From contig NZ_JAKSXZ010000144.1 of NCBI RefSeq assembly GCF_022829465.1, positions 62,001-126,000 of the forward strand: a stretch of DNA of 64,000 bases, read 5' to 3'. Shown piece after piece: positions 1-64,000 of this stretch. The notes under the pieces are model-generated. The model was not told the origin of the DNA. It saw only the letters and a list, made by a program, of their open reading frames with translations, and made no database searches. The position numbers and the translations under genes were made by a program. Position 1 is the stretch's first letter. Every line of letters begins with the position of its first letter. The stretch comes from Methylobacterium sp. J-067 (lineage in GTDB: Bacteria > Pseudomonadota > Alphaproteobacteria > Rhizobiales > Beijerinckiaceae).

Positions 1-1181
1 AGGCGATCCCGCGCGTGGCCTCGCCGGTCCACGAGATCCAGCGCCTCGCCACCGTCCTCTCGGACGCCTCTCTACGGATCCGCACCCGTGAGGAGGAGCG
101 CGACCGCGCCCTCGAGGACACGCGGCGCGGCCTCTCGGCCCTCAAGGAGAGCGAGGCGCGCTTCCGCCACATGGCGGATTCCGCCCCGGCCCTGATCTGG
201 ATGACCGACGAGACCGGCGAGGTCAGCTTCGCCAACCTGCATTTCGACCACTTGTTCGGGATGCCTGCCGAGGCCTTGGCCGATGCCGGCTGGGAGCGGA
301 TCATCCACCCGGACGATCTCGACATGTTCCGGGGGGCCTTCCAGGACGCCTTCGCCGCGCGCGGGCCGTTCCGCATGGAGACCCGCATCATCGACCGCAC
401 CGGCGCCGTGCGCTGGCTGCGCTGCGAGGGCGTGCCGCGCCTCGACGATGGTCAGCGCTTCCTCGGCTATACCGGCTGCAACGTCGATATCACCGATGCC
501 AAGCTCGCGGAGGAGCATCTGCTCCTGCTGATCCACGAGTTGAACCACCGGGTGAAGAACACCCTGGCGACGGTGCAATCCATCGCGACGCAATCCCTGC
601 GCGGCCTCGACGGGCCGGAGGCCGAGATCGCCCGCGCCGCCTTCGAGGCGCGGCTCCTGGCGCTGGCCCGCGTCCACGACGTGCTCACCAAGGAAAGCTG
701 GGACGGCGCGGAATTGTCTGCGGTGGTGGCCGACGCGATCCGCCCCCTCGACGGCGGCGGCACCGGGGCGTCTCGCTTCCGTGTCCAGGGGCCGCCCCTG
801 CGCCTGCCGCCGCGGCTCGCCCTGTCCATTGCCATGGCCCTGCACGAACTCGGGACCAACGCCGTGAAGTACGGCGCGCTCTCCAACGATGCCGGCACCA
901 TCGACATCGAATGGGCCGTGCGGCGCGGGGACGAGATCATGCTCCTCCTCCGCTGGCGCGAGAGCGGCGGTCCGCCCGTCAAGAAGCCCACCCGCACCGG
1001 CTTCGGCTCGCGGCTCATCGAGCGCAGCCTCGCCCGGGAGCTCGCGGGCGAGGTCAACCTCTCCTACGAGCCGGGGGGCGTCGTCTGCACCATCGAGGCG
1101 CCGGTCCCGCCGCCGGGCTTGCTGGAGCGCAAGACCGTCGCCGCGCCGGCCCGCATCGCCCCGCTGCCGCTCGCCGGGTGA
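1..1181 (+). CDS. PAS/HWE sensor histidine kinase, 5' end cut by window
   Basis: Cytoplasmic part of a two-component sensor kinase. The reading frame is open to the first base, and the first readable residues look like the end of a HAMP linker, so membrane and sensor segments probably lie upstream; a GTG at 15 is the first in-window start but is unlikely to be the true one. Counting from 15, a PAS fold spans about residues 45-165. An H-box (NHRVKNTLA, phospho-acceptor about H178) and an N-box (HELGTNAVKYG) place it in the HWE/HisKA_2 family. No response regulator is adjacent. Its stop lies 5 bases from the end of the opposing permease gene, so the two converge. Confidence 0.88.
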   Translation, partial: AIPRVASPVHEIQRLATVLSDASLRIRTREEERDRALEDTRRGLSALKESEARFRHMADSAPALIWMTDETGEVSFANLHFDHLFGMPAEALADAGWERIIHPDDLDMFRGAFQDAFAARGPFRMETRIIDRTGAVRWLRCEGVPRLDDGQRFLGYTGCNVDITDAKLAEEHLLLLIHELNHRVKNTLATVQSIATQSLRGLDGPEAEIARAAFEARLLALARVHDVLTKESWDGAELSAVVADAIRPLDGGGTGASRFRVQGPPLRLPPRLALSIAMALHELGTNAVKYGALSNDAGTIDIEWAVRRGDEIMLLLRWRESGGPPVKKPTRTGFGSRLIERSLARELAGEVNLSYEPGGVVCTIEAPVPPPGLLERKTVAAPARIAPLPLAG

Positions 1182-1185
1182 GGGG

Positions 1186-2331
1186 TCAGTTGTAGGGGTC
1201 GGCGGCGTCGCGCAGGCCGTCGCCCACGAAATTGAAGGCCAGCACCGTCACCAGCACCGGTACCACCGGCAGGAGCAGCCACGGATAGAGCTGCACCGCC
1301 GCGAGATTCTGCGCCTCGTTGAGGAGCACGCCCCAGCTCGTCACGGGCGGGCGCAGGCCGAGGCCGAGGAACGACAGGGCCGTCTCGCCGAGGATCATCG
1401 TCGGGATCGACAGGGTCGCCGAGGCGATGAGGTGGCTCATGAAGTTCGGGATCAGGTGCCGCCCGATGAGCCGCGCGGGCGAGGCGCCCATCAGTTCGGC
1501 CGCTTGGACGAAATCCTCCTCGCGCAGGGCCAGCAGCTTGCCGCGCACCGCACGGGCGAGGCCCGGCCAGTCGAGCAGGCCGAGGATCACCGTGATGCCG
1601 AAGAAGATGAGCAGCGGGCTCCAGTTCGCGGGGAGCGCCGCCGAGAGGGCGAGCCAGAGCGGCAGTTCGGGGATCGAGCGGACGATCTCAATCAGCCGTT
1701 GCACGGCGGCGTCCGCGAGGCCGCCGAAATAGCCGGCGATGCCCCCGAAGAGGAGGCCGAGCACGAACGAGATCGCCACGCCCACGAGGCCGATCGTGAG
1801 CGAGACGCGGGTGCCGTACACGATCCGCGAGAATAGGTCCCGCCCGAGGCGGTCGGTGCCGAACAGGAACAGGGTCCCGCCCTCCGGCGCGCAGACGAGG
1901 TGGAAGTCGGAGCGGACAAGGCCGAGCCAATCGTAGCCGTCGCCCCGGCAGAGGAAGCGCAGGGGCTGGGGTGTGCCCGTGTCGGTCACGTAGTCCCGGC
2001 GGAACGTGTCGAGGTCGAGCTGGGAGCGGTACGGGTAGACGAAGGGTCCGACGAACCGGCCGTCGTGGATCAGATGCACCCCCTGCGGCGGCGCGTAGAG
2101 GAAGTCGCCGTCCCGCCGCGCCTGCCCGTAGGGGGCGATCATCTCCACGAAGGGGATGAGCGCGTAGAGCAGGAGCAGGACCAGCGCGAAGAACACCGCC
2201 AGCCGGTGGCGCAGGAACTTGCGCGCGATGAGCCGCCACGCCGAGGCCGAGCCGGCGGGCGCCTCGGCCCGGTCGTCCGGGGCGAAGGGCGCCGGATCGA
2301 CGAAGTGCGTCCGTTGCAGCGCGTCGGTCAT
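1186..2331 (-). CDS. ABC transporter permease, YejE/DppC type
   Basis: Inner-membrane permease (381 aa) of a peptide/nickel-type ABC importer. One membrane helix lies near residues 40-65. A long polar loop follows to about residue 150, a feature of YejE-like permeases, and then the BPD_transp_1 core with the FGTDRLGRDLFSRI segment and the EAA loop near LRARE/AAELMGAS that contacts the ATPase. It is the last gene of the minus-strand operon. Its ATG overlaps the TGA of the preceding permease gene by 4 bases, indicating translational coupling. The substrate cannot be read from sequence; peptides or glycopeptides are the family expectation. Confidence 0.88.
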   Translation of the reverse strand: MTDALQRTHFVDPAPFAPDDRAEAPAGSASAWRLIARKFLRHRLAVFFALVLLLLYALIPFVEMIAPYGQARRDGDFLYAPPQGVHLIHDGRFVGPFVYPYRSQLDLDTFRRDYVTDTGTPQPLRFLCRGDGYDWLGLVRSDFHLVCAPEGGTLFLFGTDRLGRDLFSRIVYGTRVSLTIGLVGVAISFVLGLLFGGIAGYFGGLADAAVQRLIEIVRSIPELPLWLALSAALPANWSPLLIFFGITVILGLLDWPGLARAVRGKLLALREEDFVQAAELMGASPARLIGRHLIPNFMSHLIASATLSIPTMILGETALSFLGLGLRPPVTSWGVLLNEAQNLAAVQLYPWLLLPVVPVLVTVLAFNFVGDGLRDAADPYN

Positions 2332-3344
2332 CGCAGGCCCATGCGGATGCGTGGGTCGAGCCAGACCAGGGCGAGGTCCGAGATCAGCATTCCGACCAGG
2401 GTCAGCGCGGCGACGAACATCAGGATGAAGCCCGCCATGAACTGGTCCTGGTTGCGCAGGCTCTCCAGCAGCAGCGGCCCGACGGTCGGCAGGCTCAGCA
2501 CCAGCGAAACCAGCACCGAGCCCGAGACGAGATGCGGCAGCAGGTTGCCGATATCCGCCACGAACGGGTTCAGGGACATGCGGAACGGATATTTCAACAG
2601 CGCCCGCGTCGGCGCCATGCCCTTGGCGCGGGCCGTCACCGTGTAGGGCTTGGCGAGTTCATCGAGCAGGTTCGCCCGCATCCGGCGGATCATCGCCGCC
2701 GTGCCGCCGAGGCCGATCACCAGGGTCGGCACGATGAGATGGGCGGCGAGCGAACGGATCTTCTCCCCGTCCCAGGGCCGGTTGGTGAGGGAGGCGTCGT
2801 AGAGCCCGCCGATGGAGAGGCCGAACCAGCGGTTGGCATAGAACAGCAGGATCAGCGCCAGCAGGAAGCCCGGCATCGCGAGGCCGACATAGCCGAGCAC
2901 GGTCACGACGGAATCGCCCCAGGTGTAGCGTCGCGTGGCCGAATAGATCGCCGCCGGGATCGCCACGAGGTGGACGAAGATCACGGCGGTGACGTTCACG
3001 AGCAGCGTCAGCCACAGGGCGTCGCCGACCACGTCGGCCACCGGCTTGTCGTATTCGAACGACCAGCCCCAATCGCCCTGCAGCAGACCGGAGAAGCCGG
3101 CGGGCCCCGGCATCAGCCCGACCCAGATCAGGTATTGCTCCCAGACCGGCCGGTCGAGCCCGTATTGACGGATCAACAGTTCCGCCTTGGCCACGGAGCC
3201 AGCCTCGCCGGTGGCGCGGAGTTCCATGATGCGGTTCGTCAGGTAATCCCCCGGCGGGAGCTTGATGACGAAGAAGACCAGGGCGGAGATGATGAGCAGC
3301 GTCACCGCCATGGTGAGGAGACGCCGGAGGATCAGGCCGATCAT
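2328..3344 (-). CDS. ABC transporter permease, YejB/DppB type
   Basis: Partner permease (338 aa) with an N-terminal helix at residues 5-30, a periplasmic segment and five further predicted helices, typical of DppB/YejB. The frame is open further upstream, but that part overlaps the solute-binding gene and is not protein-like. The ATG at 3344 (MIGLILRR) overlaps the TGA of the upstream gene by 4 bases, so it was chosen as the start. Should pair with the downstream permease to form the translocation channel. Confidence 0.88.
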   Translation of the reverse strand: MIGLILRRLLTMAVTLLIISALVFFVIKLPPGDYLTNRIMELRATGEAGSVAKAELLIRQYGLDRPVWEQYLIWVGLMPGPAGFSGLLQGDWGWSFEYDKPVADVVGDALWLTLLVNVTAVIFVHLVAIPAAIYSATRRYTWGDSVVTVLGYVGLAMPGFLLALILLFYANRWFGLSIGGLYDASLTNRPWDGEKIRSLAAHLIVPTLVIGLGGTAAMIRRMRANLLDELAKPYTVTARAKGMAPTRALLKYPFRMSLNPFVADIGNLLPHLVSGSVLVSLVLSLPTVGPLLLESLRNQDQFMAGFILMFVAALTLVGMLISDLALVWLDPRIRMGLR

Positions 3345-5221
3345 CGCCCCTCGGCCCGCTTGTCCATGGCCTCGTCCCAGAACAGTTCGTCCACCCGCTG
3401 CACGCCGATCATCGCCGTGGGCTCCCAGGAATAGAGCGCCTTGGCCGGCAGGTTCACGAGCCGGTCGGCGGTGACGACCGGCTGCAACGCCCCCGCCACC
3501 GTACCGATCACCCAGGTGTTGCGCGCGTGGTTCATCAGCATCTCGCGCCAGATCGCCCCCTGCCGGGCCGCGTCGTCCGTCTGGCGCCATTCCCGGTCGA
3601 GGGCGATCAGCCGCTGCACCTCCGGCACGTCGCAGGCCTCGCCGCTCCGGCCCCGGCTCTCGACGTTCATCGACCAGCGCGGCCAGGCATAATGGTCGGG
3701 CTGGGCGGGGCTCAGTTCGGTCGGCGGCATGATGGCGGTCGGCACCGCGAGGTCGAGCCCCTGCGCCGCCACCATCACCGTCAGCCCGCCGATGGAGCGG
3801 CGGCGCAGGTTGGTGCGCTCCTGCGGCTTGGTGACGAGGCGGATGCCGACCTCACGCCAGAACTCCGCGATGAGGGTGAGGGCATCGAGGATCTCGCCGG
3901 CCTCGCCGTCGCTCTCCACCACGATCTCCAGCGGGCGCCCGTCCGGCAGGAGGCGGATGCCCGAGCCATCGCGGCGGTCGAGCCCGGCCTCGTCCAGAAG
4001 CCGGTTCGCCTGCGCCGGGTCGTAGCCCGCGTTCAGGGTCCGCATCTCCGGCGCGTAGAGGGGCGATTCGGGGATGATCGTGTCGTTGCCCTCGGTGCCG
4101 AGGCCGAAGAGCAGGGTGTTGTTGAGTGTGCGCCGGTCGGTCGCCAGCGAGAGCGCGTGCCGGTAGCGGATGTCCCGGTTCAGGGCGCGCCAGACGGGAT
4201 CGACCGTCGTCAGGTTCGGGTAGAGGGCGATCTCCGAGCCCCGGGCCACCGGCCAGAGGTTGGTGCGGTAATGGTGGGCCTTCTCGCCCTCTTTGAGGCT
4301 CGGGATGTCCGGCATCGTCAGGCCCCGGAACATCAGGTCGGCCTCGCCCGCGTTGGTCTTGGCGACGAGCAGTCCGGAGGAGGCCACGTCCATCACGATG
4401 CGGTCGACGTAGGGCAGTTGCGTCCCGGCGGCGTCGACCCGGTGATAGGAGCGGTTCCGCTCGAAGGCGAAGCGCGTCGCCGGGGAGCGGGTGCGCGGCA
4501 CCCACGCCTGTAGCGTCGGGCAATCCGGGTTCATCAGCTCGTAATTGTCGTCGAGCCGGTTGTGCAGGGCGGCCCAGCCCCGCAGCTTCAGGGCCTTCGC
4601 CTTGGCCTCGGCAGCCTCCTTGCCGACGTAGCGCGGGTGATACGGCTTCAGGTAATGCGCCGGCCGGTAGATCAGCGGATCGCGGGGGGCGGCCAACGCC
4701 GGCAGGAACATCGGGTTCGGCCGGGGCCAGGTGTAGCGGATGGTCCGCGCATCCGGAAACTCGACCTGCGGCGGCTTGCCATCCACCATGAAGAAGGTGG
4801 GCGGCCCCTCGGGGCTCAGCTCCTGCTGGTTGGCCACGTCCTCCCAGTAATAACGAAAGTCCTCGCTGGTGAAGGGCTGCCCGTCCGACCAGCGGTGCCC
4901 GTCCCGCAGGGTGAAGGTGAAGCGCCCGCCCTCGACGTCGATCCGCTCCAGCACGTCGGGCTGGAGCGTCAGGCCGGCATCGTAGCCGACGAGGCGGGTG
5001 TATCCGTAGACCGAGAGGTAGCGGACATCCCGCGCCTTCGCGATCAGGGTGCGGATCGTCCCGCCCTGCTTGCCGAGGCGCCTGCCCCCGGCGGCGAGGT
5101 CCGCGACGAGGGGCGTGCCAGGCGGCGCGGGGGCGTCGTCGGCGAGGGCCCGGCGGGGGAGGGCGGTCGTGGCCACGAGGGCGGCGAGGAGCGTGCGGCG
5201 GGAGAATCCGGTGGTGCTCAC
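3341..5221 (-). CDS. extracellular solute-binding protein, family 5 (YejA/DppA-like)
   Basis: Periplasmic ligand-binding component (626 aa). The N-terminus has a Tat-like signal, twin arginine in FSRRTLLAAL followed by a hydrophobic stretch and ALA cleavage. The mature part shows the SBP_bac_5 pattern: FTFTLRDGHRWSDGQPFTSEDF near residues 100-120 and a RYRHALSLATDRR segment further on. At over 600 aa it is longer than DppA and close to YejA-type proteins that bind modified peptides. Its start overlaps the stop of the methyltransferase-like gene by 4 bases. Ligand unknown; the glycosyltransferases in the same operon suggest a sugar-bearing peptide or oligosaccharide, which is inference. Confidence 0.9.
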   Translation of the reverse strand: MSTTGFSRRTLLAALVATTALPRRALADDAPAPPGTPLVADLAAGGRRLGKQGGTIRTLIAKARDVRYLSVYGYTRLVGYDAGLTLQPDVLERIDVEGGRFTFTLRDGHRWSDGQPFTSEDFRYYWEDVANQQELSPEGPPTFFMVDGKPPQVEFPDARTIRYTWPRPNPMFLPALAAPRDPLIYRPAHYLKPYHPRYVGKEAAEAKAKALKLRGWAALHNRLDDNYELMNPDCPTLQAWVPRTRSPATRFAFERNRSYHRVDAAGTQLPYVDRIVMDVASSGLLVAKTNAGEADLMFRGLTMPDIPSLKEGEKAHHYRTNLWPVARGSEIALYPNLTTVDPVWRALNRDIRYRHALSLATDRRTLNNTLLFGLGTEGNDTIIPESPLYAPEMRTLNAGYDPAQANRLLDEAGLDRRDGSGIRLLPDGRPLEIVVESDGEAGEILDALTLIAEFWREVGIRLVTKPQERTNLRRRSIGGLTVMVAAQGLDLAVPTAIMPPTELSPAQPDHYAWPRWSMNVESRGRSGEACDVPEVQRLIALDREWRQTDDAARQGAIWREMLMNHARNTWVIGTVAGALQPVVTADRLVNLPAKALYSWEPTAMIGVQRVDELFWDEAMDKRAEGR

Positions 5222-6087
5222 GGCCCACCTCCGTGCAGCTCCACGTAGGTCAGCCGGGCCGGCGAGTAGCCGGTGGCGCGGTGCATGTCGTCGAAGGCGT
5301 GGGCGCGGCGGATCAGGTCGCCGGCCTGCCGCGCCTCCGCGTCCCCGGCGGGCTGCTCGAAGGGGCGGCCGTTGCGGGTCCAGCGGATCGGCTCGGGGCT
5401 CGCATCCAGGGCGGTGATCATCGCGATGGTCGGATGCGCCGGGCCGCCGTGGGCGTGGATGCGGTGCGCCGCCACGTCGTCATCGAAGAGCAGGCGGGTC
5501 AAGCCGCGCACATGCGCCTCCACCACCCGGCGGGCCTGGGAGACGTGGTCGTCGAAGAAGGCCACCGTCCGCGCCGGATCGAGAATCGACCAATCCGCGC
5601 GGGACCAATCCTCGCGGCTATAGCGCGCCCCGGCGTCGCGGTATTGCAGGCTCGACAAATCGGGGTCGTGGCAGAAGATCCGCGCCCCGGGGCAGGCCTG
5701 CCGGATCACCCAGGTAGTCAGGCCCCGGAACACGCCGGATTCGATCACGAATTCCGGTCGCAGCACCCGCATCGCCACGTAGAGTTGCAGCGCGCCGTTG
5801 AAGCCGCTGCCGCCGCGCCGCTGGCGCACGGGCGCCTCGGGGATGAGGTGCCAGAATCGCTCGACGAGGGCGCGGACATCCTCCTCCGGTGTCAGGCTGG
5901 AGGCGCGCAGGTCGGCGTGCAGGCTCTCGGCGGCGGCATCGAGCAGGCGCCCGACTTCGCGCGGGGAGGTGGGGCGGTGGGTCCAATCCGGCGCTGCGGG
6001 CACGAGGTCGTAGCCGAGGCGGTCGAAGAGCGGCCCGAGCACCTTCCGGCGCAGGCGTTCGAGGACGATGGGCGGGCGCGGCTGCAT
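5218..6087 (-). CDS. methyltransferase-like Rossmann-fold protein of unknown substrate
   Basis: A 289-aa soluble protein. Its middle carries a SAM-methyltransferase-like motif I (FVIESGVFRGLTTW, with E, SG and RG in the expected spots), followed by an acidic strand end (FCHDPDLSS), resembling CmcI/class I methyltransferase folds. The frame continues far upstream inside the ATPase gene, but the ATG at 6087 shares a base with that gene's TGA (TGATG) and is the sensible start. Lying between the ATPase and the solute-binding gene, it probably modifies the transported or synthesised compound. The family assignment is from pattern only; a related non-methylating enzyme cannot be excluded. Confidence 0.6.
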   Translation of the reverse strand: MQPRPPIVLERLRRKVLGPLFDRLGYDLVPAAPDWTHRPTSPREVGRLLDAAAESLHADLRASSLTPEEDVRALVERFWHLIPEAPVRQRRGGSGFNGALQLYVAMRVLRPEFVIESGVFRGLTTWVIRQACPGARIFCHDPDLSSLQYRDAGARYSREDWSRADWSILDPARTVAFFDDHVSQARRVVEAHVRGLTRLLFDDDVAAHRIHAHGGPAHPTIAMITALDASPEPIRWTRNGRPFEQPAGDAEARQAGDLIRRAHAFDDMHRATGYSPARLTYVELHGGGP

Positions 6088-7928
6088 CAGGCGGCGTTCC
6101 GCTCGGCTTCGGATCGGTAGCGGGCCCAATGCCCCGGCTCGACTTGCATCATGATCCCGGATTCGTGGGGCGCGAGGGCGAAACCCTTCGGCCAGCGCGC
6201 GGGGTCCGAAGCCTCGCCCGTCACCTTCGCGAAATCGAGGGGATGGTCGAGGCTCGGGTCCGGCACGGCGGCAAGCAGCGCCTTGGTGTAGGGGTGGACC
6301 GGATCGCGGAACAGGGTGGCCCGGTCGGCCTCCTCCACGATGCGCCCCCGGCACATGACGCTGATCGTGTCGGCCATGTAGTCCACCACCGCGAGGTTGT
6401 GGGACACGATCAGGTAGGACAGGCCCAGCGCCTGCTGCAGGTCCTTGAGCAGGTTCAGGATCTGCGCCTGCACCGACACGTCCAGGGCCGAGACGGGCTC
6501 GTCCAGCACGAGGAGGCGCGGTTCGAGGCTGAGCGCACGGGCGATCCCGATGCGCTGGCGCTGGCCGCCGGAGAAGGCGTGGGGGTAGCGGCCAAGGGCG
6601 GATTCCTCCAGGCCGACCATCGCCATCAGCTCGCGGCACCGCTCGCGCCGCTTCGGCTGCGGCACGCCGTGGATCTCCATCGGCTCCGACAGGATCTGCC
6701 GCACGGTCATGCGCGGATCGAGGGAGGCGTAGGGGTCCTGGAACACGAACTGGACGTTGCGGCGGTAGGCGAACAGGGCATCGCCCTTCAGCGCGTGCAC
6801 GTCCTTCGGGCCGTCGCCGGCATCGAACAGGATGCGCCCGCCATCGGGCGGCATGGCCCGCATGACCATCTTGGACACGGTGGTCTTGCCCGAGCCCGAT
6901 TCGCCCACGAGCCCGAGGGTGCGTCCGCCTCGCAGGGTGAGGGACACGTCCGCCACCGCCCGCACCGTGCGCGGGCTGGCGAAGAGCCGCCCGGCGCGGA
7001 GGGTGAAGGTCTTGCTGACCTTCTCCACCTGCAGGATCGGGCCGGCGAGGGGTGGTGCCTCCCGCGTCGGCGGGATCGTCGCGCGGGCGGGGCGGATCGG
7101 CGTCAGGCGCTCGCCCGGCGCCATGTCGAAGCGCGGCACCGCCTCGATCAGCGCCTGGAGGTAGGCGTGGCCCGGCCGGCGCATCACCTCGTCCTTCGGG
7201 CCGGCCTCCACCAAGCGGCCCCGGTAGAGCACCGCCACGTCGTGGGCGATGTTGGCCACCACCCCGAGATCGTGGGTGATGAGCAGGATCGCCATGCCGG
7301 TCTCGTCCTGCAACTTGCCGAGCAGGGCGAGGATCTGGGCCTGGGTGGTGACATCGAGCGCGGTGGTCGGCTCGTCCGCCACGAGGAGCGCCGGGCGCAT
7401 GATGAGCGCCATGGCGATCATCGCCCGCTGGCGCAGGCCGCCGGAGAGTTCGAACGGGTAGGTCTTCAGCGCTCGCTTCGGATCGGGGAAGCCGACCTTC
7501 GCCAGGGCCTCCTGCGTGCGCGCATCCGATTCCCGCCGGTCGGCGCCGGTATGGACGCGCAACGCCTCGCCGATCTGATCGCCGATCGTGTGGAGCGGCG
7601 ACAGGCAGGTCATCGGCTCCTGGAAGATCATCGCGATCCGCCGGCCCCGGATGTCGCGGATGGCCGGGCCGTCCTCCGGCAGGCGGGCGAGGTCGACCGT
7701 CCCGTCGGGCCCTTCGAACAGCATCTGGCCCCGGCTGATCTCGGCGGATCGCGGGAGGATGCGCAGGATCGCCTGCGCCGTCACCGACTTGCCGGAGCCG
7801 GATTCGCCCACCAGCGCGAGGGTCTTGCCCCGCGGGATATCGAGCGACAGCCCGTGAAGGGCCTCGAACCGGCCGGTTTCGGTACGGAAGGCGACAGCGA
7901 GGTCGCGGATCGACAGGAGCGCGCTCAC
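6087..7928 (-). CDS. double ABC ATPase (YejF-like, DppD-DppF fusion)
   Basis: Two complete nucleotide-binding domains in one chain of about 613 aa. Domain 1 has Walker A GESGSGKS, signature LSGGLRQR and Walker [13 protein letters not shown]. Domain 2 has [16 protein letters not shown] and [12 protein letters not shown]. Each ends with the oligopeptide-type C-terminal extension. The GTG at 7928 overlaps the preceding TGA by 4 bases and follows a GAGG ribosome site; an in-frame ATG at 7943 would add five residues and is a valid alternative. It powers the two permeases encoded downstream. In YejABEF the fused ATPase is the last gene; here it has moved ahead of the solute-binding gene. Confidence 0.9.
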
Positions 7929-9790
7929 CCGGCCCTCGGCCATTCGTCCGCCGTGGACATAGGCGCCGGGACTCCCGCGTCCACAGGCGACGGGAACAGG
8001 TCGCAAGGATCGCACCAGCGCACGGCCGGGTGATCGAGGACGGTCAGCAACTCGGCGAGGAAGGCCCACACCGCCTCGTCATGGGCGAGGTGGTGGGTGA
8101 GGAGGCCGAGCGGCGCCCCGCTCCGGCTCTCCGCATGGGCGGTGAGGGTCGCGAGTAGGGCGGCGGGGTCGCGCAGCGAGCGGGTGCCGCGCCAGTCGAT
8201 CACGTCGAGGGCGGCACCTCCCGGTCCCTTGGCCGCCGAGAGGCCGGCATAGCCGAGGGATGGCAGGTCGGCGGCGAGATCGGGGTCGATCCGGTTCCAA
8301 GGCGGCACGAAGACCGGCAGCAGCGTCTCGCGCGGCAGCCTGTCCTGCGCGAGGGCGAGCGCGCGGGCCGCCTCCTCGCGGAGGGTGGCCAATGGCCGGT
8401 GCGGGCCGAACTCGGCGGGCTTCGCATCGGGCGGGGCGTGGTTGTCGTGCGCGAGGCCGTGCACGCCGACACAGATGGTACGCGCCCCGCGGAGACGGTG
8501 CGCGAGGGACGGTTCGATCCGCGCCGGGATGGCGGCAATCAGGATCGGGCGGGGACCCGCGAGGGCCAGCAGGCGGTCGAGGGCGGGGGTCGCGGCCACC
8601 GCATCGTCGTCCCGCCACCACAGGCGGATCTCGCCCGCCCGGTCGAGGGCGCCGCGCAGGCGGGCGAAGGCGCGCTCGCGGCGCATCCGCTCGACCAGGG
8701 CGACGGTGCGGGCCGCGCCGTCGAGGGCGGGGCGCGGGCCATTGGGGAGGGGCGGCGCGTCGAGCACGGCCGCCAGCAGCGTGTCGGGCGAGAGCGCCTC
8801 CTCCGGCACGATCCGCGCGCGGCCCATGGCGGCGAGGCGTTCGGCGCGCAGGCGCTGCTCGGTCTCGCGGCCCGCCTCGAAGGGCACGAGCACGGCGGGC
8901 GTGTCCGTCACCAGCAGGTCCACGGCGGTATTGTAGCCGCATTGGCTCACCGAGACGCGGGCGCCTGCCAGCAGCGCCCGGTAATCGGCCCGCGCCCGCA
9001 TCACCGTGCCGGCGGGCAGGCCCTCCGACAGGGCGTCGAGGGTCGCGTCCGGGATGCCGTGCCCGACGAGGAGCCGCCAGCCGAGATCAGGCCGCAGCCG
9101 CGCCGCGCCGACGGCCGCGCGGAACAGGCCGAGCCCGGCCGCGCTCGATCCGGCGGCGACGAGGATGCCCGCGCGCTCGCCCGGCGGCGGGATCGCGGCG
9201 CCCTCGTCCACGTATCCGGTGTAGCGGAGCTTCGGCCGTACCGCGTCATCGACCGGCCAGGAGGCGTCGAGGGGCGCGAGGGCTTCGTCGCCGTGGACGA
9301 GCACAGCGTCGTAGAGCGCGGCCAGGCGGGCATGGGCCTGCGCGACCTTGGCCGGGCGGTCGGGCGGCACGAGGATGTCGCGCACTGAAGACAGGATCAG
9401 CGGCGCGGGGTCGAGGGCGCGGGCCGCCTCCACCAGGGCGAGGTATTCTGATGCGAGCCCCCGCCGGCCGAAGGGGAAGAGTTCGGTGATGACGGCATCC
9501 GGCGCGGTCTCGCGCAGTGTCGCGAGGAGGATTTCGCGCCGCTCGGCGAGGAGCGTTTCCCCGGCCGGCTCGCCATCGGGTCCGATCAGCCGGGCGAAGT
9601 CGAAGCCCTCGATCCGCAGGGGCGGCAGTTGCACGAGGCGCACGCCGTCGAGGCGCACCAGCGGCGCCGGGCTTCCGCCGGAGACCAGCACGGTCTCGTG
9701 CCCGGCGGCGGCGAAGGCGCGGGCGAGGGCGGCAGCGCGGGTGAGATGCCCCGCCCCGAGGAGATGCGTGACCGCGATGAGGATCCTCAC
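7925..9790 (-). CDS. glycosyltransferase fused to polysaccharide-deacetylase-like domain
   Basis: A 621-aa two-part protein. Residues 1 to about 370 form a GT-B glycosyltransferase like MurG/COG4671: an N-terminal MRILIAVTHLLGAGH strand-loop, and a C-terminal nucleotide-sugar lobe with SQCGYNTAVDLL and an acidic ETEQR segment. Residues about 385-610 resemble a NodB-type deacetylase: a WWRDDDA acidic motif, HGLAHDNH metal-ligand motif and FVPPWNR. No signal peptide, so it should act in the cytoplasm. The start is GTG and overlaps the upstream TGA (GTGA). The arrangement suggests transfer of a sugar followed by removal of an acyl group on the same product; that is inference. Confidence 0.75.
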   Translation of the reverse strand: MRILIAVTHLLGAGHLTRAAALARAFAAAGHETVLVSGGSPAPLVRLDGVRLVQLPPLRIEGFDFARLIGPDGEPAGETLLAERREILLATLRETAPDAVITELFPFGRRGLASEYLALVEAARALDPAPLILSSVRDILVPPDRPAKVAQAHARLAALYDAVLVHGDEALAPLDASWPVDDAVRPKLRYTGYVDEGAAIPPPGERAGILVAAGSSAAGLGLFRAAVGAARLRPDLGWRLLVGHGIPDATLDALSEGLPAGTVMRARADYRALLAGARVSVSQCGYNTAVDLLVTDTPAVLVPFEAGRETEQRLRAERLAAMGRARIVPEEALSPDTLLAAVLDAPPLPNGPRPALDGAARTVALVERMRRERAFARLRGALDRAGEIRLWWRDDDAVAATPALDRLLALAGPRPILIAAIPARIEPSLAHRLRGARTICVGVHGLAHDNHAPPDAKPAEFGPHRPLATLREEAARALALAQDRLPRETLLPVFVPPWNRIDPDLAADLPSLGYAGLSAAKGPGGAALDVIDWRGTRSLRDPAALLATLTAHAESRSGAPLGLLTHHLAHDEAVWAFLAELLTVLDHPAVRWCDPCDLFPSPVDAGVPAPMSTADEWPRAG

Positions 9791-11046
9791 GCGGCCTCCT
9801 CGCGGACGGGCGACGCCATCCCGGCCGAGTGGGCGAGCGCTCCGGCGATAAGGGCGATGCCCGCCTCCTCGGAGAAGTCCTGCACGAGGTGCGCCCGCGC
9901 CGCGCGGCCGAGGCGACTGCGCCGCTCGGAATCGCCGAACAGGGTGCGCAGCGCCTGCGCCAGGGCGTCGGGCTCGCCCGGTGGAACGAGGATCCCGTGG
10001 ACACCATCGGTCAGGAACTCGGGCGTGCCGGCGAAGGCGGTGGCCAGAATCGGCAACTCCTGGCTCGCGGCCTCCATCAGGACGTTCGGCAGCCCGTCGC
10101 GGTCGCCCCCGGCGGCCGGCTTGGTCGGCAGCACGAACAGGTCCGCCTCGCGCATCGCGTCGATGATCGCCGGCTGGGGCAGGGCGCCCCGGAAGGCGAC
10201 GCGCCCCTGCAATCCGCGCTCCAGGGCGAGCCGTTCCAGCGCGCCGCGCAACTCACCGCCGCCGATCAGGTCGAGCCGCCAGTGCAGGTCGGCGGGAAGG
10301 GCGGCGAGGGCCGCGAACAGGTCGTCATGCCCCTTCTTCGCCACGAGCCGCCCGACGCAGAGCAGCTGCAGCGGCGCCTCCGGGTCGCGCCCGTCGCGGG
10401 CGGGGCGGGCCGGGGGCGGCGCGGGAAAGCGCGTGAGGTCGAGCCCGTGATAGGCGAGCCGCGTGCGGCCCGGCCCGAGGGCGTCGAGGCGCGCGAGCCC
10501 GTCGCGGGTGCAGGTCACGCCCCATGCGGCGTCGGCGAGCTTCTCGGACAGCTCCCATTCGGGCGTGGTCCAGATGTCCTTGGCGTGGGCGGAAAAGCTC
10601 CAGCGCCGGCCCGTCAGCAGGGCGGCGTAGCGGGTCACGCTGCCGGGCGTGTGCAGGAAGTGAACGTGGAGATGGGCGACCGACGGCCCGGCCTCGCGGG
10701 CGAGCACCAACGCCTGCCCGAGCCGCCGCAGCCGCGAGGCGGTGGGGTCCCGCCGCAGGTCGCGCAGGACGGTTCTCACGAGCGCCGGGAACGCCCGTTG
10801 CCGGAATCCCCAGAGGAGCCCGCGCATCACCCGGGCGGGGTCGTCGCGCAGGTATTCGGGCAGGTAGGCGACGGGCGCGCGGATCGCCGCGTGCATCGGG
10901 TGGCGGAACCGGTCGGTCGGCTTGCGCAGGGACCAGATGTCGAGGGCGAGGCCCCGCTTCTCGAGGGCCAGGATCTCCTGCGCGATGAAGGTTTCGGAGA
11001 GGCGCGGATAACCCTTCAGCACCACCGCGATGCGTGGGCCGCTCAT
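9787..11046 (-). CDS. GT4-family glycosyltransferase
   Basis: A 419-aa GT-B retaining glycosyltransferase (RfaB/GT4). The N-terminal acceptor lobe begins with VVLKGYPRLSETFI, a signature of exopolysaccharide glycosyltransferases. The C-terminal lobe has LLCVGRLVAKKGHDDL and the E-x7-E element within GLPNVLMEAASQELPIL. The ATG at 11046 overlaps the preceding TGA by 4 bases; a frame start 15 bases further up is less likely. Second gene of the operon; its product should pass the growing glycan between the two COG4671-like enzymes on either side. Donor and acceptor unknown. Confidence 0.87.
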   Translation of the reverse strand: MSGPRIAVVLKGYPRLSETFIAQEILALEKRGLALDIWSLRKPTDRFRHPMHAAIRAPVAYLPEYLRDDPARVMRGLLWGFRQRAFPALVRTVLRDLRRDPTASRLRRLGQALVLAREAGPSVAHLHVHFLHTPGSVTRYAALLTGRRWSFSAHAKDIWTTPEWELSEKLADAAWGVTCTRDGLARLDALGPGRTRLAYHGLDLTRFPAPPPARPARDGRDPEAPLQLLCVGRLVAKKGHDDLFAALAALPADLHWRLDLIGGGELRGALERLALERGLQGRVAFRGALPQPAIIDAMREADLFVLPTKPAAGGDRDGLPNVLMEAASQELPILATAFAGTPEFLTDGVHGILVPPGEPDALAQALRTLFGDSERRSRLGRAARAHLVQDFSEEAGIALIAGALAHSAGMASPVREEAA

Positions 11047-12266
11047 GACATCGCCCGGCACGGCGCGTCGGCATCCTCCGGCACGAGGTGGTGCAGGCGG
11101 CGCACCACCGCGTCGAGCCCGTCGAGGAGGCCCGGCACCACCACCCGCGAGGGTTCGGGCTGGCCCGGCACCGCGCGCAACGCCGCCGCCATGCGGAGCG
11201 GGTCGCGCCCGTCCTCCTCCATCAGCACCCGCACGAGGCCGAGCCGTTCGGCGGCCAGCGCCCGGATCGCCTGTTCCCGCCGGGGCTCGGTGCGCGGCAC
11301 CAGCACGGCCGGGCGGTCGAAGGACAGGATCTCGCAGAAGGTGTTGTAGCCGCCCATGGCGACGATGCCCGCCGCCTTGCGCATCAGCACCTCGATCTCG
11401 CTGTCGAAGGTGATGGCCGAGACCCGGCCGCCGAGCGCCGCAATGCGCCGGTCGAACCCCTCCCGGATCGCGGCGTCGAGGAACGGCCCGAACGCCACGA
11501 GGCAGGGCAGCGGGATGCCGGGATCGGCCTCGTAGGCCGCGATCACCCAGTCGATCAGCCCCGCGCCGTCGCCCCCGCCGCCCGGCGTGACGAGGAGGAA
11601 CGGCCCCGCCGCCACCGCCGGCTCCCGGCGGTCGGCCCGCGCCTCCGGCAGTTCGCGGCGCAGGTAGCCCGTGTAGACGAGCCGGTTCCCGATCCGCCGC
11701 GCGAGGTCGGGCGCCAGGGCGAGCCCGGCCAGGGGCTCATGGATGCGCCCGAGCCCATAGACCCAGATCTCGTCGTAGAAGCGGTCCATCGCCTCGACGG
11801 CGCCCTTGCGCTCCCATTCGGGGGCGAGGCGGTCGGCCTCGTCGAGGACATCGCGCAGGCCGAGCACCAGCTTGGTACCGCGCGCCGCCTCCCGTTCCAG
11901 CACGGGCAGCATCTCGCCGTGGAAGCCGGCGGGCTCCTTGTCCACGATCACCACATGGGGGCGGAAGGCTTCGGCCGTGCGCATCAGCGCCGCCGTGCGG
12001 TCCTCCACCGTGCGGGCGAGGGTCGCGGGGCCCGCGCTGGCATAGCTGCCGTCGGAGAGCTTCGTCACCGGCGGAAGGCGCACCGTGCGCACGCCCGGCG
12101 CGAAGGCGAAGCGGTCCACCACCGGCGACCCCGACACGATCACCACCCGCGCATCGGGGCAGGACGCGACGAAGGCGTGGGCGATCGCCCGGGAGCGCCG
12201 CAGGTGGCCGAGGCCGAACGTGTCGTGGCTGTAGATCAGGACGCGCAAGGCGGACGACGATTCCAT
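11043..12266 (-). CDS. predicted glycosyltransferase (COG4671-like)
   Basis: First gene of the eight-gene minus-strand operon, about 407 aa. GT-B fold: N-terminal LIYSHDTFGLGHLRRS, where the glycine-rich loop and GHLRR are typical of COG4671, and a C-terminal lobe with AMGGYNTFCEILSFDRPAVLVPR, the nucleotide-sugar pocket. The frame is open upstream to 12599, but that region lacks protein character and covers the divergent intergenic gap. The start at 12266 (MESSSALRVLI) is the best guess; an ATG at 12293 is possible. Both have mediocre ribosome sites. It resembles the N-terminal half of the fusion protein at 7925-9790, so the two may be paralogues. Confidence 0.8.
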   Translation of the reverse strand: MESSSALRVLIYSHDTFGLGHLRRSRAIAHAFVASCPDARVVIVSGSPVVDRFAFAPGVRTVRLPPVTKLSDGSYASAGPATLARTVEDRTAALMRTAEAFRPHVVIVDKEPAGFHGEMLPVLEREAARGTKLVLGLRDVLDEADRLAPEWERKGAVEAMDRFYDEIWVYGLGRIHEPLAGLALAPDLARRIGNRLVYTGYLRRELPEARADRREPAVAAGPFLLVTPGGGGDGAGLIDWVIAAYEADPGIPLPCLVAFGPFLDAAIREGFDRRIAALGGRVSAITFDSEIEVLMRKAAGIVAMGGYNTFCEILSFDRPAVLVPRTEPRREQAIRALAAERLGLVRVLMEEDGRDPLRMAAALRAVPGQPEPSRVVVPGLLDGLDAVVRRLHHLVPEDADAPCRAMS

Positions 12267-12420
12267 TCCCCAGCCCGGCGACACGCGCCCCATCCCGCGA
12301 TGCGTCGGACCATCGCAGCCACATCCGTGCTGCACAAGTGTGACGGTGCTTCGAATCCCATCGTTAACGGGCTCGGAACCGTTCTCTCCTAGGCTCGGCC
12401 GGGCCCTTTCCGATGGCCCG

Positions 12421-13719
12421 ATGCCGGGACAGACCATGCACGCTTCCGCTCCGCAGACCGGCCGGACGTTCCTCGCCGGCCTGCGCGCGGACCTCGCGGA
12501 CATCGTCTTCAACGATGCGCGCTTCCTGGCCTTTGGGCGGCTGGCGGCGGTGTTCCTGCTGCCGATCACCGCCGCGATCATCATCGTGCTGTTCGGCACC
12601 GGCCCGGAGCCCCGCCGGAACTGGTACGGCGAGATCCTGGGCAGCGACTTCTCGCAGATCTGGGTCGCCGGCCGCGCCGCCCTGGAGGGCCGGGCCGCCG
12701 AGCCCTACGACCTCGCCCGCCACCTCGCGAACCTGCGCGAGGCGTTTGGGCCGGATTGCCGCTTCGCGTGGCACTACCCGCCGATCTTCCTGATCCCCTC
12801 GGCGGCGTTGGCGTGGATGGACCCGCAGGCCGGCTACCTCGCGTGGTGCGCCCTCTCGGCCGCGTTCTTCCTGTTCGTGCTGCAGCGCGCGGCGGGGCGC
12901 ATGGACATCGCCTTCATCGCGTTCGCCCACCCCCTGGTGTTCTGCAACCTGTCCTATGGGCAGAATGGGCTGTTCACCGCCGGGCTGATGACGCTGGGCC
13001 TCGTCCTCCTCGACAGGCGCCCGCGCCTCGCCGGCCTGTGCTTCGGGTTCCTCGCCTTCAAGCCGCATTTCGCGCTGCTGGCGCCGCTGCTGCTGCTCGC
13101 CACCGGGCGGTGGACCGCGCTCCTCAGCTGCGCCGCGACGGTGCTCGCCGCCAGCCTCGCGTCGGTGGCGCTGTTCGGCATCGAGCCGTGGATCGGCTTC
13201 CTGCGCTCGCTGTCGAGCACCAACCGGATCATCCTGCAGGAGGCCGCGTCGGGGCTCGATCTCAACGCCAGCGCCTTCGGGGCGGTGCGCCTCCTTGGCG
13301 GCTCGGTGGCCCTGGCCTGGGCGTTCCAGATCGCGGTGGCGCTCACGGCCCTGGTCTTCGTGCTCCGGGTCTGGCGCTCCGGGGCCTCGCCCGAGTTGCG
13401 GGCCGCCGCGTGCCTGTGCGTCACGCCGCTGCTCTCGCCCTACGTGCCGGTGTACGACCTCGTGCCCCTGCTGCCCGCGACCCTGTTCCTCGGGCTCGCC
13501 GCCGTGAAGCAGGGCGGGCTCGTCGCCCATGAGCGGATGCTGATCGCGCTCAGCCCGTTCACCGCCCTCGTGCGGGTCGCGGCCGGCGAGACCGGCTTCT
13601 CCTTCGGCCTCGCTCTGGCGCTGGCGACCTTCGCCTGCGTCGCATGGCGCGTCGGCCTGACGGCGCTGCTGCCGCAGGGCGGCTTCAGCCTCAGCCGCCG
13701 AGCGGTCGCGGGATCCTGA
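12421..13719 (+). CDS. GT87-family polyprenyl-phosphate-dependent membrane glycosyltransferase
   Basis: Integral membrane protein of about 432 aa with nine or more predicted helices and the DUF2029/GT87 pattern: a large first periplasmic loop containing GSDFSQIWVAGRAALEG (conserved D) and WHYPPIFLI. Family members such as PimE use polyprenyl-phospho-sugar donors on the periplasmic face. The ATG at 12421 was taken; 12436 is an in-frame alternative. Divergent from the glycosyltransferase operon, so a shared function is plausible. Its last 29 bases overlap the end of crtC on the other strand. Substrate unknown. Confidence 0.8.
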   Translation: MPGQTMHASAPQTGRTFLAGLRADLADIVFNDARFLAFGRLAAVFLLPITAAIIIVLFGTGPEPRRNWYGEILGSDFSQIWVAGRAALEGRAAEPYDLARHLANLREAFGPDCRFAWHYPPIFLIPSAALAWMDPQAGYLAWCALSAAFFLFVLQRAAGRMDIAFIAFAHPLVFCNLSYGQNGLFTAGLMTLGLVLLDRRPRLAGLCFGFLAFKPHFALLAPLLLLATGRWTALLSCAATVLAASLASVALFGIEPWIGFLRSLSSTNRIILQEAASGLDLNASAFGAVRLLGGSVALAWAFQIAVALTALVFVLRVWRSGASPELRAAACLCVTPLLSPYVPVYDLVPLLPATLFLGLAAVKQGGLVAHERMLIALSPFTALVRVAAGETGFSFGLALALATFACVAWRVGLTALLPQGGFSLSRRAVAGS

Positions 13720-14551
13720 AGGGCAGCATCAGCTGCACCAGCGGGTTGCGGAACCGGTCGAGGGACAGGCTCTCGTGGACCGCCCGCACCGGCTCGCCCG
13801 CCAGCGTCGAGGCCAGCAGCGAGCGCGAATAGAACGGCGTATCCTCGAAGGTGGTGATGACCCGCGCCTTGCCGTCGTCGCTGCGGGTCTCGCGGGGCAT
13901 CCGCCAGAATCCTGTGGGCGGCAGCTTGGCCGAGAGCGGCGGGCGGATGTCCCGCCTCGTGCCGTCGAAGGCGAAGCCCAGCGACAGGTTGCGCCCGCCG
14001 CCGTCCCGGTGGGCCACGTCGTAGAGGATCGCCGCCCCGTCCGGCAGTTCGGCCCTGCACCATGTCCAGCGGGTGAAGGCGTCGGCCAGGGGCTCGTCGC
14101 CGTCGTTGGTGTCGAAATAGCCGCTGCCCTGCCAGGACAGGCCGGGCTCGCTCAAGGAGACCTCCACCCGCGAGGCCGGGGCCATCGGCCACCAGCGGTG
14201 CCGCCCGGCCGGGTCTAGGTGAAATGGCCCCGCCGTGATGCCGGAGGGCCGCAGTCGCACCGTGCCCCGGATGCGCCGGGGCAGCGGCGCCCCGCGCTCG
14301 TCGATCCGCACGGTGAGTTCGGTGCCGTCCCACTCCATTGCGCTCGGGCCGATGGCGATGTGGTCCGCCCCGCGGGAGAGGGTGCTCTGCTTCCGCTCGG
14401 TCATGGCGAAGCGGCTCGGGCGGCCGTAGAGCACGACGTTCATCGCGCAATGGTCGAAGGGGTTCTTGTCCCGGCTCCAGCCGTAATACGGCGAGAACAC
14501 GCTGCCGATGAAGGCGATGATGGTGAGGCCCTGGGTGCCGTCGTCGCTCAC
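13691..14551 (-). CDS. crtC: carotenoid 1,2-hydratase (hydroxyneurosporene synthase)
   Basis: Adds water across the 1,2 double bond of neurosporene/lycopene-type carotenoids in the spheroidene/spirilloxanthin branch. Recognised from IAFIGSVFSPYYGWSR, the PFDHCAMNVVLYG block and WTWCRAELPDGAAILYD. The GTG at 14551 forms a GTGA overlap with the crtD stop and gives 286 aa. However, the same frame upstream of the GTG reads GHNGYVWWYVDA, which also looks like CrtC family sequence, yet there is no ATG, GTG or TTG nearby to start it. The true N-terminus is therefore unsure. Lies 3' of crtD as in other photosynthesis clusters and overlaps the convergent GT87 gene by 29 bases. Confidence 0.9.
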   Translation of the reverse strand: MSDDGTQGLTIIAFIGSVFSPYYGWSRDKNPFDHCAMNVVLYGRPSRFAMTERKQSTLSRGADHIAIGPSAMEWDGTELTVRIDERGAPLPRRIRGTVRLRPSGITAGPFHLDPAGRHRWWPMAPASRVEVSLSEPGLSWQGSGYFDTNDGDEPLADAFTRWTWCRAELPDGAAILYDVAHRDGGGRNLSLGFAFDGTRRDIRPPLSAKLPPTGFWRMPRETRSDDGKARVITTFEDTPFYSRSLLASTLAGEPVRAVHESLSLDRFRNPLVQLMLPFRIPRPLGG

Positions 14552-16083
14552 CGCATCGACGTACCACCAGACATAGCCGTTGTGCCCGACCTGCCCGTCG
14601 AACCGAGGTCGGCGAGGATCGCCGCCGCCGCGAGCCTCCCCGATTGCGCCGCCATCGGCACGCCCGGCCCCGGATGGACTGAGCCCCCCGCGAGGTAGAG
14701 CCCCGCCACCTTGGTCCGTGCCCCCGGGCGCTTGAAGGTCGCCGCCCAGCCCTGCGAGGCCCGCCCGTACAGGGCGCCCTGGCTCCCCGGGAACAGGCCC
14801 GCGAACGCCTCCGGCGTCGTGACCGTGGCCGCTGATTCCCGCGTCAGGGACAAGCCGCAGGCGTGCAGCCGCGCCTTCAGGTTGGTCTCGCATCGGGCGA
14901 TCTCCGTGGCAGGCAAGGGGCGCTCCGTGCCGTCGGCCGGGGCGTTGACGAGCATCAGCAGGCGCTCCGGCCCGCCGGGAAATGCGCCCTCGGCGCTGCG
15001 GTCCTGGGCGCAGACGTAGACCGTGGGGTCGGTGGGCAGGCGGCGGTCGCGCAGGATCGTGTCGAATTCGGCGCGGTAGTCGCGGGAGAAGAACACCGTG
15101 TGGTGGGCCAGCGGAAAGCCCGCCGTCTCGGCCCGTACGCAGTACGTCACCGCCGAGAGCGAGCGCTCGGCCCGCCCGATCCGGTCCCCGGCCGGCGCCG
15201 CCGCGCGGCCCAGCAGCCCCGCGCCCAGAGCCGCCACGTCGCCGTTGCAGACCACGACATCCGCCGGGATGCGCCCGCCGCCCGCGAGCCGCACGCCCGT
15301 GACCTTGCCCCCGGAGACCTCGATCTCCTGGACATGGGTGCCGTAGCGGAACTCCGCCCCGATCTCGACCGCGAGGCCGGCGATGGAGGCGGCGAGCGCG
15401 CTCAAGCCCCCCTGCACGGTCCAGACGCCCGCCTGCTCCACATGCGCCACCAGCATCAGCGTCGCCGGGGTGGTGAAGGGCGAGGCGCCGCAATAGGTGG
15501 CGTAGCGCCCGAACAGCTGCAGCAGGCGCGGATCGTGGAAATACTCCTTCAGCGCCGACCAGAGCGTCGCGAAGGGCTGGATGCGCCACAGGTCGCCGAT
15601 CCCGGAAATGCCGACCCGCTTGGCGAGCCCCGTCGGTCCCGTCTGGCCGGAGCGGATGAAGGGCCCCTCCAGGGTGCGGTAGACCTCCGCCGCGCGGGCG
15701 CAGAACCGCCGGTAGCCCTCCGCCTCGCCCGCTCCCGCGAAGGCGTGGATCGCCGCCGCCGAGGCGTCGATGTCGGCGAAGAGGTCGAGGCGTTCGTCGG
15801 GGCTCCAGGCGTGGCGGGCCAGCAGGCTCGCATCCCGCAGGGTCACGCGCTCGGCGAGGCGCGCGCCGCACTCGGCCAGAAGCTCCTCGAACACCCAGCG
15901 CATGGTGAAGACGGTCGGCCCCGCCTCGATGCGCGTGCCGTCCACGGGCACCGCGCGCATCTTGCCGCCCGGCGCCTCGGCGCGCTCCACCACCGTGACC
16001 GACAGGCCGGCACGGGCGAGCCTCAGGGCGGCGGCGAGCCCGCCGATCCCGGCTCCGATCACGACGACGCGCGTGGCCGACAC
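14548..16083 (-). CDS. crtD: hydroxyneurosporene desaturase (CrtI-family)
   Basis: FAD-dependent carotenoid 3,4-desaturase (511 aa from GTG). It has an N-terminal dinucleotide-binding motif VVIGAGIGGLAAALRLA followed by the E of VVERAEAPGGKM. The C-terminal CrtI signature is KVAGLYLAGGSVHPGPGVPMA. The GTG at 16083 gives a normal-length CrtD N-terminus; a TTG at 16134 would add 17 residues but sits inside the regulatory palindrome. Divergent from crtE; the PpsR/CrtJ operator at 16128-16147 lies just upstream, so light and oxygen control with the other photosynthesis genes is expected. crtC follows with a 4-base overlap. Confidence 0.9.
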   Translation of the reverse strand: MSATRVVVIGAGIGGLAAALRLARAGLSVTVVERAEAPGGKMRAVPVDGTRIEAGPTVFTMRWVFEELLAECGARLAERVTLRDASLLARHAWSPDERLDLFADIDASAAAIHAFAGAGEAEGYRRFCARAAEVYRTLEGPFIRSGQTGPTGLAKRVGISGIGDLWRIQPFATLWSALKEYFHDPRLLQLFGRYATYCGASPFTTPATLMLVAHVEQAGVWTVQGGLSALAASIAGLAVEIGAEFRYGTHVQEIEVSGGKVTGVRLAGGGRIPADVVVCNGDVAALGAGLLGRAAAPAGDRIGRAERSLSAVTYCVRAETAGFPLAHHTVFFSRDYRAEFDTILRDRRLPTDPTVYVCAQDRSAEGAFPGGPERLLMLVNAPADGTERPLPATEIARCETNLKARLHACGLSLTRESAATVTTPEAFAGLFPGSQGALYGRASQGWAATFKRPGARTKVAGLYLAGGSVHPGPGVPMAAQSGRLAAAAILADLGSTGRSGTTAMSGGTSMR

Positions 16084-16127
16084 GGTTGCGGAGCCTCCCA
16101 GGTCGGGATTGATCTTGTGGTCCGTGA

Positions 16128-16147
16128 GTGTCAATTATAAGTGACAC
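16128..16147. promoter_or_regulatory. PpsR/CrtJ operator between crtD and crtE
   Basis: The 20-base element GTGTCA-N8-TGACAC is a perfect 6-base inverted repeat and matches the PpsR/CrtJ consensus TGT-N12-ACA exactly (TGT at 16129, ACA ending at 16146). It lies in the divergent crtD/crtE gap. On the minus strand its centre contains TATAAT (16139-16134), which could be the crtD -10 with TTGCCA (16160-16155) as -35 at 15-base spacing, so binding would block crtD transcription. The repressor gene is not in the window. Confidence 0.8.
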
Positions 16148-16183
16148 ATGGCGATGGCAACCCGCCATGACAGGGAGGGCGGC

Positions 16184-17053
16184 ATGGAGCCCGGCGCGCG
16201 GATCGAATCGGCCCTCGACAGGGCTGTCGCCTACTCGGAGGCGCCCGGCGCGCCACCCCTTCTGGCGGAAGCGATGCGCTACGCCGTCTTCCCCGGCGGG
16301 CACCGCATCCGGCCCCGGCTCTGCCTCTCCGTGGCGCGGGCCTGCGGCGACGACGATCCCCTCGGCGCCGACTCGGCTGCGGCGGCGATCGAGCTTCTGC
16401 ATTGCGCCTCCCTCGTCCACGACGACCTGCCCTGCTTCGACGACGCGCCGACGCGCCGCCAGAAGGACACGGTCCACATCGCCTTCGGCACGCCCATCGC
16501 CGTCCTCACAGGGGATGCGCTGATCGTGCTCGCCTTCGAGACCCTGGCGCGGGGATCGTGGCGGCATCCGCGCCGGCTCGCGCGGCTCGTCGGGCTTCTC
16601 GGCCGGGCGGCGGGCTCGCCCTCCGGCATCGCGGCGGGGCAGGCCTGGGAATCCGAGGCGCATGTCGACCTCAGCGCCTACCAGCAGGCCAAGACCGGCG
16701 CGCTCTTCGCGGCGGCGACGGTGGCCGGTGCGGCGGCGGCGGGGGCCGAGCCGGAGCCGTGGCGGCGCCTCGGCGAGGCCCTGGGCGAGGCCTATCAGGT
16801 GGCCGACGACCTGCGCGACGTCGCCTGTCGCCAGGAGGAGATCGGCAAGCCCGCCGGGCGCGACGCGACCCTCGGGCGGCCCAACGCGGCGGCGCTGCTC
16901 GGCACGGGCGGCGCCCTCGACAGACTGAAGCGCCTCACCCGCGAGGCCATCGCGGCGGTGCCGGATTGCCCCGGCGCGAAGGGGCTGACGGTGGAAATCG
17001 AGGCGCAGGCCCGGCTGTTCCTGCCGGCGAGCCTGCGGGCGGTGTCGGCCTGA
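16184..17053 (+). CDS. crtE: geranylgeranyl diphosphate synthase
   Basis: Prenyl transferase (289 aa) making the C20 precursor for carotenoids and the bacteriochlorophyll tail. The first aspartate-rich motif is VHDDLPCFDD (D80, D81, D86, D87) and the second is DDLRD at 208-212; FPGGHRIRPRL near residue 37 is the conserved substrate-binding arginine region. The ATG at 16184 follows a strong GGGAGGGCGG ribosome site; an ATG at 16148 adds 12 residues but overlaps the operator. crtF follows with overlapping stop/start, so the two are coupled. Expected to be under PpsR control through the operator just upstream. Confidence 0.9.
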   Translation: MEPGARIESALDRAVAYSEAPGAPPLLAEAMRYAVFPGGHRIRPRLCLSVARACGDDDPLGADSAAAAIELLHCASLVHDDLPCFDDAPTRRQKDTVHIAFGTPIAVLTGDALIVLAFETLARGSWRHPRRLARLVGLLGRAAGSPSGIAAGQAWESEAHVDLSAYQQAKTGALFAAATVAGAAAAGAEPEPWRRLGEALGEAYQVADDLRDVACRQEEIGKPAGRDATLGRPNAAALLGTGGALDRLKRLTREAIAAVPDCPGAKGLTVEIEAQARLFLPASLRAVSA

Positions 17054-18201
17054 GCCGGGGCGCGGCCCTGTCGGATCCCCCGGCGGCGCGCCCGCGTCCG
17101 CTCTCCGAGCGCTGGCTGGCGCTGCGCAACCGCCTCGTGGCGAGCCCGCGCTTCCAGCGCTGGGCGGCGGGTTTCCCGCTGACGCGGCGCATCGCGCGAG
17201 GGAACACACGCGCGCTGTTCGATCTCTGCGCCGGCTTCGTCTACGCGCAGGTGCTGACGGCCTGCATCCGCCTCGACCTGTTCTCGATCCTGGCGGAGGG
17301 GCCGATGACGATTGAGGCCCTGGCCGTGCGCCTCGGCCTGCCACCGGAGAAGGCGCGGACGCTGCTCCTCGCTGCCCGCTCCCTCGACCTGATTCGCGCT
17401 CTGCCGGACGGGCGCTTCGCCCTGGCCGACCTAGGCGCCGCCGTCACCGGCAATCCCGGCATCGCGGCGATGGTCGAGCACCACGCCCTGCTCTACGCCG
17501 ACCTCGCGGATCCGGTCGCCCTGTTGCAGGGCCGCACGGAGCGCACGCGGCTCTCCTCTTACTGGCCCTATGCCGAGGGCGGCGCCGTCGCGCCGGGCGA
17601 GGCCGCCCCCTACGGCGCGCTGATGGGCACGTCCCAGGCGATGATCGCGCAGGACATCATCGAGGCCTGCGACCTGCGCGGCATCCGCCACTGGATGGAT
17701 GTCGGGGGCGGGGAGGGGGCCTTCCTCGAAGCCGCCGCGCCGCACCTGCCGGGGCGCCGGCTCACCCTGTTCGACCTGCCCGCCGTGGCGGAACGGGCCG
17801 GCGCGCGCCTCGGCCGCGTCGGGCTCGGCGACCGGATCGCATGCATTGGCGGCGATTTCCATACCGGCTTGCCGGAGGGCGCCGACGCGATCTCCCTCGT
17901 GCGCGTCCTGCACGACCACGACGACGCACCGGTCCGGGCGCTGCTGCGCGCGGCCTATGCGGCGCTGGCCCCCGGCGGACGCCTCGTCATCGCCGAACCG
18001 ATGGCGGGAACGCCCGGCGCGGAGCCGGTGGGGGACGCCTATTTCGGCTTCTACCTGCTGGCGATGGGCTCCGGCCGTCCCCGGACGGCAGACGAACTGT
18101 CACGCCTGGCCCACGAGGCCGGATTCGCGGCGACGAAAGAGCGCAAAACCCGTCGTCCCCTGCTCGCCCGTGTGCTCGTCGCACACAAAACCGGCAGATG
18201 A
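17050..18201 (+). CDS. crtF: hydroxyneurosporene/demethylspheroidene O-methyltransferase
   Basis: SAM-dependent methyltransferase (about 383 aa) forming the methoxy group of spheroidene/spirilloxanthin-type carotenoids. It has an N-terminal dimerisation domain with SPRFQRWAAGFPLTRRIA and FDLCAGFVYAQVL, then a C-terminal SAM fold with motif I MDVGGGEGAFLEAA and LVRVLHDHDD. The start is unclear. The family-like N-terminus begins before the first ordinary in-frame start codon (GTG at 17137). The only overlap-type candidate is CTG at 17050, which would share CTGA with the crtE stop. The lower coordinate is reported here; if GTG 17137 is right the protein is 354 aa. Confidence 0.85.
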   Translation: MSRGAALSDPPAARPRPLSERWLALRNRLVASPRFQRWAAGFPLTRRIARGNTRALFDLCAGFVYAQVLTACIRLDLFSILAEGPMTIEALAVRLGLPPEKARTLLLAARSLDLIRALPDGRFALADLGAAVTGNPGIAAMVEHHALLYADLADPVALLQGRTERTRLSSYWPYAEGGAVAPGEAAPYGALMGTSQAMIAQDIIEACDLRGIRHWMDVGGGEGAFLEAAAPHLPGRRLTLFDLPAVAERAGARLGRVGLGDRIACIGGDFHTGLPEGADAISLVRVLHDHDDAPVRALLRAAYAALAPGGRLVIAEPMAGTPGAEPVGDAYFGFYLLAMGSGRPRTADELSRLAHEAGFAATKERKTRRPLLARVLVAHKTGR

Positions 18202-18202
18202 C

Positions 18203-18220
18203 TGTTAAGACAGGTTGACG
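18203..18220. promoter_or_regulatory. degenerate second PpsR/CrtJ half-match upstream of bchC
   Basis: TGT-N12-ACG, one base off the TGT-N12-ACA consensus. It lies 26 bases upstream of the perfect operator and overlaps the putative bchC -35. PpsR/CrtJ often binds paired sites cooperatively, which makes this worth noting, but a one-mismatch site alone is weak evidence. Confidence 0.35.
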
Positions 18221-18242
18221 CGCAAAAGTGTCTATCTAGAAT
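18215..18242 (+). promoter_or_regulatory. putative sigma-70 promoter of bchCXYZ-puf
   Basis: TTGACG (18215-18220), 16-base spacer, TAGAAT (18237-18242), in the gap between crtF and bchC. The -10 lies wholly inside the PpsR operator, the geometry expected for repression by occlusion. bchC translation starts 58 bases downstream of the -10. Confidence 0.55.
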
Positions 18243-18247
18243 GACAC
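18228..18247. promoter_or_regulatory. PpsR/CrtJ operator of bchC
   Basis: GTGTC-N10-GACAC inverted repeat that fits TGT-N12-ACA exactly (TGT 18229-18231, ACA 18244-18246). It overlaps the predicted -10 of the bchC promoter. The same class of site lies upstream of crtE, so the two divisions of the cluster should be co-regulated by oxygen and light. Confidence 0.8.
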
Positions 18248-18300
18248 TCAGGAGACCCGCCCCTGCGGTGTCGCCTTTGAGTCGGGCGGAAATTCCAGTC

Positions 18301-19239
18301 ATGGACGCTCTCGCCGTCATCCTCGAACAACCGGAAAGGCTGGCCCTGCGGCGCCTGACCCTCACCGGCGCGGGTGTGGGCGACGCGGTGGTGGATGTCG
18401 CCTGGAGCGGCATCAGCACCGGCACCGAGCGCCTGCTCTGGTCCGGCCGGATGCCGGCCTTTCCGGGCATGGGGTATCCGCTGGTGCCAGGTTATGAGAC
18501 CGTGGGCCAAGTCGCCGAGGCCGCCGCCGACGCCCCCGTCCGCATGGGTCAATGGGTGTTCGTGCCCGGCGCCCGCTGCTTCGGCCCGGTGCGCGGGCTG
18601 TTCGGCGGCGCGGCCTCCCGCCTCGTCGCCCCCGCCGACAAGCTTCTTCCCGTCGATGGGACGCTGGGCGAGCGCGCCTGCCTTCTGGCACTGGCCGCCA
18701 CCGCCCACCGCGCGGCCGGCGGCATCGCGGAGGGCGAACGTCCCCTGATCGTCGGGCACGGCGTGCTCGGCCGGCTGCTGGCCCGCGTCGCCGTGGCGAT
18801 GGGGGCCGAGCCGACCGTGTGGGAGACGAACGCCGCCCGCCGAGACGGCGCGGAGGGCTATGCCATCCTGGCGCCCGAGGACGATGCCCGCCGCGACTAC
18901 ACCCGCATCCTCGACGTGAGCGGCGATTCCGCCGGCCTCGACGGGCTGATCGCACGCCTCGCTCCCGGCGGTGAGATCGTGCTCGCGGGCTTCTACGAGG
19001 CGCCGCTCTCCTTCGCTTTCCCGCCCGCCTTCATGCGGGAGGCGCGCCTGCGCATCTCCGCCGAGTTCCGGCCGGGCGACCTCGCCGCCGTCACCCGCCT
19101 CATCGAGGTGGGGCGCCTGTCTCTCGACGGCCTGATCACCCACCGCGTGCCCGCCACGCGGGCCGAGGAGGCTTACCGGACGGCCTTCGCCGATCCGGCC
19201 TGCCTCAAGATGGTCCTGGATTGGAGGGACGCCGCATGA
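18301..19239 (+). CDS. bchC: bacteriochlorophyllide a dehydrogenase
   Basis: Oxidises the C3 hydroxyethyl group to acetyl late in bacteriochlorophyll a synthesis (312 aa). Zinc-type alcohol dehydrogenase fold in the short BchC form: WSGISTGTERLLWSG near residue 38, GYPLVPGYETVG, a cofactor loop IVGHGVLGRLLARVA and a C-terminal CLKMVLDW. The ATG at 18301 (MDALAVILEQ) agrees with BchC N-termini; the frame is open 20 codons further up through the operator and promoter. First gene of the bchCXYZ-puf run; its TGA overlaps the bchX ATG by 4 bases. Confidence 0.93.
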   Translation: MDALAVILEQPERLALRRLTLTGAGVGDAVVDVAWSGISTGTERLLWSGRMPAFPGMGYPLVPGYETVGQVAEAAADAPVRMGQWVFVPGARCFGPVRGLFGGAASRLVAPADKLLPVDGTLGERACLLALAATAHRAAGGIAEGERPLIVGHGVLGRLLARVAVAMGAEPTVWETNAARRDGAEGYAILAPEDDARRDYTRILDVSGDSAGLDGLIARLAPGGEIVLAGFYEAPLSFAFPPAFMREARLRISAEFRPGDLAAVTRLIEVGRLSLDGLITHRVPATRAEEAYRTAFADPACLKMVLDWRDAA

Positions 19240-20240
19240 ACGTTCAACTGAACAAGGCGGCCCTGGCCCAGGCGACGCAGCTGCGCGACGAAGCCGCCAT
19301 CGAGCCCGATCCCGTCTCCACCGCCCCGGTAAAGAAGGAGACGCAGATCATCGCGATCTACGGCAAGGGCGGCATCGGCAAGTCGTTCACGCTGGCGAAC
19401 CTCAGTTACATGATGGCCCAGCAGGGCAAGAAGGTGCTGCTGATCGGCTGCGATCCGAAGAGCGACACCACCTCGCTGCTGTTCGGCGGCAAGGCCTGCC
19501 CGACCATCATCGAGACCTCCACGAAGAAGAAGCTCGCGGGCGAGCAGGTTGCCATCGGCGACGTCTGCTTCAAGCGCGACGGCGTCTACGCCATGGAGCT
19601 CGGCGGGCCGGAGGTCGGGCGCGGCTGCGGCGGGCGCGGGATCATCCACGGCTTCGAGCTTCTGGAGAAGCTCGGCTTCCACGAGTGGGGCTTCGATTTC
19701 GTCCTGCTCGACTTCCTCGGCGACGTGGTCTGCGGCGGCTTCGGCCTGCCGATCGCCCGCGACATGTGCCAGAAGGTCATCGTCGTCGGCTCGAACGACC
19801 TGCAATCGCTCTACGTCGCCAACAACGTCTGCTCGGCGGTCGAATACTTCCGCAAGATGGGCGGCAACGTCGGCGTCGGCGGGCTCGTCATCAACAAGGA
19901 CGATGGCACCGGCGAGGCGCAGGCCTTCGCGGAGGCCGCCGGCATCCCGGTGCTCGCCTCGATCCCGGCCGACGACGACATCCGCAAGAAGAGCGCGAAC
20001 TACGAGATCATCGGCAAGCCGGACGGGCGCTGGGGCGACCTGTTCTCCGAACTCGCCGCCAACGTGGCCGGCGCCGCCCCGCACCGCCCGACGCCGCTGA
20101 CCCAGGACGGGCTGCTCGGCTTGTTCTCCAGCGAGACGACGGGCCGCGACGTGGTGCTCGTCCCGGCGACGCAAGAGGACATGTGCGGGGTCGCCGAGGT
20201 GATCAAGCCGTCCCTCGAAGTCGTGTACGACGAGGTCTGA
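19236..20240 (+). CDS. bchX: chlorophyllide a reductase iron protein subunit X
   Basis: NifH-like ATPase (334 aa) that passes electrons to BchYZ for reduction of chlorophyllide ring B. P-loop YGKGGIGKS at residues 42-50, switch region LIGCDPKSDTT, and the two cysteines that bind the bridging 4Fe-4S cluster in GRGCGGRG and VVCGGFGLP. The N-terminal extension of about 35 residues is typical of BchX as against BchL. The ATG at 19236 overlaps the bchC stop. Confidence 0.95.
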   Translation: MNVQLNKAALAQATQLRDEAAIEPDPVSTAPVKKETQIIAIYGKGGIGKSFTLANLSYMMAQQGKKVLLIGCDPKSDTTSLLFGGKACPTIIETSTKKKLAGEQVAIGDVCFKRDGVYAMELGGPEVGRGCGGRGIIHGFELLEKLGFHEWGFDFVLLDFLGDVVCGGFGLPIARDMCQKVIVVGSNDLQSLYVANNVCSAVEYFRKMGGNVGVGGLVINKDDGTGEAQAFAEAAGIPVLASIPADDDIRKKSANYEIIGKPDGRWGDLFSELAANVAGAAPHRPTPLTQDGLLGLFSSETTGRDVVLVPATQEDMCGVAEVIKPSLEVVYDEV

Positions 20241-20245
20241 CGCGC

Positions 20246-21775
20246 ATGGCCGTCTCCCTCGACATCGCCGAACTGCGGGCCCGCAAGGCGGCCCCCGCCA
20301 TCGACCTCGCCGCCACCAAGGGCGACGGGCTCGGCTGCCACGCCGGCAAAGACGCGATGCGGGAGGCCGCCGAGGCGGCCGGAATGTCCGAGACCCTGGC
20401 GCAGCTGCGCGAGGATTATCCGCAGGGTCCGCACGACCAGCCGCAGAGCATGTGCCCGGCCTTCGGGTCGCTGCGCGTCGGCCTGCGGATGCGCCGCACC
20501 GCGACGATCCTCTCGGGCTCGGCCTGCTGCGTCTACGGACTGACCTTCACCTCGCATTTCTACGGCGCCCGCCGGAGTGTTGGCTACGTGCCTTTCAACT
20601 CCGAGACGCTCGTCACCGGCAAGCTGTTCGAGGACATCCGCGAGGCGGTCCACGCCACCGCGAAGCCTGAGGATTACGACGCCGTCGTCGTCATCAATCT
20701 CTGCGTTCCCACGGCGTCGGGCGTGCCGCTGCGGCTCCTGCCGAAGGAGATCGACGGGGTCCGCGTCATCGGCATCGACGTGCCGGGCTTCGGCGTGCCG
20801 ACCCATGCCGAGGCGAAGGACGTGCTGGCTGGCGCGATGCTGAAGGTCGCCCGCGCCGAGGCCGAACAAGGCCCGGTCCAGGCGCCGAAGGGCGGTCGCT
20901 CCGAGCGCCCGACCGTGGCGCTGCTCGGCGAGATGTTCCCGGCCGACCCGATGGTGATCGGCGGCCTGCTGGCGCCGCTCGGCCTCGCCGCCGGGCCGGT
21001 GGTGCCGACGCGGGAATGGCGCGAATTGTACGGCGCCCTCGACTGCTCGGTCGTGGCCGCGATCCACCCGTTCTACACGGCGAGCATCCGCGAGTTCGAG
21101 GCGGCCGGGCGGCCCATCGTCGGCTCGGCCCCCGTGGGCGTCGAAGGCACGGCCGCATGGCTGGAGCGGATCGGCACCGCCTGCAACGTCTCAGCCGAGA
21201 CCATCGACGCGGCGAAGGCCGGCATCCTCGCCGGAATTCGCGGCGCGCTCTCGGCCTCGCCGATCAAGGGCCGGATCACACTGTCCGGCTACGAGGGCTC
21301 GGAGCTTCTGGTCGCCCGCCTGCTCATCGAGAGCGGCGCCGAGGTGCCCTACGTCGGGACCGCCTGCCCGCGCACGCCGTGGTCCGAGGCGGATCGCGAT
21401 TGGCTCGAAGCCCATGGCTGCGAGGTCCGCTACCGGGCCTCCCTCGAAGACGACCTCTACGCCTTCCACCACTTCCGGCCGGATCTCGCCATCGGCACGA
21501 CGCCGGTGGTGCAGAAGGCCAAAGAGGCCGCGACCCCGGCCCTCTACTTCACGAACCTGATTTCGGCCCGCCCGCTGATGGGCGCGGCCGGCGCCGGCTC
21601 TCTGGCGACGGTGGTGAACGCGGCGCTCCGCAACAAGCCGCGCTTCGATGCAATGCGCGACTTCTTCGAGGGCGTCGGCACCGGCCACGCCGCTGGCGTA
21701 TGGCAGGAGTTGCCCCAACGCAAACAGTCACCAAAGGCGGAAGGTCCCAAAAAACCGATTGGGGAGATGGCGTAA
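20246..21775 (+). CDS. bchY: chlorophyllide a reductase subunit Y
   Basis: NifD/BchN-like catalytic subunit (509 aa) of chlorophyllide oxidoreductase. Conserved cysteines for the 4Fe-4S cluster shared with BchZ are seen in QSMCPAFGS and SGSACCVYG, and GYEGSELL with GTACPRTPW further on. Starts six bases after bchX; its TAA overlaps the bchZ ATG (TAATG), giving tight coupling of the two heterotetramer subunits. Confidence 0.94.
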
Positions 21776-23241
21776 TGCTGATCCTCGATCACGACAGGGC
21801 CGGCGGATACTGGGGCGCGGTCTACGTCTTCACGGCGATCAAGGGCCTTCAGGTCGTCATCGACGGTCCGGTGGGCTGCGAGAACCTGCCCGTCACCTCG
21901 GTGCTGCACTACACCGATGCCCTGCCGCCGCACGAGCTTCCCATCGTCGTCACGGGGCTGGCCGAGGAAGAACTCGGCCGCCACGGCACCGAGGGCGCGA
22001 TGAAGCGCGCCCATTCGACCCTCGATCCGGGTCTGCCCAGCGTCGTCGTCACCGGCTCCATCGCCGAGATGATCGGCGGCGGCGTCACCCCGGAGGGCAC
22101 CGGCCTCCAGCGCTTCCTGCCGCGCACCATCGACGAGGACCAGTGGCAGGCCGCCGACCGGGCGATCACCTGGCTCTGGCAGGAATACGGGGCGCGCAAG
22201 TTCGCCAAGAAGGGCATCCCGGCCCGCCCCGCCCGCAAGGAGGGCGAGAAGCCCCGCGTCAACCTGATCGGCCCGGCCTACGGCACGTTCAACATGCCGA
22301 GCGACCTCGCCGAAATCCGCCGCCTCGTGGAGGGCATCGGCGCGGAGGTGAACCTCACCTTCCCGCTCGGCTCGCACCTCGCGGACGTGCCGAAACTCGT
22401 CAATGCGGATGCCAACATCTGCCTCTACCGGGAGTTCGGCCGGGGCCTCTGCGAGGCGCTGGAGCGCCCGTATCTTCAGGCGCCCATCGGCGTGCTCTCG
22501 ACCACCAAGTTCCTGCGGGCGCTGGGCGAGATCCTGGGCGTCGATCCCGAGCCGTTCATCGAGCGCGAGCGCCACACCACGATCAAGCCGGTCTGGGACC
22601 TGTGGCGGTCGGTGACGCAGGACTTCTTCGGCACGGCGAGCTTCGGCATCGTCGCCACAGAGACCTACGCACGGGGCGTTCGCCACTTCCTCGAAGACGA
22701 GATGGGCTTGCCCTGCCACTTCGCCTTCGGCCGTTCCGCCGGGCTCAAGCCCGACAACGCCAAGGTGCGGGACGCCATCGCCAAGAACCCGCCGCTGGTC
22801 CTGTTCGGCTCGTTCAACGAGCGGATGTACCTCGCGGAGGCCGGCGGCCGGGCGACCTACGTGCCGGCCTCGTTCCCCGGGGCGATCATCCGGCGGCACA
22901 CCGGCACGCCGTTCATGGGCTACGCGGGCGCGACCTACCTCGTGCAGGAGGTCTGCAACGCCCTGTTCGACACGCTCTTTCACATCCTGCCGCTCGCCCG
23001 CGACATGGACAAGGTCGAGCCGACGCCGGCCCGCACCCACCGCGAGCTGCCCTGGGACGCCGAGGCGCTGTCCGCCCTCGACCGCGCCGTCGAGGCGCAG
23101 CCCGTCCTTGCCCGAATCTCCGCCGCCAAGCGCCTGCGCGACGCGGCCGAGCGCGCCGCCCGCACGGCCGGCGCCGACACCGTTGCCGCCGGTCATGTGA
23201 CCGGCGCGCGCACCACACTCAGCGCGGGGATCCCCGCATGA
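21775..23241 (+). CDS. bchZ: chlorophyllide a reductase subunit Z
   Basis: NifK/BchB-like subunit (488 aa) pairing with BchY. N-terminal [22 protein letters not shown] and [10 protein letters not shown], the latter with the cluster cysteine; VGPAYGTFN-like [13 protein letters not shown]; and a C-terminal chain ending in Ala-rich sequence. The frame is open upstream within bchY but the ATG in the TAATG overlap is the evident start. Last biosynthetic gene before pufQ. Confidence 0.94.
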
Positions 23242-23269
23242 GCCGCCTTTCACGAGAGGAGACCTGAGG

Positions 23270-23491
23270 ATGCGTACGATGGCCCCGACCGCGCGCCTGC
23301 ATCAGGAGGAACTCCAGTTCCGGCTGATCCTGGCCGCGACTTACCCCTTCTTCCTCGCCGCCGCCGCCCTCGCCCGGATGTCGCCCGCCCGCAAGCCCGC
23401 CCATGCGGGCCTGCCGGCGCCGCACCGTTCGGTCTTCGGCGAGGCCCGGGCGATGGCCGTGCAGGCCATTCCCTTCGCCTTCATGGGCTGA
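23270..23491 (+). CDS. pufQ: PufQ-like bacteriochlorophyll-associated membrane protein
   Basis: A 73-aa protein with one predicted membrane helix (about residues 20-36, LILAATYPFFLAAAALA). The C-terminus ends FGEARAMAVQAIPFAFMG, which fits the PufQ ending (AWREA..ITPxIF-like pattern). PufQ is needed for full bacteriochlorophyll formation and photosystem assembly in Rhodobacter. Position between bchZ and pufB is the classical pufQ location. Ribosome site GAGAGGAG precedes the ATG. Sequence similarity is loose, so the call rests on position as well as pattern. Confidence 0.75.
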   Translation: MRTMAPTARLHQEELQFRLILAATYPFFLAAAALARMSPARKPAHAGLPAPHRSVFGEARAMAVQAIPFAFMG

Positions 23492-23549
23492 GCGTTCGCG
23501 CTTCAGCCCAGACACGAGACGCTTCCGTCCGGTCACGCGGGGGAAGTGA

Positions 23550-23599
23550 GGCCGCGCCACACGCGGCAGCACCCGTCGCGCTTCGCAAGAGGCGCGGCC
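23550..23599 (+). promoter_or_regulatory. inverted repeat in pufQ-pufB gap
   Basis: GGCCGCGCC (23550-23558) and GGCGCGGCC (23591-23599) are perfect 9-base complements 32 bases apart, with smaller CGCG pairings inside. The 129-base pufQ-pufB gap therefore can fold into a long stem-loop ending about 20 bases before pufB. It may mark an mRNA processing or 5' stabilising element for the pufBA segment. Confidence 0.5.
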
Positions 23600-23620
23600 A
23601 ACACACGGAGGTCTTAAACC

Positions 23621-23857
23621 ATGGCTGGTGGACCCATCACGACTGAGAGACCGAGCAGCCTGTCCGGGCTGACGGAACCGGAGGCCAAGGAGTTCCACGC
23701 GATCTTCCTGACGAGCTTCCTCATCTTCACGGCGATTGCCGTGGTCGCCCACATCCTCGTCTGGCTGTGGCGCCCGTGGCTTCCCGGACCGCAGGGCTAC
23801 GCCTCCCTCGAAGGCGTGACCGACACGGCCCGCGCCCTCGTTTCGATGATCGGCTGA
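23621..23857 (+). CDS. pufB: light-harvesting complex 1 beta subunit
   Basis: A 78-aa LH1 beta polypeptide. [15 protein letters not shown] carries the N-terminal histidine. A single helix follows with the bacteriochlorophyll-ligating H in [16 protein letters not shown], the standard LH1 beta signature. The C-terminal tail beyond WLPGPQGY, about 20 residues, is longer than in most LH1 beta proteins. A GGAGGT ribosome site precedes it. Confidence 0.95.
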
Positions 23858-23867
23858 GGAGGATCGG

Positions 23868-24056
23868 ATGCACAAGGTTTGGTTGCTTTTCGATCCGCGG
23901 CGCACGCTGGTGGCTCTGTTCACCTTCCTCTTCATCCTCGCGCTGCTGATCCACTTCATCCTGCTCTCGACCGACCGGTTCAACTGGCTGGAAGGTCCGA
24001 AGGCGAACAAGGCCGCGAACGCCATCACGCTCGCGCTGCCGGAAATGCCGGCCTGA
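23868..24056 (+). CDS. pufA: light-harvesting complex 1 alpha subunit
   Basis: A 62-aa LH1 alpha polypeptide: [18 protein letters not shown]-terminus, one helix with the ligating H in [18 protein letters not shown], and a short polar tail. It pairs with PufB to form the ring around the reaction centre. The gene starts 10 bases after pufB and is followed by a strong stem-loop. Confidence 0.95.
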
Positions 24057-24066
24057 CATCACTGAG

Positions 24067-24098
24067 CGGAGGGGCGGACGTCGCCGCCCGCCCCTCCG
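24067..24098 (+). promoter_or_regulatory. pufA-pufL intercistronic stem-loop
   Basis: A perfect 11-base-pair stem (24067-24077 with 24088-24098) and a 10-base loop, placed 11 bases after the pufA stop and 25 before pufL. In Rhodobacter a hairpin at this spot protects pufBA mRNA from 3' decay and raises the LH1 to reaction-centre ratio; the same role is inferred here. Confidence 0.7.
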
Positions 24099-24122
24099 AA
24101 CGACGAACGGGAGGTCTTCGCC

Positions 24123-24947
24123 ATGGCGATGCTGAGCTACGAGCGCAAATACCGGGTCCGCGGCGGCACCTTGCTCGGCGGCGACCTCTTCGACTTCTGG
24201 ATCGGCCCCTACTTCGTCGGATTCTTCGGCGTGACGGGGATCTTCTTCACCGTGCTGGGTACCGCCCTGGTGATCTACGGCGCGGCCCTCGGGCCGACCT
24301 GGAACATCTGGCAGATCAACATCGCCCCGCCGGACATCAGCTACGGCCTCAAGCTCGCGCCCCTGAAGGAGGGCGGGCTCTGGCAGATCATCACCATGTG
24401 CGCGCTGGGCTCGTTCGTGTCCTGGGCGCTGCGCGAGGTCGAGATCTGCCGCAAGCTCGGCATCGGCTACCATGTGCCGATTGCCTTCGGCATGGCGATC
24501 TTCGCCTATTTCACTCTGGTGGTGGTCCGCCCGTTCCTGATGGGCGCCTGGGGCTACGGCTTCCCCTACGGCATCCTCTCGCACCTCGATTGGGTGTCGA
24601 ACACCGGATACCAGTATCTCCACTTCCACTATAATCCGGCGCACATGCTGGCGGTGACGTTCTTCTTCACCACCACCCTCGCCCTGGCGATGCATGGCGG
24701 CCTGATCCTCTCGGCCACCAATCCCAAGAAGGGCGAGACGGTGAAGACCCCCGAGCACGAGGATACCTTTTTCCGCGACACGATCGGCTATTCGATCGGC
24801 ACCCTCGGGGTTCACAGGCTCGGCTGGTACCTCGCGCTGGCGGCGGGCTTCTGGAGCGCCGTCTGCATCGTGATCAGCGGCCCGTTCTGGACCCAGGGCT
24901 GGCCCGAATGGTGGGGCTGGTGGCTCAACCTGCCCGTGTGGCGCTGA
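24123..24947 (+). CDS. pufL: photosynthetic reaction centre subunit L
   Basis: A 274-aa, five-helix reaction-centre L subunit. Landmarks are [17 protein letters not shown] at the N-terminus, [12 protein letters not shown], and the helix D/E histidines in HFHYNPAHM and [10 protein letters not shown], which bind bacteriochlorophyll and the non-haem iron. It ends [10 protein letters not shown]. Ribosome site GGGAGG. Forms the L/M heterodimer with PufM, encoded 96 bases downstream. Confidence 0.97.
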
Positions 24948-24971
24948 CGGGTATCCCGCAAATTTCCCGCA

Positions 24972-25026
24972 GTCCGCGCGGGGCATGTCGCGGACGCTGC
25001 GAGCCGGGTCGGGTCAGCCGACCGGC
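24972..25026 (+). promoter_or_regulatory. two tandem stem-loops between pufL and pufM
   Basis: Stem 1: GTCCGCG (24972-24978) with CGCGGAC (24989-24995), 10-base loop. Stem 2: 25003-25012 with 25018-25026, nine pairs with one bulged G and a five-base loop. They fill the 96-base gap between two genes that are often almost touching in other phototrophs. No T-run, so they look like mRNA stability or pausing elements more than terminators. Confidence 0.55.
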
Positions 25027-25043
25027 CTCGGGGGGATCGGACG

Positions 25044-26024
25044 ATGGCCTACTACCAGAATTTCTTCACCCAGGTTCAGGTCCGGCCGCTTGAGCCGGAG
25101 ATGGGCGTGCCGGTCGCGGTCAACGACCGCATCGGCAAGCCGTTCAACAGTTATCTGTTCGGCCTCATCGGTAACAGCCAGGTCGGGCCGATCTACATCG
25201 GCTACATCGCGGCCCTGTCGATGGTCTGCGGGCTGATCGCCTTCGAGATCATCGGCCTCAACATGTGGGCGTCGGTGAACTGGGATCCGGTGCAGTTCGT
25301 GCGCCAGCTTCCCTGGCTCGCCCTGGAACCGCCGCTGCCGAAATACGGTCTGCGCATCCTGCCGCCGCTGGCGGAGGGCGGCTGGTGGCTGATCGCTGGC
25401 TTCTTCCTCACCGCCTCGATCCTGCTGTGGTGGGTTCACCTCTACCGCCGCGCCAAGGCGCTGGGACTCGGCACGCATGTGCCGTGGGCCTTCGCCAGCG
25501 CCATCTGGCTCTACCTCGTCCTCGGCTTCATCCGGCCGATCATGATGGGCTCGTGGTCCGAGGCGGTGCCCTTCGGCATCTTCCCGCACCTCGATTGGAC
25601 GGCGGCGTTCTCGCTGCGCTACGGCAACCTGTTCTACAACCCGTTCCACATGCTCTCGATCACCTTCCTCTACGGGTCGGTGCTGCTCTTCGCGATGCAT
25701 GGCGGGACCATCCTCGCCTGCTCGCGCTACGGGGCGGATCGCGAGATCGACCAGATCGTGGATCGCGGCACGGCCACCGAGCGCGCCGCCCTGTTCTGGC
25801 GCTGGACCATGGGCTTCAACGCCACGATGGAATCGATCCACCGCTGGGCGTGGTGGTTCGCGGTGCTGACGACGCTGACCGGCGGCATCGGCATCCTCCT
25901 CACCGGCACGGTGGTGGACAATTGGTACCTCTGGGCGGTCAAGCACGGCGTCGCGCCGTCCTACCCGCAGGTCTACGGGCCGATCGTCGATCCGGCCCAT
26001 CTCAGCCCTGTCGTGAAGCCGTGA
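25044..26024 (+). CDS. pufM: photosynthetic reaction centre subunit M
   Basis: A 326-aa reaction-centre M subunit with five helices: N-terminal [19 protein letters not shown], and the ligand histidines in [19 protein letters not shown] and SIHRWAWW (the last also contacts the iron). Binds the special pair and quinone together with PufL. The gene begins after a GGGGGGATCGG stretch and is followed 10 bases later by pufC. Confidence 0.97.
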
Positions 26025-26034
26025 GGAGGGCGCA

Positions 26035-27150
26035 ATGAAGACCGTTCTCTCCGTGGCGGGGGCCGCCCTGGCCCTCTTCCTCACCATCGCGATGTTCGGC
26101 GGGGCGGGCTGGACCCACCCGCCCATGGCCAACAAGCAGACCGGTTTCCGGGGCACCGGCATGGACCTCATCCGCACCCGTGCGGGCAACGAGGAACTGT
26201 CCGACGCCAACCGGGCGCCGGCCCCGGCGGACCCCGCCGACGCCTCAGGCGACAAGGCCTCGGCCGTCTACGAGAACGTGCAGGTGCTGGGCGATCTCTC
26301 CGCCGAGCAGTTCAACCGCGTGATGGTGTCGATCACGGAATGGGTCGCGCCGCAGCAGGGCTGCACCTACTGCCACAGCACCGAGAACATGGCCTCCGAC
26401 GAGCTGTACCAGAAGCGCGTCGCCCGCCGCATGTTCCAGATGACCCAGCACATCAACTCGACCTGGAAGGAGAAGCACGTCCACGAGGCCGGCGTGACCT
26501 GCTACACCTGCCACCGGGGCAATCCCGTGCCGGCCAACGTCTGGTTCGACACGCCCCCGCCCTCGGCCGGTTCGAAGTTCATCCCGCGCAACAACGGCCA
26601 GAACCGCGCCTCGGCGAATGTCGGCCTGACCTCGCTGCCCTATGCCGTCTTCGACGAGTACTACGGCAAGAAGGACGTGCCGGAATCCTTCGTGCGGGTG
26701 AACGCCACGACCGCTCTCCCCGAATCGAAGAGCAAGCCGATCCAGGACGCGGAGCGCACCTTCGCGATCATGATCACCATGTCCCAGGCGCTGGGGGTGA
26801 ACTGCACCTTCTGCCACAACACCCGCTCGGTGGCGCAGTGGGACACCAGCACCCCGAACCGGGTCCATGCGTGGTACGGCGTGCAGATGGTCCGCGACCT
26901 GAACCAGGACTACATGCACCCGCTGACGACGACGTTCCCGGCGGCCCGCCTCGGTCCGACCGACGACGTCGCCAAGATCAGCTGCGCCACATGTCACAAC
27001 GGCGCGAACAAGCCGCTGAACGGGGCGAACGTGATCTCGCCGTACCCGGAACTGGCCAAGCCGACGACAGAGGTCAGCCTGCCCGTCGGCGAGGCCAAGG
27101 ATCCGATCCCCGGCACGAACACGCCGACGCCCAAGCCCCCGCCGATGTAG
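26035..27150 (+). CDS. pufC: reaction-centre tetrahaem cytochrome c subunit
   Basis: Re-reduces the photo-oxidised special pair (371 aa). Four CXXCH haem sites at residues 110-114, 156-160, 257-261 and 317-321. An N-terminal hydrophobic segment (5-22) directs export. Unlike many PufC proteins it has no lipobox cysteine after that segment (it reads MFGGAGWTHPP), so it is probably held by the uncleaved helix and not by lipid. The C-terminus is proline rich. Last gene of the puf operon, followed at once by a strong hairpin. Confidence 0.95.
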   Translation: MKTVLSVAGAALALFLTIAMFGGAGWTHPPMANKQTGFRGTGMDLIRTRAGNEELSDANRAPAPADPADASGDKASAVYENVQVLGDLSAEQFNRVMVSITEWVAPQQGCTYCHSTENMASDELYQKRVARRMFQMTQHINSTWKEKHVHEAGVTCYTCHRGNPVPANVWFDTPPPSAGSKFIPRNNGQNRASANVGLTSLPYAVFDEYYGKKDVPESFVRVNATTALPESKSKPIQDAERTFAIMITMSQALGVNCTFCHNTRSVAQWDTSTPNRVHAWYGVQMVRDLNQDYMHPLTTTFPAARLGPTDDVAKISCATCHNGANKPLNGANVISPYPELAKPTTEVSLPVGEAKDPIPGTNTPTPKPPPM

Positions 27151-27158
27151 TCCGCGCC

Positions 27159-27188
27159 CGGCCGCTCCCCGCGTGAGGGGAGCGGCCG
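27159..27188 (+). terminator. terminator-like hairpin after pufC
   Basis: Perfect 12-base-pair stem (27159-27170 with 27177-27188) around a six-base loop, starting 8 bases after the pufC stop. There is no T-run, so it may act with Rho or as a 3' stabiliser. It marks the end of the puf operon. Confidence 0.7.
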
Positions 27189-27264
27189 ACATCGTGCGTC
27201 GAGGAACCCTTCAGGCCGCCCGGACGTCTCCTCCTCACGGCCGAGCTTGGCCGGAGGACGGACC

Positions 27265-27417
27265 ATGACGATCACGATCTCGCACCTGCAGCCGATCATC
27301 GCCATCGTGGCGGGCATCCTGATCCTCGTGATGCCCCGGCTGCTGAATTTCATCGTCGCGATCTACCTGATCGCGGTCGGCGTGATCGGCCTCGGCCTGT
27401 TCCGCGGCCTCTCCTGA
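27265..27417 (+). CDS. DUF3096-like small membrane protein
   Basis: A 50-aa protein, almost entirely hydrophobic, with two closely spaced helices (IIAIVAGILILVMPRLL and IVAIYLIAVGVIGL) split by a PRLLNFIV turn, the pattern of the DUF3096 family. ATG at 27265 after a GGAGGA site. Function unknown; it stands alone between puf and ppdK. Confidence 0.7.
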   Translation: MTITISHLQPIIAIVAGILILVMPRLLNFIVAIYLIAVGVIGLGLFRGLS

Positions 27418-27605
27418 TCCGGTTTCGGCGAGGCCCGTCCGCGCGTCCATGGCCCCCCTTTCGGTGGATGGACGTCACGGGCGGGATTTCGTCACATGAG
27501 GCTGCCGTTTCGCACTGCCCGTTCATCTTGCGTTGCAGTGCCGAATGGTTCACCCCGCCGTGAAGGGCATTCACGGCCCAACGGCGAGCGACGAGCGGTA
27601 TCGAG

Positions 27606-30292
<2,687 letters not shown>

Positions 30293-30293
<1 letters not shown>

Positions 30294-30331
30294 CGCCCTC
30301 CCGGCGCCCCCCGTCGCCGGGAGGGGGGCGC
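30293..30331 (+). terminator. GC-rich hairpin after ppdK
   Basis: GCGCCCTCCCGGC (30293-30305) pairs with 30316-30331 apart from three bulged G. The stem starts at the last base of the ppdK stop codon. No T-run follows. Confidence 0.55.
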
Positions 30332-30495
30332 CGCCAAGCTTTCGACAAGCATAGCGGTGCAAAAAAGTACGCAACCGGCAATTGTTACGCTTGAACCTTT
30401 GCCGTTACGGCACGTTGCATGATAGCGAGCCATAGCGTCCGCATGAGCGTGGCCGGATCGTCCGGCCGATGGCGTCGCGGGTGAAGCTAACTGCC

Positions 30496-30750
30496 ATGAG
30501 CGACAGCAGCCCGACCCCGCTGGCCCTCGGCCCCTGTGCCGACGAGACCATCGTTCCACGCGCCGCCTTGCGCGCCTATCTGGCCCTCACCGCCGGTATC
30601 GGCGCGATCGGCACCGGCTTGATGCTGATGATGTCGGTTGCGGCCAACAGCGGCGGCGAAGCCGAGCGCATCGCCGATACGCGATCCGACGGCTACACGC
30701 TCACGCTGGTCTCGGCCTTGGCCGTGAACCTCGCCAAGCCCCTGCGCTGA
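30496..30750 (+). CDS. hypothetical small membrane protein
   Basis: An 84-aa protein with one clear hydrophobic segment (about residues 28-50, LALTAGIGAIGTGLMLMMSV) and a second weaker one at the C-terminus. No family recognised. The ATG at 30496 was preferred to an in-frame ATG at 30469 because that one lies directly after a 5' hairpin (30450-30466). Convergent with the peptidase gene and separated from it by a hairpin. Confidence 0.5.
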   Translation: MSDSSPTPLALGPCADETIVPRAALRAYLALTAGIGAIGTGLMLMMSVAANSGGEAERIADTRSDGYTLTLVSALAVNLAKPLR

Positions 30751-30764
30751 GCACCCCGAGGGGA

Positions 30765-30784
30765 GGGGGCGGCGAACCGCCCCC
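30765..30784. terminator. hairpin between convergent genes
   Basis: GGGGGCGG (30765-30772), CGAA loop, CCGCCCCC (30777-30784). It lies between the ends of the small membrane protein gene and pepF and could serve both. Confidence 0.55.
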
Positions 30785-30790
30785 CAAACC

Positions 30791-32671
30791 TCAATCCTGG
30801 CCTTCCATCGCTTCCAACTCGGCGATCATGCCCTCGATCATCCCGAGGCCGACCTGCCAGAAGCCGGGATCGCGCGCGTCGAGCCCGAACGGCGCCAGCA
30901 ATTCGCCATAGGGCTTGGCCCCGCCCGCTGAGAGCAGCGCCATGTAGCGCTCCGCGAAGTCATCGCCGGACTTCTGATAGACGCCGTAGAGCGAGTTCAC
31001 GAGGCAATCGCCGAACGCGTAGGCGTAGACGTAGAACGGCGAGTGGATGAAGTGCGGGATGTAGGCCCAGAAGGGCTCATACCCTGCGTCCAGGGTGATC
31101 GCCGGGCCGAGGGATTCCGCCTGCACCGAGAGCCACAGGGCGTTGATCTGCTCGGTGGTCAACTCACCCTTGGCGCGGGCGAGGTGGACCTTCCGCTCGA
31201 ACAGGTAGAACGCGATCTGGCGCACCACCGTGTTGATCATGTCCTCGACCTTCGCCGCGAGCATCGCCCGGCGCTGGGTCGTGTTCTGGGTCGCGGCAAG
31301 GAGCTTGCGGAAGGTCAGCATCTCGCCGAACACGCTGGCCGTCTCGGCGAGCGTCAGCGGGGTCGGCGCCATGAGCGCGCCGTTCGGGCCCGCCAGCACC
31401 TGATGCACCCCGTGCCCGAGTTCGTGGGCGAGCGTCATCACGTCCCGTGGCTTGCCCTGGTAGTTCACCAGCACGTAGGGGTGCACCGAGGGCACGGTTG
31501 GGTGTGCGAAGGCGCCCGGCGCCTTGCCCGGACGGGTCGGCGCGTCGATCCAGTTGCGGTCGAAGAAGCGCTTGGCGATGCTGGCCATGTCCGGCGAGAA
31601 CGCCTCGTAGGCGGTCAGCACCGTGTCCCGCGCCTCGGTCCAGGGGATCGTGCGCTGATCGACCTTCGGCAGGGGCGCGTTGCGGTCCCAATAGGGCAGG
31701 GTCTCCTGCCCGAACCACTTGGCCTTCAGCTTGTAATAGCGGTGCGACAGGCGCGGATAGGCGGCCTGCACGGCATCGACCAGCGCCGCCACGACCTCCG
31801 GCTCGACCCGGTTCGACAGGTGGCGGGCATCGGCGACGTCCCGGAAGCCGCGCCAGCGGTCGGAGATCTCCTTATCCTTGGCCAGCGTGTTGGTGATGAG
31901 CGTGAAGACGCGCAGGTTGGTGCGCAGCACCTCGCTGATCGCCCCCGCCGCCTCCTTGCGCACGGTCCCGTCCGGGTCCTGCAGCTTGTTGAGGGTCGGC
32001 TCCAGGGACAAGCGCTCGCCCTGCACGGTGAAGCGCAGGCTGGCGATGGTCTCGTCGAACAGCCGGTCCCAGGCGGCGTTGGCCGTCACCGACTTTTCGA
32101 GGAACAGCTTCTCGATCCGGTCCTCGAGCTGGAACGGCTTCTCCCGGCGGAGGTCGTCGATCCAGGGGGCGTAGCGCGAGAGCGGCTCCCGCGCCTTGGC
32201 GGCGTCGAGGGTCGCGTCGTCCACGCGGTTCAGTTCGAGGCCGAAGAACAGCAGGTCGCCGGAGGCGTTGGTCAGCCGCTCGCGGGTGTCGCCGTAGAAC
32301 TTGGCGCGGGTCTCGTCGGTGGTGTCGCCGGAATAGACGAGCCCGGCATAGGACATCAGCTTGCCGAGCAGGTCCTCGATCCGCTCGTAGGCGGCGACGG
32401 CATCCGCGAGGCGCGCGGAGGCGTCCGGCCCCGTGGCGAGGCCGGTGATCTTGCCGGCATACGATTCACTGAACTGGCGGCATTCCTCCTCGGCGCGGGT
32501 GAGGTCCGTCGAGAAGTTCGGATCGTCCAGCCCGCCATAGAGGTCGGTCAGGTCCCATTCCGGCAGCGGGCCGAGAATCTGGCCGAGATCGGCCGCCTTC
32601 GCGGCGGCGCGTGCGGCATCGGCTCCTTCTGCCATCACGGCGGGCAGCGGGGCGGCGGGGCTCACTCTCAT
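30791..32671 (-). CDS. pepF: M3-family oligoendopeptidase
   Basis: Cytoplasmic zinc metallopeptidase (626 aa) that degrades short peptides. The zinc motif HELGH is at residues 416-420 in MTLAHELGHGVHQ, and the third ligand E lies in the TASVFGEML segment. The N-terminal Ala-rich tail precedes the conserved EWDLTDLYGG opening. The ATG at 32671 was taken; an internal ATG at 32635 is possible. Single gene. Confidence 0.9.
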   Translation of the reverse strand: MRVSPAAPLPAVMAEGADAARAAAKAADLGQILGPLPEWDLTDLYGGLDDPNFSTDLTRAEEECRQFSESYAGKITGLATGPDASARLADAVAAYERIEDLLGKLMSYAGLVYSGDTTDETRAKFYGDTRERLTNASGDLLFFGLELNRVDDATLDAAKAREPLSRYAPWIDDLRREKPFQLEDRIEKLFLEKSVTANAAWDRLFDETIASLRFTVQGERLSLEPTLNKLQDPDGTVRKEAAGAISEVLRTNLRVFTLITNTLAKDKEISDRWRGFRDVADARHLSNRVEPEVVAALVDAVQAAYPRLSHRYYKLKAKWFGQETLPYWDRNAPLPKVDQRTIPWTEARDTVLTAYEAFSPDMASIAKRFFDRNWIDAPTRPGKAPGAFAHPTVPSVHPYVLVNYQGKPRDVMTLAHELGHGVHQVLAGPNGALMAPTPLTLAETASVFGEMLTFRKLLAATQNTTQRRAMLAAKVEDMINTVVRQIAFYLFERKVHLARAKGELTTEQINALWLSVQAESLGPAITLDAGYEPFWAYIPHFIHSPFYVYAYAFGDCLVNSLYGVYQKSGDDFAERYMALLSAGGAKPYGELLAPFGLDARDPGFWQVGLGMIEGMIAELEAMEGQD

Positions 32672-32920
32672 CGGTTCTTCAGTCCTCGGGCGCGTTGGGG
32701 CAGCGTGCGCTCAGGGGGGATATCGAGCGAAGCCCGTTGCGGTTCAACGCAAGCGTCGATGTCATGCTCCAGAGCATGTTCCGCCGGGAAGACAAAACGT
32801 CGTTAAGCGCGACTTTACGGATCTGGGCGAGGGTACGGCTCGAAACGAAACAGCCGCCGAATCGGACGCGCGCCGGACTCCCGGCGCCGAGCCGCAGGGT
32901 GCGGCCTCAAGGGTGCCGCC

Positions 32921-34405
32921 ATGTCGACCGCCGTCCTCATCGTCGACGACGATCCCGTGCAGCGCCGCCTGACCGAGGCCGCCGTCCGCCGGTTCGGCTT
33001 TGAGGCGCGGGTGGCCGAAACGGGCATCGACGGGCTCGCCATGCTGCGGGCCGAGGGCGCGGACGTGGTGCTCCTCGACATGGTGATGCCGGGGCTCGAC
33101 GGGCTCGGCGTCTTGGCCGAGATGCGCCGCAGCGGCCTCGACACGCCGGTCATCGTGCAGACCTCGAACGGCTCCATCGACGCCGTCGTGAACGCCATGC
33201 GGGCGGGCGCGGTGGATTTCGTGGTGAAGCCGGCCGGCGCGGAACGCCTTCAGGTCTCGATCAAGAACGCCCTGCGGGTCGATCACCTCGAAGAGGAGGT
33301 GCGCCGGATGCGCCGCCGGGCCTCCGGGGCGCTGAGCTTCAAGGACCTCACCTCCCGCAGCCCGGATATGGAGCGGGTGATCCGCCTCGCCGAGCGGGCC
33401 GCCAAATCCACCATCCCCGTCCTGATCGAGGGCGAATCGGGGGTCGGCAAGGAGGTGCTGGCCCGCGCGATCCAGGGTTCCGGCGACCGCAAGGGCAAGC
33501 CCTTCGTCACCGTCAATTGCGGCGCGATTCCCGAGAACCTCGTGGAATCGACCCTGTTCGGGCACGAGAAGGGCGCCTTCACGGGTGCCACCGAGAAGCA
33601 TGCCGGCAAGTTCGTGGAAGCCTCGGGCGGGACGCTGTTCCTGGACGAGATCGGCGAGTTGCCCCTCGACGCGCAGGTAAAGCTCCTGCGCGCCCTGCAG
33701 GAGGGCGAGGTCGATCCGGTGGGCGGCAAGCGCGCGGTCCGCGTGGACATCCGCCTGATCTCGGCGACAAACCGCTCGCTCCTCGATCTCGTGAAGCAGG
33801 GCAAGTTCCGCGAGGACCTGTTCTACAGGCTGAACGTGTTCCCGATGACGCTGCCGCCCCTGCGGGCACGCCGCGAGGACGTCGCCGAGTTGGCGCGCTC
33901 ATTCTGTGCGCGGTTTGCCGCCGAAGAAGGCAAGCGCGTCCGGGGTATCAGCCAGGAGGCGATGGCGCTGCTCACCCGCTATCCCTGGCCCGGCAATGTC
34001 CGCCAATTGGAGAACGCCCTGTTCCGCGCCGTGGTGCTGGCCGATGGCGACGAGCTCACTCTGGCCGAGTTTCCGCAGATCGCGGCGCAGGTCGAGGGCT
34101 TCGACGTGCGCATTCCCCCGGCGCCGAACCAGCCGGTGATGCCATCCTACGTGCCGGAGCCGGTGCGCGAGATCGTCCGGGTGGAGGTGCGCGATCCGCA
34201 CGCCCTCTCGCTGGTCACGGAGGAGACCGGCGAGATCAAGACGATGGAGACCCTGGAGACGGACATCATCCGCTTCGCCCTGCAATTCTACCGGGGGCGG
34301 ATGTCCGAGGTGTCCCGGCGGCTCGGGATCGGCCGCTCGACGCTCTACCGCAAGCTGAAGGATCTCGGCCTCGAAGGCGAGGAGAAGGCCGACGACGCCG
34401 CCTGA
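32921..34405 (+). CDS. sigma-54-dependent response regulator (NtrC type)
   Basis: A 494-aa transcription activator. The receiver domain (1-120) has the acidic DDD near residue 10, phospho-acceptor D53 and K103. The AAA+ domain (140-375) has Walker A GESGVGKE at 171-178, the sigma-54 contact loop GAFTGA at 218-223 and the Walker B LFLDEIGE at 239-246. A Fis-type helix-turn-helix ends the protein (MSEVSRRLGIGRSTLYRKL). No histidine kinase gene is nearby, so its partner and regulon are unknown. Confidence 0.92.
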   Translation: MSTAVLIVDDDPVQRRLTEAAVRRFGFEARVAETGIDGLAMLRAEGADVVLLDMVMPGLDGLGVLAEMRRSGLDTPVIVQTSNGSIDAVVNAMRAGAVDFVVKPAGAERLQVSIKNALRVDHLEEEVRRMRRRASGALSFKDLTSRSPDMERVIRLAERAAKSTIPVLIEGESGVGKEVLARAIQGSGDRKGKPFVTVNCGAIPENLVESTLFGHEKGAFTGATEKHAGKFVEASGGTLFLDEIGELPLDAQVKLLRALQEGEVDPVGGKRAVRVDIRLISATNRSLLDLVKQGKFREDLFYRLNVFPMTLPPLRARREDVAELARSFCARFAAEEGKRVRGISQEAMALLTRYPWPGNVRQLENALFRAVVLADGDELTLAEFPQIAAQVEGFDVRIPPAPNQPVMPSYVPEPVREIVRVEVRDPHALSLVTEETGEIKTMETLETDIIRFALQFYRGRMSEVSRRLGIGRSTLYRKLKDLGLEGEEKADDAA

Positions 34406-34495
34406 CCGGGCGAATCGGCCGGACCATCAGGCGCAACTGCACTTTGGTACGGGAACGGGCCTGTCGAAGACCCCTGCGGAGGGGGGTTCCGGCGA

Positions 34496-34524
34496 TTGCG
34501 ACGATTGAGCCCGTCGGCTAGATA
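34496..34524 (+). promoter_or_regulatory. putative promoter of the coxIV-like/pnt group
   Basis: TTGCGA (34496-34501), 17-base spacer, TAGATA (34519-34524), followed 45 bases later by the small oxidase-subunit gene. A good match to alphaproteobacterial housekeeping promoters. It sits between the arms of a distant 10-base inverted repeat (34429-34438 and 34542-34551). Confidence 0.5.
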
Positions 34525-34568
34525 CGCTACCAACGAAAAAACAGTTGCGCCCAAGGGATCCGCTTCAA

Positions 34569-34862
34569 ATGGCCGAGAGTCAAACCGTCTCAGGGCACGC
34601 CTATAGCCCGGCTATGGATGGGTCCACTCACGAGCAGACCTATCGCGGCTTCGTCCGCTTCGTGGAAATCGGAACCGGCGTCGTCATCTGCTGGGTCCTC
34701 GCCCTCGCCGTGGGCGGCATCCGCGAGGCGTGGCTGATGGCCATCCTCGGTGTGGTCGCCTCGGGCGCGGCCGGCGCTGTCGGCGCGCTCGCCCCGGCCA
34801 TCGGTTGGCGGGCTCCGCTCGTAGTCGGCGTACTTCTCGCTCTGTACCTCGCGTTCGCCTAG
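34569..34862 (+). CDS. aa3-type cytochrome c oxidase subunit IV-like protein
   Basis: A 97-aa protein: a short soluble N-terminus with MDGSTHEQTYRGFVRF, the bacterial CoxIV (aa3 subunit IV) motif, then three short predicted helices. Small subunits of this family sit beside the oxidase core; here the gene lies just upstream of pntAA, a linkage common in Hyphomicrobiales. The ATG at 34569 was chosen over one at 34545. The C-terminal part beyond the first helix is longer than the classic single-helix form. Confidence 0.7.
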   Translation: MAESQTVSGHAYSPAMDGSTHEQTYRGFVRFVEIGTGVVICWVLALAVGGIREAWLMAILGVVASGAAGAVGALAPAIGWRAPLVVGVLLALYLAFA

Positions 34863-35041
34863 TTCGCATCACGCGGCCGGGCGAACGGGTCCCGGTCGGT
34901 TCAGCGGAAGCGCTCGGCGGCAGGAATGCCGTCGGGTTACAACCGCTCCGAAACTCCTATCGCAACCTGACATGATCCCTCGAAATGTCGCCGAGCTTGG
35001 CGCATGCGGGGAGTCACACGCTTTTGTCTGAGGGTCGACGC

Positions 35042-36259
35042 ATGCGCATCGCTGTGCTGTCCGAAAGGGACTCCGCGGAACCGCGGGTCGCGGCGGTGCC
35101 GGAGACGGTCAAGAAATTCAAGGCGCTCGGCGCCGACGTGGTGGTCGAGTCCGGGGCCGGCACCCGCGCCGGCATCCCGGACAGCGAGTTCGAGGCCGCC
35201 GGCGCCACCGTCGCGTCCAGCGCCGAGGAGGCCGCCCGTGACGCCGACCTCGTCCTGAAGGTCCGCCGCCCCGCCAAGGAGGAGCTTCCGCATCTCCGGC
35301 GCGGCGCCACCGTGGTCGCCATCATGGACCCCTACGGCAACGAGGCGGCCCTGAAGGACATCGCCGACGCAGGCGTCGATGCCTTCGCGATGGAGCTGAT
35401 GCCCCGCATCACCCGCGCGCAAGTGATGGACGTGCTGTCCTCGCAGGCGAACCTCGCCGGCTACCGCGCCGTGGTTGACGGCGCTTCCGAATACGGCCGC
35501 GCCATGCCGATGATGATGACGGCGGCCGGCACCGTGCCGGCGGCCCGCGTCTTCGTGATGGGCGTGGGTGTCGCCGGCCTCCAGGCCATCGCCACCGCCC
35601 GCCGCATGGGCGCGGTCGTGACCGCCACCGACGTGCGCCCCGCCACGAAGGAGCAGGTCGAATCGCTCGGCGCGAAGTTCGTCGCCGTCGAGGACGAGGA
35701 GTTCAAGCAGGCGGAGACCTCCGGCGGCTACGCCAAGGAGATGTCGGCCGATTACCAGAAGAAGCAGGCCGAGCTGGTGAAGGGCCACATCGCCAAGCAG
35801 GACATCGTCATCACCACGGCCCTCATCCCGGGCCGCCCGGCGCCGAAGCTCGTCTCCGAAGAGATGGTCGCCTCGATGAAGCCGGGCTCGGTGTTGGTCG
35901 ACCTCGCGGTGGAGCGCGGCGGCAACGTCGTCGGCGCGAAGCCGGGCGAGATCGTCGTCACGGACAAGGGCGTGAAGATCGTCGGGCACCTCAACGTGCC
36001 GGGTCGCCTCGCCGCCACGGCGTCGAGCCTCTACGCCCGCAACCTTTACGCCTTCATCGAGACCCTGGTCGACAAGGAGTCCAAGGCTCTGGCGATCAAG
36101 TGGGACGATGAACTGGTGAAGGCCACCAACCTCACCCGCGACGGGTCCGTCGTTCACGCCTCCTTCCAGCCGAAGACCGACGGCGCCGCCTCCGAGGCCG
36201 GCGCGGTCGGCCTGGCCAAGTCGGAGCCGGGCAAGTCCCCGGCTACCGGCGCCGCCTGA
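35042..36259 (+). CDS. pntAA: NAD(P) transhydrogenase subunit alpha part 1
   Basis: Soluble NAD(H)-binding domain I (405 aa) of the proton-translocating transhydrogenase. It starts MRIAVLSERDSAEPRVAAVPETV, has the RQD-like loop region GYRAVVDGA, the dinucleotide fold VMGVGVAGLQAIATA and ends in a flexible Ala/Gly tail. The ATG at 35042 follows GAGGG; the frame is open 19 codons further up. First of three genes encoding the split-subunit enzyme. Confidence 0.94.
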   Translation: MRIAVLSERDSAEPRVAAVPETVKKFKALGADVVVESGAGTRAGIPDSEFEAAGATVASSAEEAARDADLVLKVRRPAKEELPHLRRGATVVAIMDPYGNEAALKDIADAGVDAFAMELMPRITRAQVMDVLSSQANLAGYRAVVDGASEYGRAMPMMMTAAGTVPAARVFVMGVGVAGLQAIATARRMGAVVTATDVRPATKEQVESLGAKFVAVEDEEFKQAETSGGYAKEMSADYQKKQAELVKGHIAKQDIVITTALIPGRPAPKLVSEEMVASMKPGSVLVDLAVERGGNVVGAKPGEIVVTDKGVKIVGHLNVPGRLAATASSLYARNLYAFIETLVDKESKALAIKWDDELVKATNLTRDGSVVHASFQPKTDGAASEAGAVGLAKSEPGKSPATGAA

Positions 36260-36280
36260 TCCGTCGAGGGGATTCCTGTC

Positions 36281-36739
36281 ATGGCAAACGTTGTCGTCGT
36301 TCCTCCCGACCAGGCGGCCGATCAGGCCCGCGTCCTGGCCGATGCGGCCCGGGCCGCCGCCGCCGTCGCCCGTAACGCCGCCGATCAGGCGCAGGTCATC
36401 GCCGACGGCATGGGCCACGGCATGGCCGCCGCCACCGGCGGTGCTGTCGATCCCACCGTGTTCCGGCTCGCGATCTTCGTGCTGGCGATCTTCGTCGGCT
36501 ACTACGTCGTGTGGTCGGTGACCCCGGCGCTCCACACGCCGCTGATGTCCGTCACCAACGCGATCTCGTCGGTGATCATCGTCGGCGCGCTCCTCGCCGT
36601 GGGCGTGCCGCTCATCGAGAAGGGCACGGGCGTCGCCCGCTTCTTCGGCTTCATCGGCATCGTGTTGGCCAGCGTGAACATCTTCGGGGGCTTCCTCGTC
36701 ACGCAGCGCATGCTCGGCATGTACAAGAAGAAGGGCTGA
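36281..36739 (+). CDS. pntAB: NAD(P) transhydrogenase subunit alpha part 2
   Basis: Membrane subunit (152 aa) with about four helices in the second half ([19 protein letters not shown], then [17 protein letters not shown]). An Ala-rich, probably helical N-terminal 50 residues is longer than in E. coli-type PntA and in many PntAB proteins. It forms part of the proton channel with PntB. Confidence 0.92.
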
Positions 36740-36743
36740 GCCG

Positions 36744-38144
36744 GTGTCCGAGAACGTCTCCTCACTCCTCTACATCGTCGCCGGCGTCCTGTTCATCATG
36801 GCGCTGCGGGGGCTCTCGCACCCGACCACGTCCCGCCAGGGCAACATGTACGGCATGGTCGGCATGGGGCTGGCCATCCTGACCACCCTGGTCGGCCATC
36901 CGCCGGCCGGCTTCGGCGCCTGGATCCTCGTTCTGCTGGGCCTCGGCCTCGGCGGCGGCGCGGGTGCGGTGATCGCCAAGCGCGTGCCGATGACCGCCAT
37001 GCCGCAGCTCGTCGCGGCCTTCCACTCGCTGGTCGGCCTCGCGGCGGTGTTCGTGGCGGCGGGCGCCCTCTACGCCCCGCAGGCCTTCGGCATCATTGAG
37101 AACGGCCACTTCCACAAGCAGTCGCTGTTCGAGATGGGCCTGGGTGTCGCCATCGGCGCCATCACCTTCACCGGCTCGGTCATCGCCTTCGCGAAGCTCG
37201 ACGGCCGGATGTCCGGCAAGCCGATCATGCTGCCGCAGCGCCACCTCATCAACGCGCTGCTCGCCGCCGGCCTCGTGCTGCTGATCGCCCTGTTCATCGG
37301 CACCGAGTCGAAGGCCATCTTCTGGCTGATCATCCTCGCCTCGCTGGTGCTCGGCGGCCTGATCATCATCCCGATCGGCGGCGCCGACATGCCCGTCGTC
37401 GTGTCGATGCTCAACTCCTACTCGGGTTGGGCGGCGGCCGGCATCGGCTTCACCCTGGGCAACCTCGCGCTCATCATCACGGGCTCGCTGGTCGGCTCCT
37501 CGGGCGCGATCCTGTCGTACATCATGTGCCACGCGATGAACCGCTCGTTCATCTCGGTCATCCTCGGCGGCTTCGGCGGTGATGCCGCCGCGGCGGCCGG
37601 CGGTGGGCAGGTCGAGACGCGCCCCGTGAAGCAGGGCTCGTCGGACGACGCAGCCTACATCATGAAGAACGCCGAGCGCGTCATCATCGTCCCCGGCTAC
37701 GGCATGGCGGTCGCCCAGGCGCAGCACAGCCTGCGCGAGATGGCCGACATGCTGAAGAAGGAAGGCGTCGACGTGAAATACGCCATCCATCCGGTGGCGG
37801 GCCGCATGCCGGGCCACATGAACGTGCTGCTCGCCGAGGCGAACGTGCCCTATGACGAGGTGTTCGAGCTGGAGGACATCAACGGCGAGTTCCCGCAGGC
37901 AGACGTGGCCTTCGTGATCGGCGCCAACGACGTCACCAACCCGGCCGCCAAGACGGACAAGGCCTCGCCGATCTACGGCATGCCGATCCTCGACGTGGAG
38001 AGGGCCAAGACCGTGCTGTTCATCAAGCGCGGCATGGGCTCGGGCTACGCGGGCGTGGAGAACGAGGTGTTCTTCCGCGACAACACGATGATGCTGTTCG
38101 GCGACGCCAAGAAGGTGGTCGATCAGATCCTCAAGGCGTTCTGA
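36744..38144 (+). CDS. pntB: NAD(P) transhydrogenase subunit beta
   Basis: Membrane domain plus NADP(H)-binding domain III (466 aa). About nine helices cover residues 5-260, with AFHSLVGLAAVFVA and MLNSYSGWAAAGIGF typical of PntB. The C-terminal Rossmann domain has VPGYGMAVAQAQH and GANDVTNPAA. GTG start four bases after pntAB. The enzyme makes NADPH from NADH using the proton gradient. An intrinsic terminator follows. Confidence 0.94.
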   Translation: MSENVSSLLYIVAGVLFIMALRGLSHPTTSRQGNMYGMVGMGLAILTTLVGHPPAGFGAWILVLLGLGLGGGAGAVIAKRVPMTAMPQLVAAFHSLVGLAAVFVAAGALYAPQAFGIIENGHFHKQSLFEMGLGVAIGAITFTGSVIAFAKLDGRMSGKPIMLPQRHLINALLAAGLVLLIALFIGTESKAIFWLIILASLVLGGLIIIPIGGADMPVVVSMLNSYSGWAAAGIGFTLGNLALIITGSLVGSSGAILSYIMCHAMNRSFISVILGGFGGDAAAAAGGGQVETRPVKQGSSDDAAYIMKNAERVIIVPGYGMAVAQAQHSLREMADMLKKEGVDVKYAIHPVAGRMPGHMNVLLAEANVPYDEVFELEDINGEFPQADVAFVIGANDVTNPAAKTDKASPIYGMPILDVERAKTVLFIKRGMGSGYAGVENEVFFRDNTMMLFGDAKKVVDQILKAF

Positions 38145-38167
38145 TCGCCCGGCATGGACGGAACCGG

Positions 38168-38195
38168 GGGGCGGGCGATGAGCCCGCCCCTTTTT
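38168..38195 (+). terminator. intrinsic terminator after pntB
   Basis: A 9-base-pair GC stem (38168-38176 with 38182-38190), five-base loop and a run of five T (38191-38195). Confidence 0.85.
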
Positions 38196-38245
38196 CGTGT
38201 GAGGGTGCCACAGCATTGCCCCGGCCGGCGGTGTAGGATGCGCCC

Positions 38246-40060
38246 GTGTCTGCCGCCTCAGCCCTGATCGAACCCGCCTCCCTCCTCGGCGTCGACTGCT
38301 CCGTCACGGGGCGGCGCTGGGCGACGCGTTGCGCGGGCCTCGACAGCGATCTCGCCATCGCGCGCATGGTCCAGGCCCACGCGCTGCCGGAACTCCTGGC
38401 CCGCGTGCTGGCCGGGCGCGGCGTGCGCCCCGACGCGGCCGACGCCTTCCTGGCGCCCCGCCTGCGCGACCTGATGCCGGACCCCGACACCCTCCTCGAC
38501 ATGCAGCCGGCGGTGCGCCGCCTCGCCCGCGCCGTGCGCGAGGGCGAGCGCGTCGCGGTGTTCGGCGATTACGACGTGGACGGCGCGGCGAGCGCGGCGA
38601 TGCTCGCGGAATACCTGCGCGGCCTCGGCCTGACCGTGCCCGTCCATATCCCCGACCGGATCGCCGAGGGCTACGGCCCGAACGAGGGCGCCATCGCGGC
38701 GCTGGCCACCGAGGGTGCGCGGGTGCTCGTCTGCGTCGATTGCGGCACGAGCGGCCACGGGCCCCTGGAACAGGCGGCGCGCAACGGGCTCGACGTGATC
38801 GTCCTCGACCACCACGCCGCCTCGGAGATCCTGCCGCAGGTCCATGCGGTGGTGAACCCGAACCGGCAGGACGACCTGTCCGGCCTCGGCCATCTCTGCG
38901 CGGCGGGGGTGGTGTTCCTCACCCTCGTGGCCCTCAACCGCCTCCTGCGGATCGAGGGCTTCTTCACATCCGAGCGGCCGGAGCCGCGCCTGACCGATTG
39001 CCTCGACCTCGTGGCCCTGGCCACGGTAGCCGACGTGGTGCCCCTGCGCGACCTGAACCGCGCCTTCGTGGTGCAGGGCCTGTCGGTGATGCGCCATCGC
39101 GGGCGCACCGGCCTCGCGGCGCTCCTCGATGCGTCGTCGCTGTCTGAGCCGCCGGAGGCGTGGCATCTCGGCTTCGTCCTGGGGCCGCGCATCAACGCGG
39201 GCGGGCGGATCGGCGATGCCGGGCTCGGCGCGCGGCTGCTCTCCACCCGCGACGCGGCCGAGGCGGCGCGGATCGCGGTCGATCTCGACCGGCTGAACCG
39301 CGAGCGGCAGGCCATCGAGGCGCAAGCCGTCGCCGAGGCGGAGGCCGAGATGGACCGGGCGCTGACGGAGGATCCAGCCCTGCCGGTCCTCGTCATCGGC
39401 AAGAGCGAGTGGCACCCCGGCATCGTCGGCTTGGTGGCGGCGCGGCTCAAGGAGCGGTTCGGCCGCCCGGCCTTCGCCTTCGCGATCCGGCCGGACGGCA
39501 GCGCCACGGGGTCAGGGCGCTCGGTGCCGGGGGTCGATCTGGGCCATGCGGTGCGCGCCTGCGTCGAGGCCGGCACGGCCCGCAAGGGCGGGGGCCACGC
39601 TATGGCGGCGGGCGTCACCCTCGACGGCGACGCGATCACCGCCTTCGGCCGACACCTCTCGACCCATCTCGGGGCGGCGGTGGAGAAGGTCCGCGCGGCG
39701 GATGCCCTGCTCATCGACGGCACCCTCAGCGCCGGCGGCGCCACGGCCGAGACCGTGCGGCTGCTCCAGCGGGCGGGGCCCTTCGGGCAAGGCGCGCCGG
39801 AGCCGCTCTTCGCTTTGGCGCGGCACCGGATCGTGGATGCCGGCATCGTCGGGACGGGCCATGTCCGCGCCCGGCTGCGCAGCCGCGACGGGCAGGCGGT
39901 GGGCGCCATCTGCTTCCGCGCCGCCGAGCGCCCCCTCGGCCGGGCGATCCTCGACAGCATTGGCCGCGAGGTCCACGTCGCGGGCACGCTTTCGCGGGAC
40001 CAGTGGCGCGGCGCCGAGCGGGCGCAGGTCCGTATCGTCGATCTCGCTCCGGCGGATTGA
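38246..40060 (+). CDS. recJ: single-stranded-DNA-specific exonuclease RecJ
   Basis: 5'-3' ssDNA exonuclease (604 aa, GTG start) acting in recombination and mismatch repair. DHH phosphoesterase motifs: DYDVDGA at 108-114, VCVDCG, DHH at 188-190. The DHHA1 domain has GGGHAMAAG near residue 450, and an OB-like C-terminal domain completes it. Full length. The beta-helix gene begins 8 bases downstream. Confidence 0.95.
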   Translation: MSAASALIEPASLLGVDCSVTGRRWATRCAGLDSDLAIARMVQAHALPELLARVLAGRGVRPDAADAFLAPRLRDLMPDPDTLLDMQPAVRRLARAVREGERVAVFGDYDVDGAASAAMLAEYLRGLGLTVPVHIPDRIAEGYGPNEGAIAALATEGARVLVCVDCGTSGHGPLEQAARNGLDVIVLDHHAASEILPQVHAVVNPNRQDDLSGLGHLCAAGVVFLTLVALNRLLRIEGFFTSERPEPRLTDCLDLVALATVADVVPLRDLNRAFVVQGLSVMRHRGRTGLAALLDASSLSEPPEAWHLGFVLGPRINAGGRIGDAGLGARLLSTRDAAEAARIAVDLDRLNRERQAIEAQAVAEAEAEMDRALTEDPALPVLVIGKSEWHPGIVGLVAARLKERFGRPAFAFAIRPDGSATGSGRSVPGVDLGHAVRACVEAGTARKGGGHAMAAGVTLDGDAITAFGRHLSTHLGAAVEKVRAADALLIDGTLSAGGATAETVRLLQRAGPFGQGAPEPLFALARHRIVDAGIVGTGHVRARLRSRDGQAVGAICFRAAERPLGRAILDSIGREVHVAGTLSRDQWRGAERAQVRIVDLAPAD

Positions 40061-40068
40061 CCCCTCCC

Positions 40069-41025
40069 ATGGACGCGACCCCGCCGCCTGCCCTCGTACG
40101 CCCGGCACCGGAGTGCGACGCGGCGAGCCGCGCCCGCATCCTCGCCCCCCGCCGGCCGGGGGACGACGTGGCGACCCTCACCTGCTCCCTGCGCCTTGGG
40201 CCGGGCGAGCATGTGACGAAGCGCCTGCTCCTCGAAGGCTCTGCGGCCTCGGGCGTCACCGTCGCCTGCGACGGCGGCACCATCGGGCCGGGGGAGGCGG
40301 GGACCGGCCTCCTCGACTTCGCGGTGGAGATCCGCTCCCGCCCGCCCGCGCCGGGCTCCACCCGCTGGGACCGGCCGGAGGGCATCACCCTCCGGGGCTG
40401 CGCCATCCTCGGCCATGTCCGCATCTGGGGCATGGGCATGAACGGGCAGGGCGAGCGGGTGCGGGATTCCTCGCACAGCCTCGGCCACACCGAGCGGGCC
40501 CAGGCCGCCGCTCCGACCCACGTGAGCATCCTCGACGCGGCGATCACCGCCTTCGGCCGTATCCCGGTCTATCTCGGGCCGGGGGTGACGGGCTTCACCC
40601 TGCGGGGCTCCACGATCACCGGCACGTCATCCGCGACGGCGGTCTATCTCGATGCCGAGAGCGCGGACAACGTGATTGCTGACAACACCTTCGACATCCG
40701 CACCGGTCGCGAGATCGTCGCGGTCGATGGCTCGGCCCGCAACCGGATCACCGGAAACCGTTTCGCCCTGCACGGGGAGGGCGGGGTGCGCCTCTACCGC
40801 AATTGCGGGGAGGGCGGCACGGTGCGCCACCAGACGCCGTCCGACAACGTCGTCACCGGCAACACCTTCAGCGGCGCGGGCTTCTTCGCCGCGCCGATCG
40901 TCGTGAACTCCCGCAACGGCTGGGACATCCATTGCGGGGCCGATGCCGGCTACCCGTTCGGCAGCAGCCTCGACAACCGGGACAACGGCACCGGCAACGT
41001 CGTGGAGCCGAACCGGACGGAGTGA
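40069..41025 (+). CDS. right-handed parallel beta-helix protein
   Basis: A 318-aa protein built of NosD/pectate-lyase-like coils: repeated GFTLRGSTITGT, NVIADNTFDI, NRITGNRFAL, NVVTGNTFSG units near residues 165-270. No signal peptide is evident. Family members are carbohydrate-active or surface proteins. The frame is open far upstream in recJ, but the ATG at 40069 with the 8-base gap is the likely start. Probably co-transcribed with recJ although no functional link is known. Confidence 0.75.
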   Translation: MDATPPPALVRPAPECDAASRARILAPRRPGDDVATLTCSLRLGPGEHVTKRLLLEGSAASGVTVACDGGTIGPGEAGTGLLDFAVEIRSRPPAPGSTRWDRPEGITLRGCAILGHVRIWGMGMNGQGERVRDSSHSLGHTERAQAAAPTHVSILDAAITAFGRIPVYLGPGVTGFTLRGSTITGTSSATAVYLDAESADNVIADNTFDIRTGREIVAVDGSARNRITGNRFALHGEGGVRLYRNCGEGGTVRHQTPSDNVVTGNTFSGAGFFAAPIVVNSRNGWDIHCGADAGYPFGSSLDNRDNGTGNVVEPNRTE

Positions 41026-41029
41026 CGGG

Positions 41030-41524
41030 CTAGCCGCCCGCCATCACCAGCGCCCAGAACCGCTTGTAGCGGGTGTCCGGCGCGTCCACGCGGGCGATGC
41101 CGATCCGGCGGATCTGCGGGATCAGCATGTTCTTGTTATGCTCTGGCGAGTTCTTCCAGCGGGCGAAGACCTGCTCGAAGGTCTCCGAGCCGGCGCTCAG
41201 GTTCTCGGCGGCATAGGACCGTGCGAGACCCGCCGCGCCCATGCGCGAGGTGAAGCTGCCGCCGACATCGTGGCTGAGCTGCCCGTGGCGGGCGTTGTTC
41301 CCGGCCTGGAAGGCGGCGGCCTTCACGAGACCGGAATCGACGATCACCGGGCTCAGGCCGTGCTGCACGCGGTAGGCCGAGATCGCGGCGGCGGCGGCGA
41401 CCTCATCGAGCACCGTCGTCTTGGTGGGATAGCGCGCGGAGGGCTCCTCCGTGGGGGAAAGGCTTCCGCAGCCGGCGAGGGGCAATAGGGTGAGGGCGAG
41501 GGTCAGGAGGCGGGTGGGCGTCAC
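41030..41524 (-). CDS. CAP-domain (SCP-like) lipoprotein
   Basis: A 164-aa exported protein. From the GTG at 41524 it has a signal peptide with lipobox LAGC (C19), then a bacterial CAP domain: LSHDVGGSFTSRM, AAENLSAG and WKNSPEHNKNML, matching the HxxH/E-type CAP motifs. Role unknown; similar proteins are thought to act at the envelope. Convergent with the beta-helix gene, 4 bases between stops. Confidence 0.82.
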   Translation of the reverse strand: MTPTRLLTLALTLLPLAGCGSLSPTEEPSARYPTKTTVLDEVAAAAAISAYRVQHGLSPVIVDSGLVKAAAFQAGNNARHGQLSHDVGGSFTSRMGAAGLARSYAAENLSAGSETFEQVFARWKNSPEHNKNMLIPQIRRIGIARVDAPDTRYKRFWALVMAGG

Positions 41525-41643
41525 GGGATCGGCTGCTGAGCGAATGCGATGCGCGTCCCTCTCGGTCCCTTGCGGCGAAAGCACGGCGGAACGGAGCGAC
41601 GGTGGCGCGCGCCGCCCGGCCGTGGCGCGGGGGCCACGCCGGT

Positions 41644-42723
41644 TCAGGTGACGTAGGGCTCGCAGGCCAGCATCGACGGCGCGAAGGCCGAGAGCAGCGC
41701 CTGATCGAGATGGCCGGGCGTCTCGACCATGATGGCCAGCGCTTCGGCGGGTCTCGCTGGCTGGCGGTAGGCACGTCGCTCGGTGAGGGCGGAGAAGACG
41801 TCGCAGATGGCGACGATGCGCACGAGATCGCTGATCTGCTTGCCCTTCAGCCGGTCGGGATAGCCGGTGCCGTCGATCCGCTCGTGATGGTGGCGGACGA
41901 CGTCGATCACCTCGGCATCGAAGCCGCCCTGCGCGATGAGGAGCGAGGCGCCGATCTCCGGGTGGCGGCGCATCAGACGCAACTCGTTGCTGTCGAGGCG
42001 CCCCGGCTTGTCGAGGATCTCCTTCGGGATGCGCGCCTTGCCGAGGTCATGCAGCAGGCTCGCCCGCGCCAGCCGGGCGAGGTCGGTGCGCGACAGGCCG
42101 ATCCGCCCGCCGAAGGCCGCGCAGAGGCCCGCGACGCTCAACGTATGCTCGTAGACGCCCGCATCGTGGCGCCACAGCTCCGCGAGCCAAGCCGAGATGC
42201 CGGCCTCCGAGACGGCCGCGAGCACCGTTTCGGTGCCCCTGTCGACATCGGCCGGTGCCAGCGTCCCGCCGAGGGCGGCACTGTCGAACAGGTCGGTGAC
42301 GATGCTCCTGGCTGCCTGTGCGCGCTCGTTCAGGCGCCGTGCCCGCGCCGCCGCCGCCCGGCTGGCGGCCTCGATCAGCGCGAAGGTCTTGGTGAGGATC
42401 ACCTCCCGCGAGGCGCCGGCCGGCAGGACGATGGTGTTGGCATCCCGCTTCACGCCCTCGCCACGGGCGAGCACGATGCGGGGTACGGCGGGGGTGAAGA
42501 CGTCGAGCCGGCGGGTCCAGTCCGCCAGGGCGGGGGGAGCGAGGTCGAGCACCGCCAGGACCGGACGACCCCGCGTGGGGGATTCCCCTGGGGCGTGCGC
42601 GCGGCAGGCGGTGACGAACGCGATGGCTCGGGCCAACGCGGCTCGCTCGGTGGGCCGGTCGGAGACCAGCAGGACGAACGCATCACTCGCTAGAGGAAGC
42701 GGTCTGTCCGGAGACGGAGACAC
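41644..42723 (-). CDS. HD-GYP domain protein, possible c-di-GMP phosphodiesterase
   Basis: A 359-aa cytoplasmic protein. Residues 15-130 look like a receiver-like fold (FVLLVSDRPTERAAL; AVLDLAPP) lacking clear receiver chemistry. The C-terminal HD-GYP domain has LLHDLGKARIP and HHERIDGTGYPDRLKG, the complete HD and GYP motifs expected of an active enzyme. GTG start at 42723. Monocistronic. Confidence 0.85.
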   Translation of the reverse strand: MSPSPDRPLPLASDAFVLLVSDRPTERAALARAIAFVTACRAHAPGESPTRGRPVLAVLDLAPPALADWTRRLDVFTPAVPRIVLARGEGVKRDANTIVLPAGASREVILTKTFALIEAASRAAAARARRLNERAQAARSIVTDLFDSAALGGTLAPADVDRGTETVLAAVSEAGISAWLAELWRHDAGVYEHTLSVAGLCAAFGGRIGLSRTDLARLARASLLHDLGKARIPKEILDKPGRLDSNELRLMRRHPEIGASLLIAQGGFDAEVIDVVRHHHERIDGTGYPDRLKGKQISDLVRIVAICDVFSALTERRAYRQPARPAEALAIMVETPGHLDQALLSAFAPSMLACEPYVT

Positions 42724-43021
42724 GCGAACCTCGTGAGTCTGAAGGTGGCCGCCGGTTCTTTGGCATTAGCACGCTTGCCTTATCGACACATTAACCATCT
42801 TCCTCTTTCGCGCGGATGGGAAGTATGTCGCTTCGAGGAATGTGACGATGTGCTCATAGCCTACTCCCCCCGCCAGCCGAGGAGTTATCTTACGGCGGCC
42901 GCTTATTTGGGAGGAGGTTGCGCGTTACCGCCGCACGGAGAAGCTGCACAGCTTTCGCGTGTGGTGGTTGCCGATTTCTGCTGCGGGTTGGAGGCGCTTG
43001 ACTGCCGGTGCGGCTTTCGGC
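42724..43021. other. 298-base gap, no gene seen
   Basis: Between the HD-GYP gene and the end of the GntR-regulator gene. The half nearest the HD-GYP gene is less GC-rich (TTAACC, TTATCG) and probably holds its promoter, but no convincing -35/-10 pair was found. The plus-strand frame through the gap does not look like a protein. Confidence 0.5.
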
Positions 43022-43714
43022 CTAGCCGAGATAGTCGCCGTACAGGTCCACGTGGTGGGCGAGACCGAGGCCGTGGTCGCGCACCAGCCGCTCGGCCCGT
43101 TCCGTGTCCCGCGCCTGCAGGGCGGCGATGATTGCCTGATGCTCTCGGATCGAGCTTTCGGCCCGCTCGCCCTGGCGCAGCGCGGCGTTGCGGATCGCCC
43201 GCACGTGCATCAGCAGGTTGCCCGTTAGTTCGGTGATCGCCTCGCAATGGCCGAGGCGGATGATGGTCTGGTGGAAGCGGATGTTCGCATCCGAGTATTC
43301 GTCGATGTGTTCGGCCGGCTTGCCGGAATAGAATTCCGGGAAGCCGTCCCGCAGGTCCTGCAGCTGCGTGTCGCTGGCCCGCGCGCAGGCGAGGCGCGCG
43401 GCCATGCTCTCCAGGGCCGCCCAGGCCTGGATCATCCCCACGATCTCGCGCTTGCTCTTGCGGATGACGAAGACGCCGCGCCGCGCCTCGGAGCGCACGA
43501 AGCCCTCCTGTTCCAGCACGGTCAGGGCCTCCCGCACGGGGGTCCGGCTGACACCAAGGTCTTGCGAGAGCTTGCGCTCGTCCAGGCGGATCTCGTCCGA
43601 CCGCCCGTAGATGTCCATGTTGGTGATCGCCGCCTTCAGCGCCTCGTAGGCGAGGGTCCGAAGGCTCGAACTGACGACGATCGGCTTCACGCTCAGCGGT
43701 TCAGAATTCGCCAT
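43022..43714 (-). CDS. GntR-family (FadR/FCD) transcriptional regulator
   Basis: A 230-aa regulator: N-terminal winged helix with RKLSQDLGVSRTPVREALTVLEQEGFV, and a helical FCD effector domain with the metal-ligand pattern (D in ANIRFHQTIIRLG; H in RSIREHQAIIAAL-like SSIREHQAI). Divergent from the class II aldolase, which is its most likely target. Three AGACC repeats lie in the shared gap. The effector is unknown, probably a small organic acid. Confidence 0.88.
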   Translation of the reverse strand: MANSEPLSVKPIVVSSSLRTLAYEALKAAITNMDIYGRSDEIRLDERKLSQDLGVSRTPVREALTVLEQEGFVRSEARRGVFVIRKSKREIVGMIQAWAALESMAARLACARASDTQLQDLRDGFPEFYSGKPAEHIDEYSDANIRFHQTIIRLGHCEAITELTGNLLMHVRAIRNAALRQGERAESSIREHQAIIAALQARDTERAERLVRDHGLGLAHHVDLYGDYLG

Positions 43715-43755
43715 GCCTCGTCCGGCCGTCCTGCGATCAGGTCACGTGTTCCATG

Positions 43756-43776
43756 AGACCAAGACCGGCCTAGACC
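43756..43776. promoter_or_regulatory. triple AGACC repeat, possible GntR operator
   Basis: AGACC occurs at 43756, 43762 and 43772 in the GntR/aldolase divergent gap, with a GGCC centre between the last two. FCD-type regulators usually bind short TGGT/ACCA-like repeats near their own promoter. Weak evidence. Confidence 0.3.
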
Positions 43777-43874
43777 AAAGGCGCCCTTGGGAATAGGCGA
43801 AAGCACAAAGTTTCACAGGTAGTGGCCGGGCGGCAGCACTTCCCGCGCGAGCCGCCGCGCACCGGAGGATCGGA

Positions 43875-44543
43875 ATGGACGCGCAGGAGCGGCAGGCACG
43901 GGAGGGCGTGGTCGCGGCCGCGCGGGACCTCGACGCGATGGGGCTCAACCGGGGCACGTCGGGCAACGTCTCGTGCCGCTTCGGCGGGGGGCTGCTCATC
44001 ACCCCGTCGGGCGTGCCGACCGCCGATCTCACCCCGGAGGGCATCGTGCCGATGGGGCTCGACGGGTCCTATCCGGAGGGCATGAAGCCCTCTTCGGAAT
44101 GGCGCTTCCACCGCGACATCCTCGCCGCGCGGCCGGAGGTCGGCGCCGTGGTCCATGCGCACCCGATCTATTCTACCGCCTTCGCCCTGTGCGGGAAGGC
44201 GATCCCGGCGGTGCATTACATGATCGCGGCCTTCGGCGGGCCGGACGTGCGCTGCGCGCCCTACGCCCCCTACGGCACCGAGGCCCTGTCGCGGCTCGCC
44301 CTTCAGGCACTGGAGGGCCGCTCCTGTTGCCTTCTCGCGAACCACGGCATGATCGCCGCCGGCTCGGATCTCCGCCGTGCCCTGTGGCTGGCGCAGGAAC
44401 TCGAGACCCTGTGCCAGCAATACGCGGTAGCCCTCCAGATCGGGGCGCCGCAGGTTCTGTCGGACGCGGAGATCACCGAGACGGTCGAACGCTTCCGGGG
44501 CTACGGGTTGAACGCGGGCACCGGGGCAAAGAGCGCGACTTGA
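43875..44543 (+). CDS. class II aldolase/adducin-family protein (fuculose-phosphate aldolase-like)
   Basis: A 222-aa zinc aldolase: NRGTSGNVSCR (phosphate loop), TPSGVP, acidic SSEWRFH, zinc-binding HAHP (VVHAHPIYSTAF) and LLANHGMIAAG. Such enzymes cleave sugar 1-phosphates to dihydroxyacetone phosphate plus an aldehyde, and some act on methylthioribulose-type or deoxysugar phosphates. The GGAGGAT site precedes the ATG. The divergent GntR gene suggests substrate induction. Precise substrate not readable. Confidence 0.87.
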   Translation: MDAQERQAREGVVAAARDLDAMGLNRGTSGNVSCRFGGGLLITPSGVPTADLTPEGIVPMGLDGSYPEGMKPSSEWRFHRDILAARPEVGAVVHAHPIYSTAFALCGKAIPAVHYMIAAFGGPDVRCAPYAPYGTEALSRLALQALEGRSCCLLANHGMIAAGSDLRRALWLAQELETLCQQYAVALQIGAPQVLSDAEITETVERFRGYGLNAGTGAKSAT

Positions 44544-44625
44544 TTGGGCATCGGCATGTCGCCAGAGTGCCCACGAGCCCGGCAATCCGCGACCGGCACT
44601 TTTACTCCCTGAGCAAGACCGACCG

Positions 44626-45618
44626 ATGGCTGCGCGTGATACCCGCGAAACCCAGTACAGGCCGCTCTCTAAGCCCGGAATCTACCTGGCGCGGATGGTG
44701 ATCTTCCTCGCCCTCGTCGGATTTCTCGCCTTCATCCTGTTCAAACAGATCACGCCGGCCTTCCTCGCCAATCCCGGCCTGAACGGCCTAATCCTCGGCG
44801 TGCTGCTCATCGCGGTGATCATCGCCTTCGGGCAGGTGATGCGGCTCTCGCGGGAGGTGGCCTTCGTCAACGCGGCGGCGGCGGGGGAGACCGCGCGCAA
44901 GCCCGCGCTCCTGCTCAAGCCGCTCTCCCGTGCCATCGCCGCCCGCACTGGCGGCAACCCCGTCCCCGGCACGGGACTCGTGCTCGACACCATCGCCGCC
45001 CGCCTCGACGAGGGGCGTGAGATGCTGCGCTACATCGCCGGCATCCTCATCCTGCTCGGCCTTCTCGGTACCTTCTGGGGCCTCATCGACACGCTGTCGG
45101 CCGTGGGCGGCGTCATCAAGGGCATGCGCGGCGGCGGCGATGCCGGCGTGATGTTCGATGAACTGAAATCCGGCCTCGCCGTGCCGCTCTCGGGCATCGG
45201 CCTCGCCTTCTCCGCCTCGCTGTTCGGCCTCGCCTCGTCCTTGATCACCGGGTTCCTGGAGTTGCAGGCGGGGCAGGCCCATGCACGTTTCCACAACGAA
45301 TTGCAGGATTGGCTGATGGCCGTCGGCGTCGCCACCGAGCCGACCCTCACCGTCCCCGTCGCCGCCGCGCCTGCCTATGCCGGCCCCTCGACGCGGGAGT
45401 TGAAGGAGGCGGTGGATCACCTCGCGGCGATCATGGCCGAGAGCGGCGGCAACCGCGCGACGACGCTCGCCATGACGAACCTCGCCGAGGGTATCCAAGG
45501 CCTCGTCCAGCACATGCGGGCCGAGCAGCAGATGATCCGCGACTGGGTGGAGGCCCAGGCCAGCCGCGAGCGTGAACTGAAGCAGGTGCTCGACCGGCTC
45601 GGCCGGGAGCGCGTCTGA
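44626..45618 (+). CDS. MotA/ExbB-like proton channel protein
   Basis: A 330-aa inner-membrane protein. Predicted helices lie near 20-40, 50-72, 137-162 (AGILILLGLLGTFWGLIDTLSAV, the MotA/TolQ/ExbB signature) and 185-215 (PLSGIGLAFSASLFGLAS). The C-terminal 100 residues are soluble and partly helical. Its TGA overlaps the ATG of the MotB-like gene by one base. No flagellar, Tol or TonB genes are nearby, so it belongs to a stand-alone motor pair of unknown job. Confidence 0.82.
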   Translation: MAARDTRETQYRPLSKPGIYLARMVIFLALVGFLAFILFKQITPAFLANPGLNGLILGVLLIAVIIAFGQVMRLSREVAFVNAAAAGETARKPALLLKPLSRAIAARTGGNPVPGTGLVLDTIAARLDEGREMLRYIAGILILLGLLGTFWGLIDTLSAVGGVIKGMRGGGDAGVMFDELKSGLAVPLSGIGLAFSASLFGLASSLITGFLELQAGQAHARFHNELQDWLMAVGVATEPTLTVPVAAAPAYAGPSTRELKEAVDHLAAIMAESGGNRATTLAMTNLAEGIQGLVQHMRAEQQMIRDWVEAQASRERELKQVLDRLGRERV

Positions 45619-46631
45619 TGGCGTCCACCGCCGCCCGCAGCCGGCGCAGCCTTAACGTCTGGCCGGGCTATGTCGACGCCCTGGCGACGCTGCTGCTGTC
45701 GGTGGTCTTCCTGCTGACCGTCTTCGTGGTCGGCCAGTTCTTCCTGTCGCAAGAGTTGACCGGGCGCGACGCGACGCTCGCCCGCCTGAACCGCCAGCTC
45801 GCGGACCTCACCGACCTCCTGGCCCTCGAACGCTCCAAGAAGCAGGGCGACGAGGCCGAGATGCGCGACCTGCGCTCGACGCTCGCCGCCGTGCAGGCCG
45901 AGCGCGATCAGGCCAAGACGCAGGCCGAGGCTGCCACGGTCAGCCAGGGCGCGGCCGGCACCCTCGACAAGCAACTGGAAGCCGAGCGCGGCGCCACCAA
46001 GCGGGCGCTGACGCAGGTCGATCTCCTGAACGAGCAGATCGCCGCGATGCGCCGCCAGCTCGCGGCGCTGGAGGATGCGCTCGCCGCCTCGGAGAGCCGC
46101 GACCGGGAGAGCCAAGCGCGCATCGCCGAACTCGGCAGCCGCCTGAACGTGGCCCTGGCCCAGAAGGTTCAGGAACTCGCCCGCTACCGCTCCGACTTCT
46201 TCGGCCGCCTGCGGCAGATCCTGGGGAGCCGCTCCGACATCCGCGTGGTGGGCGATCGCTTCGTCCTGCAATCGGAGGTGCTGTTCCCCGGCGGCTCGGC
46301 GACGCTGAAGCCCGAGGCCGCGCCGGAACTCGACCGGATCGCCGCCGCCATCGCCGACCTCGCCAAGCAGATCCCGGCGGACCTGCCCTGGGTGCTGCGC
46401 GTCGATGGGCACACGGATGCCCGGCCCATCGCGACCTCGCAATTCCCGTCGAACTGGGCACTCTCGGCCGCCCGCGCCATCGCGGTGGTGCAATACCTCG
46501 CCAGCAAGGGCATCCCGCCGCAGAACCTGCTGGCGGGCGCCTTCGGAGAGTTCCAGCCCCTCGACCCGGGGACGACGGACGAGGCCTATGCCCGCAACCG
46601 CCGGATCGAACTGAAGCTGACCGAGCGGTAG
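45618..46631 (+). CDS. MotB/OmpA-like peptidoglycan-binding protein
   Basis: A 337-aa partner of the MotA-like channel. One N-terminal helix (about 19-43, GYVDALATLLLSVVFLLTVF) has an aspartate at its start, where MotB and TolR keep their proton-carrying residue. A coiled coil of roughly 140 residues follows (50-195), then an OmpA domain with DGHTDARPI and NRRIELKL that should grip peptidoglycan. The coiled coil is longer than in flagellar MotB. A proton-driven envelope machine is inferred. Confidence 0.83.
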   Translation: MASTAARSRRSLNVWPGYVDALATLLLSVVFLLTVFVVGQFFLSQELTGRDATLARLNRQLADLTDLLALERSKKQGDEAEMRDLRSTLAAVQAERDQAKTQAEAATVSQGAAGTLDKQLEAERGATKRALTQVDLLNEQIAAMRRQLAALEDALAASESRDRESQARIAELGSRLNVALAQKVQELARYRSDFFGRLRQILGSRSDIRVVGDRFVLQSEVLFPGGSATLKPEAAPELDRIAAAIADLAKQIPADLPWVLRVDGHTDARPIATSQFPSNWALSAARAIAVVQYLASKGIPPQNLLAGAFGEFQPLDPGTTDEAYARNRRIELKLTER

Positions 46632-46639
46632 GCGGCGCG

Positions 46640-48502
<1,863 letters not shown>

Positions 48503-48740
48503 GCCTCATCGTTCACTCCCCCGACGCTTGTTCCGGCGGGACGGCTGGGGTATACGCCGCCCCTTATCCGATTGCGTGTGTTCAATGGCCGCGGGCCGTC
48601 ACTCGGTCGGCTTCCGACGCGCGGTTGCCATGAACGCCTCGTTCGACGCAACAGCGTAGACCCGTTTTAAAGTGGCATCCGGGTCGGGCGGCGCCCTTCG
48701 TGCCTCCCGCCGGCTGCGAGAACAATAGGGATCACGAGTC

Positions 48741-49040
48741 ATGGCGAAGGCACCGGTGAACAAGGCCCCGGCGATTGCTCCGGGGAGAAGCGTCGAGAAG
48801 GTGAAGCGCTCGTCGGCGCCGACGGAGCACCCGGATTACCACTTCATCAAGGTGGCGATGACGGACGGCACGGTCTACCAGACCCGCTCCACCTGGGGTG
48901 CCGAGGGCGACACGCTCAACCTCGACATCGACCCGCTGACGCACCCGGCCTGGACCGGCGGCGAGCAGAAGATGCTCGACCGCGGTGGCCGCGTCTCGCG
49001 CTTCACCTCGCGCTTCGGCAACCTCGGCGCGCGCCGCTAA
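48741..49040 (+). CDS. rpmE: 50S ribosomal protein L31, N-terminally extended
   Basis: A 99-aa L31. The conserved body begins [15 protein letters not shown] and includes [17 protein letters not shown] and a Lys/Arg-rich end. Zinc cysteines are absent, so it is the zinc-free form. About 28 extra residues (Lys/Ala/Pro-rich, basic) precede the normal N-terminus; no internal start lies at the usual place, so the extension is probably real. A UUCG-loop terminator follows. Confidence 0.9.
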
Positions 49041-49071
49041 GGCTGTCTTCGACTTACGAGTGTTCTGGCAG

Positions 49072-49099
49072 CGGGCGGTCCTTCGGGGCCGCCCGTTTT
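49072..49099 (+). terminator. intrinsic terminator after rpmE
   Basis: A 10-base-pair stem closed by a TTCG tetraloop (49072-49081 with 49086-49095, one G-T pair), then TTTT at 49096-49099. Confidence 0.85.
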
Positions 49100-49104
49100 C
49101 GGTG

Positions 49105-49146
49105 GTGACAGGGTCTCTCCAGCGGCGTTATACGTTAGTTGAACGT
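49105..49146 (+). promoter_or_regulatory. promoter and palindrome before the toxin-antitoxin pair
   Basis: GTGACA (49105-49110), 18-base spacer, TATACG (49129-49134). Overlapping the end of the -10 is the palindrome ACGTT-AGTTG-AACGT (49132-49146), 17 bases before the antitoxin start. AbrB-type antitoxins usually repress their own promoter, so this is a likely operator. Confidence 0.5.
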
Positions 49147-49163
49147 GGATCGCGGAGGATGCC

Positions 49164-49388
49164 GTGAAGATCGAGGTGAAGAAGATTGGCAACTCGACGG
49201 GCCTGATCCTGCCAAAGGAATTCGTGAGCCGGCTGAACCTTTCGCAGGGGGATTGGCTGCACGTGACCGAGAACGCGGATGGGTCTGTGCGGCTGTCGCC
49301 CTATGACCCGACTTTCGAGAAGGGCATGGAGATCGCCGAGAAGGCGATGAAGACTTACCGCAACGCCCTCTCCGAACTCGCCAAGTAG
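49164..49388 (+). CDS. AbrB/MazE-family antitoxin
   Basis: A 74-aa swapped-hairpin DNA-binding protein: IEVKKIGNSTGLILPKEFVSRLNL, the AbrB/SpoVT fold, then an acidic helical tail (YDPTFEKGMEIAEKAMKTYRNAL) that would neutralise the toxin. GTG start after GGAGG. The Doc gene begins 21 bases later. Like the toxin, it is noticeably less GC-rich than its neighbours. Confidence 0.87.
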   Translation: MKIEVKKIGNSTGLILPKEFVSRLNLSQGDWLHVTENADGSVRLSPYDPTFEKGMEIAEKAMKTYRNALSELAK

Positions 49389-49409
49389 GCCAACTCGCGA
49401 ACGACGACG

Positions 49410-49796
49410 ATGAGTGGAATCGTCTGGCTGACAAGCGAACTTGTTCAAGCCATCCACGGCCGGCAGCTTCGTCTGTTCGGCGGGCCGACCGGCCTGCGCG
49501 ACGAAGGAGCACTCGAATCCGCTCTCGGCCGTCCGGTCAACCGGGCGGCCTACGGTGAGCCCGATCTCGCTGAGTTGGCAGCAGCCTACGCCTTCGGCAT
49601 CGCCAAGAATCATCCCTTCGTGGACGGGAATAAGCGGGCTTCTCTACTCGCCCTCGTCACGTTCCTCGGACTCAACAACATCGAGTTCGTGGCCGACGAG
49701 GCGCAAGCCGTGGTGATGATTCGCAGCCTCGCCGCAGGCGAGATCGACGAAGCGGGCCTCACGCGCTGGATCCGGGACAACTGGACGAAAGACTAG
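49410..49796 (+). CDS. doc: Doc-family toxin (Fic-like kinase)
   Basis: A 128-aa Doc/Fic-fold toxin. The motif HPFVDGNKRAS at residues 68-78 matches Doc HxFx(D/N)xNKR. The family founder phosphorylates EF-Tu and stops translation. N-terminal IHGRQLRLFGG and the helix GLRDEGALESAL fit the family. It pairs with the AbrB antitoxin; this antitoxin/toxin mix is a known variant of Phd-Doc. Confidence 0.9.
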   Translation: MSGIVWLTSELVQAIHGRQLRLFGGPTGLRDEGALESALGRPVNRAAYGEPDLAELAAAYAFGIAKNHPFVDGNKRASLLALVTFLGLNNIEFVADEAQAVVMIRSLAAGEIDEAGLTRWIRDNWTKD

Positions 49797-49881
49797 CGCC
49801 CGCGTTACGGCGTCCCGGTGCCTTTCTGTGGGTGGGAGTGAGGCTTATCTCGTTGTCAAACGCAGTCGAGATGTCGAGCCG

Positions 49882-51249
49882 ATGCCGAGCCCCTACAGAG
49901 ACCGCGAAGCCAACCGCTTCACCGCCCGCGCCGGGCGCTACGCCAGCGTCGGTGCCAATGTCGGCGGCGTTGCCGCGCGCATGGCCATGTCGCGCCTGTT
50001 CGGAAAGGAAGGCACCACCAACGCCGCCGCCCTCGCGGAGGCCCTGGGCGGCCTGAAGGGGCCGATCATGAAGGTGGCGCAGCTTCTTGCCACCGTGCCG
50101 GATCTGCTTCCGCCGGAATACGCGGCCGAGTTGCAGAAGCTCCAGGCCGACGCGCCGCCCATGGGCGCGGCCTTCGTGAAGCGCCGGATGCAGGCCGAAC
50201 TCGGGCCCGATTGGTCGAACCGCTTCGGCAGCTTCGACCTGAAGCCCGCCGCCGCCGCCTCGCTGGGGCAGGTGCACCGCGCCACCACGAAGGATGGCCA
50301 GAAACTCGCGTGCAAGCTCCAATACCCGGACATGCAATCGGCCGTGGAGGCCGACCTCAAGCAGCTCGAAGTCGCCTTCGCCCTGCACCGCCGGATGAAT
50401 TCCTGGCTCGACACCCGCGAGATCGCCAAGGAGATCGGCGAACGGGTGCGCGAGGAGCTGGATTACGAGCGCGAGGCCAAGCACGCGAAGCTCTACGGTG
50501 CCGTGCTGCGCGACATCGACGCCGTGCGCGTCCCGGAGGTGTACCCGGAACTCTCCACCGGCCGCCTCCTGAGTCTCAGCTGGCTCGACGGCGAGAAGAT
50601 CCTCGGCTTCACCGAGGGGTCGGTGGAGACCCGCAACCGCATCGCTCAGGCGATGTTCAAGGCGTGGTGGCACCCGTTCAGCCGCGCAGCGGTGATCCAT
50701 GGCGATCCCCACCTCGGCAATTACACGATCTTCCGCGACGGCGGTGAGCCGGCGGGCATCAACCTGCTCGATTACGGCTGTGTCCGCATCTTCCACCCGC
50801 GCTTCGTCGGCGGCGTGGTCGATCTCTATCGTGGCCTCCTGGAGAACGACGAAGCCCGTGTCGTCCACGCCTACGAGGTCTGGGGTTTCCGCGATCTCGA
50901 CAAGGAGAAGATCGAGATCCTTAACATCTGGGCGCGGTTCATCTATGGGCCGCTGTTGGAGGACCGGGTCCGCACCGTCGCCGACGGGGTGAAGCCCGGC
51001 GAATACGGGCGGCGGCAGGCCTTTGAGGTCCATCAGGCGCTGAAGGAGCGGGGGCCGGTGACGGTACCGCAGGAATTCGTCTTCATGGACCGGGCGGCGG
51101 TCGGCCTCGGCGCGGTGTTCCTGCACCTGCGCTCCGAGCTGAACTACCATCAGTTGTTCGAGGCGGAGATCGAGCACTTCTCCACGGAAGCCCTCACCGT
51201 GCGCCAGGGGCAGGCCCTCGACGCGGCCGGACTCGCCCGCCCGGTCTGA
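49882..51249 (+). CDS. ABC1/UbiB/ADCK-like atypical kinase
   Basis: A 455-aa protein of the COQ8/UbiB family. KxGQ-type motif (KGPIMKVAQLLATVPD), the AAAASLGQVHRA nucleotide loop, the catalytic HGDPHLGNY (H273-D275) and LLDYG in the DFG place. Some members regulate ubiquinone synthesis; others have unknown roles. The ATG at 49882 was taken. A hairpin downstream may end it. Which lipid or quinone pathway it serves is not shown by context. Confidence 0.87.
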   Translation: MPSPYRDREANRFTARAGRYASVGANVGGVAARMAMSRLFGKEGTTNAAALAEALGGLKGPIMKVAQLLATVPDLLPPEYAAELQKLQADAPPMGAAFVKRRMQAELGPDWSNRFGSFDLKPAAAASLGQVHRATTKDGQKLACKLQYPDMQSAVEADLKQLEVAFALHRRMNSWLDTREIAKEIGERVREELDYEREAKHAKLYGAVLRDIDAVRVPEVYPELSTGRLLSLSWLDGEKILGFTEGSVETRNRIAQAMFKAWWHPFSRAAVIHGDPHLGNYTIFRDGGEPAGINLLDYGCVRIFHPRFVGGVVDLYRGLLENDEARVVHAYEVWGFRDLDKEKIEILNIWARFIYGPLLEDRVRTVADGVKPGEYGRRQAFEVHQALKERGPVTVPQEFVFMDRAAVGLGAVFLHLRSELNYHQLFEAEIEHFSTEALTVRQGQALDAAGLARPV

Positions 51250-51257
51250 GCCGGGGA

Positions 51258-51279
51258 CGGCGTGCGCCACCGCACGCCG
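51258..51279 (+). terminator. hairpin after the ABC1 kinase
   Basis: CGGCGTGCG, CCAC loop, CGCACGCCG: a perfect 9-base-pair stem, 9 bases past the stop. No T-run. Confidence 0.6.
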
Positions 51280-51511
51280 CCGCCGGGACAGTATACCCGT
51301 GCCGGCGATAGCATTCACTGCAGTTGCCGGTGGCTCGGCCCCGATCTTCGCCGCATTCCGGGAGCAGAAACCATCGGATACTGGTCCGTGACCGGCCCCT
51401 GACAACCTCCGGCTGGACGCTTTCCGCGCAGGCGGCGTTGCTTAAAGCTTGGCTTAAGGGGATACAGCTACCCGTTGGGTCGCGGCAGTTCGGCCGCCGG
51501 TGGAGAATCCG

Positions 51512-53473
51512 ATGCGCGTCTCGCGCTCCAACCAGGCCGCGCTGGCTGCCCTTCTCGCCGGGCTGATGGCCGGCGGACCGGTCCGTGCCGCCTCTCCCGA
51601 GCCGAGCCCCACCTCCGTCGATGCGGCGGCCAAGCCCTCCGTGGCCGCCACCCCCGAGCCCAAGGGCGACGACGGCAAGGACGCCCCCGCCAACCCCGTC
51701 TCCGATTACAAGCCGCCGGAGCCGGCGCCGGACAGCGCCCCCGCGCCGGCCCCCACGGCCACCGCCCCCGCCGAGCCGACCGAGCCGCTTCCGGCGTCCG
51801 TCTTCGCGCGGCTGAACGATCCCGCGCCGCTCCTCACCCGCTTGGGTTCGAAGGAGCGCGCGGCGATCAAGACCTTCTACGATGCCCGCGCCGACAAGCC
51901 GGTCTGGATCGTGGACGGGGCCTGGACGCCGGCCGCCAAGGCCATCGCCGCGCGCCTCGGGGCGGCCGACGAGGACGGGCTCGATCCGCGCGCCTATCCC
52001 GTGCCGACCCTCGCCGAGAAGCCCGACGACAAGGCCGTCGCCGATGCCGACCTGCGCCTCTCGGCGGCGGCGGTGCTCTATGCGCGGGATGCGCGGGGCG
52101 GGCGGATCAACCCATCCTCGATCTCGCGGCTCATCACCCCGACCCTCGATCTGCCCGCCGCCGACGCGGTGTTGTCCAAGCTCGCCGAGGCGGGACCGCA
52201 GGCTGGCGACACGCTCGCCTCCTACAACCCCGCCACCGAGGGCTACCGCGCCCTGAAGGCGCAGCTCGCGAGCCTGCGCGGCCCGAAGGTGCCGGCGGCC
52301 AAGCCCCTGACCCTGCCGCCGGGCCCGACCCTCAAGACGGGGATGCGTGACCCGCGCGTGCCCGCCCTGCGGACGCATTTCGGCCTGGAGAGCCGGCCGG
52401 GCGAGGCCGACCTCTACGATGCCTCCGTCGCGGACGCGGTGACGCGGTTCCAGCGCGAGCGCGGCCTGCCGGGGGATGGCGCGCTGAACAAGCGCACGCT
52501 CGCGGCGCTGGCCAATCTCGGCCGCCCGACGAAGTCCGGCGACGGGGCCGAATTGCTCGTGAACATGGAGCGCTGGCGCTGGCTGCCCCCAACCCTCGGG
52601 CCGGATTACGTGCTGGTGAACATCCCGGAATTCCGCCTGCGCATCTTCCGGGACAGCAAGCTCCGTGACGAGACCCGCGTGATCGTCGGCAAGGCGGAAT
52701 CGCCTACGCCGACCTTTTCGGGGATGATGGAATACGCCGTCGTCAACCCGTCCTGGTACGTGCCGCCCTCCATCCTGAAGACGATGGCGCCCAAGCTCGC
52801 GAGCTATGGCGGCAAGACCTGGGGCGGTTACGAGATCGTCCGCCGGGGCGGCCACATCTCCCTGCGGCAGCCGCCGGGCGAGAAGAATGCCCTTGGTTTC
52901 ATCAAGTTCATGTTCCCGAACCAGCACGCGGTGTACCTGCACGACACGCCGAACCGCTCGCTGTTCTCCGCCTCGACGCGGGCCTTCAGCCATGGCTGCG
53001 TGCGGGTGGACGACCCGTTCCGCTTCGCCGACACGGTGCTGCCGGATTGGAGCGAGGAGCGCCTGAAGAAGCTGATCGGCAAGGGCGAGCGGACGATCCG
53101 CCTGCCGCAGAAGCTGCCGGTCCATCTCGCCTACTTCACCACCTGGGTGGACGACCTCGGCTCCCTGCGCCGGGCGCCCGACCTCTACGGCTACGACGCG
53201 CCGATGCGCGCCGCCCTCGGCTTGCCGGGGGGCGGCGGCCCTGCCATCGCGAAGCTGGCGAAGGAGCCCGCCCGCAAGGTCGCGGAGGGCAGCCCCCGCC
53301 AGGCGGCGCCGACGCGGCACGCGACCCATGCCCGCCCGCATCCCCGCCGTTACGCGGAGCCGGAGATGGACGTGTTCGATTCGCCCCGGGGCGGTCGCGC
53401 CGGTCGGCCGGAATACGGCGAGCCGGGGCTCTGGACCCCCGCACCCGCGCCGGTCTCGCGCTCCTTCTGGTAG
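51512..53473 (+). CDS. L,D-transpeptidase, YcbB/LdtD type
   Basis: Periplasmic enzyme (653 aa) that makes 3-3 cross-links in peptidoglycan. Signal peptide (1-26, ending VRAA), then a Pro/Ala-rich low-complexity stretch to about residue 95. A helical scaffold and a peptidoglycan-binding domain (MRDPRVPALRTHFGL to TLAALANLG) precede the YkuD domain with VYLHDTPNR and the catalytic C496 in FSHGCVRVDDP. The C-terminus is basic and His-rich. The ATG at 51512 follows GGAGAA; GTG at 51500 is also possible. Confidence 0.9.
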   Translation: MRVSRSNQAALAALLAGLMAGGPVRAASPEPSPTSVDAAAKPSVAATPEPKGDDGKDAPANPVSDYKPPEPAPDSAPAPAPTATAPAEPTEPLPASVFARLNDPAPLLTRLGSKERAAIKTFYDARADKPVWIVDGAWTPAAKAIAARLGAADEDGLDPRAYPVPTLAEKPDDKAVADADLRLSAAAVLYARDARGGRINPSSISRLITPTLDLPAADAVLSKLAEAGPQAGDTLASYNPATEGYRALKAQLASLRGPKVPAAKPLTLPPGPTLKTGMRDPRVPALRTHFGLESRPGEADLYDASVADAVTRFQRERGLPGDGALNKRTLAALANLGRPTKSGDGAELLVNMERWRWLPPTLGPDYVLVNIPEFRLRIFRDSKLRDETRVIVGKAESPTPTFSGMMEYAVVNPSWYVPPSILKTMAPKLASYGGKTWGGYEIVRRGGHISLRQPPGEKNALGFIKFMFPNQHAVYLHDTPNRSLFSASTRAFSHGCVRVDDPFRFADTVLPDWSEERLKKLIGKGERTIRLPQKLPVHLAYFTTWVDDLGSLRRAPDLYGYDAPMRAALGLPGGGGPAIAKLAKEPARKVAEGSPRQAAPTRHATHARPHPRRYAEPEMDVFDSPRGGRAGRPEYGEPGLWTPAPAPVSRSFW

Positions 53474-53633
53474 GCGCAGGCCTTTCTCCCCAGCGACGCG
53501 TGCGCGCCCGCACGGCCGGGCACGATTTCGCCATGGTCCAGGCTTAGCCGTTCGGCCGTGATGGCCGCGCGGAGTGACTCCAGGTACGGCCACGGATCGT
53601 CCCGCCTCGGGCGGGCTCCGGGAGGAGAGTGCC

Positions 53634-55073
53634 GTGCCGACCAGTCGCGTCTCCACCCGATCGATCCGCCGGTGGGTCGTCGCCGCATCGGGCATCCTGG
53701 CGGCGATAGTCGCAGGCACGGTGGAGACGGAGAACGCGGTCGCCAACGGCGACACCCGCACCCTCTCGATCTATCACACCCACACGCAAGAGAGCCTGAC
53801 CGTCACCTTCAAGCGGGACGGCCGCTACGACCGCGCCGCCCTCGACCAATTGAACTGGCTGTTGCGCGACTGGCGGGTCAACGAGCCCACCAAGATGGAT
53901 CCGCGCCTGTTCGATACGGTGTGGGAGGCCTACCGGCAGGTCGGCTCCAGCCAGCCGATCAACATCGTCTCGGCCTATCGCTCCCCCGGCACCAACGCCA
54001 TGCTCCGGCGGCGCTCGAAGGCGGTGGCCGAATACAGCCAGCACATGCTCGGCAAGGCAATGGACTTCTACCTGCCCGACGTGACGATCGACCGGATCCG
54101 CGAGGTCGGGTTTCTGATGTCGCGTGGCGGCGTGGGCTGGTATCCCCGCGCCAACACGCCGTTCATCCACATGGATGTCGGTTCGGTGCGCTCGTGGCCG
54201 CGCATGACGCACGACCAGTTGGCCCGCCTGTTCCCGGACGGGAAGACCGTCCACCTGCCCGCCGACGGCCACCCGATGGCCCGCTACGAGGAGGCGAAAG
54301 CCGAGATCCTGGCGCGTGGCGGCACGGTCGCCGGCATCACCACCCAGTTGGCCGGGGGCGAGGAGGAGGACGGGCCGAGCCTGATGAGCTTCCTCGCCGG
54401 CCTGTTCGGTGGCTCGAAGCCGGAGCCCGTCGCGCCGCCCGCGCCCGTCGTCGCCGCGCGCCGGGGCAAGGCGCCGCCGGTCGTCGCCGTCGCGAGCGCC
54501 GATCCCGAGGACACGAGCGGGGCGAAGGCGGCCATGGCCTACGCGGCGCCCGCCGCCGCGCCGCAGACCGACGCGAAAGCGATGCTGACCGCCGAACGCG
54601 CCGCCGTGCCGGACACCGAATCCGCGCTGCCCTCCGTCGTGGCGCCCCTTCCGCCGCGTCGCCCGAGCGAAGCGTCCATCATCGCCGCCGCCGCGATCAC
54701 CATGCCGCTCCCGCCACCGCGCCCGGTGCAGCTTGCCGCCCTCGACGGCGGGATGGCGTTGCCGCTCCGCGCGGCGATTCCCGCGGCTCCCGCGCCGACG
54801 CCGCACGCGACCCTCGTGGGGCCGGATGCGGATTCGAAGATGCAATTGCGTTCGCTGTTCGAGGCGGTGGCGATGGGGCCGGTGGCCGCCCCGGCGGGCC
54901 GCAACGTGCCAGTGCGCGTGGCCACCGCGAAGCCTCAACCCGTCGCCCCGGCCCTGCCGGTCGACGCGCCGTCCCGCGTCACCACCCGCTTCGCGCGGGA
55001 GGTGCCCGACGGCGCCCTGCTCGGCGACCGCTTCACCGGTCCTGCGGCGGTGAAGCTCCGGACGTCGCAGTGA
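53634..55073 (+). CDS. DUF882/M15-like peptidoglycan hydrolase
   Basis: A 479-aa exported protein (signal segment about residues 12-33). The DUF882 peptidase domain (40-215) has SAYRSPGTNAMLRRRS, the metal motif SQHMLGKAMDFYLP and FIHMDVGSVRSW, as in MepK/YcbK. The remaining about 260 residues are Ala/Pro-rich low-complexity sequence with repeated PPRRP-like pieces and no visible domain. The start is GTG at 53634 after GGGAGGAGAG. Adjacent to an L,D-transpeptidase, so cell-wall remodelling is likely. Confidence 0.83.
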   Translation: MPTSRVSTRSIRRWVVAASGILAAIVAGTVETENAVANGDTRTLSIYHTHTQESLTVTFKRDGRYDRAALDQLNWLLRDWRVNEPTKMDPRLFDTVWEAYRQVGSSQPINIVSAYRSPGTNAMLRRRSKAVAEYSQHMLGKAMDFYLPDVTIDRIREVGFLMSRGGVGWYPRANTPFIHMDVGSVRSWPRMTHDQLARLFPDGKTVHLPADGHPMARYEEAKAEILARGGTVAGITTQLAGGEEEDGPSLMSFLAGLFGGSKPEPVAPPAPVVAARRGKAPPVVAVASADPEDTSGAKAAMAYAAPAAAPQTDAKAMLTAERAAVPDTESALPSVVAPLPPRRPSEASIIAAAAITMPLPPPRPVQLAALDGGMALPLRAAIPAAPAPTPHATLVGPDADSKMQLRSLFEAVAMGPVAAPAGRNVPVRVATAKPQPVAPALPVDAPSRVTTRFAREVPDGALLGDRFTGPAAVKLRTSQ

Positions 55074-55083
55074 GGCTCGCGCC

Positions 55084-55590
55084 TCACTCCATCCCGTCAT
55101 CCTCGACCGGCCTGTAATAGCGGATCACCCGCCCATCCGGGTATTCCACGGTGCGCCGGCGCATCACGAGGTAGCCCGAGCCCACCGCCGTGCTCAGCCG
55201 GTCGAGGCGCTGATCCTCGTAGGAGGGCGGGAAGCCGGCCTCGCTGTAGGTGCGGTAGACGTAGCGACGCGGCGGGGCCATCGCCACGATCCGGGGCGCG
55301 TGCGCATGGACCATGCGGGGCGGGGGCGCCTCGTGAGCGACGCGGACGCGGCGATTCCGCACGGCGACCCGGCGGGGCGCCTCGACCGACTGGCGTTTCA
55401 CCCGCGCTTCCTTCCGCACAGGCGCCGAGACGGCGGCCGGCGTCTCCGGCTTGGCAGCCTGGGGAGCGGGCTTGGCCGCCTCCGGCTGGCGGGCCGGCGG
55501 ATCGGTCCAAGTCGAGCCACCCGCCGCATGGGCGGCGAAACCGGTACAGAGAAAGGCGGCGATGAGGCTGCTGCGCACGCCGTACGGCAT
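55084..55590 (-). CDS. hypothetical periplasmic protein
   Basis: A 168-aa protein with a signal peptide (MPYGVRSSLIAAFLCTGFAAHAAG), a Pro/Lys/Ala-rich middle and a basic Arg/Val section; the C-terminus has tyrosines and DGRVIRYYRPVEDDG. No family recognised. The ATG at 55590 follows a strong GGAGGT ribosome site. Convergent with the DUF882 gene. Confidence 0.65.
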   Translation of the reverse strand: MPYGVRSSLIAAFLCTGFAAHAAGGSTWTDPPARQPEAAKPAPQAAKPETPAAVSAPVRKEARVKRQSVEAPRRVAVRNRRVRVAHEAPPPRMVHAHAPRIVAMAPPRRYVYRTYSEAGFPPSYEDQRLDRLSTAVGSGYLVMRRRTVEYPDGRVIRYYRPVEDDGME

Positions 55591-55863
55591 GGGGACCTCC
55601 CGAAAGATGCTGCCACGAAGGCGGGGCAGGATTGCCAAGGACTATACAGCAACAACACGATTCGAGATATGGCGCGCCGCAATGAGCGGCAAACTTCTAC
55701 AACTCAAATCGCTATCGAACACGAAAGTGAGTTAATTCCGCTCTGTGAGGATTATTGAGCTGTTTCGGCGCACAGGCGGACGCGCAAACCGGATGTTCGG
55801 TTTTTCGATGCGACGCGAAGACCTTCGACGGAACTCCACCCCGCCGGAGCGGTTTGCGAGCCG

Positions 55864-56094
55864 ATGCCATCCGACATGACCCGTGACGCGGCTCCCTTGC
55901 GGGTCAGCGTCGATCTCAACCTCTGCCAAGCTTACGCGCAGTGCTGCTACGCGGCACCGCGACATTTCCGCATCGATGGGCGGGAGGCGCTGTTCTACGA
56001 TCCGGCGCCCTCGGCGGCCGACCGCGTTGACATCGAGCGCGCCCGCTTGGCCTGCCCGGTCCAAGCGATCCGCGTCGAAGACAGCCAAGCCTGA
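55864..56094 (+). CDS. 3Fe-4S ferredoxin of a P450 system
   Basis: A 76-aa ferredoxin. The cysteine pattern C21-x5-C27 and C64-P (NLCQAYAQC, RLACPVQAI) fits the single-cluster 3Fe-4S/4Fe-4S ferredoxins that feed bacterial P450s. C28, next to C27, is an extra cysteine. ATG at 55864; 55876 is an in-frame alternative. The reductase gene follows after one base, so the trio is one operon. Confidence 0.88.
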   Translation: MPSDMTRDAAPLRVSVDLNLCQAYAQCCYAAPRHFRIDGREALFYDPAPSAADRVDIERARLACPVQAIRVEDSQA

Positions 56095-56095
56095 C

Positions 56096-57376
56096 ATGGC
56101 CGATCGTCCTCCGCCGGAGCGCATTGTCGTGGTCGGGGCCGGGCTCGCGGGCCTGCGCGGGGCCGAAGCCCTGCGCGCGTCGGGCTATCGCGGCCAGCTC
56201 ACCCTCGTCGGCGACGAGCCGCACCGCCCCTACGACCGGCCGCCCCTGTCGAAGCATGTCCTTCTCGGGCATCTGCCGGCCGATGCCAGCCGCTTGCCCT
56301 CGGACCTGACGGACGACGTGACGTGGCGCCTCGGCGTCGGCGCGCGCGCCCTCGACCGGGAGGCGCGGATCGTCCACCTCACCGACGGTGACAGCCTTCC
56401 CTACGACCGCCTGCTCATCGCCACCGGCACGCGGGCGCGGCCCTGGGTGCACGAGGACGAGGCGAAGCTCGCCAATGTCTTCACCATCCGCACCCGTGAC
56501 GATTCCGCCGCGCTTCGCGAGGTCCTGGCCGCGCGGCCGAAGCGCGTCGTCGTGATCGGCGCCGGCTTCATCGGCTGCGAGGTCGCCGCCGTCTGCCGCG
56601 AACTCGACCTGAAGGTCAGCCTCATCGATCCCGCAGCCACCACGCTCTCGCGGGTGCTCGGCACCACGGTGGGTGGGATGATCGGCGAGGTGCATCGCAA
56701 GGCGGGCGTCGAGATGCGCTTCGGCAGCGAGGTCGAGCATCTCGAACACAAGAACGGCCGTGTCACCGGCGTGCGGCTCGCCGACGGCAAGCATCTCAAG
56801 GCCGACGTCGTGGTCGTCGCCCTCGGGGCCGTGCGCAACATCGAATGGCTCGACGGCTCCGGCCTCTCGGCCGATCCGGGCGGGCTCGATTGCGACGAGC
56901 ACGGCTTCGTCCTCGACGATCAGAGCCGCCCCGACCACGCCATCACGGCGGCGGGGGATGTCGCGCGCTTTCCCCACCCGCTCTACGGCGGGCGTCGGGT
57001 AGCGCTGGAACATTGGGGTCACGCGGTCGCGCAGGCCGAGTATGCCGGGCGGCTGCTCGCGGGGCTCGAACCCGCCGCGCCCTACGCGGCGGTGCCGAAC
57101 TTCTGGTCCACCCAGGGCACCATGGTGGTGAAGTCGGCGGGCCTCACGGACGGCGCCGACGCGGTCGCCATCGTGCAGGGCGATCCGGCCGAGCGCCGCT
57201 TCGTCGCCGTCTACGGCCGGGCCGGGCGGTGCGTCGCGGCGGTCGCCGTCGACAGCGCCCGCTGGCTGCCGATCTACGCCGAAAAGGTCGCCACCGCCGC
57301 GCCCTTCCCCCCGACCGAGACGGCCACCGACCGTCCCCTGCGCGACCTCGAGATCCAGGATCCGGGCTTCGCCTGA
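56096..57376 (+). CDS. NAD(P)H-ferredoxin reductase (FAD-dependent)
   Basis: A 426-aa flavoprotein related to putidaredoxin/rubredoxin reductases. FAD motif VVVGAGLAGLRGAEALR (G14-G16-G19), second NAD(P) motif VVVIGAGFIGCEVA, ATG-like ATGTRARPW, and the AAGDVARFPHPLYG segment. Carries electrons from NAD(P)H to the ferredoxin encoded just upstream. Confidence 0.92.
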   Translation: MADRPPPERIVVVGAGLAGLRGAEALRASGYRGQLTLVGDEPHRPYDRPPLSKHVLLGHLPADASRLPSDLTDDVTWRLGVGARALDREARIVHLTDGDSLPYDRLLIATGTRARPWVHEDEAKLANVFTIRTRDDSAALREVLAARPKRVVVIGAGFIGCEVAAVCRELDLKVSLIDPAATTLSRVLGTTVGGMIGEVHRKAGVEMRFGSEVEHLEHKNGRVTGVRLADGKHLKADVVVVALGAVRNIEWLDGSGLSADPGGLDCDEHGFVLDDQSRPDHAITAAGDVARFPHPLYGGRRVALEHWGHAVAQAEYAGRLLAGLEPAAPYAAVPNFWSTQGTMVVKSAGLTDGADAVAIVQGDPAERRFVAVYGRAGRCVAAVAVDSARWLPIYAEKVATAAPFPPTETATDRPLRDLEIQDPGFA

Positions 57377-57400
57377 CAGACCGGCAACGGAGCCGACATT

Positions 57401-58654
57401 ATGGCCGACGCCACTCTTCTCAACCAAGTCAAGGACTTCGCCAACCGGGCGGATCCGTACCCGATCTACGCCAAGCTGCGGCAGAACCCGGTCTCGCACC
57501 AGGACGACGGCTCGCCGGAGGGCACCTGGGTGGCCTCCACGCATGGCGCCATCGCGAGCCTGCTCGGCGATCCGAGGGTGAGTTCAGAGACTCTGCCGCC
57601 GGCCGACCGGCCGAAGACCGGCAACCCGGTAAAGGACTTCCTGATCAAGCCGATCAAGGACCGGATCACCAACCAGCACCGCCCTTTCATCTTCCGCGAC
57701 CCGCCGGACCACGATTCCCTGCGGGCGGCGGTGATGCACCAGTTCACCCGCGAGCGGGTGCAGGGGATGCGCGCCCGCTCCGACCGGCTGGTCGAGGAGT
57801 TGCTGGACGCCAAGCGCGACGCGCACCGCTTCGACGCGGTGGACGACCTCGCCTATCCCCTGCCGGTGACGGTGATCTGCGAATTATTCGGCGTGCCCCG
57901 CGAGGACGAGGCGCAGTTTCATTCCTGGGCGACGCAGCTCGCCACAGCCCTGGAGCCCGACAGCCTCGCGGACGACGAGAACCGCGCGGAGAACAGCCGG
58001 ACCTTCGACGCCATCGCCGATTACATGTCCGGTCTCATCAAGGACAAGCGCCGCCACCCGAAGGACGACATGCTCTCGGGGCTCGCCAACGAGGCGACGC
58101 CGGAGGGCGTGAAGATGGGCGATTACGACTTGATCGCCACCTCCGTGCTGATGCTGGTGGCCGGGCACGAGACCACGGTGAACCTCATCACCAACGGCCT
58201 CCTGACGCTGCTGCGCCACCCGGACGAGTTCGAGAAGCTAAAGGCTGATCCGTCGCGGGCGCCCCGCGTCATCGAGGAGTTGCTGCGCTACGAGCCCCCG
58301 GTGCAGTTCCGGACCCGCACGACCCTCAGCCCCATCGACATCGCCGGGGTCACGATTCCTAAAGGAGCGGACCTCGTGCTGCTGCTGGCCGCCGGCAACC
58401 GCGACGCCTCGGTCTTCCCCGATCCCGACACGTTCAACCCCGACCGGGTCGGAAGTCGCCATCTCGGCTTCGGCGGGTCGCTGCACTACTGCGTCGGCGC
58501 GCCCCTCGCGCGGTTCGAGGCCGAATCGGCGCTGACCGCCCTGACGCGCCGGCTGAAGAACCCGCGCCTCGTGGAAGACCCGCCGCCCTACCGGTCCGGT
58601 GCGGCCCTGCGCGGGCCGCAGCACCTTCCCGTCGCCATCGACGGGATGGTCTAG
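57401..58654 (+). CDS. cytochrome P450
   Basis: A 417-aa soluble P450. I-helix VAGHETTVNLI with the oxygen-activating T, ExxR helix EELLRYEPPVQFRTR, and the haem loop FGGSLHYCVGAPLAR with C364. The ferredoxin and reductase are directly upstream, so the three genes form a complete class I P450 chain. Substrate unknown; carotenoid, hopanoid or terpene hydroxylation is speculation. Stop codon lies one base from the rcdA stop on the other strand. Confidence 0.93.
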   Translation: MADATLLNQVKDFANRADPYPIYAKLRQNPVSHQDDGSPEGTWVASTHGAIASLLGDPRVSSETLPPADRPKTGNPVKDFLIKPIKDRITNQHRPFIFRDPPDHDSLRAAVMHQFTRERVQGMRARSDRLVEELLDAKRDAHRFDAVDDLAYPLPVTVICELFGVPREDEAQFHSWATQLATALEPDSLADDENRAENSRTFDAIADYMSGLIKDKRRHPKDDMLSGLANEATPEGVKMGDYDLIATSVLMLVAGHETTVNLITNGLLTLLRHPDEFEKLKADPSRAPRVIEELLRYEPPVQFRTRTTLSPIDIAGVTIPKGADLVLLLAAGNRDASVFPDPDTFNPDRVGSRHLGFGGSLHYCVGAPLARFEAESALTALTRRLKNPRLVEDPPPYRSGAALRGPQHLPVAIDGMV

Positions 58655-58655
58655 G

Positions 58656-59186
58656 TCAGCCCTCCCGCCGGCCGAACACCGCGTGGAGCAGGCCCTGCTG
58701 GGCCGCGACCGGGCTCGCCACCGGGCGCGGCGTCGGCCGGTCCTCGGTGATCAGCCCGTCGAGGTGCAGGATGCGCGAGTGCAGCCGCCGCGTGCGCAGG
58801 ATCAGTTGCTGCAGGCGCATCGGCAGAAGCGCGAAGGCCTCGGCCTTCGGCGGCTCCGTGGCGCCGAGCTTCACCCGGTGCTTCTCCTCCGTCGCCTGGG
58901 CGGGGGTCATCTCGCCCTCGGCTACGGCGCGCTGGACCAGAAGCCAGGACGCGATCTGCATGAGCAGCGTCGTCAGGCGCATGCTCTCGGCGGCGTAGCT
59001 TAGGGTCGCGTCCCGCGAGACGAGGCGCGATTCGTCCCGTCCGTCGCCGTCGAGATAGCCCGCCGTCTCCTCCACGAGGGCCATCCCGTCGCGGAACAGG
59101 GCCTTGAACGCGTCCGAGTGAACGTAGCTGGCTCCGAACTCCACCCACTCCCGGTTGTCCCGAAACGTGACGTCGTACCCGTTCAT
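58656..59186 (-). CDS. rcdA: regulator of CtrA degradation (DUF1465)
   Basis: A 176-aa protein matching RcdA/DUF1465: GMALVEETAGYLDGDGRDES, SYAAESMRLTTLLMQIASWLLVQRAV. In Caulobacter RcdA is an adaptor that delivers CtrA to ClpXP in the cell cycle. The C-terminal tail past residue 130 is poorly conserved. Alone; its promoter must lie in the 411-base gap upstream. Confidence 0.88.
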   Translation of the reverse strand: MNGYDVTFRDNREWVEFGASYVHSDAFKALFRDGMALVEETAGYLDGDGRDESRLVSRDATLSYAAESMRLTTLLMQIASWLLVQRAVAEGEMTPAQATEEKHRVKLGATEPPKAEAFALLPMRLQQLILRTRRLHSRILHLDGLITEDRPTPRPVASPVAAQQGLLHAVFGRREG

Positions 59187-59597
59187 CCTGCCTCCTGTGC
59201 CGCAGAGCGGCCCCGTCTGTCCCAGGCCGGACCATCGCCCAGCGGATTCTGCGGTGGCGGGGCAATCCTAGCGCCTCGGGCGCGGCGTGGCGAAGTTACC
59301 TCTCGTTAACCTTAAACCGCCAGAAGCGCCGATCGCCGAGTCCGCCTGCAAATTTGAGCGATCGCCGATCCGCGCCGCCCTCGCTGTGGACGACCTCCGG
59401 TGGTGAGAATGGGCCTTATCGACTGTGGCGCGCAGGCCGCAGGGGCGATCAAGCCGCGCCTCAGGTGCGGCGGCGCACGGCGACGCCACATTCCGGCCCC
59501 TTCGATAGGGAGTGTTAAACGCCATCACGACACGGTGCGGCCCACCACTCCGAAGGCCGCCCGGGCCAAACGACATCCGGACCAGAGCCAGCGACAC
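59187..59597. other. 411-base gap between rcdA and an L,D-transpeptidase gene
   Basis: No gene seen. It must carry the divergent promoters of both neighbours. Visible features are a GANTC site (GAGTC, 59338-59342) and TTAACCTTAA (59306-59315). A plus-strand frame from 59400 leads into the transpeptidase but its first 66 codons look unlike a protein. Confidence 0.5.
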
Positions 59598-60926
59598 ATG
59601 CGCAGACAGGCACATCACCGGTACACCCCCCTCCGCTCCACGGCCGTGCTTGGCCTTGCGCTGAGCACCGCCCTCGTCGGCGTGGCGATGGCGGCCCCGG
59701 CCCGCGATCAGGCCGGCTACGCGCAGGCCGAGTGGGCGCAGGATTACGCGGCGCCGGCCGCCATGCAGGTCCAGCGTGAGACGGTGCCGATCCTCTCGCC
59801 GCAGACCGTCGCGGCCACCGAGCAGATGGCCGAGAAGTACCGCGAGATCGTCTCGCGCGGCGGCTGGCGTCCGGTGAACGGCGCCGAGCGCCTGCGCATC
59901 GGCTCGAAGGGCCCGGCCGTGGCGGCCGTGCGCCAGCGCCTGATCGTGACCGGCGACCTCGACCCGGCCTCTGCGAACACGGGCGTGTACGATTCCTACG
60001 TCGCGGCCGGCGTGAAGCGCTTCCAGGCCCGCCACGGCCTGAGCCAGACCGGCGCCATGAGCGCGGCGACCGAGCAGGCGATGAACGTGCCCGCCGAGAT
60101 CCGCCTGCGCCAGCTCGAGACCAACGTGCTGCGCCTGCGCTCCTACTCGGGCGACCTCGGCCGCCGCTTCGTCATCACCAACATCCCGGCGGCCCTGGTG
60201 CAGACCGTCGAGGACGGCCGCATCGTCACCCTGCACGCGGCCGGCGTCGGCAAGATCGACCGGCAGTCGCCGATCATGAACACCAAGGCGACGCAGATCA
60301 ATTTCAACCCGACCTGGACGGTCCCGGCTTCCATCGTGAAGAAGGACCTGATCCCGAAGATGCAGAAGGATCCGAACTACCTCACGGATAACCGGATCCG
60401 CATCCTGTCGAACGGCCAGGAAGTCTCGCCGAAGGCGGTGAACTGGAACTCCGACGAGGGCACCCGCTACACCTACCGGCAGGATTCGGGCGCCGACTTC
60501 AACTCGATGGGCATCGTCCGCATCAACATCCCGAACCCCTACGGCGTGTTTATGCACGACACGAACACCAAGGGCGTGTTCGGCGACGATTTCCGTTTCA
60601 TCTCCTCGGGCTGCGTCCGCGTGCAGAACGTGCGCGAGTACATCACGTGGCTGCTGAAGGACACGCCCGGTTGGGGCCGCGAGCAGGTCGAGCAGGCCAT
60701 CGAGAGCGGCAAGCGCGTCGATGCCACCCTCACGCAGCCGGTGCCGGTCTACTGGACCTACATCACCGCCTGGGCGACCCCGGACGGCGTCGTGCAGTTC
60801 CGCGACGATATCTACAAGCGTGACGGCGTGAACGTTCCCTCGACCATCAGCGCCCCGACCCCGGTGGCGAGCGCCGAGTCGACCATGCCGCAGACCTTCG
60901 AGCCGGGCGACGAAGACGCCAACTAA
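59598..60926 (+). CDS. L,D-transpeptidase with peptidoglycan-binding domain
   Basis: A 442-aa exported enzyme. Signal peptide to about residue 33 (TALVGVAMAA), a peptidoglycan-binding domain (RIGSKGPAVAAVRQRL to AMNVPAE, about 100-175), then a YkuD domain: NPYGVFMHDTNTKGVF and the catalytic C339 in FISSGCVRVQNV. The residue before GC is S, not the H of HGCVR in the other enzyme at 51512-53473. The ATG at 59598 was chosen; the ribosome site is poor. A terminator follows. Confidence 0.9.
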   Translation: MRRQAHHRYTPLRSTAVLGLALSTALVGVAMAAPARDQAGYAQAEWAQDYAAPAAMQVQRETVPILSPQTVAATEQMAEKYREIVSRGGWRPVNGAERLRIGSKGPAVAAVRQRLIVTGDLDPASANTGVYDSYVAAGVKRFQARHGLSQTGAMSAATEQAMNVPAEIRLRQLETNVLRLRSYSGDLGRRFVITNIPAALVQTVEDGRIVTLHAAGVGKIDRQSPIMNTKATQINFNPTWTVPASIVKKDLIPKMQKDPNYLTDNRIRILSNGQEVSPKAVNWNSDEGTRYTYRQDSGADFNSMGIVRINIPNPYGVFMHDTNTKGVFGDDFRFISSGCVRVQNVREYITWLLKDTPGWGREQVEQAIESGKRVDATLTQPVPVYWTYITAWATPDGVVQFRDDIYKRDGVNVPSTISAPTPVASAESTMPQTFEPGDEDAN

Positions 60927-60948
60927 GCGCGACACGCACCGCGATCCG

Positions 60949-60979
60949 AAGGCCCGCGTCTCCCCAGGCGCGGGCCTTT
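60949..60979 (+). terminator. terminator after L,D-transpeptidase
   Basis: AAGGCCCGCG (60949-60958), 10-base loop, CGCGGGCCTT (60969-60978), ending in TTT. Confidence 0.7.
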
Positions 60980-61053
60980 CTCGTATGGGGCGCAGCTGTC
61001 ATGCGCCGGTCGCTGAAATCTGCTGCATCGGCCGGGCCAGAATGGAGCCACCC

Positions 61054-62673
61054 ATGCCGCCTCTGACCCGCCGCGAGACCCTCGCCGGCGCCGCCGTCCT
61101 GACGCTCGCCGCCGGACGCGCCGAAGCCGAGGCGAAGGAGGCCACCGGCATCGTGTTCGGCCTCGACGGCGCCGCCCGCGCGCCGCTGCCGAACGTCCTC
61201 GTCTCCAACGGGCAGGAGGTGGTGCGCACCGATGCCCAGGGGCGCTACCGGCTGCCGATGCCGGGCGACGGCACGGTCTTCGTGGTCAAGCCGCCGGGCT
61301 ACGCCCTGCCGCGCGATGCCGACAACGTCGTCCGGCACAGCTACATCCATCAGCCGGAGGGCACGCCGCATGAGATCGGCCTGCGCTACCGGGGCGTCGC
61401 GCCGACCGGCCCGCTGCCCACCTCCATCGACTTCAGCCTGACGAAGCAGGACGAGCCGGAGGATTTCGACGTCCTGCTCTTCACCGATCCACAGCCGGAG
61501 ACGCGACACGAACTCGACCACGTTCGCGATACGGCGGTCGCGCGGGCGATGGGCATCCCGGCGGCCTTCGGCCTCACGACGGGTGACGTGCTGTTCGATG
61601 ACCTTTCCCTCTACGGGCGGTCGAACGCCATCGTCGGGCGCATCGGGATCCCCTGGTACAATCTCCCCGGCAATCACGACCTGAACATGCAGGCGCCCGA
61701 CGCCCGCTACAGCCGCGAGACGTGGAAGCGCGTCTTCGGCGCTCCGTCCTTCGCCTTCCAGCACGGGCGGGCGCTGTTCGTGCTGCTCGACAACGTGGTC
61801 TGGCTCGGGCCGCCGGTTCCGGTCGGCGGCAACACCTACGAGGGGCGGCTCGGTGAGCGGAACCTCGCCCTCCTGCGCAACCTCCTCGCGGAGGTGCCCG
61901 CCGATACGCTGATCGTCCTCGCGACCCATATCCCGCTGCAGACGGACGCCACGCCGAGCGGGCCGCACAACAACACCGCCGACCGCGCGGCGCTGCTCGA
62001 CATCCTGCGCGGACGGAAGGTGCTGGCCATCTGCGGCCACACCCACACGACCGAGCACCATTACCTCGCGGAGGGGCTGCACCACCACGTTCTGACGGCC
62101 GTCTCGGGCTCATGGTGGAGCGGGCCGGACACCCGCACGGGCATCCCCTCGGCCGACAGCCGTGACGGGACGCCGAACGGCTTCCACGTCCTCTCCGTGC
62201 GGGGAACCGACTACACCACCCGCTACGTCCCGGCGCAGGGCGAGCCGGACGGCACGATGCGCATCGCCTTCGAAAGCCAGATCCGGAGCGGCGCCCCGGA
62301 GGTCGTGCGCGCGCTCCGGCCGATGGAGGCCCTGCGCCCGCCGATCCCGCAGGACGCGCTCGCCGACAGCACTCTGGTGGTCAACGTCTTCGACGGCGGC
62401 CCGAAGACGGCGGTGACGTGGCGCGTGGGCGATGGCTCGGCCGAACCGATGGTCCGCACCCGCCGGCCGGACCCGTTCGTCACCGAACTCTTCGCGCGCT
62501 ATCCCGAGGCCAAGAAATCCTGGGTCCAGGCGATCCCATCGAGCCATGTCTGGACGGCGCGTCTCCCGGCGGACCTGCCGCCGGGAGCGCACCGGATCAC
62601 CGTGGAAGGGAGCGACGAGTACGGCCGCCCCTTCCGATCCGCCACGGTGCTGGAAATCACCCGTGGCGTGTGA
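61054..62673 (+). CDS. Tat-exported calcineurin-like metallophosphoesterase
   Basis: A 539-aa protein. A twin-arginine signal (TRRETLAGAAVLTLAAG) is followed by an N-terminal carboxypeptidase-regulatory-like beta domain (35-125). The phosphoesterase core (135-400) has FTDPQPE (DxQ in place of DxH), TTGDVLFD, LPGNHDLN, ATHIPLQ and CGHTHTTEHH. A C-terminal beta domain ends it. The ATG at 61054 follows GGAGCC; 61042 is an alternative. Substrate unknown. Confidence 0.85.
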   Translation: MPPLTRRETLAGAAVLTLAAGRAEAEAKEATGIVFGLDGAARAPLPNVLVSNGQEVVRTDAQGRYRLPMPGDGTVFVVKPPGYALPRDADNVVRHSYIHQPEGTPHEIGLRYRGVAPTGPLPTSIDFSLTKQDEPEDFDVLLFTDPQPETRHELDHVRDTAVARAMGIPAAFGLTTGDVLFDDLSLYGRSNAIVGRIGIPWYNLPGNHDLNMQAPDARYSRETWKRVFGAPSFAFQHGRALFVLLDNVVWLGPPVPVGGNTYEGRLGERNLALLRNLLAEVPADTLIVLATHIPLQTDATPSGPHNNTADRAALLDILRGRKVLAICGHTHTTEHHYLAEGLHHHVLTAVSGSWWSGPDTRTGIPSADSRDGTPNGFHVLSVRGTDYTTRYVPAQGEPDGTMRIAFESQIRSGAPEVVRALRPMEALRPPIPQDALADSTLVVNVFDGGPKTAVTWRVGDGSAEPMVRTRRPDPFVTELFARYPEAKKSWVQAIPSSHVWTARLPADLPPGAHRITVEGSDEYGRPFRSATVLEITRGV

Positions 62674-62679
62674 GGCGCC

Positions 62680-63258
62680 TCAGGCGGCGAGCTGCCGCTG
62701 GCCGTGATTGCCCTCGCCGATCTCCTCGATGATCTTCTTGCAGAAGGCGTCGAGGTCATCGGGCTTGCGGCTGGTGACGATGCCCTGATCCGTCACGACG
62801 TCCTTGTCGTGCCAGTTGCCGCCCGCATTGATCACGTCGGTTTTGATCGACGGGAACGAGGTCAGGTCACGGCCCTTCACCGCCCCGGCCTCGATCAGCA
62901 GCCACGGGCCGTGGCAGATCGCGGCGACGACCTTGCCGCTCGTCAGGAAGCTCTTGATGATCTCAAGGGCTTTCGGCTCCAGGCGCAGCTTGTCGGGGTT
63001 GATCTGGCCACCCGGCAGGACGAGGGCATCGAAGCTGGAGGCATCGAGGCTCTCGATGTCGGCATCGACCTTCACGTCCTTGCCCCAGTCGGTCTTGTCC
63101 CAGCTGCGGATGGTGCCTTCGCTCTGGCGCGACTTCGGCGCGGCGATGGTGACCTGGGCGCCGGCCTCGGAGAGCTTGGCCTGCGGTACGGTGAGTTCGG
63201 TCTCCTCGAAACCGTCCGTGGCGATGATGAGGATCTTGGCTTGCTTGATGTCGGTCAT
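62680..63258 (-). CDS. DJ-1/PfpI-family protein
   Basis: A 192-aa protein of the YhbO/PfpI type: GFEETELTVP with E19, the nucleophile elbow AAICHGPWLL with C115-H116, and LVLPGGQINPD. Family members are peptidases, glyoxalases or deglycases. ATG at 63258. Convergent with the phosphoesterase gene, 6 bases apart. Confidence 0.87.
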   Translation of the reverse strand: MTDIKQAKILIIATDGFEETELTVPQAKLSEAGAQVTIAAPKSRQSEGTIRSWDKTDWGKDVKVDADIESLDASSFDALVLPGGQINPDKLRLEPKALEIIKSFLTSGKVVAAICHGPWLLIEAGAVKGRDLTSFPSIKTDVINAGGNWHDKDVVTDQGIVTSRKPDDLDAFCKKIIEEIGEGNHGQRQLAA

Positions 63259-63425
63259 GGGGCATCTTCCAATCGTGGAGTTGCCCGCCCAACCGCCTGA
63301 CCGCTTGCCTGTTCCCTGAGCGATTGAGGCAGTTCGCCCCATTGGCGAGCAGGGTTTCCACCCGGAACAAGGCCGTGCCGGACCCGTTGGCCCCCTGAAC
63401 CCGGACGCGTCAGGAGACACCGATC

Positions 63426-63629
63426 ATGGCCAATCCAGGCATCCCCGATCCGACCCCCGGCGATCTGCCGCTGCCCCCGCCGCCGCCCGATCAAGAGCCG
63501 GATATCGGGCCGACCGGGCCGCGCACGCCCTACCCGGTCAACGACCCCGGCGTGGGTGAACCCGGCGGTCCCGGCTCCGAGCCGGACGTGTTCCCCGGCT
63601 CTCCGACCGACCCCGGCACGCGGATGTAA
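63426..63629 (+). CDS. hypothetical proline-rich small protein
   Basis: A 67-aa protein, about one third proline, with many Gly and acidic residues (GDLPLPPPPPDQEPD). No signal peptide or domain. An AGGAG ribosome site lies in front of the ATG. Very likely disordered. Function unknown. Confidence 0.55.
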   Translation: MANPGIPDPTPGDLPLPPPPPDQEPDIGPTGPRTPYPVNDPGVGEPGGPGSEPDVFPGSPTDPGTRM

Positions 63630-63643
63630 TCCGCGTCGGGATG

Positions 63644-64000
63644 TCAGTGCCCGCCATGCGAGGCGCGGACGTCCCTCGGCGCTGCGAGGATTTCGGAGAG
63701 GCTCGTCGCCACGTGACGGGCCTCTTCGTCCGTCAGGCGAAGCTGGAACGGGGGGAGGGCGCCCGCCTGGAAGGCGACGACGGCCTGTCCCTCCTCGTCG
63801 GTGCCGACTTCGATGGCCGCCGAGGTCACGTCGAGCATGGCGATGTCCTCGCCCAGCGCGTCGGCGGATTCCGGGTCGTCGCCCTCGTCCGATTCGTCGA
63901 TGGCCGTGAGCAACTGGCCGACCGCGCGCATCAACGCGCGGGCGGCCCGCGCATCCATCACCACCGCCGTCGCCTGATCGTCCTTCTGGAACGAGAGCTG
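63644..64000 (-). CDS. hypothetical protein, 5' end beyond window
   Basis: Reading frame open to the last base of the window. The visible 118 codons encode an acidic protein with an internal VVMDARAARALMRAVGQL helix and a C-terminal RLTDEEARHVATSLSEIL helix. The GTG/ATG near 63964-63958 could be starts, but the frame continues upstream (FQKDDQATA), so the gene is probably longer. No family recognised. Confidence 0.5.
   Translation of the reverse strand, partial: QLSFQKDDQATAVVMDARAARALMRAVGQLLTAIDESDEGDDPESADALGEDIAMLDVTSAAIEVGTDEEGQAVVAFQAGALPPFQLRLTDEEARHVATSLSEILAAPRDVRASHGGH

Follow-up and report, generated by a model that had tools for sequence, protein, structure and literature searches.

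The crtF gene in the window, which is the whole 64,000-nucleotide stretch of Methylobacterium sp. J-067 DNA analyzed here, very probably starts at a CUG codon through termination-reinitiation coupled to crtE. The suggestion draws on the geometry of the crtE/crtF junction, its conservation among relatives, a codon periodicity that sets in with the CTG, and constraint on the first base of that codon, a C. The window contains a carotenoid and photosynthesis gene cluster, with crtC and crtD on the minus strand and crtE and crtF on the plus strand, and the parts of the crtE-crtF locus are as follows.

16148-17053, plus strand: crtE, polyprenyl (GGPP-type) synthase, from the sequence and PF00348 (157.9 bits, cut-off 27).
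17037-17044, plus strand: SD-like GGGCGGTG in the last crtE codons, 5 nt upstream of the CTG, from pairing with a presumed anti-SD sequence.
17050-17052, plus strand: CTG, the proposed crtF start, which overlaps the crtE stop as CTGA in 30 of 30 clade genomes.
17050-18201, plus strand: crtF as proposed, a 383-residue O-methyltransferase with PF00891 at 139.4 bits and PF08100 at 34.5 bits.
17053-17100, plus strand: CrtF N-terminal extension, SRGAALSDPPAARPRP in the window, with third-position variation from codon 2 onward.
17101-17136, plus strand: conserved CrtF N-terminal motif LSERWLALRNRL, from codon-position entropy.
17137-17139, plus strand: GTG, the first ordinary start codon 3' of the crtE stop, read here as an internal Val.

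The crtE gene ends with TGA at 17051-17053, and crtF occupies the -1 frame relative to it, open through to the stop at 18201. The only start-like codon that fits crtF is the CTG that overlaps this TGA. The first in-frame ATG, GTG, or TTG past the crtE stop, GTG 17137, has the motif LSERWLALRNRL upstream of it. In the 5' direction, the nearest ordinary in-frame start is TTG 16966, located within crtE 28 codons before the CTG. The first-pass annotation had described crtF as lacking an ordinary start before its conserved N-terminus and as having a CTG on the crtE stop, which is exact, with the upstream TTG to be added. The crtF product has O-methyltransferase (PF00891) and dimerization (PF08100) domains, both above the Pfam cut-offs. 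Among the NCBIfam models, only TIGR02716 (BchU; 72.7 bits with a cut-off of 276.1) and NF053543 matched it, both below cut-off, and we take the gene to be crtF from the neighboring crtC, crtD, and crtE and from general knowledge of such clusters. A PDB search with CrtF retrieved distant methyltransferases, and, because every one of the matches listed (60 of 88) begins at residue 43 or later, that search is uninformative on the N-terminus.

For comparison, crtF was searched for in a GTDB contig collection, where the best 80 of 511 relatives were taken as named loci, and in 111 genomes of the genus Methylobacterium, 109 of which gave a match while two (G016 and G018) gave none at an E value of 0.001. 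Since the named and genus sets overlap, the crtF counts come from the genus set alone. Leaving out G029 (33% identity) and G104 (a fragment), 107 loci were analyzed, i.e., the window and 106 others, and 105 of them, the window included, possess both crtE and crtF; these 105 are the basis of the junction counts, with L161 and L186, which lack crtE, excluded. In the crtF tree of 103 rows (L161, L186, L187, and L188 excluded), a single clade with support of 100/99 unites the window with 29 others (L083-L111). Single in-frame stops lie inside the crtF match in L091 (G095), G072, G110, and G038.

The comparison with closely related strains, which the first-pass annotation had proposed as a check, bears out the peculiarity of the junction: CTGA is found in all 30 clade genomes, as GCCTGA in 28 and GTCTGA in two. 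On its own, a CTGA in frame with crtF is not unusual: nine of the 75 genomes outside the clade have it too, all nine with an ordinary start downstream, showing that such an overlap can arise by chance; its sharing by all 30 clade genomes goes beyond chance. One of these nine, G108, which branches beside the clade with an SH-aLRT of 87 on a quick tree, has GTG and ATG a few codons past its CTG. When near-cognate codons were tabulated in the 25 clade genomes of equal length, CTG was the only one common to all 25. The upstream TTG, which is the sole ordinary crtF-frame start within 60 codons before the CTG, is found in five of the 30 clade relatives.

The codon periodicity around the CTG was examined as mean column entropy at crtF codon positions 1/2/3 in 25 of the 30 clade genomes, those with equal spacing. 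The 30 codons before the CTG give 0.50/0.17/0.20, which is the pattern of crtE, while codons 2-8 after it give 0.42/0.23/0.99, with a permutation p of 0.010, and codons 2-20 a p of 0.005, both values ignoring the relatedness of the genomes. Codons 9-20 (1.25/0.76/1.23) have no third-position bias relative to position 1, and the pattern of crtF is seen in codons 21-30, in the region of the motif (0.19/0.19/0.83), and in codons 31-60 (0.13/0.11/0.87). Being crtE-like before the CTG and crtF-like after it, the entropy pattern indicates that the selected frame changes at the CTG and that the middle of the extension is loose. In most clade members the residues after the CTG read [ST]AGS[LV]P..., and the conserved N-terminal motif has the form [DE]RWLAWRNRL.

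These data bear directly on the possibility that crtF starts instead at an ordinary downstream codon, GTG 17137 in the window and GTG, TTG, or ATG in relatives, with the extension being just leftover sequence. GTG 17137 does exist, an ordinary start is present 18-25 codons before the anchor (-18 to -25) in 20 of the 30 clade genomes, and the Pfam dimerization match starts only from residue 54 of the CTG-start protein. The motif that precedes GTG 17137 is, however, strongly codon-constrained, and the periodicity is already apparent in codons 2-8. Moreover, the incidental ordinary starts of those 20 genomes are scattered over six different codon positions, and the place of GTG 17137 is without an ordinary start codon in 10 of the 30. 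Between the crtE stop and the motif, ATG, GTG, and TTG are all absent from 10 of the 30 clade genomes (the window, G077, G095, G088, G017, G080, G028, G067, G027, and G089) versus one of the 75 outside, the other 74 having ATG (54) or GTG without ATG (20). Two of the 10, L094 (G017) and L104 (G089), have no ordinary start all the way from the crtE stop through the place of GTG 17137. A downstream start would also leave the frozen C of the CTG, described below, unaccounted for, and translation from GTG 17137, or from its counterparts in relatives, is therefore unlikely. The lone exception outside the clade is G050. One substitution and two bases in a C run separate it from its near-twin, G049; the C-run difference between the pair (L141/L142) puts an ATG out of frame in one of them, and reflects either an assembly error or a real change.

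The second alternative is -1 ribosomal frameshifting that would yield a CrtE-CrtF fusion. The first-pass annotation had raised non-AUG starts or frameshifts as a way to couple paired enzymes; of the two, the non-AUG (CTG) start coupled to crtE is supported, and frameshifting is not. It is true that all 30 clade genomes have crtF in the -1 frame relative to crtE, but any CTGA overlap forces this frame relation. A slippery heptamer occurs in only nine of the 30, 27 codons before the stop, and is not conserved, and a slip at the last crtE codon (GCC or GTC) would need re-pairing with GGC, AGC, or GGT, which is a poor fit, so frameshifting seems very improbable. A base-call error, which the first-pass annotation had named as the refuting case, or a decayed gene can practically be dismissed for the clade as a whole, because 30 separately assembled genomes share the same CTGA and the window crtF has an otherwise open frame and scores that exceed the Pfam cut-offs. 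No positive evidence of either was found, the window genome being a draft of 146 contigs.

The C of the CTG occupies the wobble position of the last crtE codon, and every change of it would be silent in crtE: the replacement of GCC by GCA, GCG, or GCT would give crtF an AUG, GUG, or UUG start, respectively. On the clade tree parsimony assigns 0 changes to this base, while the median for 149 fourfold-degenerate crtE sites is 6. Only six of the 149 sites are invariant across the 30 genomes, and only two of the six are C, one of them being the C of the CTG. The last 16 crtE codons, which have 11 fourfold sites, contain four of the six unchanged ones, compared with two of 138 elsewhere (P 2.3e-4, with the 16-codon limit picked after the data had been seen). 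At this position, the 75 genomes outside the clade have C in 35 cases, G in 31, T in eight, and A in one, and 15 changes are counted there (73 tree rows, 12.8 tree units) versus none in the clade (4.6 tree units). A single silent change in crtE would supply AUG, GUG, or UUG, yet none of the 30 species took one, and the CUG may have been retained by selection.

If crtF is translated by the coupled CUG start that we favor, ribosomes would terminate crtE at the TGA, be kept nearby by the SD-like GGCGGTG of the last crtE codons, and step back by one base to restart on the CUG that overlaps it (CUGA, a -4 overlap), with fMet as the presumed first residue. CrtF would then be made only where CrtE is made, because the restarting ribosomes are those ending crtE, and its ratio to CrtE would probably be low. 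Pairing of the last crtE codons with the anti-SD is somewhat, though not decisively, stronger than in synonymous randomizations, with a mean z of -1.4 and a median fraction as strong of 0.116 over the 30 genomes, for a presumed anti-SD that may not be that of the host; in L092 the pairing is worse than the randomization mean. One possibility, put forward tentatively on the strength of the frozen C, is that the CUG is kept on purpose as a deliberate brake on CrtF, a selected, weak, reinitiation-dependent start that sets the CrtE:CrtF ratio.

Gene pairs with a -4 overlap are a known geometry of termination-reinitiation coupling, for which ATGA and GTGA are named in the portion of the source available to us (PMC10666635). 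The crtE/crtF pair resembles them in that both genes are on the same strand and belong to one pathway, the stop and start overlap as NTGA, and the upstream gene carries an SD-like tract, while it differs in having CTGA, not ATGA or GTGA, across the whole clade and in that the coupling is predicted from sequence. The NTGA overlap is present in 30 of 30 clade genomes, and the start in it is CTG in 30 of 30 rather than ATG or GTG. Counting against a CUG start, initiation at CUG yields 0.86% of the AUG level in Escherichia coli, and CUG accounts for 0.024% of bacterial starts (PMC11497404); ancestral reconstruction gave only two switches to CUG among 61,358 ancestral AUG starts (PMC5622118). The crtF gene would be like these rare bacterial cases in using CUG in place of AUG, GUG, or UUG (PMC11497404, PMC5622118), but, unlike the rare switches in the latter report, all 30 species have the CUG, and its C appears to be selected. 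Judging by the titles and abstract openings of the literature searched, a CTG start is not reported for crtF in any of the papers found.

The first-pass annotation had also ascribed the same oddity to crtC. In the window this does not hold, because crtC has an ordinary GTG (14551-14549, minus strand) overlapping the crtD TGA, but the codon at this place is often CTG in relatives: in 127 loci with the crtD stop at the same place, taken from the named and genus sets together so that some genomes are counted twice, it is CTG in 69, GTG in 52, TTG in five, and GTA in one. Upstream of that codon, inside the end of crtD, a PRFD...GYxWWYVDA segment is conserved in the crtC frame; in the window the PRFD...WWYVDA segment occupies 14552-14608 on the minus strand, and it is conserved in Methylobacterium and Chromatiaceae loci. 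With the segment read from PRFD, the alignment to the NCBI CrtC model does not start until residue 30 (281.8 bits, short of the cut-off of 400). The periodicity of crtD gives way to that of crtC between codons -5 and 0 in 19 clade loci. Only two of 146 loci (L074 and L129) have an ordinary start in the 40 codons that precede the PRFD segment, the frame relation of crtC to crtD is held in 144 of the 146, and the crtD tails have seven lengths in 143 measured loci, all differing by whole codons. The upstream segment of crtC is possibly more puzzling than the crtF case. Since near-cognate codons are missing between -15 and +1 of the crtD/crtC switch in 51 of 91 loci, an upstream CTG start is not transferable to crtC, and a mechanism common to crtC and crtF was rejected; 30 of the other 40 loci have ATC at -13. 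A slippery heptamer was found at crtD/crtC in three of 144 loci and is not conserved, and titles and abstract openings in the literature disclosed nothing on the crtD/crtC overlap.

Two other organisms deserve mention with regard to crtC. In Thiodictyon, crtC has a GTGA start close to PRFD, and in Candidatus Thiodictyon syntrophicum (L189, 1-1801) two tandem crtD genes are annotated before crtC. On the Roseobacter litoralis plasmid NC_015741, the annotated crtC (WP_044025795.1; L192, 1840) is similar to crtF in that its RefSeq CDS starts from a CTG on the crtD TGA as CTGA; it differs in being another gene and in that its match to the window CrtC begins upstream of the annotated start.

In a practical sense, gene finders limited to ATG, GTG, and TTG would truncate proteins that start at CUG. 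A clade-wide CUG in a stop-start overlap would also be a natural case in which to test if ribosomes that reinitiate tolerate codons rejected in free initiation, and if selection favors weak starts as a means of fixing the ratios of enzymes. If the CUG of crtF is indeed selected, it would mean that a ribosome that has just terminated accepts a codon that is otherwise hardly used.
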